Source: Chloroflexota bacterium (GTDB taxonomy: Bacteria > Chloroflexota > Dehalococcoidia > Lucifugimonadales > JACPCL1). Taken from it: 64,000 bases of DNA. This document shows, one piece after another, positions 1 through 64,000 of this stretch. The DNA lies in assembly GCA_016179765.1 (NCBI GenBank), contig JACPCL010000035.1, positions 1 to 64,000 on the forward strand. The letters run 5' to 3'. Within the stretch, counting starts at the first letter, position 1, and each line of letters starts with the position of its first letter. Below the pieces are notes generated by a model. The model was not told where the DNA came from, made no database searches, and was given only the letters and a program-made list of their open reading frames with translations. Both the position numbers and the translations under genes were made by a program.

Positions 1-2
1 CC

Positions 3-3000
3 CGCTGTTCAACAGCCTCCATCCTCTCCAGACCAGGGGAGACCGACCATGCGAACAACGTCAATCAGCAAGAAGACCCCTTCTTCCGCACCCTGCTAGA
101 GGCGGCGGGAGGGGTCCTCAACCTCCCCGTCCCGCTGCAAGACGGCGCAAACGACATCACCGTTGAGTTCACCGACCGCGCGGGCTTCACGCCAGACCCG
201 GCCGACCTCGTGAACAACATCCTGAAGATCACCCTGACCCTGATCCAGTTGCCGGGTGCTCCCACCAACGTGGTCGCCGTGGCAGGCAACCAGTCCGCCA
301 CCGTCACATGGAACGCCGCCGCCGACAACGGCTCGGCCATCCTCTTCTACACCGTCAAGGCCAAGAAGGTCAACGCCGGCGATCCGGGCGCAGAACCATC
401 CGTCAACACGCCCGACGGCGCCACCCTGCAAGCCACCGTCTCCGGGCTGACCAATGGCACCCCCTACCGCTTTGAGGTCACCGCCACCAACGCCAAGGGC
501 GCTGGCCCCGCCGGCGTCTCCAACGTCGTGACCCCAGCCACCGTGCCTGGCGCGCCCACCAGCGTCACCGCTGTTGCCGGCGATGCCCAGGCCACCGTGT
601 CGTGGACGGCCCCCGCCTCTGACGGCGGCAGTCCTATCCTCTTCTACACCGTCACCTCCAACCCGGCAACGGTGGCGCGAACCACTACCGCTACTAACCT
701 CGTCTTTACGGGCCTAGCCGATGGCGTCACGTACACCTTCTCCGTTACGGCCACCAACGCCAAGGGTACCGGCCCCACTTCCACACCCTCCAACGCCGTC
801 ACCACGGCCACCGTGCCTGGCGCGCCCACCAGCGTCACCGCTGTTGCCGGTGATGCCCAGGCCGCCGTGTCGTGGACGGCCCCCGCCTCTGACGGCGGCA
901 GTCCTATCCTCTTCTACACCGTCACCTCCAACCCTGCAACGGTGGCGCGGACCACTACCGCTACTAACCTCGTCTTTACGGGCCTCACCAACGGCGTCAC
1001 GTACACCTTCACCGTTACGGCCACCAACGCCAAGGGCACAGGCCCCACTTCCGCGCCCTCCAACGCCGTCACCCCATCCACCATACCGTTGCCCCCAGGC
1101 AAACCGTTCGCTAAGACCCTCGGGTTGGACTTTGCCGTCGTCGCCTGGACCGCGCCCACGGACACAGGCGGCTTGCCTCTTGAGCAGTACCGCGTTACTT
1201 ATCATGGCGTCCTGACGGACACCGCCGTGCGCACCTTGCTGGTTGCCGCCATCGTGACGGAAGCCCAGCTTGACGCCCTGCTCAAAGGAGTGGCGTACGT
1301 CGCCACCGTGGCCGCGAAGAACAGCAAGGGGTTTAGCGCTGAGTCGGCGCAGTCCGACCAATTCACCCCAGGGGCCAAGCCTACAGCGCCAAACTTCGTG
1401 GTCGCCAAGGTGAACGCCCTCACCTCCACTGCGGCGGACGTCTCCTGGGAGCCGCCCACCGACCCTGGTGAGAGCCCCATCATCAAGTACACGGTGAAGG
1501 CCCGCAACGTGACCGACGCCGCCGATGGCCCCTCCGTGGACACCCCGGACGGGTCCACGCTGGCCGCCACCGTCCCCGGCCTGTTGCTCCAAAAGGAGTA
1601 CTTCTTCACCGTCAGGGCCACCAACAGCCAGGGCACAGGCCTAACCTCCACGCCCTCCAACCTGGTGAAGACCGCCGTTAAGCCCGGCGCGCCCACCGGC
1701 GTCAGCGCCACGCCCGGCGACAAGTCCGCCACCGTCATCTGGACCAAGCCCGCTTCCGACGGCGGTAGCCCCATCACCAACTACACCGTGACCTCCACCC
1801 CCGGAGGTTTCTCAGCGGTGGTGCCAGGTAGCCAGACCACAGCCGATCTCAAGGGTCTGATTAACGGCATTGCGTACACCTTTACGGTGAAGGCCACCAA
1901 CGCCATCGGCACCGGCCCAGACTCTGCGCCCTCGGCTTCCGTGACGCCTGGCCCAGCGCCCGCCGCTCCCGACGTGAGCAAGCCTGCTTCGCCCACGAAG
2001 AACCCCACCGTGACCCTCTCGGTGACCGCCAAAGCGGCTGGCAAGATCAGGATCACGGGCGGAGCCGCCATGACCGAGACAGCGGTGGTCACCGTCGGCG
2101 TGCCCCAAGACGTAGTCGTCGTCCTCAATCAGAACCAGTCCAACACCCTGGCGGTCCGCTCCCTTAACACCAGCGGCGTGCAGTCCGAGGCCGTCCTCCG
2201 CGTGGTGGTGCATGACAACATCGCCCCGGTCCTCCTGGACCCGGACGTCTCCACCCCCAAGTCGCCTACCAGCGCCACCAAGGTGATCCTCCAAGTGAAC
2301 AACGTTGAGGTGGGCGCCACCGTAACCGTGACGGGTGGCGTCGCTCCCGTCTCAGGCGTGGCCTCCACCCCCGGCAAACCGGTCAAGCTGGAGGTTAACC
2401 TCAATATCAACGCCGTCAATAACCTGGTGGTCACGGCCACCGACCCGGCCGGCAACCAATCCAACGCCATCAACCGCACCGTGGTGCATGACCAGGTCCC
2501 ACCCGCCAAGCCCGTTATTAATACGGTGGACGGCGTTCCCCTCGGCGCCATCAAGCCCACCAAGAACGCCAGCGTCGTCCTGAACGTGACCGCGGAGAAC
2601 GGCTCCACCATCAAGGTGACCGGCGGCAAGGAGCCCGTGTCCGCGGGCGCCTCAACCGTGAACATCACGGTCATGCTCAACACCAACGAGGACAACGAGC
2701 TGGAGCTGACCGCCACCGACGCCGCAGGCAACGTCTCGGATAAGACGCTCCTGACGGTCATCCAGGACGACGTGGCTCCAGTCATAAAGAAGGTGGACGC
2801 GCCCCCCTTCGTGAACAGCGCGGACGGCAAGGTCACCGTCAAGGTCTTCGTCGAGGCCAACGCCCTCATCACCATCAAAGTGGTGGGCCAGGCAGACGTG
2901 ACCGGCACCGCCCTGGGCCTGGATGTCGGCAAGGAGATGGTGGTCCAGCTCAACAAGAACTTCTCCAACGCGGTGGAGGTCACCGCCTCCGACGCAGCAG

Positions 3001-6000
3001 GTAACACCTCTACGAAAACGGTCATCGTTGTCCATGACGACCTGCCTCCGGCGCTCCCCAACGTCGTCTTCCCGCCCAGCGATACGGACACTCTGGTGGC
3101 CTTCTTCACCCTCACGGTCATCGCCGAGGCAAACACGACCATTAGCGTTACCGGCGGCGTTGAAACCATATTCGCCAAGGCCACAGGCTCGGAGCAGAGC
3201 ATCGCCGTGGGCTTGAAGAAGGGCCTTAATACCCTGAAGGTCAAGGCCACCGATCAGGCCGGAAACGCCTCCGGCGAGGTGACACGTGTGGTGAACGTTA
3301 CGTCCGATGTGCCGGACGCACCTACCGTCAACGTTTTCCGGATAGACGGCGTCACCCCGGTCACCGACACGCCCATCAACGCCGCCAAGGTCATCGTGAA
3401 GGTCACCAACATCCCACCCGGCATGAGCAAGCTGACGGTGAAAGGCGGCAAAGCCGAGGTTAGCATGAACAACCCCGCCGCCAGCGAGGACCTGGTGGTG
3501 GAGTTGACGCGCAACACCATAAACGCGCTGGAGACCTTCGTCACCAGCCCTGCTCTGCTGGAGTCCGCCCACGTCATACGCCTCGTGAAAGAGGACTCCA
3601 TCGCGCCAGCCCAGCCGACCCTTCTCGTCCCGCTTCCCGATCTCACCTCCGCTCTGGCCATTGTAGCCAAGATGGACGCCGAGTCTGGCGTCCGGGTGGT
3701 GGCCACGGAGCTGAACACCAACACCGTGATAGGGGAAGCGACGGTCGCCTCTCCAGTAGACCTGCTACTCGTGCTGGTCCCCGATGCGGAGAACCTCATC
3801 TCTAACCGTGCCGTAGACGGCGCTGGCAACACCTCCCCGGCCCTGGTGGAGTTGGTACGCCAGACCGAAACCCCTCCTGATGCCCCCAAGGTCACGACGC
3901 CGCCAAAGTCCCCCACCAACCTGTCGGTGGCCACCTTCAAGGTCGTCGCCGACGCCACCACCCTCGTCACCGTCAAGGGCGACGTGCTAGTGGACGTGAG
4001 CTTTACCGCCGATGGCTCCCCTCAAGAGGTGAGCGTGCTGCTTAAGAACCTGGGCAACAATGTCCAGAACACCCTGGTCCTTACCGCGGCGGACGGCGCG
4101 GGCAACACCTCCAAGCCTACGGTGGTCATCATCTTCCATGACAACGTGCCCCCCGCCGCGCCCGTCCTGGGGCCTGCGCCCGCCTTCACCCTGTCCGCCT
4201 TTGTCACCATTAAGGTCACGGGCGAGGTTGGGGCGGCCATCAAGGTCACCGGTGGCGCCGTCGTGATGTCTGGCGTCACCGCCAGCGGCACTCCTCAGCC
4301 GGTAATCATCCCTCTGACTGCCAACGCCACCAACGTACTCGTCTTCACCCTTACCGACGCCGCGGGCAACGTCTCAGCCCCCGCCACCGTGAACGTGGCC
4401 CGAGGGCCGGTCATCGCCCCCATCAGCGGCATCATTGGCGCGGCCTCCGCGCAGCTTACGTTGCCCGGTGGGGCCCCCGCCCTTGTCCGCGCCTACTCCC
4501 CTGGTGGCCCCCTCGTCGGGCAAGGGCCCGTCTCCAAGTCCAAAGGCGTCTTCCTGATACCAGGGCTCAACCCGGCAGCAACCTACCAGGTAGCCCTGCT
4601 CTACAACAACGGCGGCGTGGCAAAAGAGGTCTGGTACAAGGCCGGCGCCCCAGGCAACATTACCGAGGACCGGAACCAGGCGACCCTGGTGACCCCCGGC
4701 TCCAACGGCGCCGTGGTGGAGATGTCCCTCCTCACCGTGCCCGTCATCACCGGCGTTTCCGGCGGCGGCGGCAACGACGCGGCCCGACCCCTGACCATTG
4801 ATGGCGCAAACCTGGCCAACGTCAAGAACGTGTTCCTCAAGTCGCCGGGCATGAAGAACGTGAAGGTGGACATCACCTCCCAGACCGATGCCCAGATTCT
4901 GGCTACCATCCCCAAGGGTACGAAACCCGGTGTATACAACGTCGTCATCAAATACCCACCCGGCCTCTTTGTGACCTCCGCCGGAACGGTGCCCGTTGCT
5001 TCTGTCGTCTCTCTGCCCTTGATTGACAGCGTTGACCTGGCCATCGTGCCCAGAGGGACATCCCCTACCCTCACCCTCGCCGGCAGCAACCTGAAGGGGA
5101 CAACGGACACGGCCATTGACATCACCCAGGTGGTGGCTGGCACACCCCTGGAGGGGGCGACGCCCTTCGCCTCGGTGCCCGGCTTTGACGCCTCCGGCGA
5201 TGGCAAGAAGATCAAGGTGACGGTGCCCAACACCCTGCCCGATGGCACGTTTGCGCTGCGGGCCAGCAACAGCAACGGCACAGGACCCTACGGCCCCACT
5301 TTTGACGTGCTGGAGGCCTCCTTCGCCTGCGACCTGCTCCTCCAGGGCGACGTCGCCAAGTCCTCCGTACCTCTGGACCTGCTGGCGGCCCAGGGCTGCG
5401 ATGTGTCTGGCCTGGCCCTTGCCGCCGCCCTGCCGGCGGACCTGACCATCACCAACGAGGGACAGGAGACTGAACCTGGCGCCCCGCTGGTGTCGGTGCG
5501 CCTGATCAAGGGGACAACCTTCACCAACGAGGCCGGCGTGGAGGTGACCACCATCCTGCCGCCGCACAGCGTGCCTCTGCCCGAAGACTTCCAGGCCAAG
5601 GCAGGACCCAATGGCGTGGGCTTCAAGCTCGGCGGAGCCGAGGGCCGGGTGAACCTGTCCACCCCCGCGTTCATGCAGGTCAAGGTCATCGGCGCGGCCG
5701 GCGCTACACCTATGGTCTTCCTGCAGCTCGGCCCCGACGAGTTTGAAGAGGCTGGCATAGAGATCATCATGGACGGCGTCCTCTACAAGCGCGGCGGCAC
5801 GTTGATCAGCCAGACGGCGCTGCCCGACGGCCTCGTGGAGTACGAGTTGGGCTTGGTGCTCACCCACTTCTCTACCCTCGCGGCCACCAGCGAAGACCTG
5901 GTGCCGAATACTGCCCCTGCCGCGCCTACCGACGCCACAGCCGTCGGCGGCAACGCCCAGGCCACCGTCACGTGGACGGCCCCCGCCTCCGACGGCGGCG

Positions 6001-9000
6001 CGCCCATCCTTTTCTACACCGTCACCTCCAGCCCGGCAACGGTGGCGCGGACCACCACCGCTACCACCCTGGACTTTACGGGCCTGGCCAACGGCACGGA
6101 GTACACCTTTACCATCACAGCCACCAACAACGTGGGCGACAGTGTAGCCTCCGCGGCCTCCAACCCGGCGACGCCCGCAACGGTACCCGGCGCGCCCACC
6201 AGCGTGGCCGCCTCCATTGGGGACGCCAAGTCTACCGTCACATGGACGGCCCCCGCCTCCAACGGCGGCAGCCCTATCACGGGCTACAAGGTCTCCAGCA
6301 ACCCGGCCACCACGGACAAAGTGGTCAGCGGCAGCGCCCGCACCGCCGTCTTCACCGGCCTGGCCAACGGCGTCATGTACACCTTCTCGGCTAAGGCTAT
6401 CAACCTCATTGGCAACAGCGCAGCCTCTGCCGCCTCCAACGCCGTCACGCCGGCCCCTGCCAACACGCCGCCTGGCAAACCCACCGGCGTGGCCGCCATT
6501 GTGCTCAGCGCCACCAGCGCGCAAGTGACCTGGAACGCCCCCGGCGTCGTTGGCGGCAGCCTGATTACCGGCTACATCGTGACCTCCAGCCCGGCAAGCC
6601 CGGCCAGTCCGCTCTCCGTGGGCAACGTGACCATCGCCAACATGACCGGCCTGACCACGGGGCAGGCCTACACCTTCACCGTGGAGGCGGTGAACGACGC
6701 CGGCGCGGGGGCTGCCTCGGACGCCTCGGCCCCCATCACGATAGCCACCGCCCCCGGCGCACCGACCAGCGTCCAGGCCGTCGCGGGCAACGCCCAGGCC
6801 GCCGTCACCTGGACAGCCCCCGCCACGGGCGGCAGCCCCATCCTGTTCTACACCGTCACCTCCAACCCGTCAACCGTGGCGCGGACCACCACTGCCACCA
6901 ACCTCGTCTTTACGGGCCTTGCCAACGGCACCGCCTACACCTTCACCGTCACGGCCACCAACGCCATCGGCGCCGGCCCCGCTTCCGCACCCTCCAACTC
7001 GGTGACGCCAACAGGAGCCACCGTGCCCGGCGCGCCCACCAACGTTCTAGCGGCCGCGGGCAACGCCCAGGCTACCGTGTCATGGACAGCCCCCGCCTCC
7101 GACGGCGGCAGCGACATCCTGTTCTACACCGTCACCTCCAGCCCGGCGACGGTGGCGCGGACCACCACCACTACCGCCCTCGTCTTTACGGGCCTTGCCA
7201 ATGGCACCGCCTACACCTTCACCGTCACGGCCACCAACGCCATCGGTGCCGGCCCCGCTTCCGCGCCCTCCAATAGCGTCACGCCTAGCGCGCCTCCCGT
7301 GAGCGGCCCACCAACCGTCATCTCTGGGCCCAGCGAGCCGCTGAACGTTACAGCCATGGCGGGTGACGGCCAGGCCACGGTGTCGTGGCAGCCACCCGAC
7401 TCCCCTGGGGCCAGTGAGATTATTGCTTATACGGTCACGTCAAGCCCGGAGGGCAAGACCGCCTCGGTGAACGGCTCCACCCTCACGGCCATCGTCACCG
7501 GCCTGACCAACGGCGTGGCCTACACCTTTACCGTCACGGCCAGCAACCTCGCCGGTCAGACGAGCGCACCCTCTGCGCCTTCGGCTTCGGTAACCCCCAG
7601 AGGCGCACCCCTCCCGCCGACCAATGTCCAGGCCGCGGCTGGTGACGCCCAGGCCACCGTCACCTGGACCGCGCCAGCCTCCAATGGCGGCAGCCCCATC
7701 ACCGGCTACACCGTGACGTCTAACCCCGATGGCGTCACCGCCACGGCCAAGGCCAATGAGACCACGGCCATCGTCACCGGCCTGAAGAACGGCACGGCCT
7801 ACACCTTCACCGTCAAGGCCACCAACATCCTGGGCAGCAGCCCAGCTTCCTCGCCCTCCAACGCGGTTACGCCGCTGGCAGCCAAGCCAGCCGAGGACAA
7901 GCCGGTGGTGAAGGATACCGTTACGGCCACCATCAGTCTGAAGCCAACGCTCTCCGCCGGCGCCACCGCCAACGGCGGCGCCCTTGAGGTGACCGTTGGC
8001 GGGCAGGTGGACGTCAAGACCCAGCCCGACGGCGCCAACCTGGTCATCCTGCCCATAAAGCTGCCGCCAGGCGGCGCCCTCACCCAGTTCCGTGACGACG
8101 CAGCAGGCATAGCTATCCAGGACGGCATCCTGACCATCAAGGTCAAGGACGCCCTGGGCACCGTAATCTTCTTCCTGGAGGCCAAGGTCGCCGCGGTAAC
8201 GGGTACAGGTACCACTGCGGAGGTGAAGCTAGAGGACATCCGCCTCAAGTCGGTGGGGCAGCAGAAGTCGGTGGTCGGCGACGCAGGCACGGCCTTCGTC
8301 GCCATCAACGCCGGCCTCAATCGGATAGAGCTGCCCGCAGACGCCTCCCTCACCGTGACCATCCAGGACGCGCCCACGGCGGCGGACAGAACGGCGCTGG
8401 ATGCGGCGGTCAAGGCCGCCAACGCCAAAGTCAACGCCGTGGCCTACACCGTCAAGGTGGACAAAGTGAAGCTGGCGGACAAGACGGACATCGGCCAGTC
8501 CTTCGTGGACATGAAGGTGGGCAAGGCCTTTGTGGACAAATACGGCCTGAGCAACCTCAAGATCATGCGCAAGGCCGACGACGGCACGGTGACCACCCTG
8601 GCAACCAGTGTGGTGAGCCAGGACCCCGATGGGAGCGTCACCTTCCGCGCCACGTCGCCCGACGGCCTTTCCCTCTTCGCCCTGACGGCCCAGGAGCAGC
8701 TACCGCCGGCGACGGTGACGCCCACCGTGACGCCGACGGTGACGGTGACGCCCACAGTCACCGTGACCCCGGTGACGCCGACGCCTACCAGAACGCCTAC
8801 GCCCTCGGTAACAGTGACGCCACCAGTGACGGTGACGCCGCCCGTGCCGCCGACGGTGACGGTGACGCCGCCCGTGCCGCCGACGGCAACGGCCACCCCC
8901 ACCGCCGGAGGAGGGGGCGCCACTATCATCATCATCATCATTGTAGTGGTCATTGCGGTAGTGGCGGCGGGCGTGGCTGCCTTCCTGTTCCTCAGAAGGC

Positions 9001-9014
9001 GGCAGCAAGGATAA
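3..9014 (+). CDS. Giant fibronectin type III repeat surface protein (5' partial)
   Basis: The frame is open from the first bases of the window, so the true start lies upstream; an internal GTG at 210 is not needed as a start. About 3000 residues are visible. Order: roughly six FN3 domains (nt 240-1945), about ten Ig-like modules of the 'VTGG...VHDN.PP' type (nt 1960-4400), IPT/TIG-like segments (nt 4735-5310), a unique segment with two Cys, seven more FN3 domains (nt 5905-7880), another unique segment (nt 7885-8700), a Pro/Thr-rich stalk, one hydrophobic helix rich in Ile/Val (nt 8920-8990) and an RRR tail. This is the plan of a secreted protein anchored in the membrane by its C-terminus. A role in adhesion or the cell envelope is inferred. 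FN3 copies at 541 and 811 are nearly identical in DNA. Confidence 0.9.
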   Translation, partial: RCSTASILSRPGETDHANNVNQQEDPFFRTLLEAAGGVLNLPVPLQDGANDITVEFTDRAGFTPDPADLVNNILKITLTLIQLPGAPTNVVAVAGNQSATVTWNAAADNGSAILFYTVKAKKVNAGDPGAEPSVNTPDGATLQATVSGLTNGTPYRFEVTATNAKGAGPAGVSNVVTPATVPGAPTSVTAVAGDAQATVSWTAPASDGGSPILFYTVTSNPATVARTTTATNLVFTGLADGVTYTFSVTATNAKGTGPTSTPSNAVTTATVPGAPTSVTAVAGDAQAAVSWTAPASDGGSPILFYTVTSNPATVARTTTATNLVFTGLTNGVTYTFTVTATNAKGTGPTSAPSNAVTPSTIPLPPGKPFAKTLGLDFAVVAWTAPTDTGGLPLEQYRVTYHGVLTDTAVRTLLVAAIVTEAQLDALLKGVAYVATVAAKNSKGFSAESAQSDQFTPGAKPTAPNFVVAKVNALTSTAADVSWEPPTDPGESPIIKYTVKARNVTDAADGPSVDTPDGSTLAATVPGLLLQKEYFFTVRATNSQGTGLTSTPSNLVKTAVKPGAPTGVSATPGDKSATVIWTKPASDGGSPITNYTVTSTPGGFSAVVPGSQTTADLKGLINGIAYTFTVKATNAIGTGPDSAPSASVTPGPAPAAPDVSKPASPTKNPTVTLSVTAKAAGKIRITGGAAMTETAVVTVGVPQDVVVVLNQNQSNTLAVRSLNTSGVQSEAVLRVVVHDNIAPVLLDPDVSTPKSPTSATKVILQVNNVEVGATVTVTGGVAPVSGVASTPGKPVKLEVNLNINAVNNLVVTATDPAGNQSNAINRTVVHDQVPPAKPVINTVDGVPLGAIKPTKNASVVLNVTAENGSTIKVTGGKEPVSAGASTVNITVMLNTNEDNELELTATDAAGNVSDKTLLTVIQDDVAPVIKKVDAPPFVNSADGKVTVKVFVEANALITIKVVGQADVTGTALGLDVGKEMVVQLNKNFSNAVEVTASDAAGNTSTKTVIVVHDDLPPALPNVVFPPSDTDTLVAFFTLTVIAEANTTISVTGGVETIFAKATGSEQSIAVGLKKGLNTLKVKATDQAGNASGEVTRVVNVTSDVPDAPTVNVFRIDGVTPVTDTPINAAKVIVKVTNIPPGMSKLTVKGGKAEVSMNNPAASEDLVVELTRNTINALETFVTSPALLESAHVIRLVKEDSIAPAQPTLLVPLPDLTSALAIVAKMDAESGVRVVATELNTNTVIGEATVASPVDLLLVLVPDAENLISNRAVDGAGNTSPALVELVRQTETPPDAPKVTTPPKSPTNLSVATFKVVADATTLVTVKGDVLVDVSFTADGSPQEVSVLLKNLGNNVQNTLVLTAADGAGNTSKPTVVIIFHDNVPPAAPVLGPAPAFTLSAFVTIKVTGEVGAAIKVTGGAVVMSGVTASGTPQPVIIPLTANATNVLVFTLTDAAGNVSAPATVNVARGPVIAPISGIIGAASAQLTLPGGAPALVRAYSPGGPLVGQGPVSKSKGVFLIPGLNPAATYQVALLYNNGGVAKEVWYKAGAPGNITEDRNQATLVTPGSNGAVVEMSLLTVPVITGVSGGGGNDAARPLTIDGANLANVKNVFLKSPGMKNVKVDITSQTDAQILATIPKGTKPGVYNVVIKYPPGLFVTSAGTVPVASVVSLPLIDSVDLAIVPRGTSPTLTLAGSNLKGTTDTAIDITQVVAGTPLEGATPFASVPGFDASGDGKKIKVTVPNTLPDGTFALRASNSNGTGPYGPTFDVLEASFACDLLLQGDVAKSSVPLDLLAAQGCDVSGLALAAALPADLTITNEGQETEPGAPLVSVRLIKGTTFTNEAGVEVTTILPPHSVPLPEDFQAKAGPNGVGFKLGGAEGRVNLSTPAFMQVKVIGAAGATPMVFLQLGPDEFEEAGIEIIMDGVLYKRGGTLISQTALPDGLVEYELGLVLTHFSTLAATSEDLVPNTAPAAPTDATAVGGNAQATVTWTAPASDGGAPILFYTVTSSPATVARTTTATTLDFTGLANGTEYTFTITATNNVGDSVASAASNPATPATVPGAPTSVAASIGDAKSTVTWTAPASNGGSPITGYKVSSNPATTDKVVSGSARTAVFTGLANGVMYTFSAKAINLIGNSAASAASNAVTPAPANTPPGKPTGVAAIVLSATSAQVTWNAPGVVGGSLITGYIVTSSPASPASPLSVGNVTIANMTGLTTGQAYTFTVEAVNDAGAGAASDASAPITIATAPGAPTSVQAVAGNAQAAVTWTAPATGGSPILFYTVTSNPSTVARTTTATNLVFTGLANGTAYTFTVTATNAIGAGPASAPSNSVTPTGATVPGAPTNVLAAAGNAQATVSWTAPASDGGSDILFYTVTSSPATVARTTTTTALVFTGLANGTAYTFTVTATNAIGAGPASAPSNSVTPSAPPVSGPPTVISGPSEPLNVTAMAGDGQATVSWQPPDSPGASEIIAYTVTSSPEGKTASVNGSTLTAIVTGLTNGVAYTFTVTASNLAGQTSAPSAPSASVTPRGAPLPPTNVQAAAGDAQATVTWTAPASNGGSPITGYTVTSNPDGVTATAKANETTAIVTGLKNGTAYTFTVKATNILGSSPASSPSNAVTPLAAKPAEDKPVVKDTVTATISLKPTLSAGATANGGALEVTVGGQVDVKTQPDGANLVILPIKLPPGGALTQFRDDAAGIAIQDGILTIKVKDALGTVIFFLEAKVAAVTGTGTTAEVKLEDIRLKSVGQQKSVVGDAGTAFVAINAGLNRIELPADASLTVTIQDAPTAADRTALDAAVKAANAKVNAVAYTVKVDKVKLADKTDIGQSFVDMKVGKAFVDKYGLSNLKIMRKADDGTVTTLATSVVSQDPDGSVTFRATSPDGLSLFALTAQEQLPPATVTPTVTPTVTVTPTVTVTPVTPTPTRTPTPSVTVTPPVTVTPPVPPTVTVTPPVPPTATATPTAGGGGATIIIIIIVVVIAVVAAGVAAFLFLRRRQQG
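541..1080 (+). repeat. Tandem 270-bp FN3 DNA repeat
   Basis: Two adjacent FN3-coding units have a period of exactly 270 bases (90 codons). They start at 541 and 811 with the same CCGTGCCTGGCGCGCCCACC and stay almost identical to their ends. More diverged relatives lie at about 5905-6455 and 6750-7290. The near-identity suggests recent duplication or gene conversion inside the gene. Confidence 0.85.
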
Positions 9015-9068
9015 ACTCCCCTGTGGACTCACCTCTTCCCCGCTACAGCCGCCAAAGCCGTTATACGC

Positions 9069-9074
9069 TATAAT
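9069..9074 (+). promoter_or_regulatory. Candidate -10 box of the response regulator
   Basis: A perfect TATAAT lies about 50 bases before the response-regulator start, in the gap after the FN3 gene. I see no convincing -35 hexamer at 17 bases spacing, so this is only a candidate. Confidence 0.35.
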
Positions 9075-9121
9075 GGCGTTGGCATGACGACGGTATAAGG
9101 TTTACTGGCGGCTCGTGTTGC

Positions 9122-9514
9122 GTGAGGAGAGGCGTGTTGCAAGCCCCAACCAAGATCATGGTGGTGGAGGACTCTCTAGACTTCCTTACTGCGCTTCTTG
9201 CCACCCTGGTTCTTGAGCCGCGCGTGAAGGTAGTAGCGGCAGTTCATACAGGCATGCAGGCGCTCTCGACCCTGGCTGAGGCTGCTCCTGATTTGATCTT
9301 GCTGGACTATCGGCTACCAGACATAAGCGGAGTAGAGGTGGCGCGAAGAATCCGGCAGCAGAATCTTAAGGTTAAAATCGCGATACTCACCGCCTATGCA
9401 GAGGAGTTCTTGTCTTCAGGACCTCTCATGACCCTCCTCGCCGATACAGGCGTCGTGGACGTTATACCCAAGTCCGGTTTTACGCTGGCACGCCTGCGGA
9501 CGTTACTCAACTAA
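9122..9514 (+). CDS. Stand-alone receiver-domain response regulator
   Basis: A 130-residue CheY-like receiver with no output domain. The acidic pair E16-D17, the phospho-acceptor D62 in '[10 protein letters not shown]', T90 and K117 are all present, so it should be phosphorylated by a histidine kinase or act as a diffusible phospho-relay. No kinase lies next to it. The GTG at 9122 gives the longest form. A TTG at 9137 has AGGAGAGG just upstream and could be the true start, which would remove five residues. It reads alone, between the FN3 gene and queF. Confidence 0.85.
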
Positions 9515-9630
9515 GCTGCCCAGACAGCCGCCACAAGACACCTGTAGTCAGGGGACAGATCTGGTCCCTTGGCGCCATAGGAAAGTCCCATGAACCAGTT
9601 TGGCCAGGTACTTTTGCCCCGAGGTTGCCC

Positions 9631-10032
9631 ATGCTCACCGACAAATACGCCTCCCGCCGCTACGACGTGGAAGACGAAGGCAAGATAGATACCCAGGTGC
9701 TGGAGCACCTCCCCTTTGACTACCCCGGCAGCGCCACGGACGTCACCTACGAGACGGACGAGTTTACCTCCGTCTGTCCCTGGACGGGCCTGCCAGACTT
9801 CGCCCGCCTCACCATCACCTACCGCCCCAGCGACCGTTTGGTGGAACTCAAGTCCCTCAAATATTACCTCACCTCCTTCCGCAACGTAGGCATCCTGCAA
9901 GAGCACGCCGTCAACCGCATCCTGAAGGACCTGGTGGACATCCTCAGACCGGAGCGCATGGTGGTGGATGGCTTGTACAACGAGCGGGGCGGCCTGCGCA
10001 CCCATGTCCGGGCAGAGTACCCGGGCCCATAG
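9631..10032 (+). CDS. queF: NADPH-dependent 7-cyano-7-deazaguanine reductase
   Basis: QueF reduces preQ0 to preQ1 in queuosine biosynthesis. The 133-residue protein is the short, single-domain form of the T-fold family. The catalytic Cys49 in '[12 protein letters not shown]', Asp56 and the 'VELKSLKYY' substrate motif are clear. I chose ATG 9631 because GAGG lies six bases upstream; a TTG at 9625 is also open. No other queuosine gene is in the window, and I could not make a preQ1 riboswitch from the leader. The next gene starts six bases after the stop. Confidence 0.93.
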
Positions 10033-10038
10033 CCGCCT

Positions 10039-10968
10039 ATGGCCTCCGCCAGTCACCCTGCCGCCCTGGACCCTGAACTGCTGGCTTCTATAGAAGCCCA
10101 TGCTGCGGACCTTGCAGCCAGGGCCGGAAACCTGCTGCTCTCCTACTTTCCTCGCCCTCTGGAAGTAGCCTACAAGTCCAAAGACCACGCCAATCCCGTC
10201 ACGGAAGCAGACCGGGCCTCAGAAAAGCTGCTGGTAGAAGGCATCGGCGAGCGCTTTCCCTCCCACGCCATCCTCTCAGAAGAGGCCCCCGATACACCCA
10301 CCGCAACAGGCGAGTTCCTGTGGGTCCTTGACCCCCTGGACGGCACCACCAACTTTCTCAACCGCTTCCCATTCTGGGGCGTCTCCATCGCAGTCTTGCA
10401 CCAGGGTGTACCCGTCGCCGCCGCCCTCTTCATTCCCGCGCTGGCCACCCAGGGCAGCCAGGTGCTTCGCGCCAGAGCTGGCGCAGGCGCCTACCTAGGA
10501 GACGCTCCGCTGAGGTTGCCCCCCGAAGCGGAGGCTTCCGACCGGCGGCTGTCCGCCATGCCCGCCTACTTTTGGGGCCAGTTCAGGGTAAGGCGCGAGT
10601 TGCGTCGCCAGATAGGAGAGCTACGCACAACGGGGAGCATCGCCTGCGAGCTGGCGTTGGTGTCCACGGGCGCCTTGCAGTTCGCCGCCTTCACCTCGCC
10701 AAAGATATGGGACGTGGCGGCAGGCCTTCTGATCCTGCAAGAGGCAGGAGGGCAAACCCTGGTCAGAAGCGAGAGGCGGCAGTGGAAGCCCTTCACCTCT
10801 TTCCAAGAGCCAGGTGCGGGACTCCCACTCAAAGGAGACATCCGCGAATGGGGGGCAAGCCTTCTGGTAGGGTCGCCGGCAACGGTTGGCCTGGTGTCTC
10901 AGGGCCTTCGCCCAAGAAGGGGGCTGCGACGATGGCTGCGACGGCTCATAGGGAGACGACGGCGCTGA
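10039..10968 (+). CDS. Inositol monophosphatase family protein
   Basis: A 309-residue, Mg-dependent sugar-phosphate phosphatase of the IMPase/FIG superfamily. E81-E82, the metal motif 'WVLDPLDGTTNF' (D98, D101) and 'WDVAAG' are intact, so it should be active on inositol phosphate or a related phosphate ester; the substrate cannot be read from sequence. The C-terminus carries an unusual Arg-rich tail that ends in RRRR, which may bind membrane or nucleic acid. It lies six bases after queF and is probably co-transcribed with it. Confidence 0.88.
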   Translation: MASASHPAALDPELLASIEAHAADLAARAGNLLLSYFPRPLEVAYKSKDHANPVTEADRASEKLLVEGIGERFPSHAILSEEAPDTPTATGEFLWVLDPLDGTTNFLNRFPFWGVSIAVLHQGVPVAAALFIPALATQGSQVLRARAGAGAYLGDAPLRLPPEAEASDRRLSAMPAYFWGQFRVRRELRRQIGELRTTGSIACELALVSTGALQFAAFTSPKIWDVAAGLLILQEAGGQTLVRSERRQWKPFTSFQEPGAGLPLKGDIREWGASLLVGSPATVGLVSQGLRPRRGLRRWLRRLIGRRRR

Positions 10969-10988
10969 AGCGCCCCTCCTCGTCCACC

Positions 10989-11142
10989 TACCAGGCCGCG
11001 GAAAAAGGGGGGTCCAGAGGGGCGTCCGCCTCAGGCGGATGGCGGGGGTCTGGGGGTGTCCCTCAGATACAAATCCATCCCCGTAGGCGGATACCTTGAA
11101 CCCCCTTGAGGGGGTTTGGGGGTGTTTTTCAGCCGCCTGCTA
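10989..11142. repeat. Dispersed inverted-end repeat, copy A
   Basis: One of seven related intergenic elements. It begins TACCAGGCCGCGGAAAAA and ends TTTTTCAGCCGCCTGCTA, imperfect inverted ends. Between them are GC-rich hairpins, including the family core 'GGGGGTCTGGGGGTGTCCC'. Its right end supplies the TAG stop (11140-11142) of the minus-strand gene next to it. Confidence 0.75.
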
Positions 11143-11874
11143 CATCCACGGCCACGGCACGGAACGGCGTGGGCCTGGATAAGGGAAAACGGGCCTCTGG
11201 AGCAGACCCTCTGCCCGCCGGCAGAAGGCCTCCACCTCCTGGCGGCTCAAGAGGCCCGCCATCTCATCCCTGAAGCTTCCCGGCCTCGCCAGCCCATCGG
11301 CCAGCTTCCGCACATCCACAAGGATCCATTCGGGTATCGGCTCCCCTGCAAAGTCCCAGATGACGGTGCGCAGCTTGTGTTCCCAGTGAAAGGTAATGCC
11401 GTGGTCAATGGACCATACCCGGCCATCCATGCCCAGCAGGCAGTGGCTGGCCTTGCGGTCGGCGTTGTTGGCAAGCACGTCATACACGCACAGTTGTAGC
11501 ACGCGGTCCCTGTGGCTCTCCCGAAGGGTGAAGTAGTGGGCTCGCGGATCAGACTCCACGTACACCTGCACGGACCCAACCCCATGCTCCCCCTCACGTA
11601 AGATGGTATAAGGCACCAGGCCCCAGCCCAGAGCCTCGCTGAGACGGTACGCCAGGTACTCCCGCAGGTAAAGGGTGCCATTGGGGAAGTCCCACAAGGG
11701 GGCCTCGCCTCTGCACGGCTTGTACACCACGCGGACTTCACGACCCCGTCCATCCCCCACGGTGGCAAAGTAGGTGTAGTTGGAGCCCTGGGGGACGAGC
11801 CGGCAGTCGCGCATCTCGCCCTGCGCCAGCAGGTGGGCCGTCTGCGTGGGTGGCACTGTGACGTTGGGGCCCAA
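11140..11874 (-). CDS. SCO1664-family protein (PI3/PI4-kinase-like fold)
   Basis: A 244-residue member of the SCO1664/TIGR03843 family, distantly related to phosphatidylinositol 3/4-kinases. 'VLANNADRKASH' and 'IDHGITFH' match the catalytic loop and metal-binding motif of that fold. The biochemical substrate is unknown. A TTG at 11874 follows GGAGA at good spacing. It lies nine bases after the DUF3090 gene, the same pairing known from actinobacteria, so the two very likely work together. The stop codon lies in a dispersed repeat element. Confidence 0.82.
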   Translation of the reverse strand: MGPNVTVPPTQTAHLLAQGEMRDCRLVPQGSNYTYFATVGDGRGREVRVVYKPCRGEAPLWDFPNGTLYLREYLAYRLSEALGWGLVPYTILREGEHGVGSVQVYVESDPRAHYFTLRESHRDRVLQLCVYDVLANNADRKASHCLLGMDGRVWSIDHGITFHWEHKLRTVIWDFAGEPIPEWILVDVRKLADGLARPGSFRDEMAGLLSRQEVEAFCRRAEGLLQRPVFPYPGPRRSVPWPWM

Positions 11875-11883
11875 CGTGTTCTC

Positions 11884-12429
11884 CTAAGTTGCCCGTGTCT
11901 CCCCCAGCACAGCATGGCCGTTGTGCTTGGGGCAGATGTGCTTCTCGTTAGCGTTCAAAGGGGCGCCGCACAGCGGGCATAGCGGCCTGCCGGCTGCGCA
12001 CACCGAAAAGGCCTCGTCCGCCAGAGCATCCAACGCCCCCTGGTCTACCGCCAGGCTCAGACGCGGGAGAGCGTTTTCAGGCTCCTCTGCGTCGCTCGCA
12101 GCCAGCATGAAGAGGGCAAGGCCGTCGTCGTAGCCTACGGCCATGCGGCCAGCCTGGAACTCCAGTCGCTCGGAGCCATTGAAGCCTGGCGCGGCATCGC
12201 TGATCCTGCCAGAGCGTCGCCGCCCTCGACGGCGGGCCTCTTCCACCTGGGCGATGAGGTTTTTCAGCGCCACCGCCAGGTTAAAGAGCTGCTCCTTCTC
12301 TATCCACACCACCGCGGTGCTGCCGTTGCTGGCCTCAACCTGCAGACTGAACCGTCTTGCGCCCGGCTGGCCCACGGCGATGGCTCTGATGCTGGACACC
12401 CGGCCAAACTGATAGCGCGCTTCTGTCAT
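11884..12429 (-). CDS. DUF3090 family protein (SCO1665-like)
   Basis: A 181-residue protein of the DUF3090/TIGR03847 family. The N-terminal 'YQFGRVSSIRAIAVGQPGAR' is typical, and the C-terminus has a zinc-ribbon-like 'CPLCGAPLN...HICPKHNG'. Its function is unknown; it is almost always encoded beside an SCO1664-type kinase-like protein, as it is here. It starts at an ATG and is divergent from the Lon-domain gene. Confidence 0.85.
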   Translation of the reverse strand: MTEARYQFGRVSSIRAIAVGQPGARRFSLQVEASNGSTAVVWIEKEQLFNLAVALKNLIAQVEEARRRGRRRSGRISDAAPGFNGSERLEFQAGRMAVGYDDGLALFMLAASDAEEPENALPRLSLAVDQGALDALADEAFSVCAAGRPLCPLCGAPLNANEKHICPKHNGHAVLGETRAT

Positions 12430-12523
12430 AGCCCCCGCTTTACTGCCTCAGGTTCACTCAATGTAAGTGGGCCTCTCCCACTTGTCAAGAAATACTCCCC
12501 TGGCCCAGGTCGGCGCATGGGCA

Positions 12524-12529
12524 TATACT
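12524..12529 (+). promoter_or_regulatory. Candidate -10 box, possibly leaderless transcript
   Basis: TATACT lies ten bases before the ATG at 12539. If it is used, transcription would begin almost at the start codon and give a leaderless or near-leaderless mRNA. No good -35 box is seen at the usual spacing. Confidence 0.35.
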
Positions 12530-12538
12530 TACGCTGAC

Positions 12539-13195
12539 ATGGCCACCTCAGAAGTGATTCTCCCCATTTTCCCCCTCCAGGTCGTGCTGTTCCCCTTCTC
12601 TCTCCTGCCCTTGCAGGTCTTTGAGGAGCGGTACAAACAGATGCTCCACGACTGCCTCCTGGCCGACTCCCGCTTCGGCGTCGCGCTGATCAAGGAAGGA
12701 GCAGAGGTGGGTGAACCGGCAGTGCCCCATGGCACTGGCACCATCGCCCGCATCAGAAGAGTGACCCCCATGGACGAAGGACGCCTTGGTGTGCTGGCGA
12801 TGGGCGAGCGCAGGTTTGAAATCCAGGAGATCGTCCAGTGGAAACCCTATGAAAAGGCCCGCATCAGGGTGATAGAGGAGGAGGCAGGAGATCCTCCGCC
12901 CACGCAGCAGGAGATAGAGGCGGTGCGCGAAAAAGCCGGCCCCTTCTTGCGCTCCATCCTGGGCTTGCGCGGAGGCTGGACCCGCACCGTGGTGGCTCCT
13001 TCCGGCCCCATTGACCTCAGCTTCTTCATCGCCTCGGTGATCCGCAGCGACGCCACGGTGCGCCAGCGTATCCTAGAGGCCCCCACAGCCAAGAAGCGCC
13101 TGGCTATGCTCGGCTCCATCCTGGAGGAAGACCTCCAGGCGAACCTGGGGGTGATAAGGGATCGCTTCCTGCTCAAAGGCGTTCGCCTGAACTAG
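12539..13195 (+). CDS. Lon N-terminal (substrate-binding) domain protein
   Basis: A 218-residue protein made of the LON substrate-binding domain without the AAA+ ATPase or protease parts. 'LPIFPLQVVLFPFSLLPLQVFEERY' is the family signature (given here as adjoining parts of one stretch at residues 8-32). Such free-standing proteins are common but poorly understood; substrate recognition or an adaptor role is inferred. I chose ATG 12539 because homologues begin this way; the frame is open upstream to GTG 12467, but no ribosome site is visible there. Confidence 0.85.
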   Translation: MATSEVILPIFPLQVVLFPFSLLPLQVFEERYKQMLHDCLLADSRFGVALIKEGAEVGEPAVPHGTGTIARIRRVTPMDEGRLGVLAMGERRFEIQEIVQWKPYEKARIRVIEEEAGDPPPTQQEIEAVREKAGPFLRSILGLRGGWTRTVVAPSGPIDLSFFIASVIRSDATVRQRILEAPTAKKRLAMLGSILEEDLQANLGVIRDRFLLKGVRLN

Positions 13196-13242
13196 GGTCT
13201 TGCCGTTGCTCCCTCCGGGCTGCTCACATCGCCCGGTTCCAT

Positions 13243-13312
13243 TTGCTTTCGGTTGACGGCACCGCAGCCTGAAGGCTGCGGCATGATGCCGCCCCGTTTA
13301 CTTGGCGGTGGT
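13243..13312. repeat. Hairpin repeat family 2, copy 1
   Basis: This begins TTTGCTTTCGGTTGACGGC, followed by a perfect 8-bp hairpin CCGCAGCC-TGAA-GGCTGCGG (13262-13281), then GCATGATGCCGCCCCGTTTA and a second stem. The same arrangement recurs at 50761-50848. The paired hairpins resemble the ends of IS200/IS605-type elements, but no transposase is present. Confidence 0.55.
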
Positions 13313-13374
13313 TTCAACCCCTAGCGGATAGTACCCATCACCCCCTCTTGCCTCGGTTTGCGCAGCACCAGTGC

Positions 13375-13380
13375 TATAAT
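13375..13380 (+). promoter_or_regulatory. Candidate -10 box upstream of the SDR gene
   Basis: A perfect TATAAT lies 17 bases before repeat copy B. That repeat would then lie inside the 5' leader of the SDR transcript. No strong -35 box is visible. Confidence 0.35.
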
Positions 13381-13396
13381 AGCAAGGGTTTGCGCC

Positions 13397-13547
13397 TAGA
13401 TAGGGCGCTGAAAAAAGGGGGGTTTCAGAAGGGCGAAGCCCCTTTCACGGGGGTCTGGGGGTGTCTCCCAGATACAAACCAATCCGCCGTAGGCGGATAC
13501 CTTGAACCCCTTGAGGGGGGTTGGGGGTGTTTTTCAGCAACCTGCTA
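13397..13547. repeat. Dispersed inverted-end repeat, copy B
   Basis: This copy runs from a degenerate left end ending in GCGCTGAAAAAA to a right end TTTTTCAGCAACCTGCTA. Inside are hairpins such as AAGGGCGAAGCCCCTT and the core GGGTCTGGGGGTGTCTCCC. It is bracketed by the 14-base direct repeat CTAGATAGGGCGCT (13396-13409 and 13545-13558), which could be a target-site duplication. Confidence 0.75.
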
Positions 13548-13606
13548 GATAGGGCGCTCTTTCAGAGGTTCTTATACGAGGTACATCCACCGCAGGAGGA
13601 GACCAG

Positions 13607-14398
13607 ATGGACATGGGGCTTAAGGGCAAGGTTGCTATCGTTACCGGCGGCAGCGAGGGCATCGGCAAGGCTGCCGCCATGAGCCTGGCCCAGGAAGGCG
13701 CCAGCGTGGTCATTTGCGCCCGGCGCAAGGGGGTGCTGGAGGCCGCCGCTGAAGAGATCCGCCGTCAAACGGGGAGCAAAGTGCTGGGCGTACCCGCCGA
13801 TGTCGCCAACGCCGCTCAGATTTTGAACGTCGTGAGCAAAGCGGTGGAGACCTTCGGACGGCTGGACATCGTCGTGAACAACGCCGGCGCCTCCGCCGCA
13901 GGAAACTTTGAGACCGTGGAGGACGCCGCCTGGCAGCAGGACATGGACCTGAAGTTCTTCGCCGCCATCCGCTTCGCCAGGGCCGCCATTCCCCACATGA
14001 AGAAGGTTGGCGGCGGCCGCATCATCAACCTCACCAACCTGGGCGGCAAGCAGCCCGGCCCAAACTCCATGCCCACATCCGTCACTCGCGCCGCTGGCAT
14101 CGCCCTGACCAAGGCCCAATCCAAAGACCTGGCCAAATACAACATCCTGGTAAATACCGTATGCATCGGCTCCATCAAGAGCGGCCAGGGCGAGCGGCGT
14201 GTAGCAGCTATGCAGCAACGTGACGCTTCCGTGACTCTAAGCGGCTACTACGAAGAGCGGGGCCAGGGCATCCCCCTGGGCCGCGTGGGCGAGGCGCGAG
14301 AGGCGGGCGATGTGATTTGCTTCCTGGCCTCCGAGCGCGCAAGCTACCTCACCGGCACCTCCATTAACATAGACGGCGGCACATCCAACGTACTGTAA
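13607..14398 (+). CDS. Short-chain dehydrogenase/reductase-like protein with altered active site
   Basis: A 263-residue classical SDR fold. The nucleotide-binding motif TGGSEGIG (residues 13-20) and NNAG (91-94) are intact, so it should bind NAD(P). The catalytic Tyr-xxx-Lys is replaced by T157-xxx-R161 in 'MPTSVTRAA', and the usual Ser is T143/N144. It is either a divergent subfamily with other chemistry or not a dehydrogenase. ATG 13607 follows a strong AGGAGGAGA. The class V aminotransferase starts 23 bases downstream, which suggests an operon. Confidence 0.85.
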   Translation: MDMGLKGKVAIVTGGSEGIGKAAAMSLAQEGASVVICARRKGVLEAAAEEIRRQTGSKVLGVPADVANAAQILNVVSKAVETFGRLDIVVNNAGASAAGNFETVEDAAWQQDMDLKFFAAIRFARAAIPHMKKVGGGRIINLTNLGGKQPGPNSMPTSVTRAAGIALTKAQSKDLAKYNILVNTVCIGSIKSGQGERRVAAMQQRDASVTLSGYYEERGQGIPLGRVGEAREAGDVICFLASERASYLTGTSINIDGGTSNVL

Positions 14399-14421
14399 CG
14401 TCAGCTAAGGACTTCAATCCT

Positions 14422-15609
14422 ATGCCCAAATACCTGGATGAGTTCCACCCTCCTACCCGCCTGCTCATGGGCGCAGGCCCCAGCAACGTCAACCCAAGGG
14501 TGTTGCGGGCCATGTCCGCACCCCTGCTGGGCCACCTGGACCCAGATTTCATCGGCGTCATGGATGATGTAAAATCCATGCTGCGCCTGGTCTTTCAGAC
14601 CAACAACAACCTCACCATCCCCATCTCCGGCACCGGAACGGCAGGCATGGAGGCCGCCCTAGTAAACGTCCTTGAGCCAGGCGACACCCTCGTTACCGCG
14701 GTCAACGGCTACTTTGGAGGGAGGCTTTCAGACATCGGCGCGCGGTGCGGCGCCAGGGTGCATCAGATTGACACCCCCTGGGGCGAGCCGGTGGACCCCG
14801 CCGCCGTGGAGTCCGAGCTGAGGAAGCACCCCAAGGTCAAGGCCGTCGCCATGGTCCACGCCGAGACCTCCACCGGCGTCCTGTCCCCCGTAGAAGAGAT
14901 CGCCAGGATTGCCCACCGCCACAACGCCCTGCTCATCCTGGACACAGTGACCTCCCTGGGAGGCGTAGAGGTGGCCGTGGACCGGTGGGACGTGGACGTG
15001 TGCTACAGCGGCACCCAGAAGTGCCTGGGATGTCCGCCAGGCCTGGCGCCCATCACGCTATCGCCTCGGGCGGAGGAGGCGCTCAACCACCGTAAGACCC
15101 CCGTCCAGAGCTGGTACTTTGACCTCAGCCTGCTGAGCTCCTACTGGGGCGACAACCGCGCCTACCACCACACGGCGCCCATCTCCATGATCTTTGGACT
15201 GCGCGAGGGCCTGCGCGTGGTGCTGGAGGAGGGGCTACAGAAGCGATTCCAGCGCCACCAGGGCAACGCCGCAGCCCTGCGCGCCGGCCTTCTGGCCCTG
15301 GGGCTTGAGCTCTTTGCCAAGGACGGTTGCCGTCTGCCCAGCCTCACCTCGGTGCACGTCCCCAGCGGCGTCACCGACGCCAGGGTGCGCACCGCTTTGC
15401 TGCGAACGTACAACATTGAGATAGGCGGTGGCCTGGGGCCTGTGGCGGGCAAGGTCTGGCGCATTGGCCTCATGGGGGAGAACTCCTACCCTTCCAGCCT
15501 CTTCACCCTGCTTTCAGCCCTGGAGACCATCCTTACCGGGGAAGGCTACGAGGTGGCCCCTGGCGTGGCCCTTGCCGCCGCCCAGCAGGTAATTGCCGGC
15601 GCCACGTAG
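14422..15609 (+). CDS. Class V aminotransferase (alanine/serine-glyoxylate type)
   Basis: A PLP enzyme of 395 residues. K200 in 'YSGTQKCLGCPPGLAP' is the Schiff-base lysine, and D174 in 'LILDTVTSLGG' pairs with the pyridine nitrogen. The family transfers an amino group to glyoxylate to form glycine, or makes pyruvate or hydroxypyruvate. The nearby glcDEF operon makes glyoxylate, which supports a glyoxylate role. The C-terminal 53 codons exist again as a decayed copy at 16975-17136. Confidence 0.87.
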   Translation: MPKYLDEFHPPTRLLMGAGPSNVNPRVLRAMSAPLLGHLDPDFIGVMDDVKSMLRLVFQTNNNLTIPISGTGTAGMEAALVNVLEPGDTLVTAVNGYFGGRLSDIGARCGARVHQIDTPWGEPVDPAAVESELRKHPKVKAVAMVHAETSTGVLSPVEEIARIAHRHNALLILDTVTSLGGVEVAVDRWDVDVCYSGTQKCLGCPPGLAPITLSPRAEEALNHRKTPVQSWYFDLSLLSSYWGDNRAYHHTAPISMIFGLREGLRVVLEEGLQKRFQRHQGNAAALRAGLLALGLELFAKDGCRLPSLTSVHVPSGVTDARVRTALLRTYNIEIGGGLGPVAGKVWRIGLMGENSYPSSLFTLLSALETILTGEGYEVAPGVALAAAQQVIAGAT

Positions 15610-15619
15610 GGACATTGGA

Positions 15620-16942
15620 ATGAAATCAATGGGCGCAGGGAGACCACCCCTGTTCTACGGCTGGGTGATTGTGGCATGCGCATGGGCAATGTACATGCTC
15701 AACCAAGCCGCCTTCACCTGGGGATTCACGGTTTTTGTAGACCCTCTGGGAAAGGAGTTCGGCTGGAGCCGCACCAGCATCACCCTTGCCTGGGCGCTGT
15801 CCCTTGGTTTGGGACTCATCGTCAGCCCATGGTTTGGGAAGGCCCTGGACCGCTTCGGCCCTAGGTGGACCACTGCAATTGGGGGGCTCCTTGGCGGCCT
15901 GGGATGGGTCCTCATCTCTTCAGCAACAAGCTATTGGCACTTCTTGGTCTACTTCGTGATGTTTGTCGGCGTTGGCATTAACGGAGCCATTGGACTATCA
16001 GGGTCGGCGGCAGTGGCGCAGTGGTTCAAAGTGCGGCGCTCTCTTGCCATGGGCATCTACTTCACCGGTTCCGGCGGCGCAGGTCTCCTTCTCATTCCCA
16101 CAATGAGCGCGCTGATAGAGGCATACGGGTGGCGCACGGGGGCTGCCGCGCTGGGCGTACTTGTCCTGGTCACCACGGCTATTGCCGCCCCTCTCCTACG
16201 CCAAAAACCGGAGCAGTACGGGCTCAAGCCAGATGGGGAACTGCCCCCTCATCCCAAGCGCGCTGCGGCCTATGCCTGGGACTTCTGGAAGCGGCTCCCG
16301 CTACCCAAACACAAGGGTGCTACCAATGAGAGCTCAACCCTCGCCGAAGCGCTGCGGTCTGCCGCATTCTGGATGTTCACAACCGCGATCTTTCTGCGCT
16401 ACGTTGGCATGGGGGTTACCCAAGTGCACCAGATGCCGCACATGCTGGCGCAAGGTATCCCCCTTGCCATCGCCACAGCCGCCATTAGCCTGTCGCTCAC
16501 AGTCAACATCCCGAGCCGTGTGCTTGTGGGCTGGATGGGCGACCTGTATGACAAGAGGTGGCTCCTAAATCTACTCGCCATCGCAGGCGGTCTGGCGCTC
16601 TTTGCCCTGGCGTTTGTAACGTCTGGGGCTACGGGCCTGGTATGGGTATATGCAGTTCTCTGGGGAGTGGGGCTAGCAATGCTCCCGTTACAGGCATCGT
16701 GGCTGGCCGACACCTACGGCAGGAAACACTACGGAAGCATCAGCGCCACGTCTAACTCGCTGACACTCTCTGGTCGTATTGTTGGCGCCCTTGGTGCAGC
16801 AATCGCATTTGACCTTCTGGGAAGCTACCAGATGGTCCTGCTTATCAGTGCCGCCGGATTTGCCTTGGGAGCGGTGCTCTTGGCCTTGCTTCCTTCACCG
16901 CTGTCCCTGGCTACCACAGCGGCTAACAGGCGCCAGCGCTAA
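15620..16942 (+). CDS. MFS transporter (OFA/monocarboxylate-like)
   Basis: A 440-residue, 12-helix major facilitator. It begins with 'PPLFYGWVIVACAW', typical of the oxalate-formate antiporter/monocarboxylate subfamily, with the loop motif 'GKALDRFGPRW' after helix 2. Substrate is probably a small organic anion; its position beside glycolate and glyoxylate enzymes fits but does not prove this. I chose ATG 15620, just after the aminotransferase stop. It sits between the full aminotransferase and a relic copy of that gene's 3' end. Confidence 0.87.
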   Translation: MKSMGAGRPPLFYGWVIVACAWAMYMLNQAAFTWGFTVFVDPLGKEFGWSRTSITLAWALSLGLGLIVSPWFGKALDRFGPRWTTAIGGLLGGLGWVLISSATSYWHFLVYFVMFVGVGINGAIGLSGSAAVAQWFKVRRSLAMGIYFTGSGGAGLLLIPTMSALIEAYGWRTGAAALGVLVLVTTAIAAPLLRQKPEQYGLKPDGELPPHPKRAAAYAWDFWKRLPLPKHKGATNESSTLAEALRSAAFWMFTTAIFLRYVGMGVTQVHQMPHMLAQGIPLAIATAAISLSLTVNIPSRVLVGWMGDLYDKRWLLNLLAIAGGLALFALAFVTSGATGLVWVYAVLWGVGLAMLPLQASWLADTYGRKHYGSISATSNSLTLSGRIVGALGAAIAFDLLGSYQMVLLISAAGFALGAVLLALLPSPLSLATTAANRRQR

Positions 16943-16974
16943 CCCATGAGGCTTGCGAGACTGGCTTCTGGCAT

Positions 16975-17136
16975 GCAAAAATCTGGCGCATCGGCCTCAT
17001 GGGGGAGAACTCCTACCCTTCCAGCGTCTTCACCCTGCTCTCCGCCCTGGAGACCATCCTGCACGAAGAGGGCTACGAGGTAGCTCACGGCCGCGGCCTG
17101 TCCGCAGCCCAAGCGGTCATTGCGGGCTCCAGGTAG
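16975..17136 (+). pseudogene. Relic 3' end of a second class V aminotransferase
   Basis: Fifty-three codons in one frame, 'KIWRIGLMGENSYPSSVFTL' onward to a TAG, match the C-terminus of the aminotransferase at 14422-15609 with scattered changes. There is no start and no N-terminal part. It looks like the remains of a tandem paralogue whose body was lost when the MFS gene came to lie here, or by deletion. Confidence 0.85.
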
Positions 17137-17137
17137 G

Positions 17138-17192
17138 GGACGCCAAGGGGCTTCGCCCCTTGCCGGGGTTCTAGGGGTGTCCCCTAGAATCC
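17138..17192. repeat. Dispersed repeat, copy C (core only)
   Basis: Two hairpins, AAGGGGCTTCGCCCCTT and TTCTAGGGGTGTCCCCTAGAA, match the core of the dispersed family but lack both ends. The second hairpin encodes the last codons and the TAG stop of glcF on the minus strand. Confidence 0.65.
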
Positions 17193-18463
17193 CCATACGC
17201 CTCATCCAGCAACTCCACCAGGTGCATCACCCGCACCTGGCTGCCAGCCCTGCGAAGCCCCGCCTGCATCTGGATGATGCACCCCGGGTTGCCGCTGACC
17301 ACCACATCGGCCCCCGTCTTTAGGACGGCCTCCACCTTGCGCTCCATCAGCTGGCGGGACATCTGCGGCTGGAGCGTCGTATACAGGCCCGCCGCGCCGC
17401 AGCAGCGGCTGGCATCCTCCATCTCCACCAGCTCCACCCCTGGGATGCGACGTAGCAGCTCCCGCGGCTGCTGCGTAATGCGCTGGGCGTGGGCCAGATG
17501 GCAGGCGTCCTGATAGGTGACCCGTAACCCTTTTCGCTTGTCCGGCAGGGCCAGAGGCAGCGTCGTGAGGAATTCGGACACATCCTTCACCATCTCGCTG
17601 AACCACCAGGCCCTCTCCTGATACTCCGCGTCGTCCTCCAGCAGGTGGCGGTACTCCTTCATGGTGGAGCCACAGCCCGCCGAGGCCACCACGATGGCCT
17701 CAACCCCTGCGTCCAGAAAGGCGTCTATGTTGCGGCGGGCCATGCGCCGGGCACCCTCCCTATCGCCCCCGTGCAGGTTCAACGCCCCGCAGCACACCTG
17801 GGCCGGCGGGACGAGCACCCGGCAACCGTTGCGCACCAGCAGACGCACCGCCGCCTCCATCGTCGGCCCCTGGGCGATGGGCATGACGCAGCCTGAGAGC
17901 AGCCCTACCCGGGCGCGGACCTCGCCCGTGGGGTTAAAGGCTTCGGCGCGGGGCCTGAAGAACCCTTTCGGTACGAGAGGAAGCTGTTCTTGTATTTGGC
18001 CGAGCCTGCCGGGAATCCGGCGCGCCAGAGAGAAAAGGGGCGAACGCTGGTACAGGCGCAGGAGGCTCCCCAGCCGGTACAGCCGTCTGGGATGCGGCAG
18101 CAGGCTTCGGAAGGCCACCCACAAAGCGAGGCGCCTCATCAGGGAGCCAGGATGCGCCTGTTGTATCTGCGCCCGCGTCGCCTCCATCAGCCGGCCATAG
18201 GGAACCCCCGATGGGCACACCGCCTCGCAGGCCCGGCACTGCAAGCACAGCTCCATGTGGGGGACGACCTGCTCCGTGAACCCCACCTTCCCCTCCCGCA
18301 CCGCCTTCATCAGCGCGATGCGTCCCCTGGGCGATTCCGTCTCCAGCCCCGTCTCCAGGTACGTGGGGCAGGAGCTAAGACACAGCCCACAGTGGACGCA
18401 CTTGTACAGGTCGGCGTCCGCCGGCCCAAGGGCTTGCAAGGCTTCTTTGAGCTTAGAGGTCAT
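17171..18463 (-). CDS. glcF: Glycolate oxidase iron-sulfur subunit
   Basis: A 430-residue subunit that passes electrons from glycolate oxidation. Two 4Fe-4S clusters are bound by C22-C25-C28-C32 and C73-C76-C79-C83, followed by two CCG domains ('CCGALNLHGGD', 'CCGAAGLY'). It works with GlcD and GlcE to make glyoxylate. The start ATG overlaps the stop of the upstream unknown gene (ATGA), so translation is coupled. The stop lies inside a dispersed-repeat hairpin. Confidence 0.92.
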   Translation of the reverse strand: MTSKLKEALQALGPADADLYKCVHCGLCLSSCPTYLETGLETESPRGRIALMKAVREGKVGFTEQVVPHMELCLQCRACEAVCPSGVPYGRLMEATRAQIQQAHPGSLMRRLALWVAFRSLLPHPRRLYRLGSLLRLYQRSPLFSLARRIPGRLGQIQEQLPLVPKGFFRPRAEAFNPTGEVRARVGLLSGCVMPIAQGPTMEAAVRLLVRNGCRVLVPPAQVCCGALNLHGGDREGARRMARRNIDAFLDAGVEAIVVASAGCGSTMKEYRHLLEDDAEYQERAWWFSEMVKDVSEFLTTLPLALPDKRKGLRVTYQDACHLAHAQRITQQPRELLRRIPGVELVEMEDASRCCGAAGLYTTLQPQMSRQLMERKVEAVLKTGADVVVSGNPGCIIQMQAGLRRAGSQVRVMHLVELLDEAYGDSRGHP

Positions 18464-19011
18464 GGGGCATGATTGATCCTTGATAGACGCCTAACGACTC
18501 TCCGCAATGGGCCAACCATTTTGAACTCCACGTCCAAAGTCATTCGCCGTGGCAATTTGCTCAATGGGTATTCAATAGGCCCTTCGGCCCGAAGACCGAC
18601 GATCACGGGACTGGACATCGGAGGAATCTCTATGTTTAGTCTCGGGTCTCGCCCTGGCCCTTCGCTGCTATGAATCAAGAAACCAGCCTTCGCCAGGGTT
18701 CTGGACCAAAATAGAAGTCTCTTGCGTTTCAGATGAAGTGAAGCTCCCAAAACGAGTCCTTTTCTGTCGTTTCTATGGTTGATGAATTCGCATGCCACCC
18801 ATGCAAGGATTGATGGATTCGAAGGTGCGACTATCACGTAGCAGATTGGCTTATCCTCTTCTCCACCAGATCTTATACGAGCGCCATAGAAAGGTAAGTT
18901 GTAGCTGGGATTATGAAAAGTAACCTCAAGTCCTTGTTCCATTTTGTGGCGCCAAAGACGTCTCACAAACGGTACTGCATCCAGGAAACTTGGCATAAAA
19001 TACTGCCACAT
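18460..19011 (-). CDS. Unknown protein embedded in the glc operon
   Basis: A 183-residue protein I do not recognise. It has no obvious signal peptide or metal motif; the middle alternates hydrophobic and polar residues like a beta-rich fold, and the C-terminus is basic ('RRVVRRLSR'). Its base composition is clearly AT-richer than glcE and glcF on either side, which suggests a separate origin. Yet it overlaps glcF by ATGA and starts 47 bases after glcE, so it is wired into the operon. Confidence 0.7.
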   Translation of the reverse strand: MWQYFMPSFLDAVPFVRRLWRHKMEQGLEVTFHNPSYNLPFYGARIRSGGEEDKPICYVIVAPSNPSILAWVACEFINHRNDRKGLVLGASLHLKRKRLLFWSRTLAKAGFLIHSSEGPGRDPRLNIEIPPMSSPVIVGLRAEGPIEYPLSKLPRRMTLDVEFKMVGPLRRVVRRLSRINHAP

Positions 19012-19058
19012 CTACAAACCCTCGTGGCGGTTGGCTGTTGGCATAAGCCTCGCGTTGA

Positions 19059-20414
19059 CTATATCCCTCCCACGTATCGTCCTGGGTTCAGCACGCCCCT
19101 TGGGTCCATCTGCTCCTTCAGCCGCCGCATCAGGGCAAGCCCGTCGCCGGGGTTGCCCCACACATCCAGCGTTGCCTTCGCAGGCAACGGGCACCGCTCC
19201 ACCACGGCGTAACCCTGCACGCCTGCCGCCAGCCCTCGCAGCGCCTCCACCGCCGTACCTGCTGTATCCGCATCAGCCCACTTCAGGCCGGGCATGAACA
19301 CCTTCGCCACGCCCCTCCCTGGCCCAACCACCAGACTCCCTTGATGTAGCTCCCGTAGCATCATCTCCTCAATCCCCTGGGACAACTCACCCACCTGCGA
19401 AGGCAGACATCCCAGGCGCACCAGCAGCCCGCTGCCCGCCTGGGGGTCCCAGCCAAAGTCCGCCAGCCACTCCCAGGTCTGGCCCGCCGCCTGGCTCCCC
19501 GCAGGCTGCACGTTGACGGCCCTCGATTGCACCAGGAGCCGGCTACAATCCGCCAGTCGGCGCTCCATCGCCCCCTCACTCCCCAGCAAACGGGCGTACA
19601 GATTGCAGGTGGGCTGGCGCATCCTGCCCTCGTCGTCGCGACGGTTCATGCCCATTAGGACAACCTCCAGGGCCTGGGGTGCAGAGGGGTGGGCCAGCAA
19701 CTCGTGGGAGGCTTTGATGGCCTGAGCCAGGGAGTCAAAGAGGGCCACGAGCGTCACGTCCTTCTTTGGCAACGGCGCTACCTTGAAGGAGGCTTCCAGC
19801 ACCACTCCCAGAGTGCCCAGGGCGCCGATGTGCGCCTTGCCCACGTCAAAGCCGGTGACGTTCTTCACCACCTTGCCGCCGCTCTTGGTCACCACCCCAT
19901 CGGGCCCGGCCACCCTCATGCCAATAACCATGTCCCGCAGGCCGCCGTAGGCGAGGCTGAGCGGGCCACTCAGATTGGTGGCCAGCATACCCCCCATGGT
20001 CTGGCGACCAGCAAGAGGAGGGTCAACAGGCAGCCACTGTCCAGCCTTGCCCAGGGCCTCCTGTAAGGCGGCCAGGCGCACACCGGCGCCCACCGTCACC
20101 GTCAAGTCACCGGGGGCATGGTCAATGGCAGAGGCCATTCGTTCCAGCCCCAGCACGAGGTCAACGCCCTTTGGGACGCCGCCGTACTCCATCAGCGCGC
20201 CGCTCCCTCGCACGGCCACCACCCAGCCCTGGTCGTTCGCCAGCCGCAGCGCCGCCGAAAGCTGCTCCACGCTTGCCGGCAGCGCGACCGCCTGGGGCAC
20301 AACGCCGTCCACGGCATAGCGCGCCATGTCGGACGCCGGAGCAATGGCCTCTGGCGGCAGCAGTGTGGCCAGCCGCTCTCTCAGAGCAATGGTAGATGTA
20401 GCCTTTGCCCGCAT
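19059..20414 (-). CDS. glcE: Glycolate oxidase FAD-binding subunit
   Basis: A 451-residue FAD-linked oxidase of the GlcE type, with the PCMH FAD-binding domain in the N-terminal half ('VAVRGSGALMEYGG', 'GGMLATNLSGPLSLAYGGLRD' in part) and a shorter C-terminal domain than GlcD. It forms a complex with GlcD and GlcF. ATG 20414 is preceded by GAGGTG and is better than the GTG at 20420. It lies between the HEPN-like gene and the second unknown gene in one minus-strand operon. Confidence 0.9.
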   Translation of the reverse strand: MRAKATSTIALRERLATLLPPEAIAPASDMARYAVDGVVPQAVALPASVEQLSAALRLANDQGWVVAVRGSGALMEYGGVPKGVDLVLGLERMASAIDHAPGDLTVTVGAGVRLAALQEALGKAGQWLPVDPPLAGRQTMGGMLATNLSGPLSLAYGGLRDMVIGMRVAGPDGVVTKSGGKVVKNVTGFDVGKAHIGALGTLGVVLEASFKVAPLPKKDVTLVALFDSLAQAIKASHELLAHPSAPQALEVVLMGMNRRDDEGRMRQPTCNLYARLLGSEGAMERRLADCSRLLVQSRAVNVQPAGSQAAGQTWEWLADFGWDPQAGSGLLVRLGCLPSQVGELSQGIEEMMLRELHQGSLVVGPGRGVAKVFMPGLKWADADTAGTAVEALRGLAAGVQGYAVVERCPLPAKATLDVWGNPGDGLALMRRLKEQMDPRGVLNPGRYVGGI

Positions 20415-20436
20415 CTTCACCTCAATACAAAACCTC

Positions 20437-21048
20437 TCAGTGAGATGCCGAAAGGGATGTCAGGAGATTGTAGTAACTCATCTCAAGTGCTTTGGTCAAC
20501 GCAACAAAACTTCTCAGCACACCTTGTGCTTCTTGACCCTCAGTAACAATGATAGGAAAGTCAAGTTGCTGAGGCGATGGGATCGTACGCCGACCGACTG
20601 CATTGTAGTGAACAGCGTCATTTCTGAACTGAATGGCGAATTCCCAAAGGGCGCTGTCCTGTAGCCAAGGCATGAAATCAGGTAGCCCCACTCTTCGAGG
20701 GCCGCCTTTTTTTTGAATCGCTTCGTGGGCAGGATGATGTGGACAACTCATGAGTATTTGAATGAGATAGTATTCCATTGTGGACATTGAGCCCACAAAT
20801 AACATGTCTCTGAACAGGTACGTTAGACGCGACCTCATCTCATCCGCAGTCAATGGTTGCTGAGCTGGCCTTTGCCCCAGCAAAAAGACTGCTTCAAGCA
20901 TCTCGGTAGAAATTATGACCCGATTGACTATCACCACAAAAGGCTGATGGAAAAAATGTCCGAATTGCTCTGTTGCATGCAAATGCCCCACCACTTGCTG
21001 ATATGTTCCCTTTAAGTACTCTGCAACATCTGGGAACACGTTATTCAT
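20437..21048 (-). CDS. HEPN-like unknown protein embedded in the glc operon
   Basis: A 203-residue, mostly helical protein without a confident family. 'FRNDAVHY' (R142-N143-H147) fits the R[N/D/H]xxxH motif of HEPN domains, many of which are RNases or RNA-binding proteins; I infer a HEPN-type fold from this motif alone. Its start ATG overlaps the glcD stop (ATGA), which favours 21048 over the GTG at 21054. The AT-richer composition contrasts with glcD and glcE. It could also be a non-nuclease helical protein. Confidence 0.6.
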   Translation of the reverse strand: MNNVFPDVAEYLKGTYQQVVGHLHATEQFGHFFHQPFVVIVNRVIISTEMLEAVFLLGQRPAQQPLTADEMRSRLTYLFRDMLFVGSMSTMEYYLIQILMSCPHHPAHEAIQKKGGPRRVGLPDFMPWLQDSALWEFAIQFRNDAVHYNAVGRRTIPSPQQLDFPIIVTEGQEAQGVLRSFVALTKALEMSYYNLLTSLSASH

Positions 21049-22487
21049 ACCCACATCCCTTGGTCAGCCTTCACTACCGACGCGGGGCGAAACCCCTCGC
21101 CACAGGACGGCCCCCCCGGAAACACCTTGCCCGGGTTCATCAGGCCGCTGGGCGCAAAGGCCCGCCGCAACCGGAGCATCGCCTCCAGGTCTGCGTTGGT
21201 GAACAGCAGCGGCATGTACGCCTTCTTCTCCAGTCCCACGCCGTGCTCCCCCGTCAGCGCGCCGCCAACCTCCACGCACGCCTTCAATATCTCGCCGCCC
21301 GCCGCCAGTACGCGGGGCGTATGCCCCGCCTGTCGCTCATCAAAGAGGATGCAGGGGTGCAGGTTGCCGTCGCCGGCGTGGAAGACGTTGGCGATGGGGA
21401 ACCCCGACCCCTGGCTGACCTCCCCTACCCTGCGCAGCACCTGCAAGAGCTGGGTACGCGGCACCACGCCGTCCACCAGGTAGTAGTTCGGGGCCAGCGC
21501 CCCCAACGCGCCAAGCGCCCCCTTTCGCCCCGCCCACAGGCGCGCCCGCGCCGACGCCTCCGTGGCAGCCCTCATCTCCGAAGCCCCCTCTGCACGGCAC
21601 AGCGCCTTCACCGAGGCTGCAGATTCCGACACCTCTTCTTCTATGCCATCCACCTCAATAAGGAGCACCGCGCCAGCATTCTGGGGATAGCCATAACCCA
21701 TGGCCGTCTCCACCGCCTTGATGCTCAGCCTGTCCATCATCTCCATCGCCGTGGGCAAAAGGCCGCTCCCGATGACCCGGGACACCGCTGCGCTCGCTTG
21801 GTCCATCTCCGGGAACACCGCCATCAGGGTGCTAACCGACTCTGGCCTAGGGAGCAGGCGTACCACCGCCTTGGTAACGATGCCCATCATCCCTTCGGAA
21901 CCCACGAAGGCCCCCACCAGGTCATACCCTGGCCCTCCTCTGTATCTATCACCTATCCAAACAATGCTTCCATCCTCCAGCACCACCTCCAGGGCCAGGA
22001 CGTGGTTGGTGGTAACGCCGTAGCGCAGGCAGTGAGGGCCGCCGGAGTTTTCCGCCACGTTGCCGCCAATGGTGCACGCCCCCTGGCTGGAGGGGTCCGG
22101 TGCGTAGTACAGCCCCTGGGGAGCTACCGACGTGGAGAGGTCAAGGTTCACCAGCCCGGGCTCCACCACGGCCAGGCGGTTCGCCGCATCCACCTCAAGG
22201 ATGGAGCGCATGCGGGTCAGGGCGATCTGGATGCTCCCCTCCGCAGCAATGGCCCCGCCGGAAAGCCCAGTGCCCGCCCCCCTGGGGACTACGGGAATGC
22301 CTTCCCTATGGGCCAGGGCCACCACCTGGGACACTTGCACCGTGCTGCTCGGAAAGACCACCGCCGTGGCCGTCCCACGGTCCACTGAGCCGTCATACTC
22401 GTACGCCAGCAGGTCATCGGGGTGGTGGATGACGTACCCCTTGCCGACGATGCGCTGCAGCCCCTCTATGAGTCGCTTCTTCTTCAT
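21045..22487 (-). CDS. glcD: Glycolate oxidase catalytic subunit
   Basis: A 480-residue FAD-dependent 2-hydroxyacid dehydrogenase. The FAD-binding PCMH domain shows 'PVVPRGAGTGLSGGAI' and 'GGNVAENSGGPHCLRYG'; the C-terminal domain has 'HAGDGNLHP' and 'GEHGVG', with the His residues that contact substrate in GlcD and D-lactate dehydrogenases. D-lactate is therefore a possible substrate too. I chose ATG 22487 (MKKKRLIEG) behind GAGAGAGG. It is the first gene of the operon glcD-HEPN-glcE-unknown-glcF. Confidence 0.92.
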   Translation of the reverse strand: MKKKRLIEGLQRIVGKGYVIHHPDDLLAYEYDGSVDRGTATAVVFPSSTVQVSQVVALAHREGIPVVPRGAGTGLSGGAIAAEGSIQIALTRMRSILEVDAANRLAVVEPGLVNLDLSTSVAPQGLYYAPDPSSQGACTIGGNVAENSGGPHCLRYGVTTNHVLALEVVLEDGSIVWIGDRYRGGPGYDLVGAFVGSEGMMGIVTKAVVRLLPRPESVSTLMAVFPEMDQASAAVSRVIGSGLLPTAMEMMDRLSIKAVETAMGYGYPQNAGAVLLIEVDGIEEEVSESAASVKALCRAEGASEMRAATEASARARLWAGRKGALGALGALAPNYYLVDGVVPRTQLLQVLRRVGEVSQGSGFPIANVFHAGDGNLHPCILFDERQAGHTPRVLAAGGEILKACVEVGGALTGEHGVGLEKKAYMPLLFTNADLEAMLRLRRAFAPSGLMNPGKVFPGGPSCGEGFRPASVVKADQGMWV

Positions 22488-22594
22488 GGCTTGGCCTCTC
22501 TCGCGGATATGGTAGCGCATTAGCCAGCCAAAAGGGTATACTCGCTCCGCACGCCGCCGCCTCTTAGCGGTGAGACAGCGAAGAGGGAAAGACC

Positions 22595-22738
22595 TTGACC
22601 ACCCGCTGGAGCCCCCTCACCAACCTCCAGCAGCCCATGCCTCTGGGAAAGAAGTTCCGCCTCCTGCTGCGAAACCTCTGGCGCAGGGCCTATCGCCTGC
22701 AACCCTGCTGCGGCCACCCTGGCGAACCCGGCTGCTGA
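22595..22738 (+). CDS. Small basic protein with a CCG...GEPGC tail
   Basis: A 47-residue frame starting at TTG 22595, seven bases after AGAGGGA. It has a basic helix ('KKFRLLLRNLWRRAYRL') and ends 'CCGHPGEPGC', with three Cys in the last ten residues. I recall similar short C-termini in Chloroflexota hypothetical proteins, but cannot check this here. Metal binding or membrane association is a guess. It is divergent from glcD, has a TATACT at 22537, and is followed by a strong hairpin. Confidence 0.55.
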   Translation: MTTRWSPLTNLQQPMPLGKKFRLLLRNLWRRAYRLQPCCGHPGEPGC

Positions 22739-22781
22739 CAGACTCCTGCGGTCCCCCGTGCCAGGGGCGAATCCTAAAGAC

Positions 22782-22818
22782 AGCATAAGCGGCCCGCTTC
22801 AGGCGGGCCGCTTATGCT
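22782..22818 (+). terminator. Strong hairpin after the small Cys-rich gene
   Basis: A perfect 16-bp stem (22782-22797 with 22803-22818) closes a TTCAG loop. It has no long T-run, but its position 44 bases after the small gene's stop and before the convergent anti-sigma gene fits a bidirectional terminator. Confidence 0.65.
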
Positions 22819-22981
22819 TAAGAGAGGGTAATGTCTCGGTTGACACAAGGAAACACAGTTTGGTGTCATTCCGACGAAAATAGCTTCCTCCCCCCTTGCG
22901 GGGGAGGATTGAGGTGGGGGGTAGACCCTTGTTCACCCCCATCCTAACCTAAGAGAGTATACAAGCCCTTTTTCCAGCCTC
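22819..22981. other. Intergenic remnant of dispersed repeats
   Basis: No gene is seen. The stretch holds a hairpin CCTCCCCCCTTGCGGGGGAGG and a 'gaggtgggggg...cacccccatcc' inverted pair. These look like scraps of the short repeats scattered through the window, compare 34520, 51520 and 59830. Confidence 0.4.
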
Positions 22982-23902
22982 CTAACGGCTGGCCTCATCA
23001 ATTCTCGCCTCATAGGCCTGTTGGAAGGCAAAAAGCAGGTCTTGATAGTCCCGGCGCGTTGCGTCCAGCGCCTCGCGGAGCTCCGCCCTGGCCGGCTCCG
23101 GCGCCTCCTGCAGAGCCACACGGTAGCGCAACTCTATCAGTTGCATGTGGGCCTGGATGGTTCGTTGCCAATCCCACAACTCCCGCGCTCGCTGTCCCTG
23201 GGGCGGGATGAGCAGGGGACGTGGTGCGTAGGGCAGCGTCTGGCCAGACCGGCCATCTGGCCAGCCACCCCCGGGCACGGCTACTAGGATAACCTGGCCA
23301 GGCAGCGCCGCCATACGGAGGTGGCGCAGATTGCTCTGCACATCGCCACGCAAACCCTTGATGCGCCTGCGGTCACCCTTGGACGCCATGGCCGTCATCT
23401 CCTCCATGCGGCGGTCGGCGTAGGCGGCGTGGAGCCGGGCTTTGTCCTGGTCGTCCCGGGTGAGCGCCAGGCGCGCCCTCTCCACGGTACGTTTCACGGA
23501 ATACAGCGGCTCGTCCGCCTCGCTCCCAGAGGAGGCGGCCACCGCACCGGTGCTCGCCAGGACCACAAAGAGGGCCACTGTGGTTGCCATGAGCGCCCAC
23601 CGGCGGGCGATCAGAAGGCGGGACAGGGCTCGCTGGAAGCTCTCCCACGGCGATCCGCTCTGTGCGTCAGCCGTCCGCTCTCGGATAGCTCGGTGCAGCT
23701 CCGCCCGGGCCAATGCCTTGGCGGCATCCCTCGGCGTGTACTCCAGGGCCAGCCGTGTGCGCTGGGCCAGACGTAGGATAGGCTCAAGCTGCTCGGCGTG
23801 CTGGGGATGGTCTCGCAGGCACGCCTCTACCGCCTCGCCCTCCTGCAGGACGCGGTCAACACAGAGGTCCAAGATACGCAAGAAACCTGCACTATTCCCC
23901 AT
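22982..23902 (-). CDS. Membrane anti-sigma-like protein with DUF5667
   Basis: A 306-residue protein with an N-terminal cytoplasmic part ('LDLCVDRVLQEGEAVEACLRD'), one membrane helix ('WALMATTVALFVVLASTGAVAA') and an outside region starting 'DEPLYSVKRTVERARLAL', typical of DUF5667. It follows an ECF sigma gene by four bases and is most likely its regulator. I chose ATG 23902 because GGAGGGA lies seven bases upstream; an ATG at 23923 would overlap the sigma gene. The signal sensed is unknown. Confidence 0.8.
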   Translation of the reverse strand: MGNSAGFLRILDLCVDRVLQEGEAVEACLRDHPQHAEQLEPILRLAQRTRLALEYTPRDAAKALARAELHRAIRERTADAQSGSPWESFQRALSRLLIARRWALMATTVALFVVLASTGAVAASSGSEADEPLYSVKRTVERARLALTRDDQDKARLHAAYADRRMEEMTAMASKGDRRRIKGLRGDVQSNLRHLRMAALPGQVILVAVPGGGWPDGRSGQTLPYAPRPLLIPPQGQRARELWDWQRTIQAHMQLIELRYRVALQEAPEPARAELREALDATRRDYQDLLFAFQQAYEARIDEASR

Positions 23903-23906
23903 GCTG

Positions 23907-24458
23907 CTATCCCTCCGGGACATGAACAGCCCTCTCCTGCCGTGCTCCCAGAACGCGGCGCAGGCCCTTGAGGCCGCTGCTCTGGAGCTCTCGCACGGCC
24001 CCGTTGCTCCGCTTCATCACCTGGGCCGTCTCCGCGCAGGAGAGGCCCGTGAAGAAGCGCAGGCTAATGACCTCCCGCTGAGCCGGAGTCAGCGCTTCCA
24101 TCGCATCCAGCAGCTCCCGACGCTCCATAGCCATGAGGGCCGTCTCCTCCGGACTATCGGCGGAGGCCACCTGCTCCGCCGCAGCCAGGGGCGCTGCCCT
24201 TCTGCCGGCGTGCTTCCTCAAATAGTCCACCGTCATGTTGTGAGCAATGCGAAAGAGCCACGCCTGCATGGGGATGCCTCGCCACTCAAAGCTGTCAATG
24301 CGCTCCAGCGCCCGTAGAAACACCTCAGAGGCCAGCTCCTCCGCTGCGCCGCCGTCGCCGATGCGCACGTAGAAATAACGTACAATGCGCTCGTACTCCG
24401 TCTCAAAAAGGTCGGCCAGGGCCCCTGCGCCCTGTTTAGCCTGGTCAGACCCGGACAT
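23907..24458 (-). CDS. ECF-type RNA polymerase sigma factor
   Basis: A 183-residue sigma factor with region 2 ('YFYVRIGDGGAAEELASEVF', 'WLFRIAHNMTVDYLRK') and region 4 ('LTPAQREVISLRFFTGLSCAE'). ATG 24458 follows a GGGGGG stretch; the longer start at 24503 has no ribosome site. It should direct polymerase to promoters under control of the downstream membrane anti-sigma-like protein. I cannot read its target promoter from this window. Confidence 0.88.
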   Translation of the reverse strand: MSGSDQAKQGAGALADLFETEYERIVRYFYVRIGDGGAAEELASEVFLRALERIDSFEWRGIPMQAWLFRIAHNMTVDYLRKHAGRRAAPLAAAEQVASADSPEETALMAMERRELLDAMEALTPAQREVISLRFFTGLSCAETAQVMKRSNGAVRELQSSGLKGLRRVLGARQERAVHVPEG

Positions 24459-24512
24459 GAGCCCCCCTGCACCCCGCCCTTGGCGGGTACAAAGTTGACT
24501 CATCCATAATAA

Positions 24513-28620
<4,108 letters not shown>

Positions 28621-28624
<4 letters not shown>

Positions 28625-29205
28625 TCATCGTCATGGGCCTCGGCAACCCAGGCAAGGAGTATGCGGTCACTCGCCACAACGTCGGATTCTGGTGCGTGGA
28701 CGCCCTGGCAAGCAAGCACCGCATTCCGATGAATGACCGGCGCACCCACGTCGTCTACGGCCAGGGGCAGATTGAGGGCGTCCCCGTGGTGCTCGCCAAG
28801 CCCCGCACGTACATGAACCGCAGCGGCCAGGCCGCCAAGTACCTCCTTGACCGCTTCCAGCAGTCCCGACAATTTGGGACCCTGCTGGTAGTGCACGACG
28901 ACATGGACTTGCCCGTTGGCAAAATACGCCTGCGCCCCAGCGGCAGCGCCGGCGGGCACAACGGCATCCGCTCCATCATCGCCGAGCTGGGAACCCAGGA
29001 CTTTCCACGCCTGCGCATCGGCATCGGCCACCCCCAAACCGGCGACGCCATCGGCTTTGTACTGGGCCGTCTTACCCAGGAGGAGGCCTGGCTTATGGAG
29101 AAGACCCTGGCGCTAGCGGAGGAAGCAGTGGCTTGGACAGCCCTCCACGGTCTAGCCTCGGCCATGAACCGGTACAATCAGATGACGGTTGTCGCCGATG
29201 CATAG
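28621..29205 (+). CDS. pth: Peptidyl-tRNA hydrolase
   Basis: Pth frees tRNA from peptidyl-tRNA dropped by ribosomes. The 194-residue protein has the signature 'GLGNPGKEYAVTRHNVGF' with N9/H19, 'KPRTYMNRSG' and 'VHDDMDLPVGKIRLR...GGHNG'. All catalytic positions appear intact. It starts inside the stop of the unknown gene (ATGA) and its own end overlaps the lipoprotein gene, the third coupled junction in this cluster. Confidence 0.95.
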
Positions 29206-31174
29206 GCGCACTCCCGCCATACTGACCCTCGCCCTGGCCGTGCTCCTCGCCTGCACCCCCCAGGCAACTCCCACCCCCACACCCTCTCCAACCCCTGCCC
29301 TAGCAACGCCGACCCGGCAACCCGTGGCGTCGCCTACCTCTACGGCTACCCCCACGCCAACCCCGACGGTCTCTCCCCCCATCGCCTCTCCCACACCCTC
29401 GCCCACCACTGCGCCCGCCAGACCTGCATCCAGCGCGCCGCCAGAACGGGATATGTACGACCTGGCCGCGCGCCTGGCCCTGAAGGACGGGCGCCCCATC
29501 CCCCGGGTGGTCAACCCGAAACCTGTGTCCTATGCCCAGGGACGCGAGGATACGTTCCAGGTCGCCGACATCCCCAACCGGCGGGTGTACTCGGTGGCCG
29601 CCACGCTGCAACTGGTCACAGAGCACGCCTACTGGTATGTGGATGACGCTGAGCGCTTTTCCCGCCCAGATATGGAGAAGGCAGCCAAGCTCTTTGAGGA
29701 GGTCATCTACCCCCGCATCACCAACCTCTTTGGCCCTGAGCTATCACCCGGCATAGACAACGACGTTCACCTGACCATCCTGCACACGCCCCTCAACGGC
29801 GTTGCTGGCTACTTCTCCACCGCCGACGAGTACCCCCTGCAAGTCCATCCTTACAGCAATCAACGGGAGATGATCTATCTGGACATCGCGGGCTTGCCCT
29901 TGGGCTCGGTCGCTTATCTGGGGACGCTTGCCCACGAGTTCACCCACGCCGTCCAGTTCCGCGCCGATCCCACCGAGGAAGGCTGGCTGAACGAGGGCCT
30001 GGCGGAGTTCGGCAAGAGGCTAGCGGGATACACCCCCAGCTTCCAAGGCGCCTTTTTTGCCGCCCAGCCAGTCTCCCTCACCGCCTGGCCCCTGGACCTC
30101 GGCTCCACCGCCCCCCACTATGGAGCCGCCAGCCTGTTCACGGATTACCTGGCCCAGCAGTTCGGCGCGGCAAGCCTCCGAACCCTGCTGGAGGAGCCTG
30201 CCAACGGGCTTGCCAGCGTCACGCGCTACCTTGAGGCGGAAGGAGATGGACGCACCTTCAGGGAGGTCTTCGCAGACTGGCTGGTGGCTAACTACCTGGA
30301 CGACTCCAGGGGCGGTGTCTACAGCTATCCAGATAGCTTCATCGTTGGCTTCCAGCCCCTTCCCTTGGGTGGGCCCACCAACGTGGAAGACATGGCGCCC
30401 CAGTACGCCGCCCGCTACTACAGCCTTCCCGTCAACATCCCCGGGCTGCGGATCGTCTTCCAGGGCCAGCCGCAAACGCCCCTCCTACCCCAGCAGCCTC
30501 CCAGCGGAGAGCGCTGCTGGTGGGGTAACCAGGGCGACTCCATTGACACCACCCTGACAGGGCGCTTTGACCTGCCGCCAGGGAAGACATTAACGCTGGA
30601 TTACTCCCTTTGGTACGAGATTGAGCAGGGGTGGGACTTTGCCTACGTGGAGGTCTCCACCGACGCAGGGCGCACCTGGGACATCCTGGAAGGCAAGCAC
30701 ACCGTGCGTGTTGACAGCCTGCGCAACGCCTTTGGCCCCGCGTACACCGGCGCCAGCGGCGGCTGGCTCAGGGAGCGCATAGACCTGTCCCCCTACGCTG
30801 GCAACTCCATTCTGCTGCGCTTTGAGTACGTGACCGACGACGCCATCCACGGCGCGGGCCTCTGCCTGGACGACATCGCCCTCCTCGGCGCGGGCTTCTT
30901 TGACGACGCCGAATCCGACGGGGGAGCCTGGGAAGCCCAGGGGTTCCTCCGTGCTCCCTATCAGGTGGAACAGGAGTACCTGTTGCGCCTCATAGAGGTC
31001 AACGCCGCGGGGGCCACCGTCACCGCCGTCCCAGTTGGCCAGGACGGCACTGCTACCTTCACCCTGGACGCCCAGGCCGCAGGTGTAGACGTAGCCGTCC
31101 TGGTGGTTGCCCCCATGAATGATAGGACGTTATTGCCAGCCGCCTTCAGGCTGGATCTCTCCTCTGCCCGATGA
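29198..31174 (+). CDS. Lipoprotein zinc metalloprotease with jelly-roll C-terminus
   Basis: A 658-residue secreted lipoprotein. The signal peptide ends in the lipobox 'LLAC' (C19), followed by a Pro/Thr-rich linker. The catalytic motif 'HEFTHAVQF' with a downstream 'NEGLAEFG' marks a gluzincin-type zinc protease. The C-terminal part ('FAYVEVSTDAGRTWDILEG', 'LCLDDIALLG') resembles the carbohydrate-binding-like domain of immune inhibitor A (M6) proteases. ATG 29198 is chosen; it overlaps the pth stop by eight bases. Confidence 0.85.
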   Translation: MHRRTPAILTLALAVLLACTPQATPTPTPSPTPALATPTRQPVASPTSTATPTPTPTVSPPIASPTPSPTTAPARPASSAPPERDMYDLAARLALKDGRPIPRVVNPKPVSYAQGREDTFQVADIPNRRVYSVAATLQLVTEHAYWYVDDAERFSRPDMEKAAKLFEEVIYPRITNLFGPELSPGIDNDVHLTILHTPLNGVAGYFSTADEYPLQVHPYSNQREMIYLDIAGLPLGSVAYLGTLAHEFTHAVQFRADPTEEGWLNEGLAEFGKRLAGYTPSFQGAFFAAQPVSLTAWPLDLGSTAPHYGAASLFTDYLAQQFGAASLRTLLEEPANGLASVTRYLEAEGDGRTFREVFADWLVANYLDDSRGGVYSYPDSFIVGFQPLPLGGPTNVEDMAPQYAARYYSLPVNIPGLRIVFQGQPQTPLLPQQPPSGERCWWGNQGDSIDTTLTGRFDLPPGKTLTLDYSLWYEIEQGWDFAYVEVSTDAGRTWDILEGKHTVRVDSLRNAFGPAYTGASGGWLRERIDLSPYAGNSILLRFEYVTDDAIHGAGLCLDDIALLGAGFFDDAESDGGAWEAQGFLRAPYQVEQEYLLRLIEVNAAGATVTAVPVGQDGTATFTLDAQAAGVDVAVLVVAPMNDRTLLPAAFRLDLSSAR

Positions 31175-31240
31175 CACGGGAAGTAGTTTACACGTCCATA
31201 GGCTTTGCCCTATAGTTGCTACGAAAATAGGGTCTGGTAG

Positions 31241-31423
31241 TTGTCATTCTGAACGAGTCCCGATGTCCCGATGTATCGGGAGGACATCGTGAAGAATCTC
31301 TCCTGTTCTGCCAATTCAACACAGGCCTTTCCCAAAAAGCCGTTGCCCATAGCCCCAGTTCATGAGAGATTCTTCGTAGCGTTCGCCCCGTTGGAATTGG
31401 GGCTCACGCGCTCAGAATGACAA
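31241..31423. repeat. Inverted-end repeat of the 'TTGTCATTCTGA' type
   Basis: This starts TTGTCATTCTGA and ends TCAGAATGACAA, a perfect 12-base inverted repeat, with a second inner pair GAAGAATCTC / GAGATTCTTC. It contains no gene. Similar palindromic repeats are widespread in bacteria. A fragment of the same type lies at 60115-60165. Confidence 0.75.
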
Positions 31424-31503
31424 GCTAAACCCCCTTTTCATCCCTTATGGTGCCAGTGACTACTGGCATGAAGGATTCCAAGCAGTCCATCAAGAGGTCA
31501 GCC

Positions 31504-32610
31504 ATGCAATTCAACATTCTGGTGCTCCCAGGCGACGGCATCGGCCCTGAGGTCATGACCGAGGCCCTCAAGGTGCTGAAGGGTGTTGGCCGCAAGTTCG
31601 GCCACACCTTCAACCTCACCAACGACCTGGTGGGCGGCGCCGCCATTGACGCCTACGGCGTTGCCCTCCGAGACGAAACAGCCCATCAGGCCCGCGCCAG
31701 CCACGCCGTGCTCTTCGGCGCCGTGGGTGGCCCCAAGTGGTCGGACCCCGCAGCCCAGGTCCGCCCGGAGGACGGCCTGCTGGCCCTGCGCAAGAGCATG
31801 GGCGTCTACGCCAACATCCGGCCCGTCAAGTCCTACCCCTTCCTAGTCAACGCCAGCCCCCTCAAGCCTGCGGTGGTAGACGGCGTTGACCTGATTGTGG
31901 TACGGGAGCTGACCGGCGGCCTCTACTACGGCCAGCCCAAGCGCCGCTGGAGCACCCAGCGGGGCCGCCGTGGCGTGGACACCATGAAATACTCCGAGAT
32001 GGAGATTGAGCGCATTCTACGGGTGGGCTTTGAGCTGGCCCGGGGACGCCGCAAGCGCCTCACCTCCGTGGACAAGGCCAACGTCCTGGAGACCTCCCGC
32101 CTGTGGCGGCAGATCGCCATAGAGCTGGCCCCCCAGTACCCCGACGTCACGGTAGACCACCAGCTTGTGGATAGCTGTGCCATGCAGCTTATCCAAAACC
32201 CAAAACAGTTTGACGTGCTGGTCATGGAGAACACCTTCGGCGACATCCTGTCCGACGAGGCCTCGGTCCTCGCCGGCTCCCTGGGCATGTTGCCCTCAGC
32301 CAGCCTGGCGGGCATCCCCGCCGCCCGTAGCCGGCGACGCGCCCGGGGTTTCTACGAGCCGGTCCACGGCACCGCGCCGGACATCGCAGGCCAGGGCAAG
32401 GCCAACCCCATCGCAACCGTGCTCAGCACCGCCATGATGCTCCGCTACTCCCTGGGCCTGCCCAAGGAGGCGCAAGCCGTTGAGCAGGCGGTGGACAGGG
32501 TGCTGGAGGGTGGCCAGCGCACCGCAGACATCGTCGCCCAGGGGGAGCGCCAGGTGACCACCTCCCAGATGGGCAACGCCATTGTGGAGGCGTTGGCTTC
32601 TGCGGCATAG
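31504..32610 (+). CDS. leuB: 3-isopropylmalate dehydrogenase
   Basis: LeuB oxidises and decarboxylates 3-isopropylmalate in leucine synthesis. The 368 residues show 'LPGDGIGPEV', 'VRELTGGLYYG' and 'VMENTFGDILSDEAS', the NAD and Mg sites. ATG 31504 (MQFNILVLPG) follows GAGGT and matches the usual start; the frame is open upstream without a better site. No other leu gene is next to it, while the related citramalate synthase is at 58224. Confidence 0.95.
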   Translation: MQFNILVLPGDGIGPEVMTEALKVLKGVGRKFGHTFNLTNDLVGGAAIDAYGVALRDETAHQARASHAVLFGAVGGPKWSDPAAQVRPEDGLLALRKSMGVYANIRPVKSYPFLVNASPLKPAVVDGVDLIVVRELTGGLYYGQPKRRWSTQRGRRGVDTMKYSEMEIERILRVGFELARGRRKRLTSVDKANVLETSRLWRQIAIELAPQYPDVTVDHQLVDSCAMQLIQNPKQFDVLVMENTFGDILSDEASVLAGSLGMLPSASLAGIPAARSRRRARGFYEPVHGTAPDIAGQGKANPIATVLSTAMMLRYSLGLPKEAQAVEQAVDRVLEGGQRTADIVAQGERQVTTSQMGNAIVEALASAA

Positions 32611-32640
32611 GGATGTTATCCTGGATGTTAGAGGTGAGCC

Positions 32641-32871
32641 ATGAAATATACACGCATTACGGTCAACCCAAACCAGATGGGCGGCCTGCCCTGTATTCGC
32701 GGCATGAGGGTGCCTGTGGCGACGGTGGTGAGTATGGTGGCCGAGGGGATGAGCAAGGAAGAAATCCTCAAAGAGTATCCCTACCTTGAAGCCGAGGATA
32801 TAACGGAGGCGCTACACTTTGCTGCCGAGGCGGTGCGGGAGCGGACGCTCCCATTGCTTACCGCATCATGA
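32641..32871 (+). CDS. DUF433 antitoxin-like protein
   Basis: A 76-residue DUF433 protein with a helix-turn-helix-like fold: 'GLPCIRGMRVPVATVVSMVAEG', given in its two halves, is the family signature. DUF433 proteins commonly act as antitoxins. Its stop overlaps the start of the DUF5615 gene by ATGA, the standard arrangement of this toxin-antitoxin type. Confidence 0.85.
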   Translation: MKYTRITVNPNQMGGLPCIRGMRVPVATVVSMVAEGMSKEEILKEYPYLEAEDITEALHFAAEAVRERTLPLLTAS

Positions 32872-33242
32872 GGTTTCTGGTTGACGCCTCACTGTCTCCT
32901 ACAGTTGCCCGGCTTCTTCACCTTGCGGGGCATGATGCGTTGCATCTCTTGGACTATGGGGCGCTTACAGACTCCGACCCGGACGTCTTACTACGTGCGG
33001 AACAAGAAAGCAGAGTTCTTGTCTCGGCTGACACCGATTTTGGGACGCTGTTGGCGCGGAGCAAGGCAATGGCGCCGTCCGTCATACTATTCCGTGGCGG
33101 GCTTGAACACCTGCCTGCGCTCCAAACCGAACTACTTCTTGCAAACTTGGTTTCCCTACAAATGGATTTGGAGCATGGCAGCATTGTCGTCATAGAACCT
33201 GGGCGAATACGGGTGCGACCTCTACCTCTTCAAGGGAGCTGA
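32868..33242 (+). CDS. DUF5615 PIN-like toxin
   Basis: A 124-residue protein of the DUF5615/Mut7-C PIN-like family. Acidic residues D6 ('MRFLVDASL'), 'LTDSDPDVL' and 'VSADTDFGTLL' form the expected metal-binding set of a putative RNase. It is translationally coupled to the DUF433 antitoxin. No target can be inferred. Confidence 0.85.
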   Translation: MRFLVDASLSPTVARLLHLAGHDALHLLDYGALTDSDPDVLLRAEQESRVLVSADTDFGTLLARSKAMAPSVILFRGGLEHLPALQTELLLANLVSLQMDLEHGSIVVIEPGRIRVRPLPLQGS

Positions 33243-33248
33243 TGCGAG

Positions 33249-34421
33249 TTGCCTCCTCCCCTTCAAGGCATACGCATCGTAGACCTGGCGGGCTACATCG
33301 CCGGGGCGTACACCTCTAGCCTGCTGGCAGACCTGGGCGCCCAGGTGGACAAGGTGGAGTCCTTTGAGGGCGACGCCTTCCGGGGCATCGTCGCAGGGTT
33401 CCAGGCATGGAACCGCGGCAAGCGGGGCATCGTCCTGAACCTGCGGACAACCGAGGGAAAGAAGGCGCTCTATCGCATGGTGGGGCGGGCCGACGTGGTG
33501 GTGGAGAACTACCGCCACGGCGTCGCCCAACGTCTGGGGGCCGACTACGAGACGTTGCGCGAGGTGAACCCCCGCATCATCTACTGCACCGTCACCGCCT
33601 ACGGCACGCGCGGCCCCTTCGCCGGCGTCCCCGGCTTTGACCCCCTGTTCCAGGCCCAGAGCGGCGCCATGGCCTACCAGGCCGGCCCCGACAACCCACC
33701 CGTCTTCCTGCGCGTCGCCATCTCCGACTACGCCGCCTCCCTCCTCGCCGCCTGGGGCATCGTCCTGGCCCTCTACCACCGCCGGCGCACCGGCCAGGGG
33801 CAGCGGGTGGAGACGTGCCTGATGAACTCCGTCGTCGCCGTGCAGGCAGGGGAGTTCCTCTTCCAGAACGGCTCCCCCTGGACCTCTCCGCGGGCTGCGG
33901 GGGAGCCAGCCTTCCCCGGTCAGGCCCTGGGTGTAGACTCCACGCACCGCCTGTACCGCACCCTGGACGCCTGGCTCTACCTGGCCTGCGACACGCCGGC
34001 CCAGTGGCAAAGGCTGTGCGTGGCCCTGGACAGGAGTGACCTGGCCCCCCTTTGGCCAGAGGACGGCCAGGTACAGGAGGAGGCCATCGCCGCAGCCCTG
34101 GCCTCAATACTGACGCAAAACACCGCGGACCATTGGATACGCCTCATGAGGGAAGCAGACCTGAAGGCAGCCCCACTTGTAACTACCCAGGAACTCGCCC
34201 GCAGCGCGGAGCTGAAAGCGTGGGGCCTGAGCTTTGAGGTGGAATCGCCGGAGTACGGGCAGTTGCGCCAGGGCGCGCCGCCCTTCGCCTTCTCAGACAC
34301 GCCCCCCGCCGTGCAGCGCCCGGCCCCTATGCTTGGCCAGCACACCGAAGAGATCCTCCAGGAGCTGGGCTACTCGTCAGACCAGGTCAGGAGCCTGCGC
34401 CAAGGGCGTGTGATACCCTAG
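33249..34421 (+). CDS. CaiB/BaiF family CoA-transferase (copy 1)
   Basis: A 390-residue class III CoA-transferase, which moves CoA between carboxylic acids through an aspartyl-CoA intermediate. 'IRIVDLAGYIAGAYTSSLLADLGAQV' opens the fold (residues 8 on). The catalytic Asp aligned with D169 of formyl-CoA transferase is present in 'AISDYAAS', 22 residues before 'TGQGQ'. Start is a TTG seven bases after the toxin stop, with GGGAG a little far upstream. The TAG stop coincides with the left end of repeat copy D. Substrate unknown. Confidence 0.88.
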   Translation: MPPPLQGIRIVDLAGYIAGAYTSSLLADLGAQVDKVESFEGDAFRGIVAGFQAWNRGKRGIVLNLRTTEGKKALYRMVGRADVVVENYRHGVAQRLGADYETLREVNPRIIYCTVTAYGTRGPFAGVPGFDPLFQAQSGAMAYQAGPDNPPVFLRVAISDYAASLLAAWGIVLALYHRRRTGQGQRVETCLMNSVVAVQAGEFLFQNGSPWTSPRAAGEPAFPGQALGVDSTHRLYRTLDAWLYLACDTPAQWQRLCVALDRSDLAPLWPEDGQVQEEAIAAALASILTQNTADHWIRLMREADLKAAPLVTTQELARSAELKAWGLSFEVESPEYGQLRQGAPPFAFSDTPPAVQRPAPMLGQHTEEILQELGYSSDQVRSLRQGRVIP

Positions 34422-34580
34422 CAGGCTGCGGAGGAAAGGGGAGTGCAGAGGGGCTTTGCCCCTCTGCCGGTCCGCCTGCGGCGGATGGGGGTGTCCCCCA
34501 GATACAATTCTTCCCTCTTCCCTTCAGGGAAGGGGGTTAGGTCAAAAGAACTTTTAGAGCAAGGCCGTAGGAAGGGCAGA
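34419..34580. repeat. Dispersed inverted-end repeat, copy D
   Basis: The left end TAGCAGGCTGCGGAGGAAA begins at the stop codon of CoA-transferase copy 1. It is followed by AGGGGCTTTGCCCCT and GGGGGTGTCCCCC hairpins. The right part ('AGGTCAAAAGAACTT...GCAAGGCCG') differs from copies A and B but matches copy E. Confidence 0.65.
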
Positions 34581-34594
34581 GGAGCTAGCACTGG

Positions 34595-35854
34595 ATGGCC
34601 AACGAGAAGACGGGCCCAAGGCTACTGAGCCCCTACAGGGTCTTGGACCTCTCTCTGGGCACGGAGATTATTGGCGCCAAAATCCTCGGCGACCTGGGCG
34701 CCGACGTGGTCTCCGTGGAGCCGCCCCAGGGCAGCCCGGTCCGCCGCATGGCCCCCTTCTATGCTGGCGCCCCCCACCAAGAACGGAGCCTGTGGTGGTG
34801 GGCCTACGCCGCTGGACGCCGCAGCGTCACCCTGGACATCCGCACCGCCGATGGCCAGGCCCTCCTGAAGCGCCTTGCCGCCGCCTCCGACTTCCTCTTT
34901 GAGTCGTACCCGCCCAGCTACCTATCGGGCCTCGGCCTAGGTTATGACGACCTGCGCCAGGCCAACCCTCGCCTGATCCTCGTCGGGATGACCCCCTTCG
35001 GCCAGAGTGGCCCCTACGCCAGCTACCTGGGGCCAGACCTGGTGGGCATGGCCACGGGCGGCTTCATGCACCTGACCGGCGACCCGGACCTGCCGCCGGT
35101 GCGGGTCACGCTGCCCCAGTTTGGCCTGCACATGGGAGCCTCGGGTGCTGCCGGCGCCATGATTGCCCACCACTACCGCCTCCTGAGCGGCCAGGGGCAA
35201 CAGGTGGACGTCTCTGGACAGGAGGCGGTGGCCCGTACCCTCTCCCATGCACCCTCCTTCTGGGACCTGAGCAAGATCAACCTGAGCCGCCAGGGGGTGT
35301 ATCGCCCCGGCCTGAGCGGCGGACGCTCCCGCACCACCTGGGAGTGCAAAGACGGCTACGTCAACTTCTCCCTCGCCTCTGGGCCTCTGGGCGGGGGCAC
35401 CAATAGCCTGGTGCAGTGGATGGAGGCGGAAGGCTTCCACGACGAGTTCCTGCATTCAGCAGACTGGACGCGGGTGGACTCCAACGAGGAGGCCGGGCAG
35501 GAGGCAATGACACGCGCCGTCCAGCCCATCCAGCACTTCTTTGCAGCCCATACAAAAGAGGATCTGTACAACGGCGCCGTGGCGAGGCGGATCATGCTCT
35601 TCCCCGTGAACACCGCCAAGGACATCCGTGAAGAGGTACAAGTTGCGGCCCGGAGCTACTTTGCACCCATCCGTCACGAAGCCGAAGGCGCCGCCTTTGA
35701 CTACCCTGGCGCCTTTATCCGCTCCAGCGAGTCGGCCATTGGCCCCTGGCGGCGCGCACCTTACCTGGGAGAGCACAACCAGGAGGTGTACGTAGAGGAG
35801 CTGGGGCTGAGCAAAAGCGATGTGGTGATTCTGAGGCAAGCCGGAGTGATATGA
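34595..35854 (+). CDS. CaiB/BaiF family CoA-transferase (copy 2, lacks catalytic Asp)
   Basis: A 419-residue class III CoA-transferase fold ('YRVLDLSLGTEIIGAKILGD', 'GQGQQVDVSGQEAV'). The position 22 residues before the Gly of 'SGQGQ', where the family has its catalytic Asp, is Gly ('LPQFGLHMG'). It may therefore be a non-catalytic partner of another copy or use other chemistry. ATG 34595 has GAGGAG upstream. A pterin dehydratase gene follows at once. Confidence 0.85.
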   Translation: MANEKTGPRLLSPYRVLDLSLGTEIIGAKILGDLGADVVSVEPPQGSPVRRMAPFYAGAPHQERSLWWWAYAAGRRSVTLDIRTADGQALLKRLAAASDFLFESYPPSYLSGLGLGYDDLRQANPRLILVGMTPFGQSGPYASYLGPDLVGMATGGFMHLTGDPDLPPVRVTLPQFGLHMGASGAAGAMIAHHYRLLSGQGQQVDVSGQEAVARTLSHAPSFWDLSKINLSRQGVYRPGLSGGRSRTTWECKDGYVNFSLASGPLGGGTNSLVQWMEAEGFHDEFLHSADWTRVDSNEEAGQEAMTRAVQPIQHFFAAHTKEDLYNGAVARRIMLFPVNTAKDIREEVQVAARSYFAPIRHEAEGAAFDYPGAFIRSSESAIGPWRRAPYLGEHNQEVYVEELGLSKSDVVILRQAGVI

Positions 35855-35855
35855 A

Positions 35856-36200
35856 ATGACGCAGCCCCTTACTCAACTCAAATGCGAGCCCTGCCGGGGA
35901 GACACGCCCCCATTCACGCCAGAGCAGACCGCCCTGTACCTGCCCTACGTTTCCGGCCAGTGGCAGCTTGTGGAGAACGTGAAGCTGCGGCGCACGTTCA
36001 GGTGGCGCAGCTTCCTGCGCTCCATGCTCTTCGTGAACGCGCTGGCTTATCTCGCGGAGCAAGAAGGCCACCACCCGGACGTGCTCATCAACTACACCCG
36101 CGTGACGGTGGAGCTGACCACCCACGCCATCCAGGGCCTCTCCCGCAACGACTTCATCATGGCCGCCAAAATAGACCAGATGGCTCCTCAGGAGGGGTGA
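35856..36200 (+). CDS. 4a-hydroxytetrahydrobiopterin dehydratase
   Basis: A 114-residue pterin-4a-carbinolamine dehydratase (PCD/PhhB) that recycles the pterin cofactor after aromatic hydroxylation. The signature 'EGHHPDVLINYTRVTVEL' and 'THAIQGLSRNDFIMA' are clear. It starts one base after the stop of CoA-transferase copy 2. No aromatic amino-acid hydroxylase is in the window, so its role here is unclear; some homologues act in molybdopterin metabolism. Confidence 0.9.
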   Translation: MTQPLTQLKCEPCRGDTPPFTPEQTALYLPYVSGQWQLVENVKLRRTFRWRSFLRSMLFVNALAYLAEQEGHHPDVLINYTRVTVELTTHAIQGLSRNDFIMAAKIDQMAPQEG

Positions 36201-36211
36201 AGGGGAGAAAA

Positions 36212-36350
36212 CGATAGGTCTGGAAGGTGCAGGGAACGTCAGTTCCCGCTGGGGGTCTGGGGGCGTCCCCCAGATTCAAAATCCCCCCTTCCGTGCTAGG
36301 GAAGGGGGCCAGCGGGTTAGGTCAAAAGGACTTGTGCGGCAAGGCCGGGA
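36212..36350. repeat. Dispersed repeat, copy E
   Basis: This holds GGGAACGTCAGTTCCC, the core GGGGGTCTGGGGGCGTCCCC, and a right part 'AGGTCAAAAGGACTT...GCAAGGCCG' nearly the same as copy D. The inverted ends are not well preserved. Confidence 0.6.
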
Positions 36351-36379
36351 GAGGGGACAACAAGGGAGAAGGCAAACCC

Positions 36380-37600
36380 ATGACAACCACAAGCACAGCC
36401 TTTGAGGGCCTCAAAGTCCTGGACTTCTGCTGGGTGGCCATTGGCCCCATGACCACACGCTACCTGGCAGACCATGGCGCTACCGTCGTGCGCGTGGAGT
36501 CCAGCCACCGCATAGAGAGCCTGCGGCGCGCCGGCCCCTTCGCCGGCGGCGTGCAAGGCGTCAACCGCAGCGGCTACTACGCCAACTACAACGGCAACAA
36601 GTACGGCGTCACGCTGAACATGGCCCTGCTTAGGGCGCGGGAGCTGGTGAAGCGCCTCGTCGCCTGGGCCGACGTGGTGACGGAGAATTTCACTCCTGGC
36701 ACCATGGAGGAGTGGGGCCTGGGGTACGAGGAGCTACGCGCCATCAACCCCGGCGTTATCCTGTTCAGCGCCTCCATGCTGGGACGCGGCGGCCCCAGAG
36801 AGCGGCAGCCGGGCTTCGGGCCGGTGCTAGGCTCCCTGGCCGGCTTCGTGAACCTGACCGGCTGGCCCGACCGCTCCCCCGTTCCCCCCTACGGCGCATA
36901 CACTGACTTCTTCCTGCCCCGCTTCGCTATCTCCGCCATCGTGGCGGCCCTGGACTACCGACAGCGCACCGGCAAGGGGCAGCACCTGGATATGTCTCAG
37001 CTTGAGGCCTCGGTGCAATTCATTGCACCGGCCATCCTGGACTACACCGCCAACGGCCACATCATGACGCGGGATGGCAACCGCTCCCCAAGCCTCGCAC
37101 CCCACAACGTCTACCCCTGCAAAGGCGACGACCGTTGGTGCGCCATCGTCGTACAGACCGACCAGGAGTGGGAGACGCTGTGCCGCGCCATGGGCAATCC
37201 CGCCTGGTGCAGCGAGGAGCGCTTCTCCACCGCCCTGGCCCGCAAGGCCCACGAGGGGGAGCTTGACCAGCGCATCACCGAATGGACCGCCGGCTATGAG
37301 GCGCGGGATCTGATGGGCAGGTTGCAAGAGGCCGGTGTGCCCGCCGGCGAAGTGGAACGCCCCGAGGACCTGTTCAGCGACCCGCAACTCGCTCACAGGG
37401 AGCACTTCGTCTACAAAGAGCAGCAAGAATTGGGGCGGCACGCCTTTGACTCCACGGAGTTCCGTCTATCGGAGTCGCCTGCCCAGTACAAAACCCCTGC
37501 GCCACTCCTGGGAGAGCACACCAAACACGTCTTGAAAGCCATCCTGGAGCTGTCGGATCAGGAGATTGCGGCGCTGGCAATGGAGGGTGTGCTGGAGTAG
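36380..37600 (+). CDS. CaiB/BaiF family CoA-transferase (copy 3)
   Basis: A 406-residue class III CoA-transferase with 'LKVLDFCWVAIGPMTTRYLADHG' at the N-terminus and the catalytic Asp in 'AYTDFFLPRF', placed 22 residues before 'TGKGQ'. ATG 36380 has GGGAGAAGG upstream. The frame is open further 5' but runs into repeat copy E. An MFS carrier starts 11 bases after the stop, which suggests that it imports the acid whose CoA ester is formed. Confidence 0.88.
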   Translation: MTTTSTAFEGLKVLDFCWVAIGPMTTRYLADHGATVVRVESSHRIESLRRAGPFAGGVQGVNRSGYYANYNGNKYGVTLNMALLRARELVKRLVAWADVVTENFTPGTMEEWGLGYEELRAINPGVILFSASMLGRGGPRERQPGFGPVLGSLAGFVNLTGWPDRSPVPPYGAYTDFFLPRFAISAIVAALDYRQRTGKGQHLDMSQLEASVQFIAPAILDYTANGHIMTRDGNRSPSLAPHNVYPCKGDDRWCAIVVQTDQEWETLCRAMGNPAWCSEERFSTALARKAHEGELDQRITEWTAGYEARDLMGRLQEAGVPAGEVERPEDLFSDPQLAHREHFVYKEQQELGRHAFDSTEFRLSESPAQYKTPAPLLGEHTKHVLKAILELSDQEIAALAMEGVLE

Positions 37601-37611
37601 CATACTTGACT

Positions 37612-38889
37612 ATGCCAGTAATCACGCAACCCCTCCCACTCATCCGAAGGCAACGCTTCTACTACGGCTGGGTCATCGTGGCCACGGTGGCCTTGGCCAG
37701 CTTTTCCCAATCGGCCGGCACCCACCCGGTACTGAGCGTCCTGCTAGGCCCTATCACCAGCGAGTTCGGATGGTCCCGTACACTCTTCACCGGGGCCGTC
37801 ACCGTGGGCACCCTGGCAGGGGCAGTGGCGGCCCTCTTTGTCGGCAGGGTGATAGACCGCTTGGGAGGCCGCTGGATCCTCACCGCGTCTCTTTTCCTAC
37901 TCGGCCTGAGCTTTGTGTTGATGGCCTTTATCACCGCCATCTGGCAGCTCTACTTCCTGCAAATCATGGGGCGCATGCTCACCATGGGGGTGGTGGTCCT
38001 GGCCCTTCAGGTCGCGGTGCCCAAGTGGTTTATTGCCAAGCGCGGCCTGGCGGTAGCCCTCGCAGGCTTGGGAGGGATGGCCGGCAACACGGTGACGCCC
38101 CTGTACGTGCAGTGGGTAATCAACGTCGCGGACTGGCGTTTGGCCACCTTTGTGGCCGGGGTGGTAATCTGGGTAGTGTCGGTGCTGCCCGTGGCCTTCT
38201 TCATGCGCCGGCAACCAGAGGACATAGGCCTGTTGCCCGATGGGGCAGAGTCAGAGGCAGGCGTGACGCGCGAGGGAAGGGTAGCGGCCACAAGGGCCGA
38301 AGTCTCTTTCACCCTTGCCCAGGTGGTGCGCTTTCCCGCCTTCTATTTGCTGGCGGCGGCCTTTGTCCTGATGTTCATGGTCATGCCAGGCACGATCTTC
38401 CACCTGCTCCCGTACCTCACGGATAAGGGGCTTGCCCCGGGCCAGGGAGTATGGGTGCTAGCCACCTGGTCAGCGGCGGGGGCGGCAGGAGCGCTCCTTG
38501 CAGGACTTCTGGCCCCTCACATCGGCATCCGCCGCACACTCGCCGGCGCCTTCACGTTCATGGCCCTGGGCCTGGGCTTCCTACTGGCAGTCAACTCCTT
38601 CCCCCTGGGCCTCCTGTGGGGCCTGTACATGGGAGTCCTCGTCGGAGGCATCTTCAGCACCCTGTATCAGGTGACCTTTGCCGACTACTTCGGACGGGAG
38701 TCCCTGGGGAGAATCAACGGGGTTATCTGGCCCGCGCAAATGGTGAGCAATGCAGCGGGGCCACTGGTGGCCGCCGTCGCCTATGACATAACGGGCAGCT
38801 ACACGGCCATCTTCACCCTGTTCGGCCTGCTGGTGCTGGCCTGCGCAACCCTCACCTTCTTTGCCAGGCCGCCGAGAAGAGAGGTCTAA
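37612..38889 (+). CDS. MFS transporter (OFA/monocarboxylate-like)
   Basis: A 425-residue 12-helix carrier with 'FYYGWVIVATVALASFSQSA' at the first helix and 'GRVIDRLGGRW' in loop 2-3, like the carrier at 15620. It is probably co-transcribed with CoA-transferase copy 3. Substrate most likely a carboxylic acid, by family and context only. I chose ATG 37612 rather than TTG 37606. Confidence 0.88.
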   Translation: MPVITQPLPLIRRQRFYYGWVIVATVALASFSQSAGTHPVLSVLLGPITSEFGWSRTLFTGAVTVGTLAGAVAALFVGRVIDRLGGRWILTASLFLLGLSFVLMAFITAIWQLYFLQIMGRMLTMGVVVLALQVAVPKWFIAKRGLAVALAGLGGMAGNTVTPLYVQWVINVADWRLATFVAGVVIWVVSVLPVAFFMRRQPEDIGLLPDGAESEAGVTREGRVAATRAEVSFTLAQVVRFPAFYLLAAAFVLMFMVMPGTIFHLLPYLTDKGLAPGQGVWVLATWSAAGAAGALLAGLLAPHIGIRRTLAGAFTFMALGLGFLLAVNSFPLGLLWGLYMGVLVGGIFSTLYQVTFADYFGRESLGRINGVIWPAQMVSNAAGPLVAAVAYDITGSYTAIFTLFGLLVLACATLTFFARPPRREV

Positions 38890-38906
38890 CCGCTATCAAC
38901 AAAGCA

Positions 38907-38933
38907 GAAGGCCCGCCTGCTAAGCGGGCCTTC
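38907..38933. terminator. Hairpin terminator between MFS and mazF-like genes
   Basis: A perfect 10-bp stem GAAGGCCCGC / GCGGGCCTTC with a seven-base loop lies between convergent genes. It is followed by a short T-rich stretch and can serve both directions. Confidence 0.75.
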
Positions 38934-38938
38934 CCTCG

Positions 38939-39307
38939 TTAATCCAACTCTAAGTGGTATTTGATAGCCTGTTTGACCTGGGCATAAAGGGACTCTGGCA
39001 AAGGGCCTCTAAACCGCACGAGCCTTCTTTTGTCCACAGTCCTTATCTGGTTGGCCTTCACCCGTGAATCGCTTGTCAGTCCCTCCACCCCTCTTGGGAT
39101 AAGGGCCTCAAAGGGATAAATTTTTCGGGCTGGTTGACCCGTGAGAGGAAGCACAGTCACAGTATCGGAGAACTCATTATTACTATCGTTTGATACTACT
39201 AAAGCTGGCCCTGGTCTTCCGGTCACGGAGTTTCCAGTCTCAGAACCAACCACGGGTTCAAGGTTTACGTCGTAGATGTCTCCGTAGTGGGGAAAGTCTC
39301 TGTCCAA
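38939..39307 (-). CDS. MazF/PemK-type toxin
   Basis: A 122-residue mRNA-interferase-like toxin: 'HYGDIYDVNLEP', 'GRPGPALVVSNDSNN' and 'VKANQIRTVDKRRL' are the family blocks. The start is a TTG at 39307, six bases after AAAGGAG; the frame is open further upstream into the antitoxin gene, but no good site is seen there. The rare TTG start may keep toxin below antitoxin. It lies 25 bases after the antitoxin. Confidence 0.87.
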   Translation of the reverse strand: MDRDFPHYGDIYDVNLEPVVGSETGNSVTGRPGPALVVSNDSNNEFSDTVTVLPLTGQPARKIYPFEALIPRGVEGLTSDSRVKANQIRTVDKRRLVRFRGPLPESLYAQVKQAIKYHLELD

Positions 39308-39332
39308 ATCCTGCTCCTTTCTCTTTTCACAT

Positions 39333-39569
39333 TTATCTCCAGTTCGCAAGAGTAGCAACTTCCCATGCCTGGTTCACTTCATGATCCTCTTCTCGCCTGG
39401 CTTGATATCCCTCAACGAGAAGCTGCTTGAACTGTTGGCGTTCTAGTTGATCAAGCCTTACCTTGATGGCCTCAGCGACAAAGGCGCTGCGAGTCCGCTC
39501 AAGAACGCTTTGCCGGAGTCGCTGAGACACTTCTTCAGGTAGAGTGAAGTTAACCCGCACAGTACTCAT
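39333..39569 (-). CDS. Ribbon-helix-helix antitoxin
   Basis: A 78-residue protein beginning 'MSTVRVNFTLPEEVSQRLRQ', a ribbon-helix-helix DNA-binding domain, followed by a charged helix that would bind the toxin. It should repress its own promoter at 39666-39695. ATG 39569 with GGTGG upstream is chosen. It is AT-richer than its neighbours, as is common for mobile toxin-antitoxin modules. Confidence 0.85.
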   Translation of the reverse strand: MSTVRVNFTLPEEVSQRLRQSVLERTRSAFVAEAIKVRLDQLERQQFKQLLVEGYQARREEDHEVNQAWEVATLANWR

Positions 39570-39665
39570 GTTTACACCACCGTTATCAAAAATCACAACA
39601 CATCTTTGCGCTTCCTCACTTAGGTCAATCCATGTTTCACCCCCTTATGCGAAGATCACAAACAC

Positions 39666-39695
39666 AGTATACTACATACACACTCAGAGTGTCAA
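39666..39695 (-). promoter_or_regulatory. Promoter and operator of the MazEF-like module
   Basis: On the minus strand TTGACA (39695-39690), an 18-base spacer and TATACT (39671-39666) form a near-consensus promoter. The perfect palindrome ACACTC-A-GAGTGT (39680-39692) overlaps the -35 box and spacer, where a ribbon-helix-helix repressor would block polymerase. Confidence 0.75.
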
Positions 39696-39712
39696 GACGG
39701 CTGGAAATAACG

Positions 39713-39731
39713 TGTGTATTATTTATACACA
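39713..39731. promoter_or_regulatory. Second inverted repeat upstream of the MazEF-like promoter
   Basis: TGTGTA-ttattta-TACACA lies about 20 bases upstream of the -35 box and shares the GTGTGTA sequence found in the promoter spacer. It may be a second operator for cooperative binding. Confidence 0.5.
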
Positions 39732-39745
39732 TAACCAGTGGGGCC

Positions 39746-40567
39746 TTATTTCCCCCTAAAGTTCGGTTGCCGCCGCTCCCGGAACGCCACGCGGCCCTCC
39801 TGCACGTCCTCCGTCCTGCTGACGATGCTCAGCAGGCTCTCCTCATACTCCGCCTGGGTCTCCAGAGGCACGGCCAGCCCGTGATACAGCGCCCTTTTGG
39901 TCAGCTCAATGGTGACCGAGGGCCCTCTGACCCGCCGCGCCGCCAGCTCAAGTGTCCGCTCCATGAGCTGCTCGTGGGGCGTCACCACGTCCACCAGGCC
40001 AATGCGCTGAGCCTCCTCGGCCAGCACATCGTCGCTCAACCAGAGCATGAGGAGCGCCCGGGAGGGCCCGACGACCCGGGGCAGCAACCACGTAACACAC
40101 TGGTCAGGCAGAATGGCCCGTCGCATGAAGGCGGTGACAAAGCGGGCGCGGTCCGAGGCGACCCGCACGTCGGCAGCCAGGGCCAGGGAGAAGCCGCCGC
40201 CTGCCACCACGCCATTGATGGCGGCGATAACGGGTTTGTCTATGGTGCGGAAGCGCCCTACCCAGCCAAAGCGAGACTCCTCCAGCTCCTGGCGGCTGGG
40301 CTGACGGCCCGCAGCTCCATCGCCACCACCTCCCATGTCCGCCCCGGAGCAGAAGCCGCGGCCCGCCCCGGTGATGACCAGCACCTTGGCCTCTTCGTCG
40401 TCGTTCACCTCCTCCAGGACGCGTTTGACGCCAATGCGTATCCCCGGAGTGAGGGCGTTCAGCTTCTCCGGCACGTTCAGCGTTGCAACCACCACGCCGT
40501 CCCTCTTCTCCACCAGCATGTCCTCATAGCCCTCGTAAGGAGTGAGACCCGCGAATCTACCAGGCAT
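39746..40567 (-). CDS. Enoyl-CoA hydratase/isomerase family protein
   Basis: A 273-residue crotonase-fold protein. 'VITGAGRGFCSGADMGGGG' forms the first oxyanion-hole segment and 'VIAAINGVVAGGGFSLALAAD' the second. The usual catalytic Glu pair of true hydratases is not obvious, so isomerase or another crotonase activity is possible. ATG 40567 follows GAGGAGGGA. It probably serves the acyl-CoA metabolism implied by the nearby CoA-transferases. Confidence 0.88.
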   Translation of the reverse strand: MPGRFAGLTPYEGYEDMLVEKRDGVVVATLNVPEKLNALTPGIRIGVKRVLEEVNDDEEAKVLVITGAGRGFCSGADMGGGGDGAAGRQPSRQELEESRFGWVGRFRTIDKPVIAAINGVVAGGGFSLALAADVRVASDRARFVTAFMRRAILPDQCVTWLLPRVVGPSRALLMLWLSDDVLAEEAQRIGLVDVVTPHEQLMERTLELAARRVRGPSVTIELTKRALYHGLAVPLETQAEYEESLLSIVSRTEDVQEGRVAFRERRQPNFRGK

Positions 40568-40758
40568 GGATTCCCTCCTCTTTCGCTTGGAAGCTATCCC
40601 CAAAACAGAACCCTGATGGTGTTACCCCTGCCTCCTGGCGGGCGCTCGCACTATAGTGAGGGGCCTTCGGGCATGTCAAGTCGGAAGCCTTGCAGGAACG
40701 GCGGTTCGCCCTTACAATGGCGACTACTTTCCCATCACTAAGACCGGGGAGGCTCGCG

Positions 40759-41652
40759 ATGCAGGTAGAGCTGGTCAAGACCACCACCACGGATGACATT
40801 GCCCTGGACGGCGCCTTCTTCGCACCCAGGGAGGGAGGCGTCGCCAACAGGCCTGTAGACGCCATCCTCCTGGTCCACGGCACCGGCGGCAACTTCTACG
40901 GCGCCAATCTGTTGGACCTGGGGGAGCGCTTCCGCCAGGCGGGCTATCCCTGCGCCTCCTTCAACACCACCAGCCACGATGTGGTGTACGGCAATCCGGA
41001 TCGGCCCTTGGGCAACGCCCACGAAATCCTGGACCGCTGCCGCCTGGACCTGGACGCGGGAATCACCTGGCTGACCAGGCGTGGATACGAACGCATCGCC
41101 ATCTTCGGCCACAGCATGGGCGCGGTCAAGGTCGCCTACTACCAGGCCTACATCCAAGACCCGCGCGTAACCGCCGTCATCCCCTCTTCCCCCGTGCGCC
41201 TCTCCCACTCCTACTTCCTGGCGTCAGAGGCAGGAGAGGAGTACCGCAGGTTTTACGAGAAGGCCAAAGCCCTATTGGAGGCGGGCCAGCCCGATACGTT
41301 GATCCCTGCCTCCTTCCCTAACCCCGCTTTCTATAGCGCCCGCAGCTACGTTGACAAGCACGGGCCAGCAGAGCGGTACAACCTGCTCCGCTACACCCAC
41401 ATGGTGCGTTGCCCCATCCTCCTGATGGCCGGCACCCTGGAGACCCATCCCCGCCTGCGGGACGCAGCTAAAGACGCCTTTGAAACCATCAAGTACAAGC
41501 CCGACGCCAAGCTGGTCATTCATGAGGGAGCGGACCACGGCTGGAGCAACATGCGCGACGCCCAGGCCCAGTACGTCCTGGACTTCCTGGACGCGCTTTC
41601 GCCCGCGCCCAAAACAAAGAAAGCCAGGGTACTCGCAAAAGCCAAAAGGTAG
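40759..41652 (+). CDS. Alpha/beta hydrolase
   Basis: A 297-residue serine hydrolase with 'LLVHGTGGNFYG' (oxyanion loop), the nucleophile S119 in 'GHSMG' and the C-terminal His in 'HEGADHGW'. No signal peptide. ATG 40759 follows GGGGAGG. A CocE-type hydrolase starts 31 bases after its stop, so the two are likely co-expressed and may act on the same ester or amide; the substrate is unknown. Confidence 0.85.
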   Translation: MQVELVKTTTTDDIALDGAFFAPREGGVANRPVDAILLVHGTGGNFYGANLLDLGERFRQAGYPCASFNTTSHDVVYGNPDRPLGNAHEILDRCRLDLDAGITWLTRRGYERIAIFGHSMGAVKVAYYQAYIQDPRVTAVIPSSPVRLSHSYFLASEAGEEYRRFYEKAKALLEAGQPDTLIPASFPNPAFYSARSYVDKHGPAERYNLLRYTHMVRCPILLMAGTLETHPRLRDAAKDAFETIKYKPDAKLVIHEGADHGWSNMRDAQAQYVLDFLDALSPAPKTKKARVLAKAKR

Positions 41653-41683
41653 GCGCGCCCCCAACAGCTTGCAAGGAGGAGCG

Positions 41684-43519
41684 ATGCAATACTCCAAGGT
41701 AAGGTCAGAGCCATCCTATCAGGTGTTCATAGAGAAGGACATCATGGTGGACATGCGGGACGGCGTGCGCCTGGCAACAGACGTCTATCGCCCCGCCATC
41801 AACGGACGGCCCATCCAACGGCCCTTCCCAGTACTGCTCCAGCGCACCCCCTACAACAAGGCGGCGGACCGCATGGCTGAGGAGGCACGGTACTTCTGCG
41901 AGCGGGGATACGTCGTAGTGCTACAGGACAACCGTGGCCGCTACAAGTCCGAAGGCTACTTCCACAAGTACACCGCCGACGCCAACGACGGCTACGACTG
42001 CGTCCAATGGATCGCCAAGCAGCCGTGGTCCAACGAGACCACGGGCACCTATGGCACCTCCTACGGCGCCCATACCCAGGGGGCCATGGCGGCCATGAAC
42101 CCGCCCAACCTATCCACCATGATCGTGGACTGCGGCGCCTTCTCCAACGCCTACATGAGCTCCGCCAGGCACAACGGCGCCTACGAGCTGCGCCAACTTG
42201 GGTGGGGAATCAGCCAGGCCAAGCTCAGCAAAGAGGCCACCGAGGACCCCGTCATCGCCAAATACCTGGAGACGGTGACCCCAGACGACTGGTTTCAGCA
42301 GCTGCCCTGGCGCAAGGGCCACTCCCCCCTGAAGTGGACGCCAGACTACGAGGAGTACATCCTGGAGCAGTGGACCCGCGGCGACTACGACGACTACTGG
42401 AAGAAGCCCGGCATGGCTGGCGAACTGTTCTACGACGCCTGGTCCGACATCCCACAGCTCCACATGGGCGGCTGGTACGACTCCTACACCCGCACCACCT
42501 TTGAGAACTACATTGGCCTCTCCAAGATCAAGAAGGGGCCAATCCGCCTGCTCATGGGGCCCTGGACCCACGGGCAGCGCTCCCTCACCTACTCCGGCGA
42601 CGTAGACTTCGGCCCCATCGCCTGCCTGGACGGCAACCTGGCCGAGGATTGGAACGACTTCCGCACCATGTGGTTTGACACCTGGCTGAAGGGTCTCCAG
42701 ACCGGAATCCAGGAGCAACCCCCCATTCTCCTGTTCATCATGGGCGGCGGTGATGGCCGCAAGAACGTCAAGGGCCGCATGAACCACGGCGGCTACTGGC
42801 GACACGAAAACGAGTGGCCCCTGGCACGCACCCAGTTCACCCCCTACTACCTGCACGGCGACGGCGACCTCTCTCCTGAGAGGCCCGCAGGCCGCGACCC
42901 CATGACCACCTACCAGTTTGACCCCGGCAACCCCGTGCCGACTCTCGGCGGCAACTTCTCCGGCCTGAACACCCTGGCAGGCGCCTTCCACCAGCAGGAG
43001 CGGCCCGACTTCTACGCCTGCAAACCACCCTACCTGCCCCTCTCCTCAAGGCCCGATGTGTGCGTCTTCCAGACCCCCATCCTTCAGGAGGACATGGAGG
43101 TCACCGGCCCCGTCACCGTCAACCTGTGGATCTCCTCCTCCGCCCTGGACACCGACTTCACCGCTAAGCTCATTGACGTCTGCCCGCCAAACCCTGACTA
43201 TCCCGCAGGCTACCAGATGAACCTCACGGACAGCATCATGCGTGTGCGCTACCGCAACTCCTGGGAGAAGGCGGAGATGATGAAGCCCGGCCAGGTGTAT
43301 AAGGTCAGCTTCCCCCTGTACCCCACGGGCAACCTCTTCAAGAAAGGCCACCGTATCCGGCTGGACATCTCTAGCTCCAACTTCCCGCGCTTTGACGTCA
43401 ACCCCAACACCGGCGAACCCTTGGGCCGGGAGCGCCGGAGGCTTGTGGCGGAGAACTCAGTCCACCATAGCTCCCAGCACCCCTCCCACGTCGTGCTGCC
43501 CATCGTACCAGCCAAGTAG
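41684..43519 (+). CDS. CocE/NonD family hydrolase
   Basis: A 611-residue X-Pro dipeptidyl-peptidase-like serine hydrolase. The N-terminal alpha/beta domain has 'QDNRGRYKSEG' and the nucleophile S126 in 'GTYGTSYGAH'; the C-terminal jelly-roll domain has 'VTGPVTVNLWISSSALDTDF'. The family includes cocaine esterase, glutaryl-7-ACA acylase and dipeptidyl peptidases. AAGGAGGAGCG directly precedes ATG 41684. No signal peptide is seen. Confidence 0.9.
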   Translation: MQYSKVRSEPSYQVFIEKDIMVDMRDGVRLATDVYRPAINGRPIQRPFPVLLQRTPYNKAADRMAEEARYFCERGYVVVLQDNRGRYKSEGYFHKYTADANDGYDCVQWIAKQPWSNETTGTYGTSYGAHTQGAMAAMNPPNLSTMIVDCGAFSNAYMSSARHNGAYELRQLGWGISQAKLSKEATEDPVIAKYLETVTPDDWFQQLPWRKGHSPLKWTPDYEEYILEQWTRGDYDDYWKKPGMAGELFYDAWSDIPQLHMGGWYDSYTRTTFENYIGLSKIKKGPIRLLMGPWTHGQRSLTYSGDVDFGPIACLDGNLAEDWNDFRTMWFDTWLKGLQTGIQEQPPILLFIMGGGDGRKNVKGRMNHGGYWRHENEWPLARTQFTPYYLHGDGDLSPERPAGRDPMTTYQFDPGNPVPTLGGNFSGLNTLAGAFHQQERPDFYACKPPYLPLSSRPDVCVFQTPILQEDMEVTGPVTVNLWISSSALDTDFTAKLIDVCPPNPDYPAGYQMNLTDSIMRVRYRNSWEKAEMMKPGQVYKVSFPLYPTGNLFKKGHRIRLDISSSNFPRFDVNPNTGEPLGRERRRLVAENSVHHSSQHPSHVVLPIVPAK

Positions 43520-43552
43520 CGGATGCAAGACACTGACAGGGTGTAGGGGCGA

Positions 43553-43605
43553 GCAGCAGTAGTAGTAGGGGCGACCCGACGGGTCGCCCCTACTACTACT
43601 GCTGC
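43553..43605. repeat. Perfect 26-bp-arm palindrome
   Basis: The arms 43553-43578 and 43580-43605 are exact inverse complements around one A. The centre is GGGGCGACCCG-A-CGGGTCGCCCC and the outer part is a (GTA/GCA) triplet run. It lies 34 bases after the CocE-type gene and could be an intrinsic terminator or a cruciform-forming repeat. Confidence 0.8.
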
Positions 43606-43661
43606 TGCCTTCAAACACCCCTGCCTCTCTCATTCTAGGCCTACCACCATCGGGCCACCCC

Positions 43662-43689
43662 GTAGGGGCGCAGCATGCTGCGCCCCTAC
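43662..43689. repeat. Perfect 28-base palindrome
   Basis: GTAGGGGCGCAGCA and its exact complement TGCTGCGCCCCTAC meet without a loop. It shares GTAGGGGCG with the palindrome at 43553, so both belong to one repeat type. It lies before the 3' end of the minus-strand membrane gene. Confidence 0.75.
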
Positions 43690-43713
43690 CTCTGGTTGTG
43701 GAGCCGCAAAAGC

Positions 43714-44631
43714 CTACAGTGGCCTGCGTGGGCCCTCCGCAGGCGGCCCCCCTTGAGGCGCGCCGTCCAACTCCGAGGCCAGCCGGCTGAGGGTGAGGCC
43801 CTCTTTGCGCGCCCGCAGGTCAAGGTAGATCAGCGTGGCGCCTATGTAGCCGATGGGCGCCACAAAGACACCTCCCAGGGTCATCACGAGGTCGCCGAGG
43901 GTGGTGTTGGCACGGCCCACCGCCCATCCCGGAAGCGAGAGAAGGAAACCTCCGGCCAGCACCAGCAGCAGAAACACCAGCCCCAGGCGAAAGGTACGCC
44001 ACCAGTTGCCCCGGACCAACTCCCAGCTTCGCCTCAGGGCCTCAACCGGGCCTCGTCCCTCTATCACCACCGCCTGCACGTAGAAAAACCAGGCCACCAC
44101 GACGAACACGAGGATGGGGATACCGACAATCAACAGGCTCAGCATGACCCCGCCAAAGACAACCCCGAAGAAGATGAGGGCGTTGACAAGTAATGAGACG
44201 CCGTTATTCAGGGCACCAATGTAGCTGCCGGATGCGCTGACCTTGCGGCCCAGGTAGAACTGGACTACTGCGTAGGCCACGGCGGCGCTGGCAAGCAGGA
44301 GGGAGAAAAGGCCCATCAGGGTAAGGGCCAGCATCGCCGTGTCGCCATTGACGACCGAGGCAACCAGAAACGGAATCTGTGCTGGCGTGACAATACGCAG
44401 CATCGGCCCAAAGGTCTTCTGATACACCCCCAAGGTATGGCTGAGCAGTTGCCCCAAAGTGCTGGGCAGGATGACGTCAGGGGGTGGGGCTGGTGGGGCA
44501 GGGAAAAAGGGACCGCCCGCTGGGAAGAAGTGCTCACCAGGGGCGCCCTCCTGGGCGGACAACGCTTTGCCGCAGTTGCTGCAGAAGGCAGCCTGTTCCA
44601 CGTTGCTTGAGCCGCAGTGAGGACAATCCAT
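43714..44631 (-). CDS. Zinc-ribbon membrane protein
   Basis: A 305-residue protein with an N-terminal zinc ribbon ('CPHCGSS...CSNCGKAL'), a Pro-rich linker and about six membrane helices with 'GRGPVEALRRSWELVRGNWW', a motif of the YciC/GDPD-membrane-domain type. Its function is unknown. It begins nine bases after the DUF2268-like gene and is co-transcribed with it. Confidence 0.78.
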   Translation of the reverse strand: MDCPHCGSSNVEQAAFCSNCGKALSAQEGAPGEHFFPAGGPFFPAPPAPPPDVILPSTLGQLLSHTLGVYQKTFGPMLRIVTPAQIPFLVASVVNGDTAMLALTLMGLFSLLLASAAVAYAVVQFYLGRKVSASGSYIGALNNGVSLLVNALIFFGVVFGGVMLSLLIVGIPILVFVVVAWFFYVQAVVIEGRGPVEALRRSWELVRGNWWRTFRLGLVFLLLVLAGGFLLSLPGWAVGRANTTLGDLVMTLGGVFVAPIGYIGATLIYLDLRARKEGLTLSRLASELDGAPQGGPPAEGPRRPL

Positions 44632-44640
44632 GACTGCTCG

Positions 44641-45543
44641 TTAGCCCGCTGGCACGGGTGCAGGTTGGTGCTGGCTGGCCTCAAAAATGGCCCTCGCCGC
44701 CAGTCCAATCAGGCTGGCGGGCCGGGCGGCCGGGTGTGCGGCCAAATACCCCTGCACGACGCGATATCCGATGGTATGGCCGGTCCACAAGGGTACGCGG
44801 TCGTTGTCACCATAGAGAAACCGCCGTATCTCCGAGGTGTCGGACACGGCGAAGCGCCGCCTCACTTTGGGCCACACCTGCGCCTCGGCCTCGGCTGACA
44901 GGGCGCCGACGCTTGCTGGCTCCATGCCTGGGCAAAGCTCCATGGCAAACGCATCGGCAATGCCTTCCGCCACCATGGCATCCAGGAGCGTCTCCGGCTC
45001 CTGGCTCTTCTGGTACACCAGCTTGCCGCCGCTCATACGCCGGGGCAGCAGCAGGTTCCGCACCAGGTGAGCATACTCGTGGGCCACCGTGTAGGCAAGC
45101 CACCGCTGCCATCCGCTGGCGGGCCACAGGAACAGGAGTGTGGTCTGAGAGCCCAGGCTTATCCCAAATACGCCATGCATCTGAGAGGTCAGGACGCGGC
45201 TCTGGCCGTCCCCAGGCAACAGCAGCACGCGGGCAGACAGGTCCGGCCTTGGTAGGGCCATGGCGCAACGGTGGAGCGCCCCCTCCACCAGCTCCTTAGC
45301 CCGGCCCAATTCAAGGCTGCCCAGGGCATCCGCCAGCCCTGCCAAGTCAGGGTCGCCAAGCTGCGATAACGCCATGCGCTGGCCCAGGTCCCCAAAGGAG
45401 GCGTCAGCGAGGGAGAGCATGTGGTTAACGTAGGTGCGCAGGTTGGCACATAGCGAGTCCAGGGCCGCTTCAGCAGGGATGCCCTCTACGTCTTTCACGA
45501 ATTTCTTGACCACCCGGTAGGCAGGTATGACGGCGACGGCCAT
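44641..45543 (-). CDS. DUF2268-type putative zinc protease
   Basis: A 300-residue predicted Zn-dependent protease. 'HEYAHLVRN' is the HExxH motif and 'MVAEGIADAFAMEL' supplies the third ligand, as in DUF2268 proteins. There is no signal peptide, so it is cytoplasmic. The next gene encodes a zinc-ribbon membrane protein, a possible partner. Confidence 0.82.
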   Translation of the reverse strand: MAVAVIPAYRVVKKFVKDVEGIPAEAALDSLCANLRTYVNHMLSLADASFGDLGQRMALSQLGDPDLAGLADALGSLELGRAKELVEGALHRCAMALPRPDLSARVLLLPGDGQSRVLTSQMHGVFGISLGSQTTLLFLWPASGWQRWLAYTVAHEYAHLVRNLLLPRRMSGGKLVYQKSQEPETLLDAMVAEGIADAFAMELCPGMEPASVGALSAEAEAQVWPKVRRRFAVSDTSEIRRFLYGDNDRVPLWTGHTIGYRVVQGYLAAHPAARPASLIGLAARAIFEASQHQPAPVPAG

Positions 45544-45574
45544 TGCTGAAGTGTCCTGTACCTATATCCTTCAA

Positions 45575-45595
45575 GAAGGCCCCAGAGGGGCCTTC
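45575..45595. terminator. Short GC-rich hairpin
   Basis: GAAGGCCCC-AGA-GGGGCCTTC, a perfect 9-bp stem, stands between the phosphoesterase gene and the DUF2268 gene, both on the minus strand. It may end transcripts of the former. Confidence 0.6.
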
Positions 45596-45851
45596 CTCTC
45601 AATCACCCCTCTGATTCCACGCCAAAAGCCACGAGAACGCACGGGGCCATTGTAGGGCAAGAGGCTACCTTTGCAAAGGGCAAAATTAGGATGCTACGGG
45701 TTGCGGCTTTGCCACAACCCATAGCATCCTTGAATCTATGTCCCTTCTCCGTCGCGGAGAAGGGGACTACAGGGGGAGAGGTAGACAACAGCCAAGGAAG
45801 GAGGCCACTACTTTGGATCACACGTCTTCACGGGGCAGTGCGCAAGCCCAT
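45596..45851. other. Intergenic stretch with two further hairpins
   Basis: No gene is seen. A hairpin at 45689-45729 pairs GGATGCTA with TAGCATCC and GGGTTG with CAACCC. Another at 45741-45765 pairs TCCCTTCTCCG with CGGAGAAGGG. Both look like members of the window's short dispersed repeats. Confidence 0.5.
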
Positions 45852-46571
45852 TCACAGAGAGACAGGCCTGACGGAGACCCCCGCTGAGGGGTCAAGGCGT
45901 ACCAGAGCCACCGTCGGCTCGCGGGTGCCGGAGGGCGCGCCGCTGTAAAAGGCGGGCGGCCCGCCATGGGTGACCTCTCGGAACCGGTGCACGTGGCCCA
46001 GAGCAATATAGTCGCACTCCGCCTGGGCCAGTTCCGCAGCGGTAATGGGAGAGGACCGCCCGACGAGGGCCGAGCCGTTCGCGACCAGGCCGTGGGCCAG
46101 GGCAACATACCATCCCTTTGGGGGGCGCGGCCCAAGACCCTGTAGAGGCCTGAACTCCGGCGAATGGTCGTACACGGGCCGGCCCCAGATGGTGAGCCCC
46201 AGAGCATCCAACGCCACCGCCTCGCCCTGCGGCGCAAGGAGCACCCGCACGTTTGCGGGCAACCGCGCAGCGGAGAAAGAGGGGGCCGTGAGCAGGGTAT
46301 CGTGGTTGCCGGGCACCACGACAACGGGGCAGCCAATACCCCCCAGCGCCCCGAAGGTGTAGCTCACCGTATCTAGTGGGATGTTTTGCGCGTCAAGAAG
46401 GTCGCCCGCTATGAGCAAGGCGTCAGGCGAAAGCCGGCGTGTCAATGCTATGACACTCTCAAGCCCCTGGAACGCCTCGCGGGGATAATCGTCGCTGCCC
46501 AGGTGAAGGTCCGCGGCGTGCAAAAGGGTCAGCTGACGGCGCTGGCCGTCAAAAGAGACGGGATGAGGCAA
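45852..46571 (-). CDS. SbcD-like metallophosphoesterase
   Basis: A 239-residue calcineurin-type phosphoesterase with all metal motifs: 'HAADLHLG' (D21, H23), 'LIAGDLLD', 'VVPGNHD', and 'ALGHVHRF'. It resembles the nuclease part of DNA repair exonuclease SbcD/Mre11 or YhaO, without an ATPase partner nearby. I chose TTG 46571, nine bases after AGGAGG; an ATG at 46592 lies upstream of that ribosome site. Confidence 0.83.
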   Translation of the reverse strand: MPHPVSFDGQRRQLTLLHAADLHLGSDDYPREAFQGLESVIALTRRLSPDALLIAGDLLDAQNIPLDTVSYTFGALGGIGCPVVVVPGNHDTLLTAPSFSAARLPANVRVLLAPQGEAVALDALGLTIWGRPVYDHSPEFRPLQGLGPRPPKGWYVALAHGLVANGSALVGRSSPITAAELAQAECDYIALGHVHRFREVTHGGPPAFYSGAPSGTREPTVALVRLDPSAGVSVRPVSL

Positions 46572-46681
46572 AGGAAAAAGCCTCCTGGGCATACGGGTTG
46601 CGAAGAGAGGAGTACCATCGGAGGGGCGATCCTCGGACCGCCCCCGCCAACAGCCGTGCTCGGATGCGCCTGGGGCGACCT

Positions 46682-47014
46682 TTACCGGCCGTAGCTGCGA
46701 GAGCCGCCGCTACTCGCGCGCTCCCGGCTGTAGCAGTCGTTGCAGTACACGGGACGACCCTGGCGGGGCTCAAAGGGTACCTGGGCTTCCTTGCCACAGT
46801 TGGCGCAGACGATGGAGTACATCTGGCGGGGGCCGGAACTGCTACGCATCTCCCCGCCGCTTTCGCGGTCTTGCTTGCGGGAGGCGCGGCACGTGGGGCA
46901 GCGCCGGGGCTCGTTGGTGAAGCCCTTAGAGGAATAAAACTGCTGTTCACTGGCGGTGAACGTAAACTGCGAGCCGCAGTTTGAGCACACGAGGGTCTTG
47001 TCACTAAATTGCAT
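46682..47014 (-). CDS. zf-trcl type double zinc-ribbon protein
   Basis: A 110-residue protein with four CxxC pairs: 'CSNCGSQFTF', 'CPTCRASR', 'CANCGKEAQV' and 'CNDCYSRE'. 'EQQFYSSKGFTNEPRRCP' is diagnostic for this zinc-ribbon family. Its function is unknown; nucleic-acid binding or a role in translation is often guessed. A perfect AGGAGGT precedes ATG 47014. The tail is Ser/Gly/Arg-rich. Confidence 0.88.
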   Translation of the reverse strand: MQFSDKTLVCSNCGSQFTFTASEQQFYSSKGFTNEPRRCPTCRASRKQDRESGGEMRSSSGPRQMYSIVCANCGKEAQVPFEPRQGRPVYCNDCYSRERASSGGSRSYGR

Positions 47015-47194
47015 GGGATGACCTCCTGAGTCTCCTAACGTGGGTTGTTTGGCGCTAGTGAGGTCACCCGATGCCTGAAAGAGACTGAGAGCATGGTTGA
47101 AACCTGGACTATGGCCAACTGATGGCATTATAGAGAAGAGCCTGGTGCAATGCAACTGCTGCACCGATTCCTGGCAGGCGGGAGGCAACGTCGT

Positions 47195-48211
47195 TCACCC
47201 TGAAAAGCGGGGAAATGCAGGCGCAACCCGTTTCCCAAACAGCTCTAGCTGACGCATCACGTCCTTATGTGGCATACCAGGCCACTGAATTCGGAACACC
47301 ATTCGGTCTACCCCCAGACGCTCCTGGTAGCCGTAGACCTCCTCCACAATCCGGCCAGGGTCGCCCAGGAGGAAGCGGTCCTTGGCCAGGGTCTCAAAGG
47401 GCACGCGAAAGCTCTCCTGCCCTGGCACCTCGTCCTGGCCCCAGGCGGCGTAGGCCTGGTACTTCGGTTCCAGGTAGGGGCGAGCATGTTCAAAGGCGGC
47501 GGCGGAACCCTGGTGAACGTACATCTCCCTCAAGATGGGGAGCCCGCCCACGGCGTGCTCACCCTGCGCCGCCGCTGCCCGGTACATGCCCACCTGCCCT
47601 TCCAGCGTGCCAATAGTGGTATGGGGATTGATGAGCCAGGGATACCCTGCCCGAGCGGCGCGGCGCACCGCCCTGTCGCTGTTGGCGGCCACCCAAATGG
47701 GCGGGTACGGCTTCTGCGTCGTGCGGGTGGCTATCTTCACCCTGGGGATATGGTAGTAGTCGCCGTGGAACTCCACCTCCTCCTGGGTCCACAGGAGCTT
47801 CATCACCTCCAGGGACTCCATCATGCGGGCCGCGCGCTCCTTCAGGGTGGGCCCCGTGCCAAAGGCGATGTTCTCCTCGGCCCGATACCCCTGGCCCACG
47901 CCCAGAATGAACCTGCCCCCACTCATGGCGTCCAGGGTCGCCACAGACTCAGCCACCTCCACCGGCGGTAGCAAGGGCAGCAGAAGAACGGTGGCCCCGA
48001 TGTACATGCCTTCAGCTGCCGGCGCCAGATGGGCCAAATAGGGCAGCGTGGTAGGCATCTGATAGGGGTACGAGAGGTAATGCTGGCCCGTGCAGACCAT
48101 GTCAAACCCCGCCTCTCTGGCGGCCTTAACCTGCTCCACCCCTTCTTGTATCTTGGCGGCCATGTCCTCCTGGGGTAGCCACTGGTTGAGAAGAAACAAC
48201 GCGAACTTCAT
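47195..48211 (-). CDS. LLM class flavin-dependent oxidoreductase
   Basis: A 338-residue luciferase-like monooxygenase with a TIM-barrel fold ('MKFALFLLNQW', 'GGRFILGVGQGYRAEENIAFG', 'KPYPPIWVAANSDRAV'). It should use reduced FMN or F420 to oxidise or reduce an unknown organic substrate. Such paralogues are abundant in marine SAR202-like Chloroflexota. ATG 48211 follows GGAGG. It is divergent from the glutaredoxin-DinB gene. Confidence 0.9.
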   Translation of the reverse strand: MKFALFLLNQWLPQEDMAAKIQEGVEQVKAAREAGFDMVCTGQHYLSYPYQMPTTLPYLAHLAPAAEGMYIGATVLLLPLLPPVEVAESVATLDAMSGGRFILGVGQGYRAEENIAFGTGPTLKERAARMMESLEVMKLLWTQEEVEFHGDYYHIPRVKIATRTTQKPYPPIWVAANSDRAVRRAARAGYPWLINPHTTIGTLEGQVGMYRAAAAQGEHAVGGLPILREMYVHQGSAAAFEHARPYLEPKYQAYAAWGQDEVPGQESFRVPFETLAKDRFLLGDPGRIVEEVYGYQERLGVDRMVFRIQWPGMPHKDVMRQLELFGKRVAPAFPRFSG

Positions 48212-48410
48212 GGCAGCCTCCAACAATACAGAGGTAAGGCCAGGGCATTGTACCCCAGGAGGTCGCCGATGGACATGACACCTTTACAACCACCCTGGAG
48301 TTTAGTACCATGCCAGCTATCTCGCATCAAAAACAGGCTGACAGAATCCCCACCGCCTATCCCCTTGCTACACCGTTCCCCTTCGCCAACGACTATTTGA
48401 AGGAGGAATC

Positions 48411-49163
48411 ATGACTACGGCAAGACCACCAGTCAAGGTCTACGCCCGCAAGGGCTGAGCCACCTGCGCAAGAACGAAAGAGTTTCTTTCGCTGAACCAC
48501 GTCTCTTATACCGAGTGCGACATAGAAAACCACGCCGGGGCGCTCCAGGAGTTACAGGCCCTGGGCATGCGCTCCGTGCCTGTAACCGTCATCGGCGAAC
48601 GGGTCATCAACGGCTTCAATCCACGGCTCATCAACGACGCCCTCGGCCTGGGCCTGAAGATTCAGGAGCGGTCGCCAGAGGTGACGGTCCCTCTCCTGGG
48701 GCGGGTGCTGGCGGCGGTGGAGCGCGCCGTGCGCCAGATGCCCGACGACAAGCTGGACTGGACTGCACCCGACCGGAATAGGCCCATGCGGGAGTTCACC
48801 TACCACATCTTTACGGTCACTATGAACTCCATCCGCGGCCTCTCTTCCGGCCAGTATGCCAGGATGGACGACGCCCCCGGCCTCTCCTTCACCAGCTTCA
48901 AGGCCATTGCCGACTACGGCCATCAAATGGTGGAGGAGTACAAGCGATGGGCCGCCCAGGAGAACCCCAGGGTGCTGGCCCGCATGGGCCCACGCGGCTC
49001 CGACGACCGCAGCGCCTCCGAACGCCTGGACGTGACCACCGGCCACGGCGTCCAGCACCTGCGCCAGCTGTACTTTGTGCTGCGCCAGTTTGGAGTGGAG
49101 CCCAAGGACCCCATCCAGGACTCTGAGTTCCCGCCGGAGTATGTCCTAACGATTCTCTGGTGA
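48411..49163 (+). CDS. Candidate selenoprotein: glutaredoxin-DinB fusion with in-frame TGA
   Basis: From ATG 48411, directly after AAGGAGGAATC, the frame runs 250 codons to 49163, broken only by one TGA at 48456-48458 (codon 16). Residues 8-80 are a glutaredoxin/NrdH fold: beta strand 'VKVYARKG', then U16-A-T-C19 where the CxxC motif belongs, cis-Pro57 in 'SVPVTVIG' and 'VINGFN'. The TGA thus replaces precisely the first catalytic Cys. Residues 90-240 are a DinB-like helical bundle with His in 'TYHIF' and 'GHGVQHLRQL'. Coding quality is the same on both sides of the TGA. A SECIS-like hairpin follows. The alternative is a nonsense mutation or sequencing error, with restart at ATG 48567. No sel genes are in the window. 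Confidence 0.75.
48475..48491 (+). promoter_or_regulatory. Candidate bacterial SECIS hairpin
   Basis: CGAAAGA-GUU-UCUUUCG is a perfect 7-bp stem with a three-base loop that starts with G. The loop begins 23 bases after the TGA. Known bacterial SECIS elements sit within the coding region just after the UGA, with the apical loop about 16-37 bases downstream and a G among the first loop bases, so all visible rules are met. Confidence 0.6.
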
Positions 49164-49211
49164 AGCCAAGGGCGCTGGTTTCTGTCCCTCACAACCTTCT
49201 CCCACATGGCC

Positions 49212-49244
49212 GATGGCCCGCCCAGCTTTCCTGAGCGGGCCATC
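49212..49244. terminator. Hairpin between convergent genes
   Basis: GATGGCCCGC and GCGGGCCATC form a perfect 10-bp stem around a 13-base loop, 48 bases after the glutaredoxin-DinB stop. The rest of the gap to 49406 holds nothing I can support. Confidence 0.65.
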
Positions 49245-49406
49245 CTTGCTTGGGAAGGGATCTTGACTGAAGGTGAGGTCAGACGACCGCCAGGGAGCAA
49301 GTGTGCCATCTGCAGTACGTATCCATCAAAGGCAGAAACGCGAGTAAGGGTAAGTCCAACCTCTGGTGTAACTGTCATAGCCTGTGCCCCTTGGAAGGCC
49401 GGAGGT

Positions 49407-50741
49407 TCACGGCATATCCGGCGGATAGTCCATGCCAATGTGGCCAAGCTCCTCCAGGCGGCGATACTCGGCATCCGAGTAGCCCAGAAGCTCCTTGTAG
49501 GCGTACTCGTTGTCCTCCCCCAGGCGCACGGGGTAGCGGCGCAGCCGGTTGGGCGTGGCGGACATCTTGAAGATCAGGCCGGGGTAGGCATGGGCGCCGG
49601 TCTCAGGGCCCGTCAGCTCCTCAAAGAAGCCTCTTGCCTCAAGCTGCGGGCAGCGGTACGCGTCGGCCTCGTTCTGGACGGGGCCTGCGGTGATGCCTGC
49701 GGCCTGAAGGGTGTGGAAGAGCTCGTAGTCGTCCTTGTCCCGGGTCCACTGGGCGATGTGGCGGTCCATCTCCTCCCGGTGCTTCCCGCGGCTAAGGGGA
49801 TCGGCGAAGTGCGGCTCCTTGGCCCAGGCGGGCTCGCCCATGAGGGCACAGAGCCGTTCCCACTCCTCCTGGGTGGCGATGTCCATGGCAATCCATCGGT
49901 CGTGGCCGTTGCCTTCTGCCGGCGCAGGGCCTTTGCAGGGGTACACATTGTGGGGAGCGTGGGTGGGGTGGCTGTTGCCCTGGGGCCCTGCGACGCGGCC
50001 ATTCATGGTGTAGTCCATGAACACCTCCCCCAGGTAGGGGACGAAGTTCTCCGCCAGGGCCAGCTCAATCTGCTGGCCTACCCCGGTGCGCCGGCGGTGG
50101 CGCAGGGCGAGCATGACGGCAAAGGCGCCGGCCAGGCCTGCTGCGGCGTCCCCGGTGTAGGCATCGCCTAACATGCTGGGGTCCAGGTCTGGGTAGGAAC
50201 GCAGAAGATGATGGCCGGCCATGCCCTCCATGTGGCTGCCAAAGGTGCGGTAGTTCTTGTAAGGCCCAGAGAGGCCGTAGCCCGGCATGCGCAGCATGAT
50301 GAGCTGGGGGTTCTTGGGCCGCAGCTCCTCATACGTCAGATGCGCCCGTTCCAGGGTCTCAGGGACGTTGTTCTCAATAAACACGTCTGAAACGGCGATG
50401 AGGCGCAGAAAGGCCTCATGGCCCTCTGGCTGCATGATGTCCATAGTCATGCCCAGCTTGTTGCGGGCGTGGCTGTTGAAGGAGGGAGAGCGGTTCCAGG
50501 CGCGCTGGCCGGGGTCCCTGTTGGGGAAACGGTAGAACATGCTGGCGGCGCCACTGGAGGCGCGGACCTGCTCCAAGGGTGGACGCGTGAGAACGGCCCT
50601 GGTGGCCGGCTGAAGGACGTTGCGCGGCTCCACACGAATGACCTCAGCACCCCACTCCGCCAGCATCTGGGTGCAGTGGGGGCCAGCCCAGACCCCGGTG
50701 ATGTCTACGACGCGTACACCCTCTAGGGGTAGCTTGACCAT
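49407..50741 (-). CDS. CaiB/BaiF family CoA-transferase (copy 4)
   Basis: A 444-residue class III CoA-transferase with 'VRVVDITGVWAGPHCTQMLA' at the N-terminus and the catalytic Asp in 'AYTGDAAAGLAG', at the right distance before 'TGVGQ'. ATG 50741 follows GAGGAGAG; upstream in-frame codons cross repeat family 2. It is the last gene of a minus-strand series CoA-transferase, DinB, DinB, CoA-transferase. Confidence 0.88.
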   Translation of the reverse strand: MVKLPLEGVRVVDITGVWAGPHCTQMLAEWGAEVIRVEPRNVLQPATRAVLTRPPLEQVRASSGAASMFYRFPNRDPGQRAWNRSPSFNSHARNKLGMTMDIMQPEGHEAFLRLIAVSDVFIENNVPETLERAHLTYEELRPKNPQLIMLRMPGYGLSGPYKNYRTFGSHMEGMAGHHLLRSYPDLDPSMLGDAYTGDAAAGLAGAFAVMLALRHRRRTGVGQQIELALAENFVPYLGEVFMDYTMNGRVAGPQGNSHPTHAPHNVYPCKGPAPAEGNGHDRWIAMDIATQEEWERLCALMGEPAWAKEPHFADPLSRGKHREEMDRHIAQWTRDKDDYELFHTLQAAGITAGPVQNEADAYRCPQLEARGFFEELTGPETGAHAYPGLIFKMSATPNRLRRYPVRLGEDNEYAYKELLGYSDAEYRRLEELGHIGMDYPPDMP

Positions 50742-50760
50742 GGAGCTCTCCTCTGGTTCC

Positions 50761-50848
50761 GTTTGCTTGAGGCTGACGCTACCGCATCCTAAAGGGTGCG
50801 GCTTGATGCCACCCCGTTCACGGGGCGGTAAATCCTCCCAAAGCAAAC
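50761..50848. repeat. Hairpin repeat family 2, copy 2
   Basis: This is bounded by GTTTGCTT (50761-50768) and its inverse AAGCAAAC (50841-50848). Inside are CCGCATCC-TAAA-GGGTGCGG and the ACCCCGTTCACGGGGCGGT stem. Order and sequence match the copy at 13243-13312. Confidence 0.6.
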
Positions 50849-50930
50849 TTAACCCTCCTCTACTGCCAGCCTACCTGCCGCTCTCCACCCATTCATCCAA
50901 AGAGATAGATTGTGGGGGGTTCAGGCGGGC

Positions 50931-51410
50931 CTAAGAAGGCCGGCCACCCTCCAGAGCCTGGCGGATGTGCCCCAGGCGCATCTCCTCCATCTCCACCACG
51001 TGCTCCACCAGGCGGCGTATGGTGTACTCCGGCTCCTGGCCACCCCTGGGTTGGAGGTTACCCAACTCATTGCCTTCAGAGACATCTTTCCTGATGTCTT
51101 CATCCGTGAGGCCAATGAGGGTAGCAATCAGCTCGGCGCGGGCGGCCTGCACCTCCGCCAGAGCGCGGGCGGTCTCGCTCCTGGGGACGCCCAGGTTGCG
51201 CCGCACCTTCAGCAGGTGCTGGATGTGGTCCTGGTGGTGGGTAGCGATGCGGTGAAGGAGGCGACGGATGGTGAAGGGGCCCTCCTCTCCCTGGGGAGCG
51301 TCGGTATAGGGAAGGCCAAGCTGGTCGTCGGTCAGGCCCAGGAGCAGGTCCATGGCCTCCCGGCGTTGGGCCTCCAGCTTGGAGATGAGCTTCTTGACTT
51401 CGATGTCCAT
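50931..51410 (-). CDS. DinB-like four-helix protein
   Basis: A 159-residue DinB/YfiT-like helical bundle. His residues in 'LLHRIATHHQDHIQHLLK' and 'VEHVVEMEEMRLGHI' can form the family's metal site. Family members include thiol-dependent transferases and many unknowns. ATG 51410 follows a strong AGGAGGAACC. It is followed on the same strand by CoA-transferase copy 4. Confidence 0.8.
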   Translation of the reverse strand: MDIEVKKLISKLEAQRREAMDLLLGLTDDQLGLPYTDAPQGEEGPFTIRRLLHRIATHHQDHIQHLLKVRRNLGVPRSETARALAEVQAARAELIATLIGLTDEDIRKDVSEGNELGNLQPRGGQEPEYTIRRLVEHVVEMEEMRLGHIRQALEGGRPS

Positions 51411-51419
51411 GGTTCCTCC

Positions 51420-51577
51420 TAGCAGACTGCTGAAAAAGGGAAGTCCAGAGGGGCATAGCCCCGGAGCCTGTCCTTGAGTCCGCCAACGGCGGACGAAGGA
51501 GTGTCCCCCAGAACTCATCTTCCCCCTCTCCCTTTAGGAGAGGGGGAACACAAGGGGGTGAGGTCAGCACCCTCCTA
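51420..51577. repeat. Dispersed inverted-end repeat, copy F
   Basis: It has the best-preserved left end, TAGCAGACTGCTGAAAAAG. Inside are AGGGGCATAGCCCC, the core AGTGTCCCCCAGA and a TCTCCCTTTAGGAGA hairpin. The right edge overlaps the TAG stop of the DinB gene at 51575. It separates two DinB genes. Confidence 0.7.
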
Positions 51578-51991
51578 GTGGCCGCCGCCTTTGAGGGCGT
51601 TGGCGATAAGCTCCATGGTCGCGTTTTCCACCTCCATGGCGTGCAGGACTACGTCCCTGGGGGAGGCGTTATTGGCAGAGGCGCTGGCCACGTCTAGCTG
51701 GGCGTCCTGCAGGTCCGAGAAGTAGGCGGAGAGCTGGGCGCGCAGGCCTTGCAACTCGGCCAGGACCCGTTTGGCCTCGCTGCGGGGAATGCGCTGCCCC
51801 CACTTGGTCCACAGGAGCTGCTCAATGTGCTCCTTATAGTGGTCGCCCAGGTCGTGCAGGGCCTGGCGCAGGGTGCGGCCATCGGCCAGGGGCGTATCCA
51901 GCGCAGGGTCGCTGACTCCGCCCAAACCCTTGCCGGCCTCCCGTTCCATCACCAGGAAGGCTTCATGAAGGCGTTGTACCTGATCGTTCAT
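51575..51991 (-). CDS. DinB-like four-helix protein
   Basis: A 138-residue DinB-like protein. 'ALHDLGDHYKEHIEQLLW' and 'VVLHAMEVENATMELIAN' contain the expected helix-bundle His positions. It follows CoA-transferase copy 5 by 19 bases, behind AGAGAGGTG. Together with 50931-51410 and the C-terminal part of 48411-49163, it is one of three DinB domains within 4 kb. Confidence 0.8.
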   Translation of the reverse strand: MNDQVQRLHEAFLVMEREAGKGLGGVSDPALDTPLADGRTLRQALHDLGDHYKEHIEQLLWTKWGQRIPRSEAKRVLAELQGLRAQLSAYFSDLQDAQLDVASASANNASPRDVVLHAMEVENATMELIANALKGGGH

Positions 51992-52010
51992 AGCTTCACC
52001 TCTCTGGCGC

Positions 52011-53216
52011 TTAGATCACTCCTTGCTGGCGCAGCAGCAGGACCTCCTCCTGGGTGTAGCCCAGCTCCTCCCGCAGCACCTGGACGGTGTGCTCCCCCAG
52101 CAGAGGGGCGCGCTGGGCCGGCAGGCGCGGCGTTTCGCCCATGAGAAAGGGCCGGCCAGGGTACAGGAGGGGACCGGTATAGGGGTGGTCTACCGTTTCC
52201 CAGAAGCCGCGCCCCTGGAAATGGGGGTCCTCCATAATGTCCTTAACAGAGTTGATGGGGCCAGCCAGCAGGTGATGGGCCTGGGACTCAGCCACGGCAT
52301 CCCGCATGGAGTGGGACATGAGCCAGGGGAGGTAGTATTCGTCAAAGGCCTCGCCAGCCTCGGGCTGCATGCGAGCGGCCACGGTACTGAAGCGCTGGTC
52401 CTTCACGAGCTCCGGATGGCCAATCATCTGGCACAACTCACTGAAACGATAACCCATAGCGGTGATGTTCACGTAGCCGTCGGCGCAGGGGCGAGTGCCC
52501 GCGCCCAGCCGTACCTCCGGATTGGGGCGCTCACCAATCTCGCCAGTGTAAGCGTAGGCGGTCAGGTAAACCACCCGGCGGTCTCGGAAGCCCGTCTGGG
52601 TCTCGTAGACCGAAACGTCAATCTGCTGGCCTTCGCCTGTGTCCTCGGCGGTGTACAGCGCCAGCATGGTGGCGTAGGCGGCAACGGCGCCGGCGTGGTA
52701 GGCGACGACGTTGCCCCCCAGCTTCAACGGCTCCCGCTCCGGATGGCCGGTGACGTTCATGGGGCCACCCATGGCAAAGGAGACGATCTCACTGGCCCTC
52801 AGGTCGCGGTAGGGGCCGGTCTGGCCGAAGTTGGAGATGGATACGTACACCAGGCGAGGGTTGGCAGGGGCCAGGCTCTGGTAGTCCAGGCCCAGACCCT
52901 CCATGACGCCAGGGCTGAAGTTCTCCACCAGAATGTCCGATTTCTGGGCCAGGCGCCGGACGATGTCCTTGCCTTCGGCGCTCTTGAGATTGAGGGTGAT
53001 GCCCCGCTTGTTGGTGTTCAGGTGAAGGAAGAGGCCGCTGCCCTCCAGGTGGGGCGTGTCCTGGTAAAAGGGACCAAGAGAGCGGGCAGGGTCGCCCGTG
53101 CCGGGGCGCTCCACCTTGATGACCCCGGCGCCATAGTCGGCCAGGAGCTTGGTGCAGTGAGGCCCAGCAATGTAGTGGGTCAGGTCCAGGACGCGTACTC
53201 CTGCCAGGGCGGTCAT
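52011..53216 (-). CDS. CaiB/BaiF family CoA-transferase (copy 5, lacks catalytic Asp)
   Basis: A 401-residue class III CoA-transferase fold ('VRVLDLTHYIAGPHCTKLLA', 'TGEGQQIDVSVYET'). The residue 22 places before the Gly of 'DTGEGQ', normally the catalytic Asp, is Ala ('NVVAYHAG'). The start may be ATG 53216 or GTG 53222; AGGAG lies five bases before the GTG. It heads the minus-strand series with the two DinB genes and copy 4. Confidence 0.85.
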   Translation of the reverse strand: MTALAGVRVLDLTHYIAGPHCTKLLADYGAGVIKVERPGTGDPARSLGPFYQDTPHLEGSGLFLHLNTNKRGITLNLKSAEGKDIVRRLAQKSDILVENFSPGVMEGLGLDYQSLAPANPRLVYVSISNFGQTGPYRDLRASEIVSFAMGGPMNVTGHPEREPLKLGGNVVAYHAGAVAAYATMLALYTAEDTGEGQQIDVSVYETQTGFRDRRVVYLTAYAYTGEIGERPNPEVRLGAGTRPCADGYVNITAMGYRFSELCQMIGHPELVKDQRFSTVAARMQPEAGEAFDEYYLPWLMSHSMRDAVAESQAHHLLAGPINSVKDIMEDPHFQGRGFWETVDHPYTGPLLYPGRPFLMGETPRLPAQRAPLLGEHTVQVLREELGYTQEEVLLLRQQGVI

Positions 53217-53359
53217 GCTCACAGCGTCTCCTGACATCGGTGGATGGGGGCATTATGAGGGCAACGGGCATCATGGGCAAGAGGGGAGTCCGTTCCTTGA
53301 CAGGGGTATCGGCTGCCCATAGGATGGTGCTGCCTATCCTGTTCCGAAAGGTGGGACCT

Positions 53360-54064
53360 TTGACCACCCTGCGCCAGCTCTACGACCTGCAAGAGGTGGA
53401 CCTGGAGATAGACCGCGTCAACGCCCAGGTTGCCGCGCTGAACAGGCGCATCCAGGACGAGGCTGCCCTCCTGAGCGCACGGCAGACCCTGGCCCAGCGA
53501 CGGGAAGCCGTGCAGCAGATGCGCCGGCAACAGGCCCTTCACACGCAGGCCGTGCAGGAGCTGCGGGAGAAGACCAAGGACCTGGAGCGGCGACTGTACG
53601 GCGGCTCCATCCGCAGCATCAAGGAGATGGAGGCGCTTCAGGGCGAGGCGAAGGGGTACCACGAGCAGGCGCGCACCATTGAGGACGAGGAGCTGCTTCC
53701 TCTGATGGTGAAGCTGGAGGAGGAGGAGGCGTGGATAGGGGTGGCGTCGGCGGCCCTCGCCCACATGGAGCAGGAGCGGCGGGCGCTCGTAGAGCAGCTT
53801 ACCGCGGAGGCCAGCAACCTGGCGGCCACGCTGCCGGGGCTACAAGCCAAACGGCGAGGGGCCGCCGCCGCCCTGGCCACCGCGCCTCTGTCCCAATATG
53901 AGCGGCTGCGGGGCGCAAAGCAGGGGCAAGCGGTGGCCAGGGTGGAGCACGGGATGTGTGCGGGGTGCCGCGTCATGCTGCCGGGGCGTGAGGTGCAGCA
54001 GGCCAGAATCTCCAAGGAGCCGGTCTACTGTCCTAGCTGTGGCCGTATGCTCTACGCAGGTTGA
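53360..54064 (+). CDS. Coiled-coil C4 zinc-ribbon protein (COG1579-like)
   Basis: A 234-residue protein: a long coiled coil (residues 5-180, 'LRQLYDLQEVDLEIDRV' onward) and a C-terminal zinc ribbon 'CAGCRVMLPG...CPSCGRMLY' that may bind nucleic acid. TTG 53360 follows AAGGTGGGACC and suits the homologues' start. Its stop overlaps the recombinase-like gene, so the two are coupled. Function unknown. Confidence 0.82.
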   Translation: MTTLRQLYDLQEVDLEIDRVNAQVAALNRRIQDEAALLSARQTLAQRREAVQQMRRQQALHTQAVQELREKTKDLERRLYGGSIRSIKEMEALQGEAKGYHEQARTIEDEELLPLMVKLEEEEAWIGVASAALAHMEQERRALVEQLTAEASNLAATLPGLQAKRRGAAAALATAPLSQYERLRGAKQGQAVARVEHGMCAGCRVMLPGREVQQARISKEPVYCPSCGRMLYAG

Positions 54065-55449
54065 CCGTGCGCGCTATCGCCTATTTCCTGTACGATCCCC
54101 AGGCCCCCAGGGGCGACCCTGCTACCCGCGCCCGCATGGAGGGAGCCGCCCGCCGCTTCTGCGACGCTGGCCGCTACACCTTGGAGCGCGCCTTTGCCTA
54201 TCCCCTTGGCCAGACCGACCCGGCCCAGGCCGTGGACGCCCTCTGCCTCTTCTTGGAGGCCCAGAAGACCCCCTTTCTGGTGACGGTAGCGAACCCATTG
54301 CACCTGGGAAAGACGCCGGAGCAAGGAGTGGAATCCCTCCTGCGGCTGGACAGCCTGGGGGCGCGCATGGTGTGCATCCAGGAGGGAAGGCAAGACCCCC
54401 TGCGTGAGCTCTACGACGCCATGGCCCCAGCCCAGGAGGCAGGCCAGACCTCGGACCGGGCAAAGCACATCCGGGACGCTATGTACCGGAAGGCAGCCCG
54501 CGGAGAGGGCCTGGGCAGGCCACCCTACGGGTATCATCTGGGGCCGTCGGGCAAACTGGAAGAGGTGCCAGAGCAGGGCCAAGTGGTGCGTCTGATATTC
54601 CACCTCTACCTGGAGCAGGGCCTGGGCCTGCGCAACATCGTGCGGGAGCTCAACAACCAGGGGCATCGTACCCTCAGAGGCCAAAATTGGAGCATGGTGT
54701 CCATCCGGGACATCCTGCGCAACAGCGCCTACGTGGGCACGTACCGCCGGTTCGGCCTTCGCCTCCCCCGGAGCCACCCCCCCATTGTGGACCGGGAGGT
54801 GTTCCGCAGGGCCCAAGACCTCCTGGAATCGCGCACGCCCCGGCGACGGCAGGCCAGCCCCCAGCCTTTCTTACTTTCGGGCCTGGCAGTGTGCAGCCAG
54901 TGTGGCAACCACATGATCGGCGTCACGCGGCGGCAAAGCTGGCGGAACAAGGACGGCCAGCGCATGCATGGAGTGTACCGTTACTACCAGTGCCAGTCCC
55001 GCACCAACCAGAGCGTATGCCAGTACCACACCTGGCGGGCCTCGGCCTTGGAAGAGGCGGTGGCGGCGGAGCTGCGGCGACAGATCACGGCGAAGCCAGA
55101 GCTGCTGCGCCCTTCGGCTGAAGGGCTGCGCCAGGCCCCACCCGCCACTACCGCGCACGAGGCGCATCGCGAACAGTATCTCGCCCACGTCAAGCAGGCG
55201 GCGGAGGGCGTCATGACCCTGAGCCGGCTGAGGGAGGTGCTGGCGAAGCTTCAGTCGCCGGCTGCGGGAAAGGGCGCTGCGCAGGAACAGGCTCCAGCCG
55301 GGGAAGGGGCCGCTGCCGGCGAGGCGCTGCTGGACGAGGCGCGCTGGCAGAGCCTGGACGACGCCAGGAAACGGCAGGAGTTGGCGCGGTGGATTGATCA
55401 CATTGCGGTGGGGGATAAGGACATCTATGTTACACTAAAGGCGGGCTAA
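54061..55449 (+). CDS. Serine-recombinase-derived protein lacking the catalytic Ser
   Basis: A 462-residue large-serine-recombinase architecture: degenerate resolvase domain (1-130), Recombinase domain ('GRPPYGYHLGPSGKLEEVPE', 'SMVSIRDILRNSAYVGTYR'), zinc ribbon ('CSQCGNHMIG...CQSRTNQSVCQYH') and a coiled C-terminus. The N-terminus reads 'VRAIAYFLYDPQAPRG', where active enzymes have Y-A-R-x-S; no serine stands there. It cannot cut DNA by the normal mechanism and may be a domesticated DNA-binding protein. It starts by TTG inside the upstream stop, or by GTG 54067. Its stop codon overlaps the 5' stem of rnpB. Confidence 0.8.
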   Translation: MTVRAIAYFLYDPQAPRGDPATRARMEGAARRFCDAGRYTLERAFAYPLGQTDPAQAVDALCLFLEAQKTPFLVTVANPLHLGKTPEQGVESLLRLDSLGARMVCIQEGRQDPLRELYDAMAPAQEAGQTSDRAKHIRDAMYRKAARGEGLGRPPYGYHLGPSGKLEEVPEQGQVVRLIFHLYLEQGLGLRNIVRELNNQGHRTLRGQNWSMVSIRDILRNSAYVGTYRRFGLRLPRSHPPIVDREVFRRAQDLLESRTPRRRQASPQPFLLSGLAVCSQCGNHMIGVTRRQSWRNKDGQRMHGVYRYYQCQSRTNQSVCQYHTWRASALEEAVAAELRRQITAKPELLRPSAEGLRQAPPATTAHEAHREQYLAHVKQAAEGVMTLSRLREVLAKLQSPAAGKGAAQEQAPAGEGAAAGEALLDEARWQSLDDARKRQELARWIDHIAVGDKDIYVTLKAG

Positions 55450-55805
55450 GGAGGCCGGGCGGCCGCTGCCCCGACGAGAGTCGGGGGAGAGGAAAGTCCG
55501 AGCTCCACCGGGCAGGGCGCTGGGCAACACCCAGACGGGGCGACCCGCTAGACAGTGCCACAGAAACACACCGTCCCGACCCAGGTCGGGACAAGGTTGA
55601 AATCGTGAGGTAAGAGCTCACGGCCCCGGCGGTAACGCCCGGGGCGGGTAAACCTCACCTGGAGCAAGGCCAAATAGGGGGACGCAGGCGCCCGGCCAGT
55701 CCCCGGGTTGGCTGCTAGAGTCCCGTGGCAACACAGGACGTAGAGAGATGGCCGCCGTCCCGATAGCATCGGGATACAGGACTCGGCTTATAGGCCTCCT
55801 TAGCC
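55444..55805 (+). ncRNA. rnpB: RNase P RNA
   Basis: The catalytic RNA that trims tRNA 5' ends. GGCTAAGGAGGCC at the 5' end pairs perfectly with GGCCTCCTTAGCC at the 3' end (P1). Universal blocks are present: GAGGAAAGTCCGAGC near the start, ACAGAAAC in the middle, and AGAGATGGCCGCC with the final ACTCGGCTTATAGGCC. The size of about 362 bases suits a type A bacterial RNA. It overlaps the stop of the recombinase-like gene and may share its transcript. The following 140 bases hold nothing else. Confidence 0.95.
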
Positions 55806-55945
55806 TGCCCATCCCAACATCATACCCCCACCAAGATCTGTCTTGCCTCCACCAGCGCCAGCGCCAGAATGACGTCCGGTTTGTTTCCTCAACCCCATTC
55901 CAAAGGGCAGCGTTGATCCTCCCTATGCCTGACGCAACTCCTGCT

Positions 55946-56737
55946 CTACACCACACCAATACTTCTCAGCACCTCCCACCACATTGACAGAGCGATAAGT
56001 ACCAGCAGGACAGCATACAGGTAACGGAGGAAACGCCGAGAAAGACGCCCGTTCACCAACGCCCCTAGCTGAGCGCCAGGTATCGCTCCCACCACGACCA
56101 CCACCGATAGCAACAATGGTACCTGTCCGGTGGCCACCTTCCCCAGGGAACCAGCCATCGCCCCAAACCAGCTCATAGCCAACGCACTGGCAATGGCGAC
56201 CCTCAGAGGCACTCCAAAGATACGATGAAGGACCGGCGTAATGAGGAATCCGCCGCCCACACCCACCATCCCCGCCATCAGGCCTTCAGGAAAGAAGACG
56301 CCCAGTCGCCAGGGACGACGAAACTCAAAGCCGGTTTCAGGGACTGGGACGCCATCGCCGCTAACCACCATGAGCACGAAGCCAAGGGTAGCTGCCAAGG
56401 CAAATACGGTAAGAAGAAGCACATCCGGAGCCCATCGGGAAAGGATGCCTCCGGTCAATGCGCCAATGGCGACAAACATTCCCCCAATGATGGCAATGCT
56501 CCCGTTCACGTAGCCGTGGCTCCGATGGGCCACAACCCCGGAACTGCTGGCAAAGAGACCCTGGACGATGGCGATTGCCGCAACACTCTTGACGCTAAGC
56601 TGCCCGAGGCCGAGCCAGGGCGGTACGTAGAGAAGCACAGGGACCATGACAACTGCGCCGCTTATACCCAGGAGTCCAGAAACAGCGCCTCCCCCGAAGG
56701 AGAGCAACATGACCGCAACACCTAGCGCCAAGCTCAT
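55946..56737 (-). CDS. TSUP family anion exporter (TauE/SafE-like)
   Basis: A 263-residue membrane protein with about eight helices and two 'GGG-SG-LG(V/I)GGG' repeats ('GGGAVSGLLGISGAVVMVP', 'GMVGVGGGFLITPVL'), the hallmark of TauE/SafE transporters for sulfite, sulfonates or organic anions. ATG 56737 is chosen, after AAAGGT. It follows a small HTH regulator and lies near a divergent LysR gene; either may control it. Confidence 0.88.
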   Translation of the reverse strand: MSLALGVAVMLLSFGGGAVSGLLGISGAVVMVPVLLYVPPWLGLGQLSVKSVAAIAIVQGLFASSSGVVAHRSHGYVNGSIAIIGGMFVAIGALTGGILSRWAPDVLLLTVFALAATLGFVLMVVSGDGVPVPETGFEFRRPWRLGVFFPEGLMAGMVGVGGGFLITPVLHRIFGVPLRVAIASALAMSWFGAMAGSLGKVATGQVPLLLSVVVVVGAIPGAQLGALVNGRLSRRFLRYLYAVLLVLIALSMWWEVLRSIGVV

Positions 56738-56820
56738 GCATCTACCTTTGGACCCGCTCCCCAACCAGGCCCACACGCGACCTTGCCTCACAGATTCAGC
56801 AAGGCGTTCTCAATACGTTC

Positions 56821-57120
56821 TTATTGGGAGGAGCCTCCCAAAGACCGTCTCCCCAGCACCACATCCAGGAACTCCCTCACTAAGCCGTCCGGCTGGCCGG
56901 GACGCTTGAAAGGAAGATGGGCGTTCACGGTGTAATAATTCCCACGACCCCTGCGTCCGCGTTCCAGATACCCATCAGCTTCCAAGCGAGCAATGATCCG
57001 CATCACTGACCGCTCTGTGATGCCCAACTCCAGCCCGATCTGGCGGGCCGTGATTCGCCCATGCCGACTGACACACGCCAGAACTGCCCCGTAGTTGGTC
57101 ACAAATGTCCAAGAAGCCAA
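56821..57120 (-). CDS. Small winged-helix transcription regulator
   Basis: A 99-residue MarR-like winged helix: 'GRITARQIGLELGITERSVM' is the helix-turn-helix and 'LEADGYLERGRRGRGNYYTV' the wing. The start is a TTG at 57120 behind AAGGT. It precedes the TSUP exporter by 83 bases on the same strand and probably regulates that operon. Confidence 0.82.
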   Translation of the reverse strand: MASWTFVTNYGAVLACVSRHGRITARQIGLELGITERSVMRIIARLEADGYLERGRRGRGNYYTVNAHLPFKRPGQPDGLVREFLDVVLGRRSLGGSSQ

Positions 57121-57146
57121 AGACCTTCCCCTTCCCCCACGGGTAT

Positions 57147-57180
57147 TCTGCTATTCTCCACACCTAGTCTATAATGTCAA
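57147..57180. promoter_or_regulatory. Divergent promoter region of the regulator genes
   Basis: TATAAT at 57170-57175 reads towards the LysR gene. On the other strand TTGACA (57180-57175) with AGAATA 17 bases on (57157-57152) reads towards the HTH-TSUP operon. The two overlap, so the transcripts would compete. Confidence 0.45.
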
Positions 57181-57206
57181 ATAGCTAAACCTGATGAGGT
57201 TCCATA

Positions 57207-58148
57207 ATGTTGAATTATAATCTTCCTCCTGAGCTCGCCAGCCTCCGACGTCTCACCGCTTTCATTGAGGTAGGCGAATGCCTCAGCTACTCCAAAGCAG
57301 CCACACGTTTGGGGATCAGCCAGCCTGCGGTCTCAAACCATATCCGGAAGCTGGAGGCGCTGAGTGGCACGGAACTCTTCCGCAGGAACGGCCACAGCAT
57401 CATGTTGACGGAGGCTGGACACGCTCTGCTGCGTCAGGCCAAGCGGGTAGAGGCCTCCGTCCGAGAAATGCAGGAGCTCATCGTGACCCTTCAACGAGAG
57501 GTCGCAGGTCACCTGATCATCGGCGCCAGCGCCATTTGGGAGTACGTCTTACCTGAAGTGATGGCCCGGTTCCAGAGGGTCTACCCACGAGTGAGCATGG
57601 AGTTGGTCGTGGGCAATTCTGGCCGCATCATAGAGCTGATGATACAAAGACGCATGCACTTGGGTTTCACAGGTGACGAGGGAGGTCAGTCGGACTTAGA
57701 CGCAGTCCCCATCATGGAGAACGAAATGGTGGTAGTGGCTCCCCCTGGCCATCCCCTCGTTGGCAGGCCACTGGTAGCGCCCAGTGAACTGGCCGGGCAG
57801 CCCCTCGTGCTGCGGGAAGCGAATTCGGCTACGGCCAGGATAGCGGCCCATTATCTGGACACCCTGGGGGTCACTCCAGGCTCAGTGGTTGAGTTTGGCA
57901 GCCATGAAGCATTGAAGGCAGCCGTCCGGGCGGGGTTTGGTCTAGGTATGGTCTTCAAGGCCGCGGTCCAACAGGAGCTTGCCGCCGGGAGCTTGGGGCT
58001 GGTGCATCTTCAAGCCCCCCCTTGTATTCGGCAACTGTATATGCTCAGAAGTCGCTTCGGCGCGGAAGCTCCCGTCCGTAAGGCCTTCTTTGACTATGTG
58101 GCGACCTACCTGACACCTCAGGGGTGGAGGTCTGGGGGTGTCCCCTAG
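57207..58148 (+). CDS. LysR-type transcription regulator
   Basis: A 313-residue LysR protein with the N-terminal HTH ('SYSKAATRLGISQPAVSNHI') and a type 2 periplasmic-binding-like effector domain ('LIIGASAIWEYVLPEVMARF', 'VVAPPGHPLVGR'). ATG 57207 follows GAGGT. It diverges from the HTH-TSUP operon, a usual LysR arrangement, so it may sense the exported sulfur compound or anion. The last codons and TAG stop lie in repeat copy G. Confidence 0.9.
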   Translation: MLNYNLPPELASLRRLTAFIEVGECLSYSKAATRLGISQPAVSNHIRKLEALSGTELFRRNGHSIMLTEAGHALLRQAKRVEASVREMQELIVTLQREVAGHLIIGASAIWEYVLPEVMARFQRVYPRVSMELVVGNSGRIIELMIQRRMHLGFTGDEGGQSDLDAVPIMENEMVVVAPPGHPLVGRPLVAPSELAGQPLVLREANSATARIAAHYLDTLGVTPGSVVEFGSHEALKAAVRAGFGLGMVFKAAVQQELAAGSLGLVHLQAPPCIRQLYMLRSRFGAEAPVRKAFFDYVATYLTPQGWRSGGVP

Positions 58149-58226
58149 ATACAAATCAATCCGCCGTAGGCGGATACCTTGAACCCGCCAAAGGCGGGTT
58201 GGGGGGTGTTCTTCAGCAGCCTGCTA
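58118..58226. repeat. Dispersed inverted-end repeat, copy G
   Basis: It contains GGTCTGGGGGTGTCCCCTAG, TCCGCCGTAGGCGGA, CCCGCCAAAGGCGGG and the right end TTCTTCAGCAGCCTGCTA. The core hairpin gives the stop of the LysR gene (58146-58148) and the right end gives the stop of the convergent citramalate synthase (58224-58226). One repeat therefore ends two genes. Confidence 0.8.
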
Positions 58227-59807
58227 ATGCCCATACCGCAGCAGCCAGTACTCCAGGCTATCGGCCACCGCCAGCCAGCTCGCCTCTATGATGTTGGGCG
58301 ATGCCCCCACCGTCTGCCACGTATGCGCACCGTCCGTGGACTCAATAAGCACCCGCACGGTAGCGCCGGTGCCTGCGCCTTGGTCAACAACACGCACCTT
58401 GTAGTCAACGAGTCGTATGGCGGACAGGCGCGGGTAGTCCTGCACCAGCGCCTGGCGCAGCGCCCCGTCCAGGGCGTTCACGGGGCCATTGCCCATGGCC
58501 GCCGTGTGGCGCACCTCCTGGCCCACCCGCACCTTGATGGTGGCCTCGGAAAGGGGCCCGTCGCTGGCTGACGACGACCGGCTGCGGCGGCTCTCCACAA
58601 TGACCATGTAGTCCACCAGCTCAAAGGGGCGTGCGTAACCGTCCAAAGCTCGCCGCACCAGCAGCTCAAAGGAGGCCTCGGCCCCTTCGTACTGGTAGCC
58701 CTGGCTCTCGCGCTGCTTGACCTCCTCCAAGAGGGCCCTCACCTTCTCCGTAGGCACACCGTCCCCCAGGCCCAGCTCCCGCAGCTTGTAGGCGATGCTA
58801 CCCCTGCCCGCCATCTCCGACACCAGCATCCGGGTGGAGTTGCCCACCAGGGCCGGCTTGATGTGCTGATAGCTATCCTCCAATTTGGCGACGGCTGAGC
58901 CGTGCAAGCCCCCTTTATGGCCGAAGGCGCTGCTGCCCACGAAGGGCTGAGAGCCGTTGGGTGGCATGTTGACGATCTCGCTGACGTAACGGTGGGCCTC
59001 GGTGAAGCGACTCAGTTGCTCCTCAGTAACACAGTCCACCCCCAGCTTCAGCTTCAGGTTGGCGGCCACCGACAGCAGGTTGGCGTTGCCGCACCGCTCC
59101 CCGTAGCCATTGACCGTGCCCTGTACCTGGACAGCCCCCGCCTGCACCGCAGCCAGGCTGTTGGCCACCGCCACGTCGCAGTCGTTATGGGTATGGATGC
59201 CCAGGGGCGTCGGCAGCTCGCCCTTGACCCGCACCACCATGTCCCGCACCTGGTGGGGCAGCGTTCCCCCGTTGGTGTCGCACAGCACAATGCACTCGGC
59301 CCCCGCATGGGCGGCGGCGCGCAGGCACTGGAGGGCGTACTGAGGGTTGGCCGCGAAGCCGTCAAAGAAGTGCTCCGCATCCAGAAAAACCCGCCGTCCC
59401 TTGGAGCGCAGGTAGGCGATGGAGTCCGAGAGCATCCCCAAGTTCTCCTCTAGCGTCGTGTCCAGGACGTGGGTGACGTGCAGGTCCCAGGTCTTGCCCA
59501 CCAGGGTGACCACGGGTGCACCGGAGGCCAGAAGCGCCCGGATGTTGGCGTCCCCCTCCGCTGTAGCGCGGGCGCGCCGCGTGCTGCCGAAGGCGGCTAC
59601 GACGGCGTTCCGCAGGGGCAACCCCTGCACCCGCTGGAAGTATTCGGCGTCCTTGGCGTTGGAACCAGGCCAGCCGCCCTCAATGTAGCTCACGCCGATC
59701 TCGTCCAGCCGCTGGGTGATCTTCAGCTTATCCTCTACGGAAAGAGATATGCCCTCCTGCTGGGCCCCGTCCCGCAACGTGGTATCGTACAACTCTATGG
59801 TCGCCAT
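58224..59807 (-). CDS. cimA: (R)-citramalate synthase
   Basis: A 527-residue enzyme of the isopropylmalate/citramalate synthase family, which condenses acetyl-CoA with pyruvate to start the isoleucine route. The N-terminal TIM barrel has 'ELYDTTLRDGAQQEGISLS', 'HTHNDCDVAVANSLA' and 'GTVNGYGERCGNAN'; the C-terminal LeuA dimer domain allows feedback control. Overall it resembles CimA (TIGR00977) more than LeuA. ATG 59807 (MATIELYDTT) is chosen, as the upstream frame is only repeat sequence. A T-box leader lies before it. Confidence 0.9.
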   Translation of the reverse strand: MATIELYDTTLRDGAQQEGISLSVEDKLKITQRLDEIGVSYIEGGWPGSNAKDAEYFQRVQGLPLRNAVVAAFGSTRRARATAEGDANIRALLASGAPVVTLVGKTWDLHVTHVLDTTLEENLGMLSDSIAYLRSKGRRVFLDAEHFFDGFAANPQYALQCLRAAAHAGAECIVLCDTNGGTLPHQVRDMVVRVKGELPTPLGIHTHNDCDVAVANSLAAVQAGAVQVQGTVNGYGERCGNANLLSVAANLKLKLGVDCVTEEQLSRFTEAHRYVSEIVNMPPNGSQPFVGSSAFGHKGGLHGSAVAKLEDSYQHIKPALVGNSTRMLVSEMAGRGSIAYKLRELGLGDGVPTEKVRALLEEVKQRESQGYQYEGAEASFELLVRRALDGYARPFELVDYMVIVESRRSRSSSASDGPLSEATIKVRVGQEVRHTAAMGNGPVNALDGALRQALVQDYPRLSAIRLVDYKVRVVDQGAGTGATVRVLIESTDGAHTWQTVGASPNIIEASWLAVADSLEYWLLRYGH

Positions 59808-59814
59808 AATGCGC

Positions 59815-59925
59815 CGCCTATTCTGTTCCCCTTCTCCCTTTGTGGGAGAAGGTGGGGATGAGGGGACGTTCACCTCACCCTTAATCCCTCTCTCCCATCA
59901 AGGGAGAGGAACATGAGTTAGGTAA
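59815..59925. repeat. Short hairpin repeats in the cimA leader
   Basis: CTTCTCCCTTTGTGGGAGAAG and CTCTCCCATCAAGGGAGAG are two hairpins of the 'CTCCCT-AGGGAG' type seen also at 34520, 45741 and 51520. They lie between the T-box terminator and the cimA start. Confidence 0.6.
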
Positions 59926-59926
59926 C

Positions 59927-60085
59927 AAAAAAGCCCGTCCGCAAAGGGACGGGCAAGAGCTCCGTGGTACCACCCTTTTTGTTCCGACGGCCTCGCCGGA
60001 ACCACTCATGAGGCGCTCACACGCCCTGTCCGCGCTAACGGGGGACAACTCCGTCCCGGCCTACTGGCTCACCCTATCATGCTGA
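59927..60085 (-). promoter_or_regulatory. T-box riboswitch upstream of cimA
   Basis: On the minus strand the T-box core AAAAAGGGTGGTACCACGG lies at 59961-59979. It is preceded by a stem III hairpin TTCCG...CGGAA (about 59981-60002) and a compact upstream stem region to about 60085. It is followed by the terminator GCCCGTCC-CTTTGC-GGACGGGC and a U-run (59954-59927). Uncharged tRNA binding would form the antiterminator and allow cimA transcription. The specifier codon is not certain from reading; isoleucine or leucine is expected from the pathway. Confidence 0.88.
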
Positions 60086-60342
60086 GGGGGGGCCGATGGG
60101 GTCGGCCCGACCGAATGAATCTCTTACCAGGCGAGATTCCTCGCTACGCTCGGAATGACCATGGAAGGCTTTCGGCGGGAGGCTCAGGAGGGATGTTGGG
60201 CAGGGCTCTTGACGTCCGCTTGCACCGGACCGGACTCGCTGGGTTCAGGCGTCCCCGCTTACTGGACTCCGTCGTCGCCAATGGACAAAGGCTAGCACAC
60301 AAGTGCGAGGCGGTCAATACACCGCCTTCACGGCCTGGCGGC
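60086..60342. other. Intergenic stretch with a repeat fragment
   Basis: No gene is seen. At 60115-60165 the sequence GAGATTCCTCGCTACGCTCG followed by GAATGAC matches the inner part and end of the repeat at 31241-31423. GGCGGT-caatac-ACCGCC at 60310-60325 could end the minus-strand gene at 60343. Confidence 0.5.
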
Positions 60343-60591
60343 CTAATTTGACTCAGACTCCAACAACCCTTCTCCAATGCGCTGTCTCCCGATGGCGGCT
60401 CCGAAATCAACCAGATACTCAGTGCGAGTTGACCATTGCACCCGTTCTCTTTCGCCTACAAATTGTGTACCAGGGCCTGTTCCTGGATAAACCTCAATGA
60501 CTGTCCCTTTTGCCCTTCGGAAGGCGTCAGTAACTGGCTTGTCTGCTGGAATACAGACCCTCTCCCCAACTTTGAACCTAGGCGTTGTCAT
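60343..60591 (-). CDS. Small SH3-like hypothetical protein
   Basis: An 82-residue protein, 'FKVGERVCIPADK' then 'AKGTVIEVYPG' and 'TEYLVDFG', the look of an SH3/KOW-like barrel. I cannot assign a family. It begins a pocket of AT-richer, isolated genes between cimA and the MMPL gene. Confidence 0.6.
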   Translation of the reverse strand: MTTPRFKVGERVCIPADKPVTDAFRRAKGTVIEVYPGTGPGTQFVGERERVQWSTRTEYLVDFGAAIGRQRIGEGLLESESN

Positions 60592-60771
60592 TTAGTTCTC
60601 CCTTCTGAGATGCCTTGCTGAAGTCTTCCCGCATCCCGTGTACGGCAAGAACACGGGGCTAAAACCACGTTCCGCCCGAGTAGGGAGGCCATTGCGCAAG
60701 GACGAAGTTTGTGCTAAAAGGAGGGGGACCTAAAGGAAGCCGTTTCGACAACGTTGTATTCGCAATTGGCT

Positions 60772-61212
60772 ATGGCTACAGTCGGTACAATCGTTCGTGC
60801 GTTCCTTGCCGTACTGACGGCACTGCTATTAGTTGCGTGTACAAGCCCAACCCCTACTCCGTACCAGGACAGGCCTCCGCCTACTTATTTTACCGCTTCC
60901 GAGGTTATTGATATTGTGCAGTACTACCTTAGCACTAAGACGTACTTCGTGTACACCGGAGGAGGTCTCGCCCGATCCGGGCAACTTGCGCCATGCTGGA
61001 CTTTTCCAGAGGCAACTTGGAGCATATGGACGGCTCAGTATGTTAGTGGATCATGGCTAGTGACGCGTACCATTGATTGGTCAAAGTCCCCGTATGTTGG
61101 TCAGAGAGGAGTGCTGGTTAGCGACTGGACGTTCTATGAACGCACGCGTATCGTCAGGCCTTTCGCAAGGACGTCCGAAATGCCAGAAGCTTTTGGGGTA
61201 AGAGACTGCTAG
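60772..61212 (+). CDS. Small hypothetical lipoprotein
   Basis: A 146-residue protein with a signal peptide ending in the lipobox 'LLLVAC' (C23), then a Thr/Pro linker and a Trp/Tyr-rich domain with two Cys. No family recognised; it should sit on the outer face of the membrane. ATG 60772 is chosen; a TTG at 60754 is also open. The composition is AT-richer than the surrounding genes. Confidence 0.65.
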   Translation: MATVGTIVRAFLAVLTALLLVACTSPTPTPYQDRPPPTYFTASEVIDIVQYYLSTKTYFVYTGGGLARSGQLAPCWTFPEATWSIWTAQYVSGSWLVTRTIDWSKSPYVGQRGVLVSDWTFYERTRIVRPFARTSEMPEAFGVRDC

Positions 61213-61335
61213 ATTCGGGCTCTGCTGGCTGCTTACACCATTGGGGTTAAGCTTGTGCGCTAAGATTACATTCTTGAAATTGCGTTTTGGGGATTCTATG
61301 CTTGTTCCTTAGCCAACCTCGGGAGGACAAGGTCT

Positions 61336-61854
61336 ATGCCAACGCCAATCTCTGAGTTAGAAGTGCTTATTGCCACATCTCGTTGGCTTCATACCAATGG
61401 TTGGTCTATTGAAACTGTATCTCTTGCGGGTGGGCGTGGCCTTCCGCCGATTACGGAGCAGAAAGCGACAATGACCCGACAATTTGAAGCTGCCCATATA
61501 CCCTTTGATGAGAGAAAGCTATTCAGGAACTCAGGGCCGGACATCATTGCCAGTTCTGGTACGCATCAATGGAAGGTTGAATGCAAGGGTATATCTTTGG
61601 CTAAGGCTACAACCCATAGGAACAACTTTGACAGAGCTGTGGCTAGCGTCGTCTCCTATTATGACAGTCGGCAGACACGTCTAGGCTTGGCGTTGGCCAA
61701 TGACTATCTGTGGGAATATCGCCTTGAACGCAGGCTACCTGTTGCGCTGAGAGAAGCTATTGATATGTGGGTGTTCCTTGTGACTGCTGAGGGTGCTTTT
61801 GCATATGAGCCGACCGATGATTCGCTTCCATTCAAAGGTGCCTTGAGTAGCTGA
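61336..61854 (+). CDS. Orphan PD-(D/E)xK nuclease-like protein
   Basis: A 172-residue protein. 'NSGPDIIASS' (P68-D69) followed by 'WKVECKG' (E82-x-K84) fits the catalytic pattern of restriction-endonuclease-like nucleases, and the flanking strand and helix order agrees. No methyltransferase or other restriction gene is nearby. It might be a solitary nuclease, part of a defence system, or a Holliday-resolvase-like protein. The AT-rich composition suggests transfer. GGGAGGA lies upstream of ATG 61336. Confidence 0.6.
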   Translation: MPTPISELEVLIATSRWLHTNGWSIETVSLAGGRGLPPITEQKATMTRQFEAAHIPFDERKLFRNSGPDIIASSGTHQWKVECKGISLAKATTHRNNFDRAVASVVSYYDSRQTRLGLALANDYLWEYRLERRLPVALREAIDMWVFLVTAEGAFAYEPTDDSLPFKGALSS

Positions 61855-61951
61855 CACCGCCATTGGTCGGATGTCCATTGAATCCGTGTCAACCAGGATT
61901 TCCCATTACTTTACAAGGCGACTATCCCTTGTAAATTAGGACACTACCTCC

Positions 61952-64000
61952 TCATGGTCTGGCCGCTCTGCCGCCCGGCGGCGCGCGGCGCATCCAGCGG
62001 GGCGACCACCAGTTGGCCGCGCCCATGATGCGCATCAGCGCCGGCACCAGCAGCGCCCGGATGAGCGTGGAGTCCAGGAGTATGGCCAGGGCCACACCCA
62101 CGCCAAAGGCCTTCACCACAATCACGTCGCTGGTGGCGAAGGCCGCCGCCACCAGCACCAGGATCAGCGCCGCGCTGGTGATGACCCTCCCGGTGCGCTC
62201 CAGGCCTCCCGCCACAGCCTCCGCGTTGTCCAGGGTGTGGTCGTAAATCTCCTTCACCCGGCTCAGCAGGAACACCTCGTAGTCCATGCTCAGGCCAAAC
62301 ACGACGCAGAACATGATGATGGGTACCGTCATCTCCACAAACCCTGAAGAGGTGAAGCGCAGCAGCCCACTGAAGTTGCCCTCCTGGAAGATGAACACCA
62401 GCGCACCGTAGCTGGCCGTGATGCTCAGGGCGTTCATTATCACCGCTTTCAGCGGCAGCACCACCGATCGGAACAGGACCAACAACACCACGTAGGTGGT
62501 GACCACAATGTACAGGATCACCCAAGGAAAGTAGGTGTACATGATCTTTCCGGTATCCCCCAGGTCCGCCGTTGCCCCGGTGACCAGCGTCCTCATGTCA
62601 GGGCCAAGTGCCTTGCCCTCAGCCCGCACCGCCTCCACCAGGGCCTTGGTCTCTTCGGACAGCACGCCGTACTTGGAGTAGATGCGCACCAGCGTCACGT
62701 CGTCACCGCCAAAGACCGCCAGGGCCGCCTGCACCAGCGGGGCGGGCATCCCTTGAGGCATAGCGTACATCTGCTGGTACTGCTCCCTGGTAATAGCCGG
62801 GTCAAGGGTGACGATACTCTCTACACGCTCTACCTTCGGGTCCCCCGCAAACTTCCTTGTAAAGTCGTACAGCGCGCCAACCACTCCGGGCTTCAGCACG
62901 CCGCCGGGGGCCTCTACCACCACGGCGATGGGCGTCAGCTCTCCATCGCCGAAATCCCGCTCCACCTTCTCCCACCCCTCCCGGGCCTCTGCCCCCGTCG
63001 GCAGCACCGTCGCCCAGGGAGTGCCCAGCTTCACGCCCAGGAAGGGCGCGCCCAGCAGCAACAGCACGGCGATGACAGGAACGGCCACCATCACCGGGTG
63101 ACGCATGACCCCCATGGCAACGCGACGCCACAAGCCGCCATCGCGCCCGTTGCCCACTCGCAGCACCCGGAAGCGGTTGACCTTTGGCCCAAGGATGCCC
63201 AGGAGCGCCGGCACCAGGGTCAACACCACCAGCAGAGACGCCACCACCACGGCGACGCCCCCAATGCCCAGGGACTGGAAAAACATGAAGGGCATGAACA
63301 GCAAGCCAGAGAGGCCCACCACCGTGGTCAGGCCGGAAAAGAGGATTGCCCGCCCCGCCGTATCCATAGTCACGCCCACCGCCTCCGCAACACCTCGCTG
63401 CGCCATCTCCTCCCGGAACCGGTTGATGGCCAGCAGGGTGTAGTCAATGGAAATGCCAATGCCCAGGAAGGTGGCGATGTTCAGGACAAAGATGGACACC
63501 TCCATCACCTGGGTCAGGAGGAAGACCGCCGCCATGGTCACCGCCACCGCCACCACCGCCATGGCGATGGGCGCCACCATGGCCACCAGCGTGCCAAAGA
63601 CGATGGCCAGGGCCGCCAGCACCAGAGGGAAGCTCACCATCTCCGACCGCTGAAGGTCCCTCTCCGCCGCGAGGTTGAGCTCCGAGAAGATGGCGACGCC
63701 CCCGGTGACCCACACCTGGAACCCTTGAGGGGCTGCTATCTTCCCCCGCACCTCCTCAAAAATCGCCATGCCGTGGTCAAAGCCGCCCTTCAAAGAGACG
63801 TAGGCGTAGGTGGTGTGGCCATCCCTGGAGGCGAAGCTTGGCGCACCGCCGTCATACAGAGTGACAATCCCTCCAAGGTCGGAGTAGCCCACCACTCCTG
63901 CCAGCGTCTCTTCCACCCCCTGGCGGAAGGCCGGGTCCGTCACCACCAGCTCCGGATGAGACACCACCACCACCAGCACCACCTCATCCTGACCCAGCTT
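61952..64000 (-). CDS. MMPL family membrane transporter (5' partial)
   Basis: About 683 residues of an RND-type MMPL protein; the frame stays open to the window edge, so the N-terminus lies beyond it. Two blocks of membrane helices are visible ('ISIDYTLLAINRFREEM' and 'FGLSMDYEVFLLSRVKE' carry the family's charged helix-4/10 motifs), separated by an outside domain. Members export lipids or hydrophobic compounds using proton force. The substrate cannot be told. The C-terminus is short and Arg-rich. Confidence 0.88.
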   Translation of the reverse strand, partial: KLGQDEVVLVVVVSHPELVVTDPAFRQGVEETLAGVVGYSDLGGIVTLYDGGAPSFASRDGHTTYAYVSLKGGFDHGMAIFEEVRGKIAAPQGFQVWVTGGVAIFSELNLAAERDLQRSEMVSFPLVLAALAIVFGTLVAMVAPIAMAVVAVAVTMAAVFLLTQVMEVSIFVLNIATFLGIGISIDYTLLAINRFREEMAQRGVAEAVGVTMDTAGRAILFSGLTTVVGLSGLLFMPFMFFQSLGIGGVAVVVASLLVVLTLVPALLGILGPKVNRFRVLRVGNGRDGGLWRRVAMGVMRHPVMVAVPVIAVLLLLGAPFLGVKLGTPWATVLPTGAEAREGWEKVERDFGDGELTPIAVVVEAPGGVLKPGVVGALYDFTRKFAGDPKVERVESIVTLDPAITREQYQQMYAMPQGMPAPLVQAALAVFGGDDVTLVRIYSKYGVLSEETKALVEAVRAEGKALGPDMRTLVTGATADLGDTGKIMYTYFPWVILYIVVTTYVVLLVLFRSVVLPLKAVIMNALSITASYGALVFIFQEGNFSGLLRFTSSGFVEMTVPIIMFCVVFGLSMDYEVFLLSRVKEIYDHTLDNAEAVAGGLERTGRVITSAALILVLVAAAFATSDVIVVKAFGVGVALAILLDSTLIRALLVPALMRIMGAANWWSPRWMRRAPPGGRAARP

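Follow-up and report, generated by a model that had tools for sequence, protein, structure and literature searches.

A predicted selenocysteine-containing glutaredoxin-DinB fusion protein in the Chloroflexota

Introduction

Selenocysteine (Sec) glutaredoxins of the Clostridium oremlandii cGrx1 type (PDB 7c10 and 7c12) are single domains of ~80 residues, with a thioredoxin fold, a UxxC motif and a cis-proline, and short-read ocean surveys have included counts of Sec glutaredoxins (PMC2398784). The S-transferase-like (STL; DinB/YfiT) proteins, including BstA/YfiT (PDB 1rxq), combine a four-helix bundle with three histidines; in B. subtilis all eight are metal-dependent bacillithiol transferases, in which only the three histidines are invariant (PMC5815605). 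Known STL members use a diffusible thiol such as bacillithiol or mycothiol, and those described in that work have no redoxin domain (PMC5815605). The NCBIfam models Uxx-star (NF041212) and HUGP-GUXX-star (NF045501) represent a glutaredoxin-like fold with Sec, in one case as a fusion. More broadly, a 2026 review catalogues 119 prokaryotic selenoprotein families, and its text does not mention DinB (PMC13188914).

Here we describe a gene that very probably encodes a selenoprotein fusion of a glutaredoxin and a DinB domain. It lies in a stretch of 64,000 nucleotides (hereafter, the window; positions 1 to 64,000 of contig JACPCL010000035.1, assembly GCA_016179765.1) from a Chloroflexota bacterium. 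The thioredoxin fold, UxxC motif and cis-proline are shared with the known Sec glutaredoxins, of which 7c10 and 7c12 are the best PDB sequence matches (target-normalised TM-score 0.93-0.94), but the fusion adds a C-terminal DinB domain, which has the four-helix bundle and three histidines of the STL proteins. Unlike in the fusion, the partner domain in the HUGP-GUXX-star/Uxx-star models is not DinB; the fusion scores 45.3 bits against NF041212, below the curated cut-off of 66 and hence outside UXX-star, and 28 bits against NF045501 (curated cut-off 325), and no model in NCBIfam 20 exceeds its cut-off for this protein. Full-length Cys-form homologues of the Pseudomonadota (WP_162571355.1, WP_244817409.1, WP_207446294.1) have the same motifs and histidines, with CSSC in place of the UxxC of the Sec forms; they are annotated by domain only and carry no family name. 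The first-pass annotation of this DNA supposed the fusion to be undescribed. Full-text literature searches found no description of a glutaredoxin-DinB fusion, Sec-containing or otherwise, the one paper returned being unrelated, but the Cys-form architecture already exists in RefSeq, where it is labelled 'glutaredoxin domain-containing protein' or 'DinB family protein', and the novelty is therefore that of a new selenoprotein family, rather than of a fold or a domain.

Results

The features of the locus are as follows.

48400..48406, + strand: ribosome-binding site AAGGAGG, read from the sequence; a similar purine-rich stretch lies ahead of the start codon in many homologues
48411..49163, + strand: predicted Sec-glutaredoxin/DinB fusion gene, 250 residues with TGA16 as Sec (ORF, Pfam, homologues, purifying selection)
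48432..48608, + strand: glutaredoxin domain, residues 8-66, with UxxC and cis-Pro57 (Pfam PF00462; Foldseek matches to Grx/NrdH structures)
48456..48458, + strand: TGA predicted to encode Sec at residue 16, opening the UxxC motif (TGA in full-length relatives and testable loci; Cys in Pseudomonadota)
48475..48491, + strand: predicted SECIS hairpin CGAAAGA-GUU-UCUUUCG, loop at 48482-48484 (folding, codon conservation, clade comparison)
48702..49070, + strand: DinB_2 domain, residues 98-220 (Pfam PF12867 in 29/29 members; best Foldseek match YfiT/BstA 1rxq)
48804..48806, + strand: codon for His132, the first of three histidines in the predicted DinB metal site (invariant; also in Cys homologues)
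49044..49058, + strand: His212-x3-His216 codons, second and third histidines of the predicted metal site (invariant; also in Cys homologues)

The gene starts with ATG at 48411 and ends with its own stop, TGA, at 49161-49163, with a frame that is open throughout between TGA16 and this terminal codon; with TGA16 read as a residue, the translation begins MTTARPPVKVYARKGUATCARTKEF... and runs to 250 residues in total. Gene calling with code 11 sees only 48567-49163, a 198-residue ORF from the ATG of codon 53. Since the gene itself terminates in TGA, UGA is not globally reassigned. The first-pass annotation had reported an in-frame TGA at codon 16, exactly at the first position of the glutaredoxin CxxC motif, together with a strong ribosome site, intact coding on both sides and a cis-proline at residue 57, and all of these observations stand: the TGA occupies 48456-48458, AAGGAGG lies at 48400-48406, P57 is invariant in homologues, and dN/dS is ~0.1 on either side of the TGA. 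Indeed, comparison of the window gene with two same-genus copies yields dN/dS of ~0.1 in each of three segments (before the TGA, from the TGA to Met53, and thereafter), which excludes a nonsense mutation or a restart at Met53. When the window was scanned for other genes interrupted by TGA, only weak candidates emerged, which are probably antisense artefacts. Downstream of the fusion gene, at a distance of ~1.8 kb, the opposite strand encodes a separate DinB_2 protein, at 50931-51518 (-).

Both Pfam domains exceed their gathering cut-offs (Glutaredoxin PF00462, 45.1 bits against 22.9; DinB_2 PF12867, 31.7 bits against 24.8), and both families are matched by 29/29 aligned homologues. Invariant columns of the alignment include G15, U16, C19, P57, R122, H132, H212, H216, Q219 and Y221, and none of those in the DinB half is a Cys. 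The AlphaFold2 model of the fusion protein is of high confidence (pLDDT 92, pTM 0.87). In Foldseek searches, its glutaredoxin half matches Grx/NrdH structures with target-normalised TM-scores of up to 0.94, and its DinB half matches YfiT/BstA with TM-scores of 0.63-0.67; the structures matched by this half include 1rxq and 6iz2. A likeness to glutathione S-transferases was superficial (TM-score ~0.3, rmsd > 10 Å) and was rejected.

Among 197 related genomes, all 48 full-length homologues (defined as matches over about 180 residues) contain an in-frame TGA, beside which one of the 48 has a further TAG. A scan of GTDB r220, with one genome per species, gave 52 named loci, and TGA stands at codon 16 in all 51 in which that codon is visible. 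As the TGA occupies exactly codon 16 in every retrieved locus where it can be placed (31 loci and 51 loci, in overlapping sets), and is present in 48/48 homologues, a chance TGA is excluded. These homologues start at the glutaredoxin part, contrary to the possibility raised at the outset that they might begin only at DinB. The named GTDB loci belong mostly to Dehalococcoidia/SAR202 of the Chloroflexota; outside this phylum are two Candidatus Tectomicrobia and a single deltaproteobacterial bin classified as Myxococcota, which form long separate branches in the tree. The fusion is patchy across the phylum, as a sample of 400 genomes produced matches in five further genomes, all with TGA, one of which is a single-domain redoxin. 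Two Pseudomonadota bins (L085, L097) are placed among SAR202 sequences in the tree, and selA has no match in the Mesorhizobium bin and only a partial match in the genome of L097; accordingly, these may be mis-binned contigs. The source genome has a second copy of the fusion gene (C48:24187-24930; locus L040, 5182-5940 +), with 35% identity, an in-frame TGA within a UFTC motif, and a SECIS of the same type as that of the window gene. Two homologues appear truncated in the DinB half, L016 (G178 C309) and L019/L070 (HRbin23), through a TAG and through frame loss near residue 188, which may reflect either decay or assembly errors.

The first-pass annotation had proposed that homologues be inspected for Cys or TGA at codon 16, and one or the other was found. 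The 51/51 TGA loci had suggested that Sec is obligate, an idea that was dropped when a plasmid search uncovered Cys forms: five Pseudomonadota homologues have Cys at the TGA position (GCSSC), with full-length examples on plasmids of Caballeronia, Variovorax and Roseomonas, at 24-31% identity to the Sec forms and with the same three histidines. The family thus comprises a Sec/Cys pair, with UGA in the Sec forms and Cys in Pseudomonadota, and the Cys forms show that Sec is not indispensable to the fusion. Searches for homologues of the fusion found none in viral contigs, and only NrdH-like single domains in phages.

The SECIS-like hairpin described in the first-pass annotation, with its loop 23 bases past the TGA and G first, is present as claimed: a 7-bp stem encloses a 3-nt loop that begins with G, with 23 nt between TGA and loop. 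As set out in the review, bacterial SECIS elements have a loop of 3-9 nt, a stem of 4-16 bp, a spacing of 16-37 nt, G within the first two loop positions, and a minimum free energy of <= -7.5 kcal/mol (PMC13188914). The hairpin agrees with this model, but its energy is marginal against -7.5 kcal/mol, at -8.2 over 54 nt and -7.4 over 48 nt. In isolation, the 48-nt stretch that follows the TGA folds no more stably than shuffled sequence does (z = 0.29), and the hairpin by itself reaches only -6.3 kcal/mol (z = -1.55). It is therefore the comparative data, and not single-sequence energy, that make the hairpin convincing. Within the window clade, codons +6 to +11 (ACG AAA GAG TTT CTT TCG) rank with the gene's most conserved codons at the synonymous level; the modal codon holds a mean share of 0.88 in codons +1 to +13 but 0.57 elsewhere in the gene, and only 4.5% of random synonymous recodings of the same peptide fold as well as the sequence found in the window. 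In Tectomicrobia, the stem is kept via a compensated pair (AU -> GC). A sister clade has a different hairpin, with a GAG loop 21 nt after the UGA, whose observed stability is reached by 0/300 column-wise synonymous shuffles. Pair 18-35 of this stem has changed on both sides (GC -> UA). Counts of two-sided changes are inflated by related sequences; the stem covaries beyond what coding explains. Energies of <= -7.5 kcal/mol over 48 nt were reached by 38/38 sister-clade and 18/20 window-clade sequences.

The source genome encodes selB (C22), selA (C18) and a tRNA-Sec with anticodon UCA (C14:80997-81090), the last on the same contig as the fusion gene. The absence of selB and selC, named in the first-pass annotation as grounds for abandoning the selenoprotein reading, is thus not observed. 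Of the sel genes sought, only selD was missing from the assembly, which is 95% complete; its best match is weak, and was rejected as SelD because its translation reads as ThiL. As selD, with an in-frame TGA of its own, occurs in 14/14 relatives checked (e.g., L111-L116), two of them from the same genus, we take its absence to be an assembly gap, attributable to an incomplete bin. Homologues, conformity with SECIS rules, and the presence of selA, selB and tRNA-Sec together support the selenoprotein initially proposed at 48411-49163.

Neighbors of the fusion gene in the window include a luciferase-like monooxygenase and a CoA-transferase III. Cys-form homologues adjoin isochorismatase/amidase/AtzG-like genes, or CoA-transferase and MaoC genes, and the neighborhoods of the two forms suggest catabolism of unusual organic compounds. 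Clustering of gene neighborhoods revealed no partner that is conserved throughout the family. One Cys-form gene (L129; NZ_CP061094.1 342758-343555) has an isochorismatase-family gene on one side and AtzG-like/amidase genes on the other, which suggests a role in a catabolic operon. DinB enzymes normally work with a small thiol, but a search of 12 family-bearing genomes for known genes of bacillithiol, mycothiol and GCS2-type glutathione synthesis yielded no BshC, no GCS2 and no MshC above the cut-off; the sub-threshold MshC matches are probably cysteinyl-tRNA synthetases and were discarded. Two MshC/CysRS-like proteins occur in 8/12 genomes, the second being a long frame of 745-908 codons.

Discussion

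Taken as a whole, these findings are very probably explained by a UxxC selenoprotein, decoded at UGA, in which a Sec redoxin is joined to a DinB bundle. SelB and tRNA-Sec would decode UGA at codon 16, directed by the hairpin just downstream, to yield a UxxC glutaredoxin with Sec as the redox-active first residue, joined to a DinB four-helix bundle with a predicted three-histidine site. That the TGA is a true stop, such that the gene has decayed or translation begins at the internal ATG (codon 53) and yields the DinB part alone, would accord with code-11 gene calling, which sees 48567-49163 only, but is highly improbable given purifying selection both before and after the TGA, its retention in dozens of species despite divergence at third positions, intact glutaredoxin motifs, and the presence of Sec machinery. 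Still less credible is a reading of UGA as another amino acid (Trp, Gly or Cys) by way of an altered code or suppressor. Nothing but the in-frame TGA itself speaks for it, and it is at odds with a fusion gene that ends in TGA, with the presence of selA, selB and a tRNA-Sec with anticodon UCA, with a constrained SECIS-type hairpin at the canonical distance, and with Cys at the TGA position in distant homologues.

The function of a Sec-containing fusion can be proposed with less assurance. U16 and C19 may run a selenenylsulfide/dithiol exchange cycle, and the DinB site may bind a divalent metal and either activate a thiol or electrophilic substrate or hold it in position, such that the protein might serve thiol/selenol transfer, reductive thiol removal or thiol-dependent isomerization in the breakdown of unusual organic compounds. 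A thiol/selenol transfer or thiol-dependent conversion, in which Sec redoxin and metal site cooperate, is a possibility that we advance tentatively. It is somewhat unlikely that the glutaredoxin half is a fused repair partner, which only keeps the DinB active site or a thiol cofactor reduced. Fused redoxins often serve their partner domain, and UxxC with its resolving Cys is kept throughout the family; however, the DinB half lacks a conserved Cys among the invariant columns, and hence has no obvious internal disulfide to reduce. Rather unlikely, in our view, is an oxidative-stress thioltransferase, with a redoxin that reduces protein mixed disulfides and a DinB domain that merely binds the thiol or target. 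The best structure matches are glutaredoxins (7c10 and 7c12), and the Sec glutaredoxin of C. oremlandii is a selenol-dependent reductase, according to work cited in the review (PMC13188914), but strict retention of the three-histidine metal site implies that the DinB half has chemistry of its own. In bacteria for which no bacillithiol, mycothiol or GCS2-type glutathione pathway is recognized, it is conceivable, if doubtful, that the DinB metal site relies on a tethered selenol rather than a free small thiol, with the Sec redoxin taking the place of a diffusible cofactor; if so, the protein would be a self-contained selenol-dependent transferase or isomerase.

The fusion adds a well-supported selenoprotein family that is widespread in the SAR202/Dehalococcoidia branch of the Chloroflexota, and which standard gene calling cuts at codon 16, leaving a DinB fragment. 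In these bacteria, most of them uncultured, the use of selenium would thereby be tied to thiol-transfer chemistry. DinB enzymes of other organisms rely on bacillithiol, mycothiol or glutathione, and with a Sec redoxin built into one of them it becomes testable what the bacteria described here use instead. Part of the Sec glutaredoxins counted in ocean surveys may be fragments of this family. Single-domain Sec glutaredoxins of ~80-100 residues, with one in-frame TGA, are numerous in the same order (e.g., G024 C6:25076-25300 and G120 C16:3020-3238), and are likely relatives of the redoxin half of the fusion.
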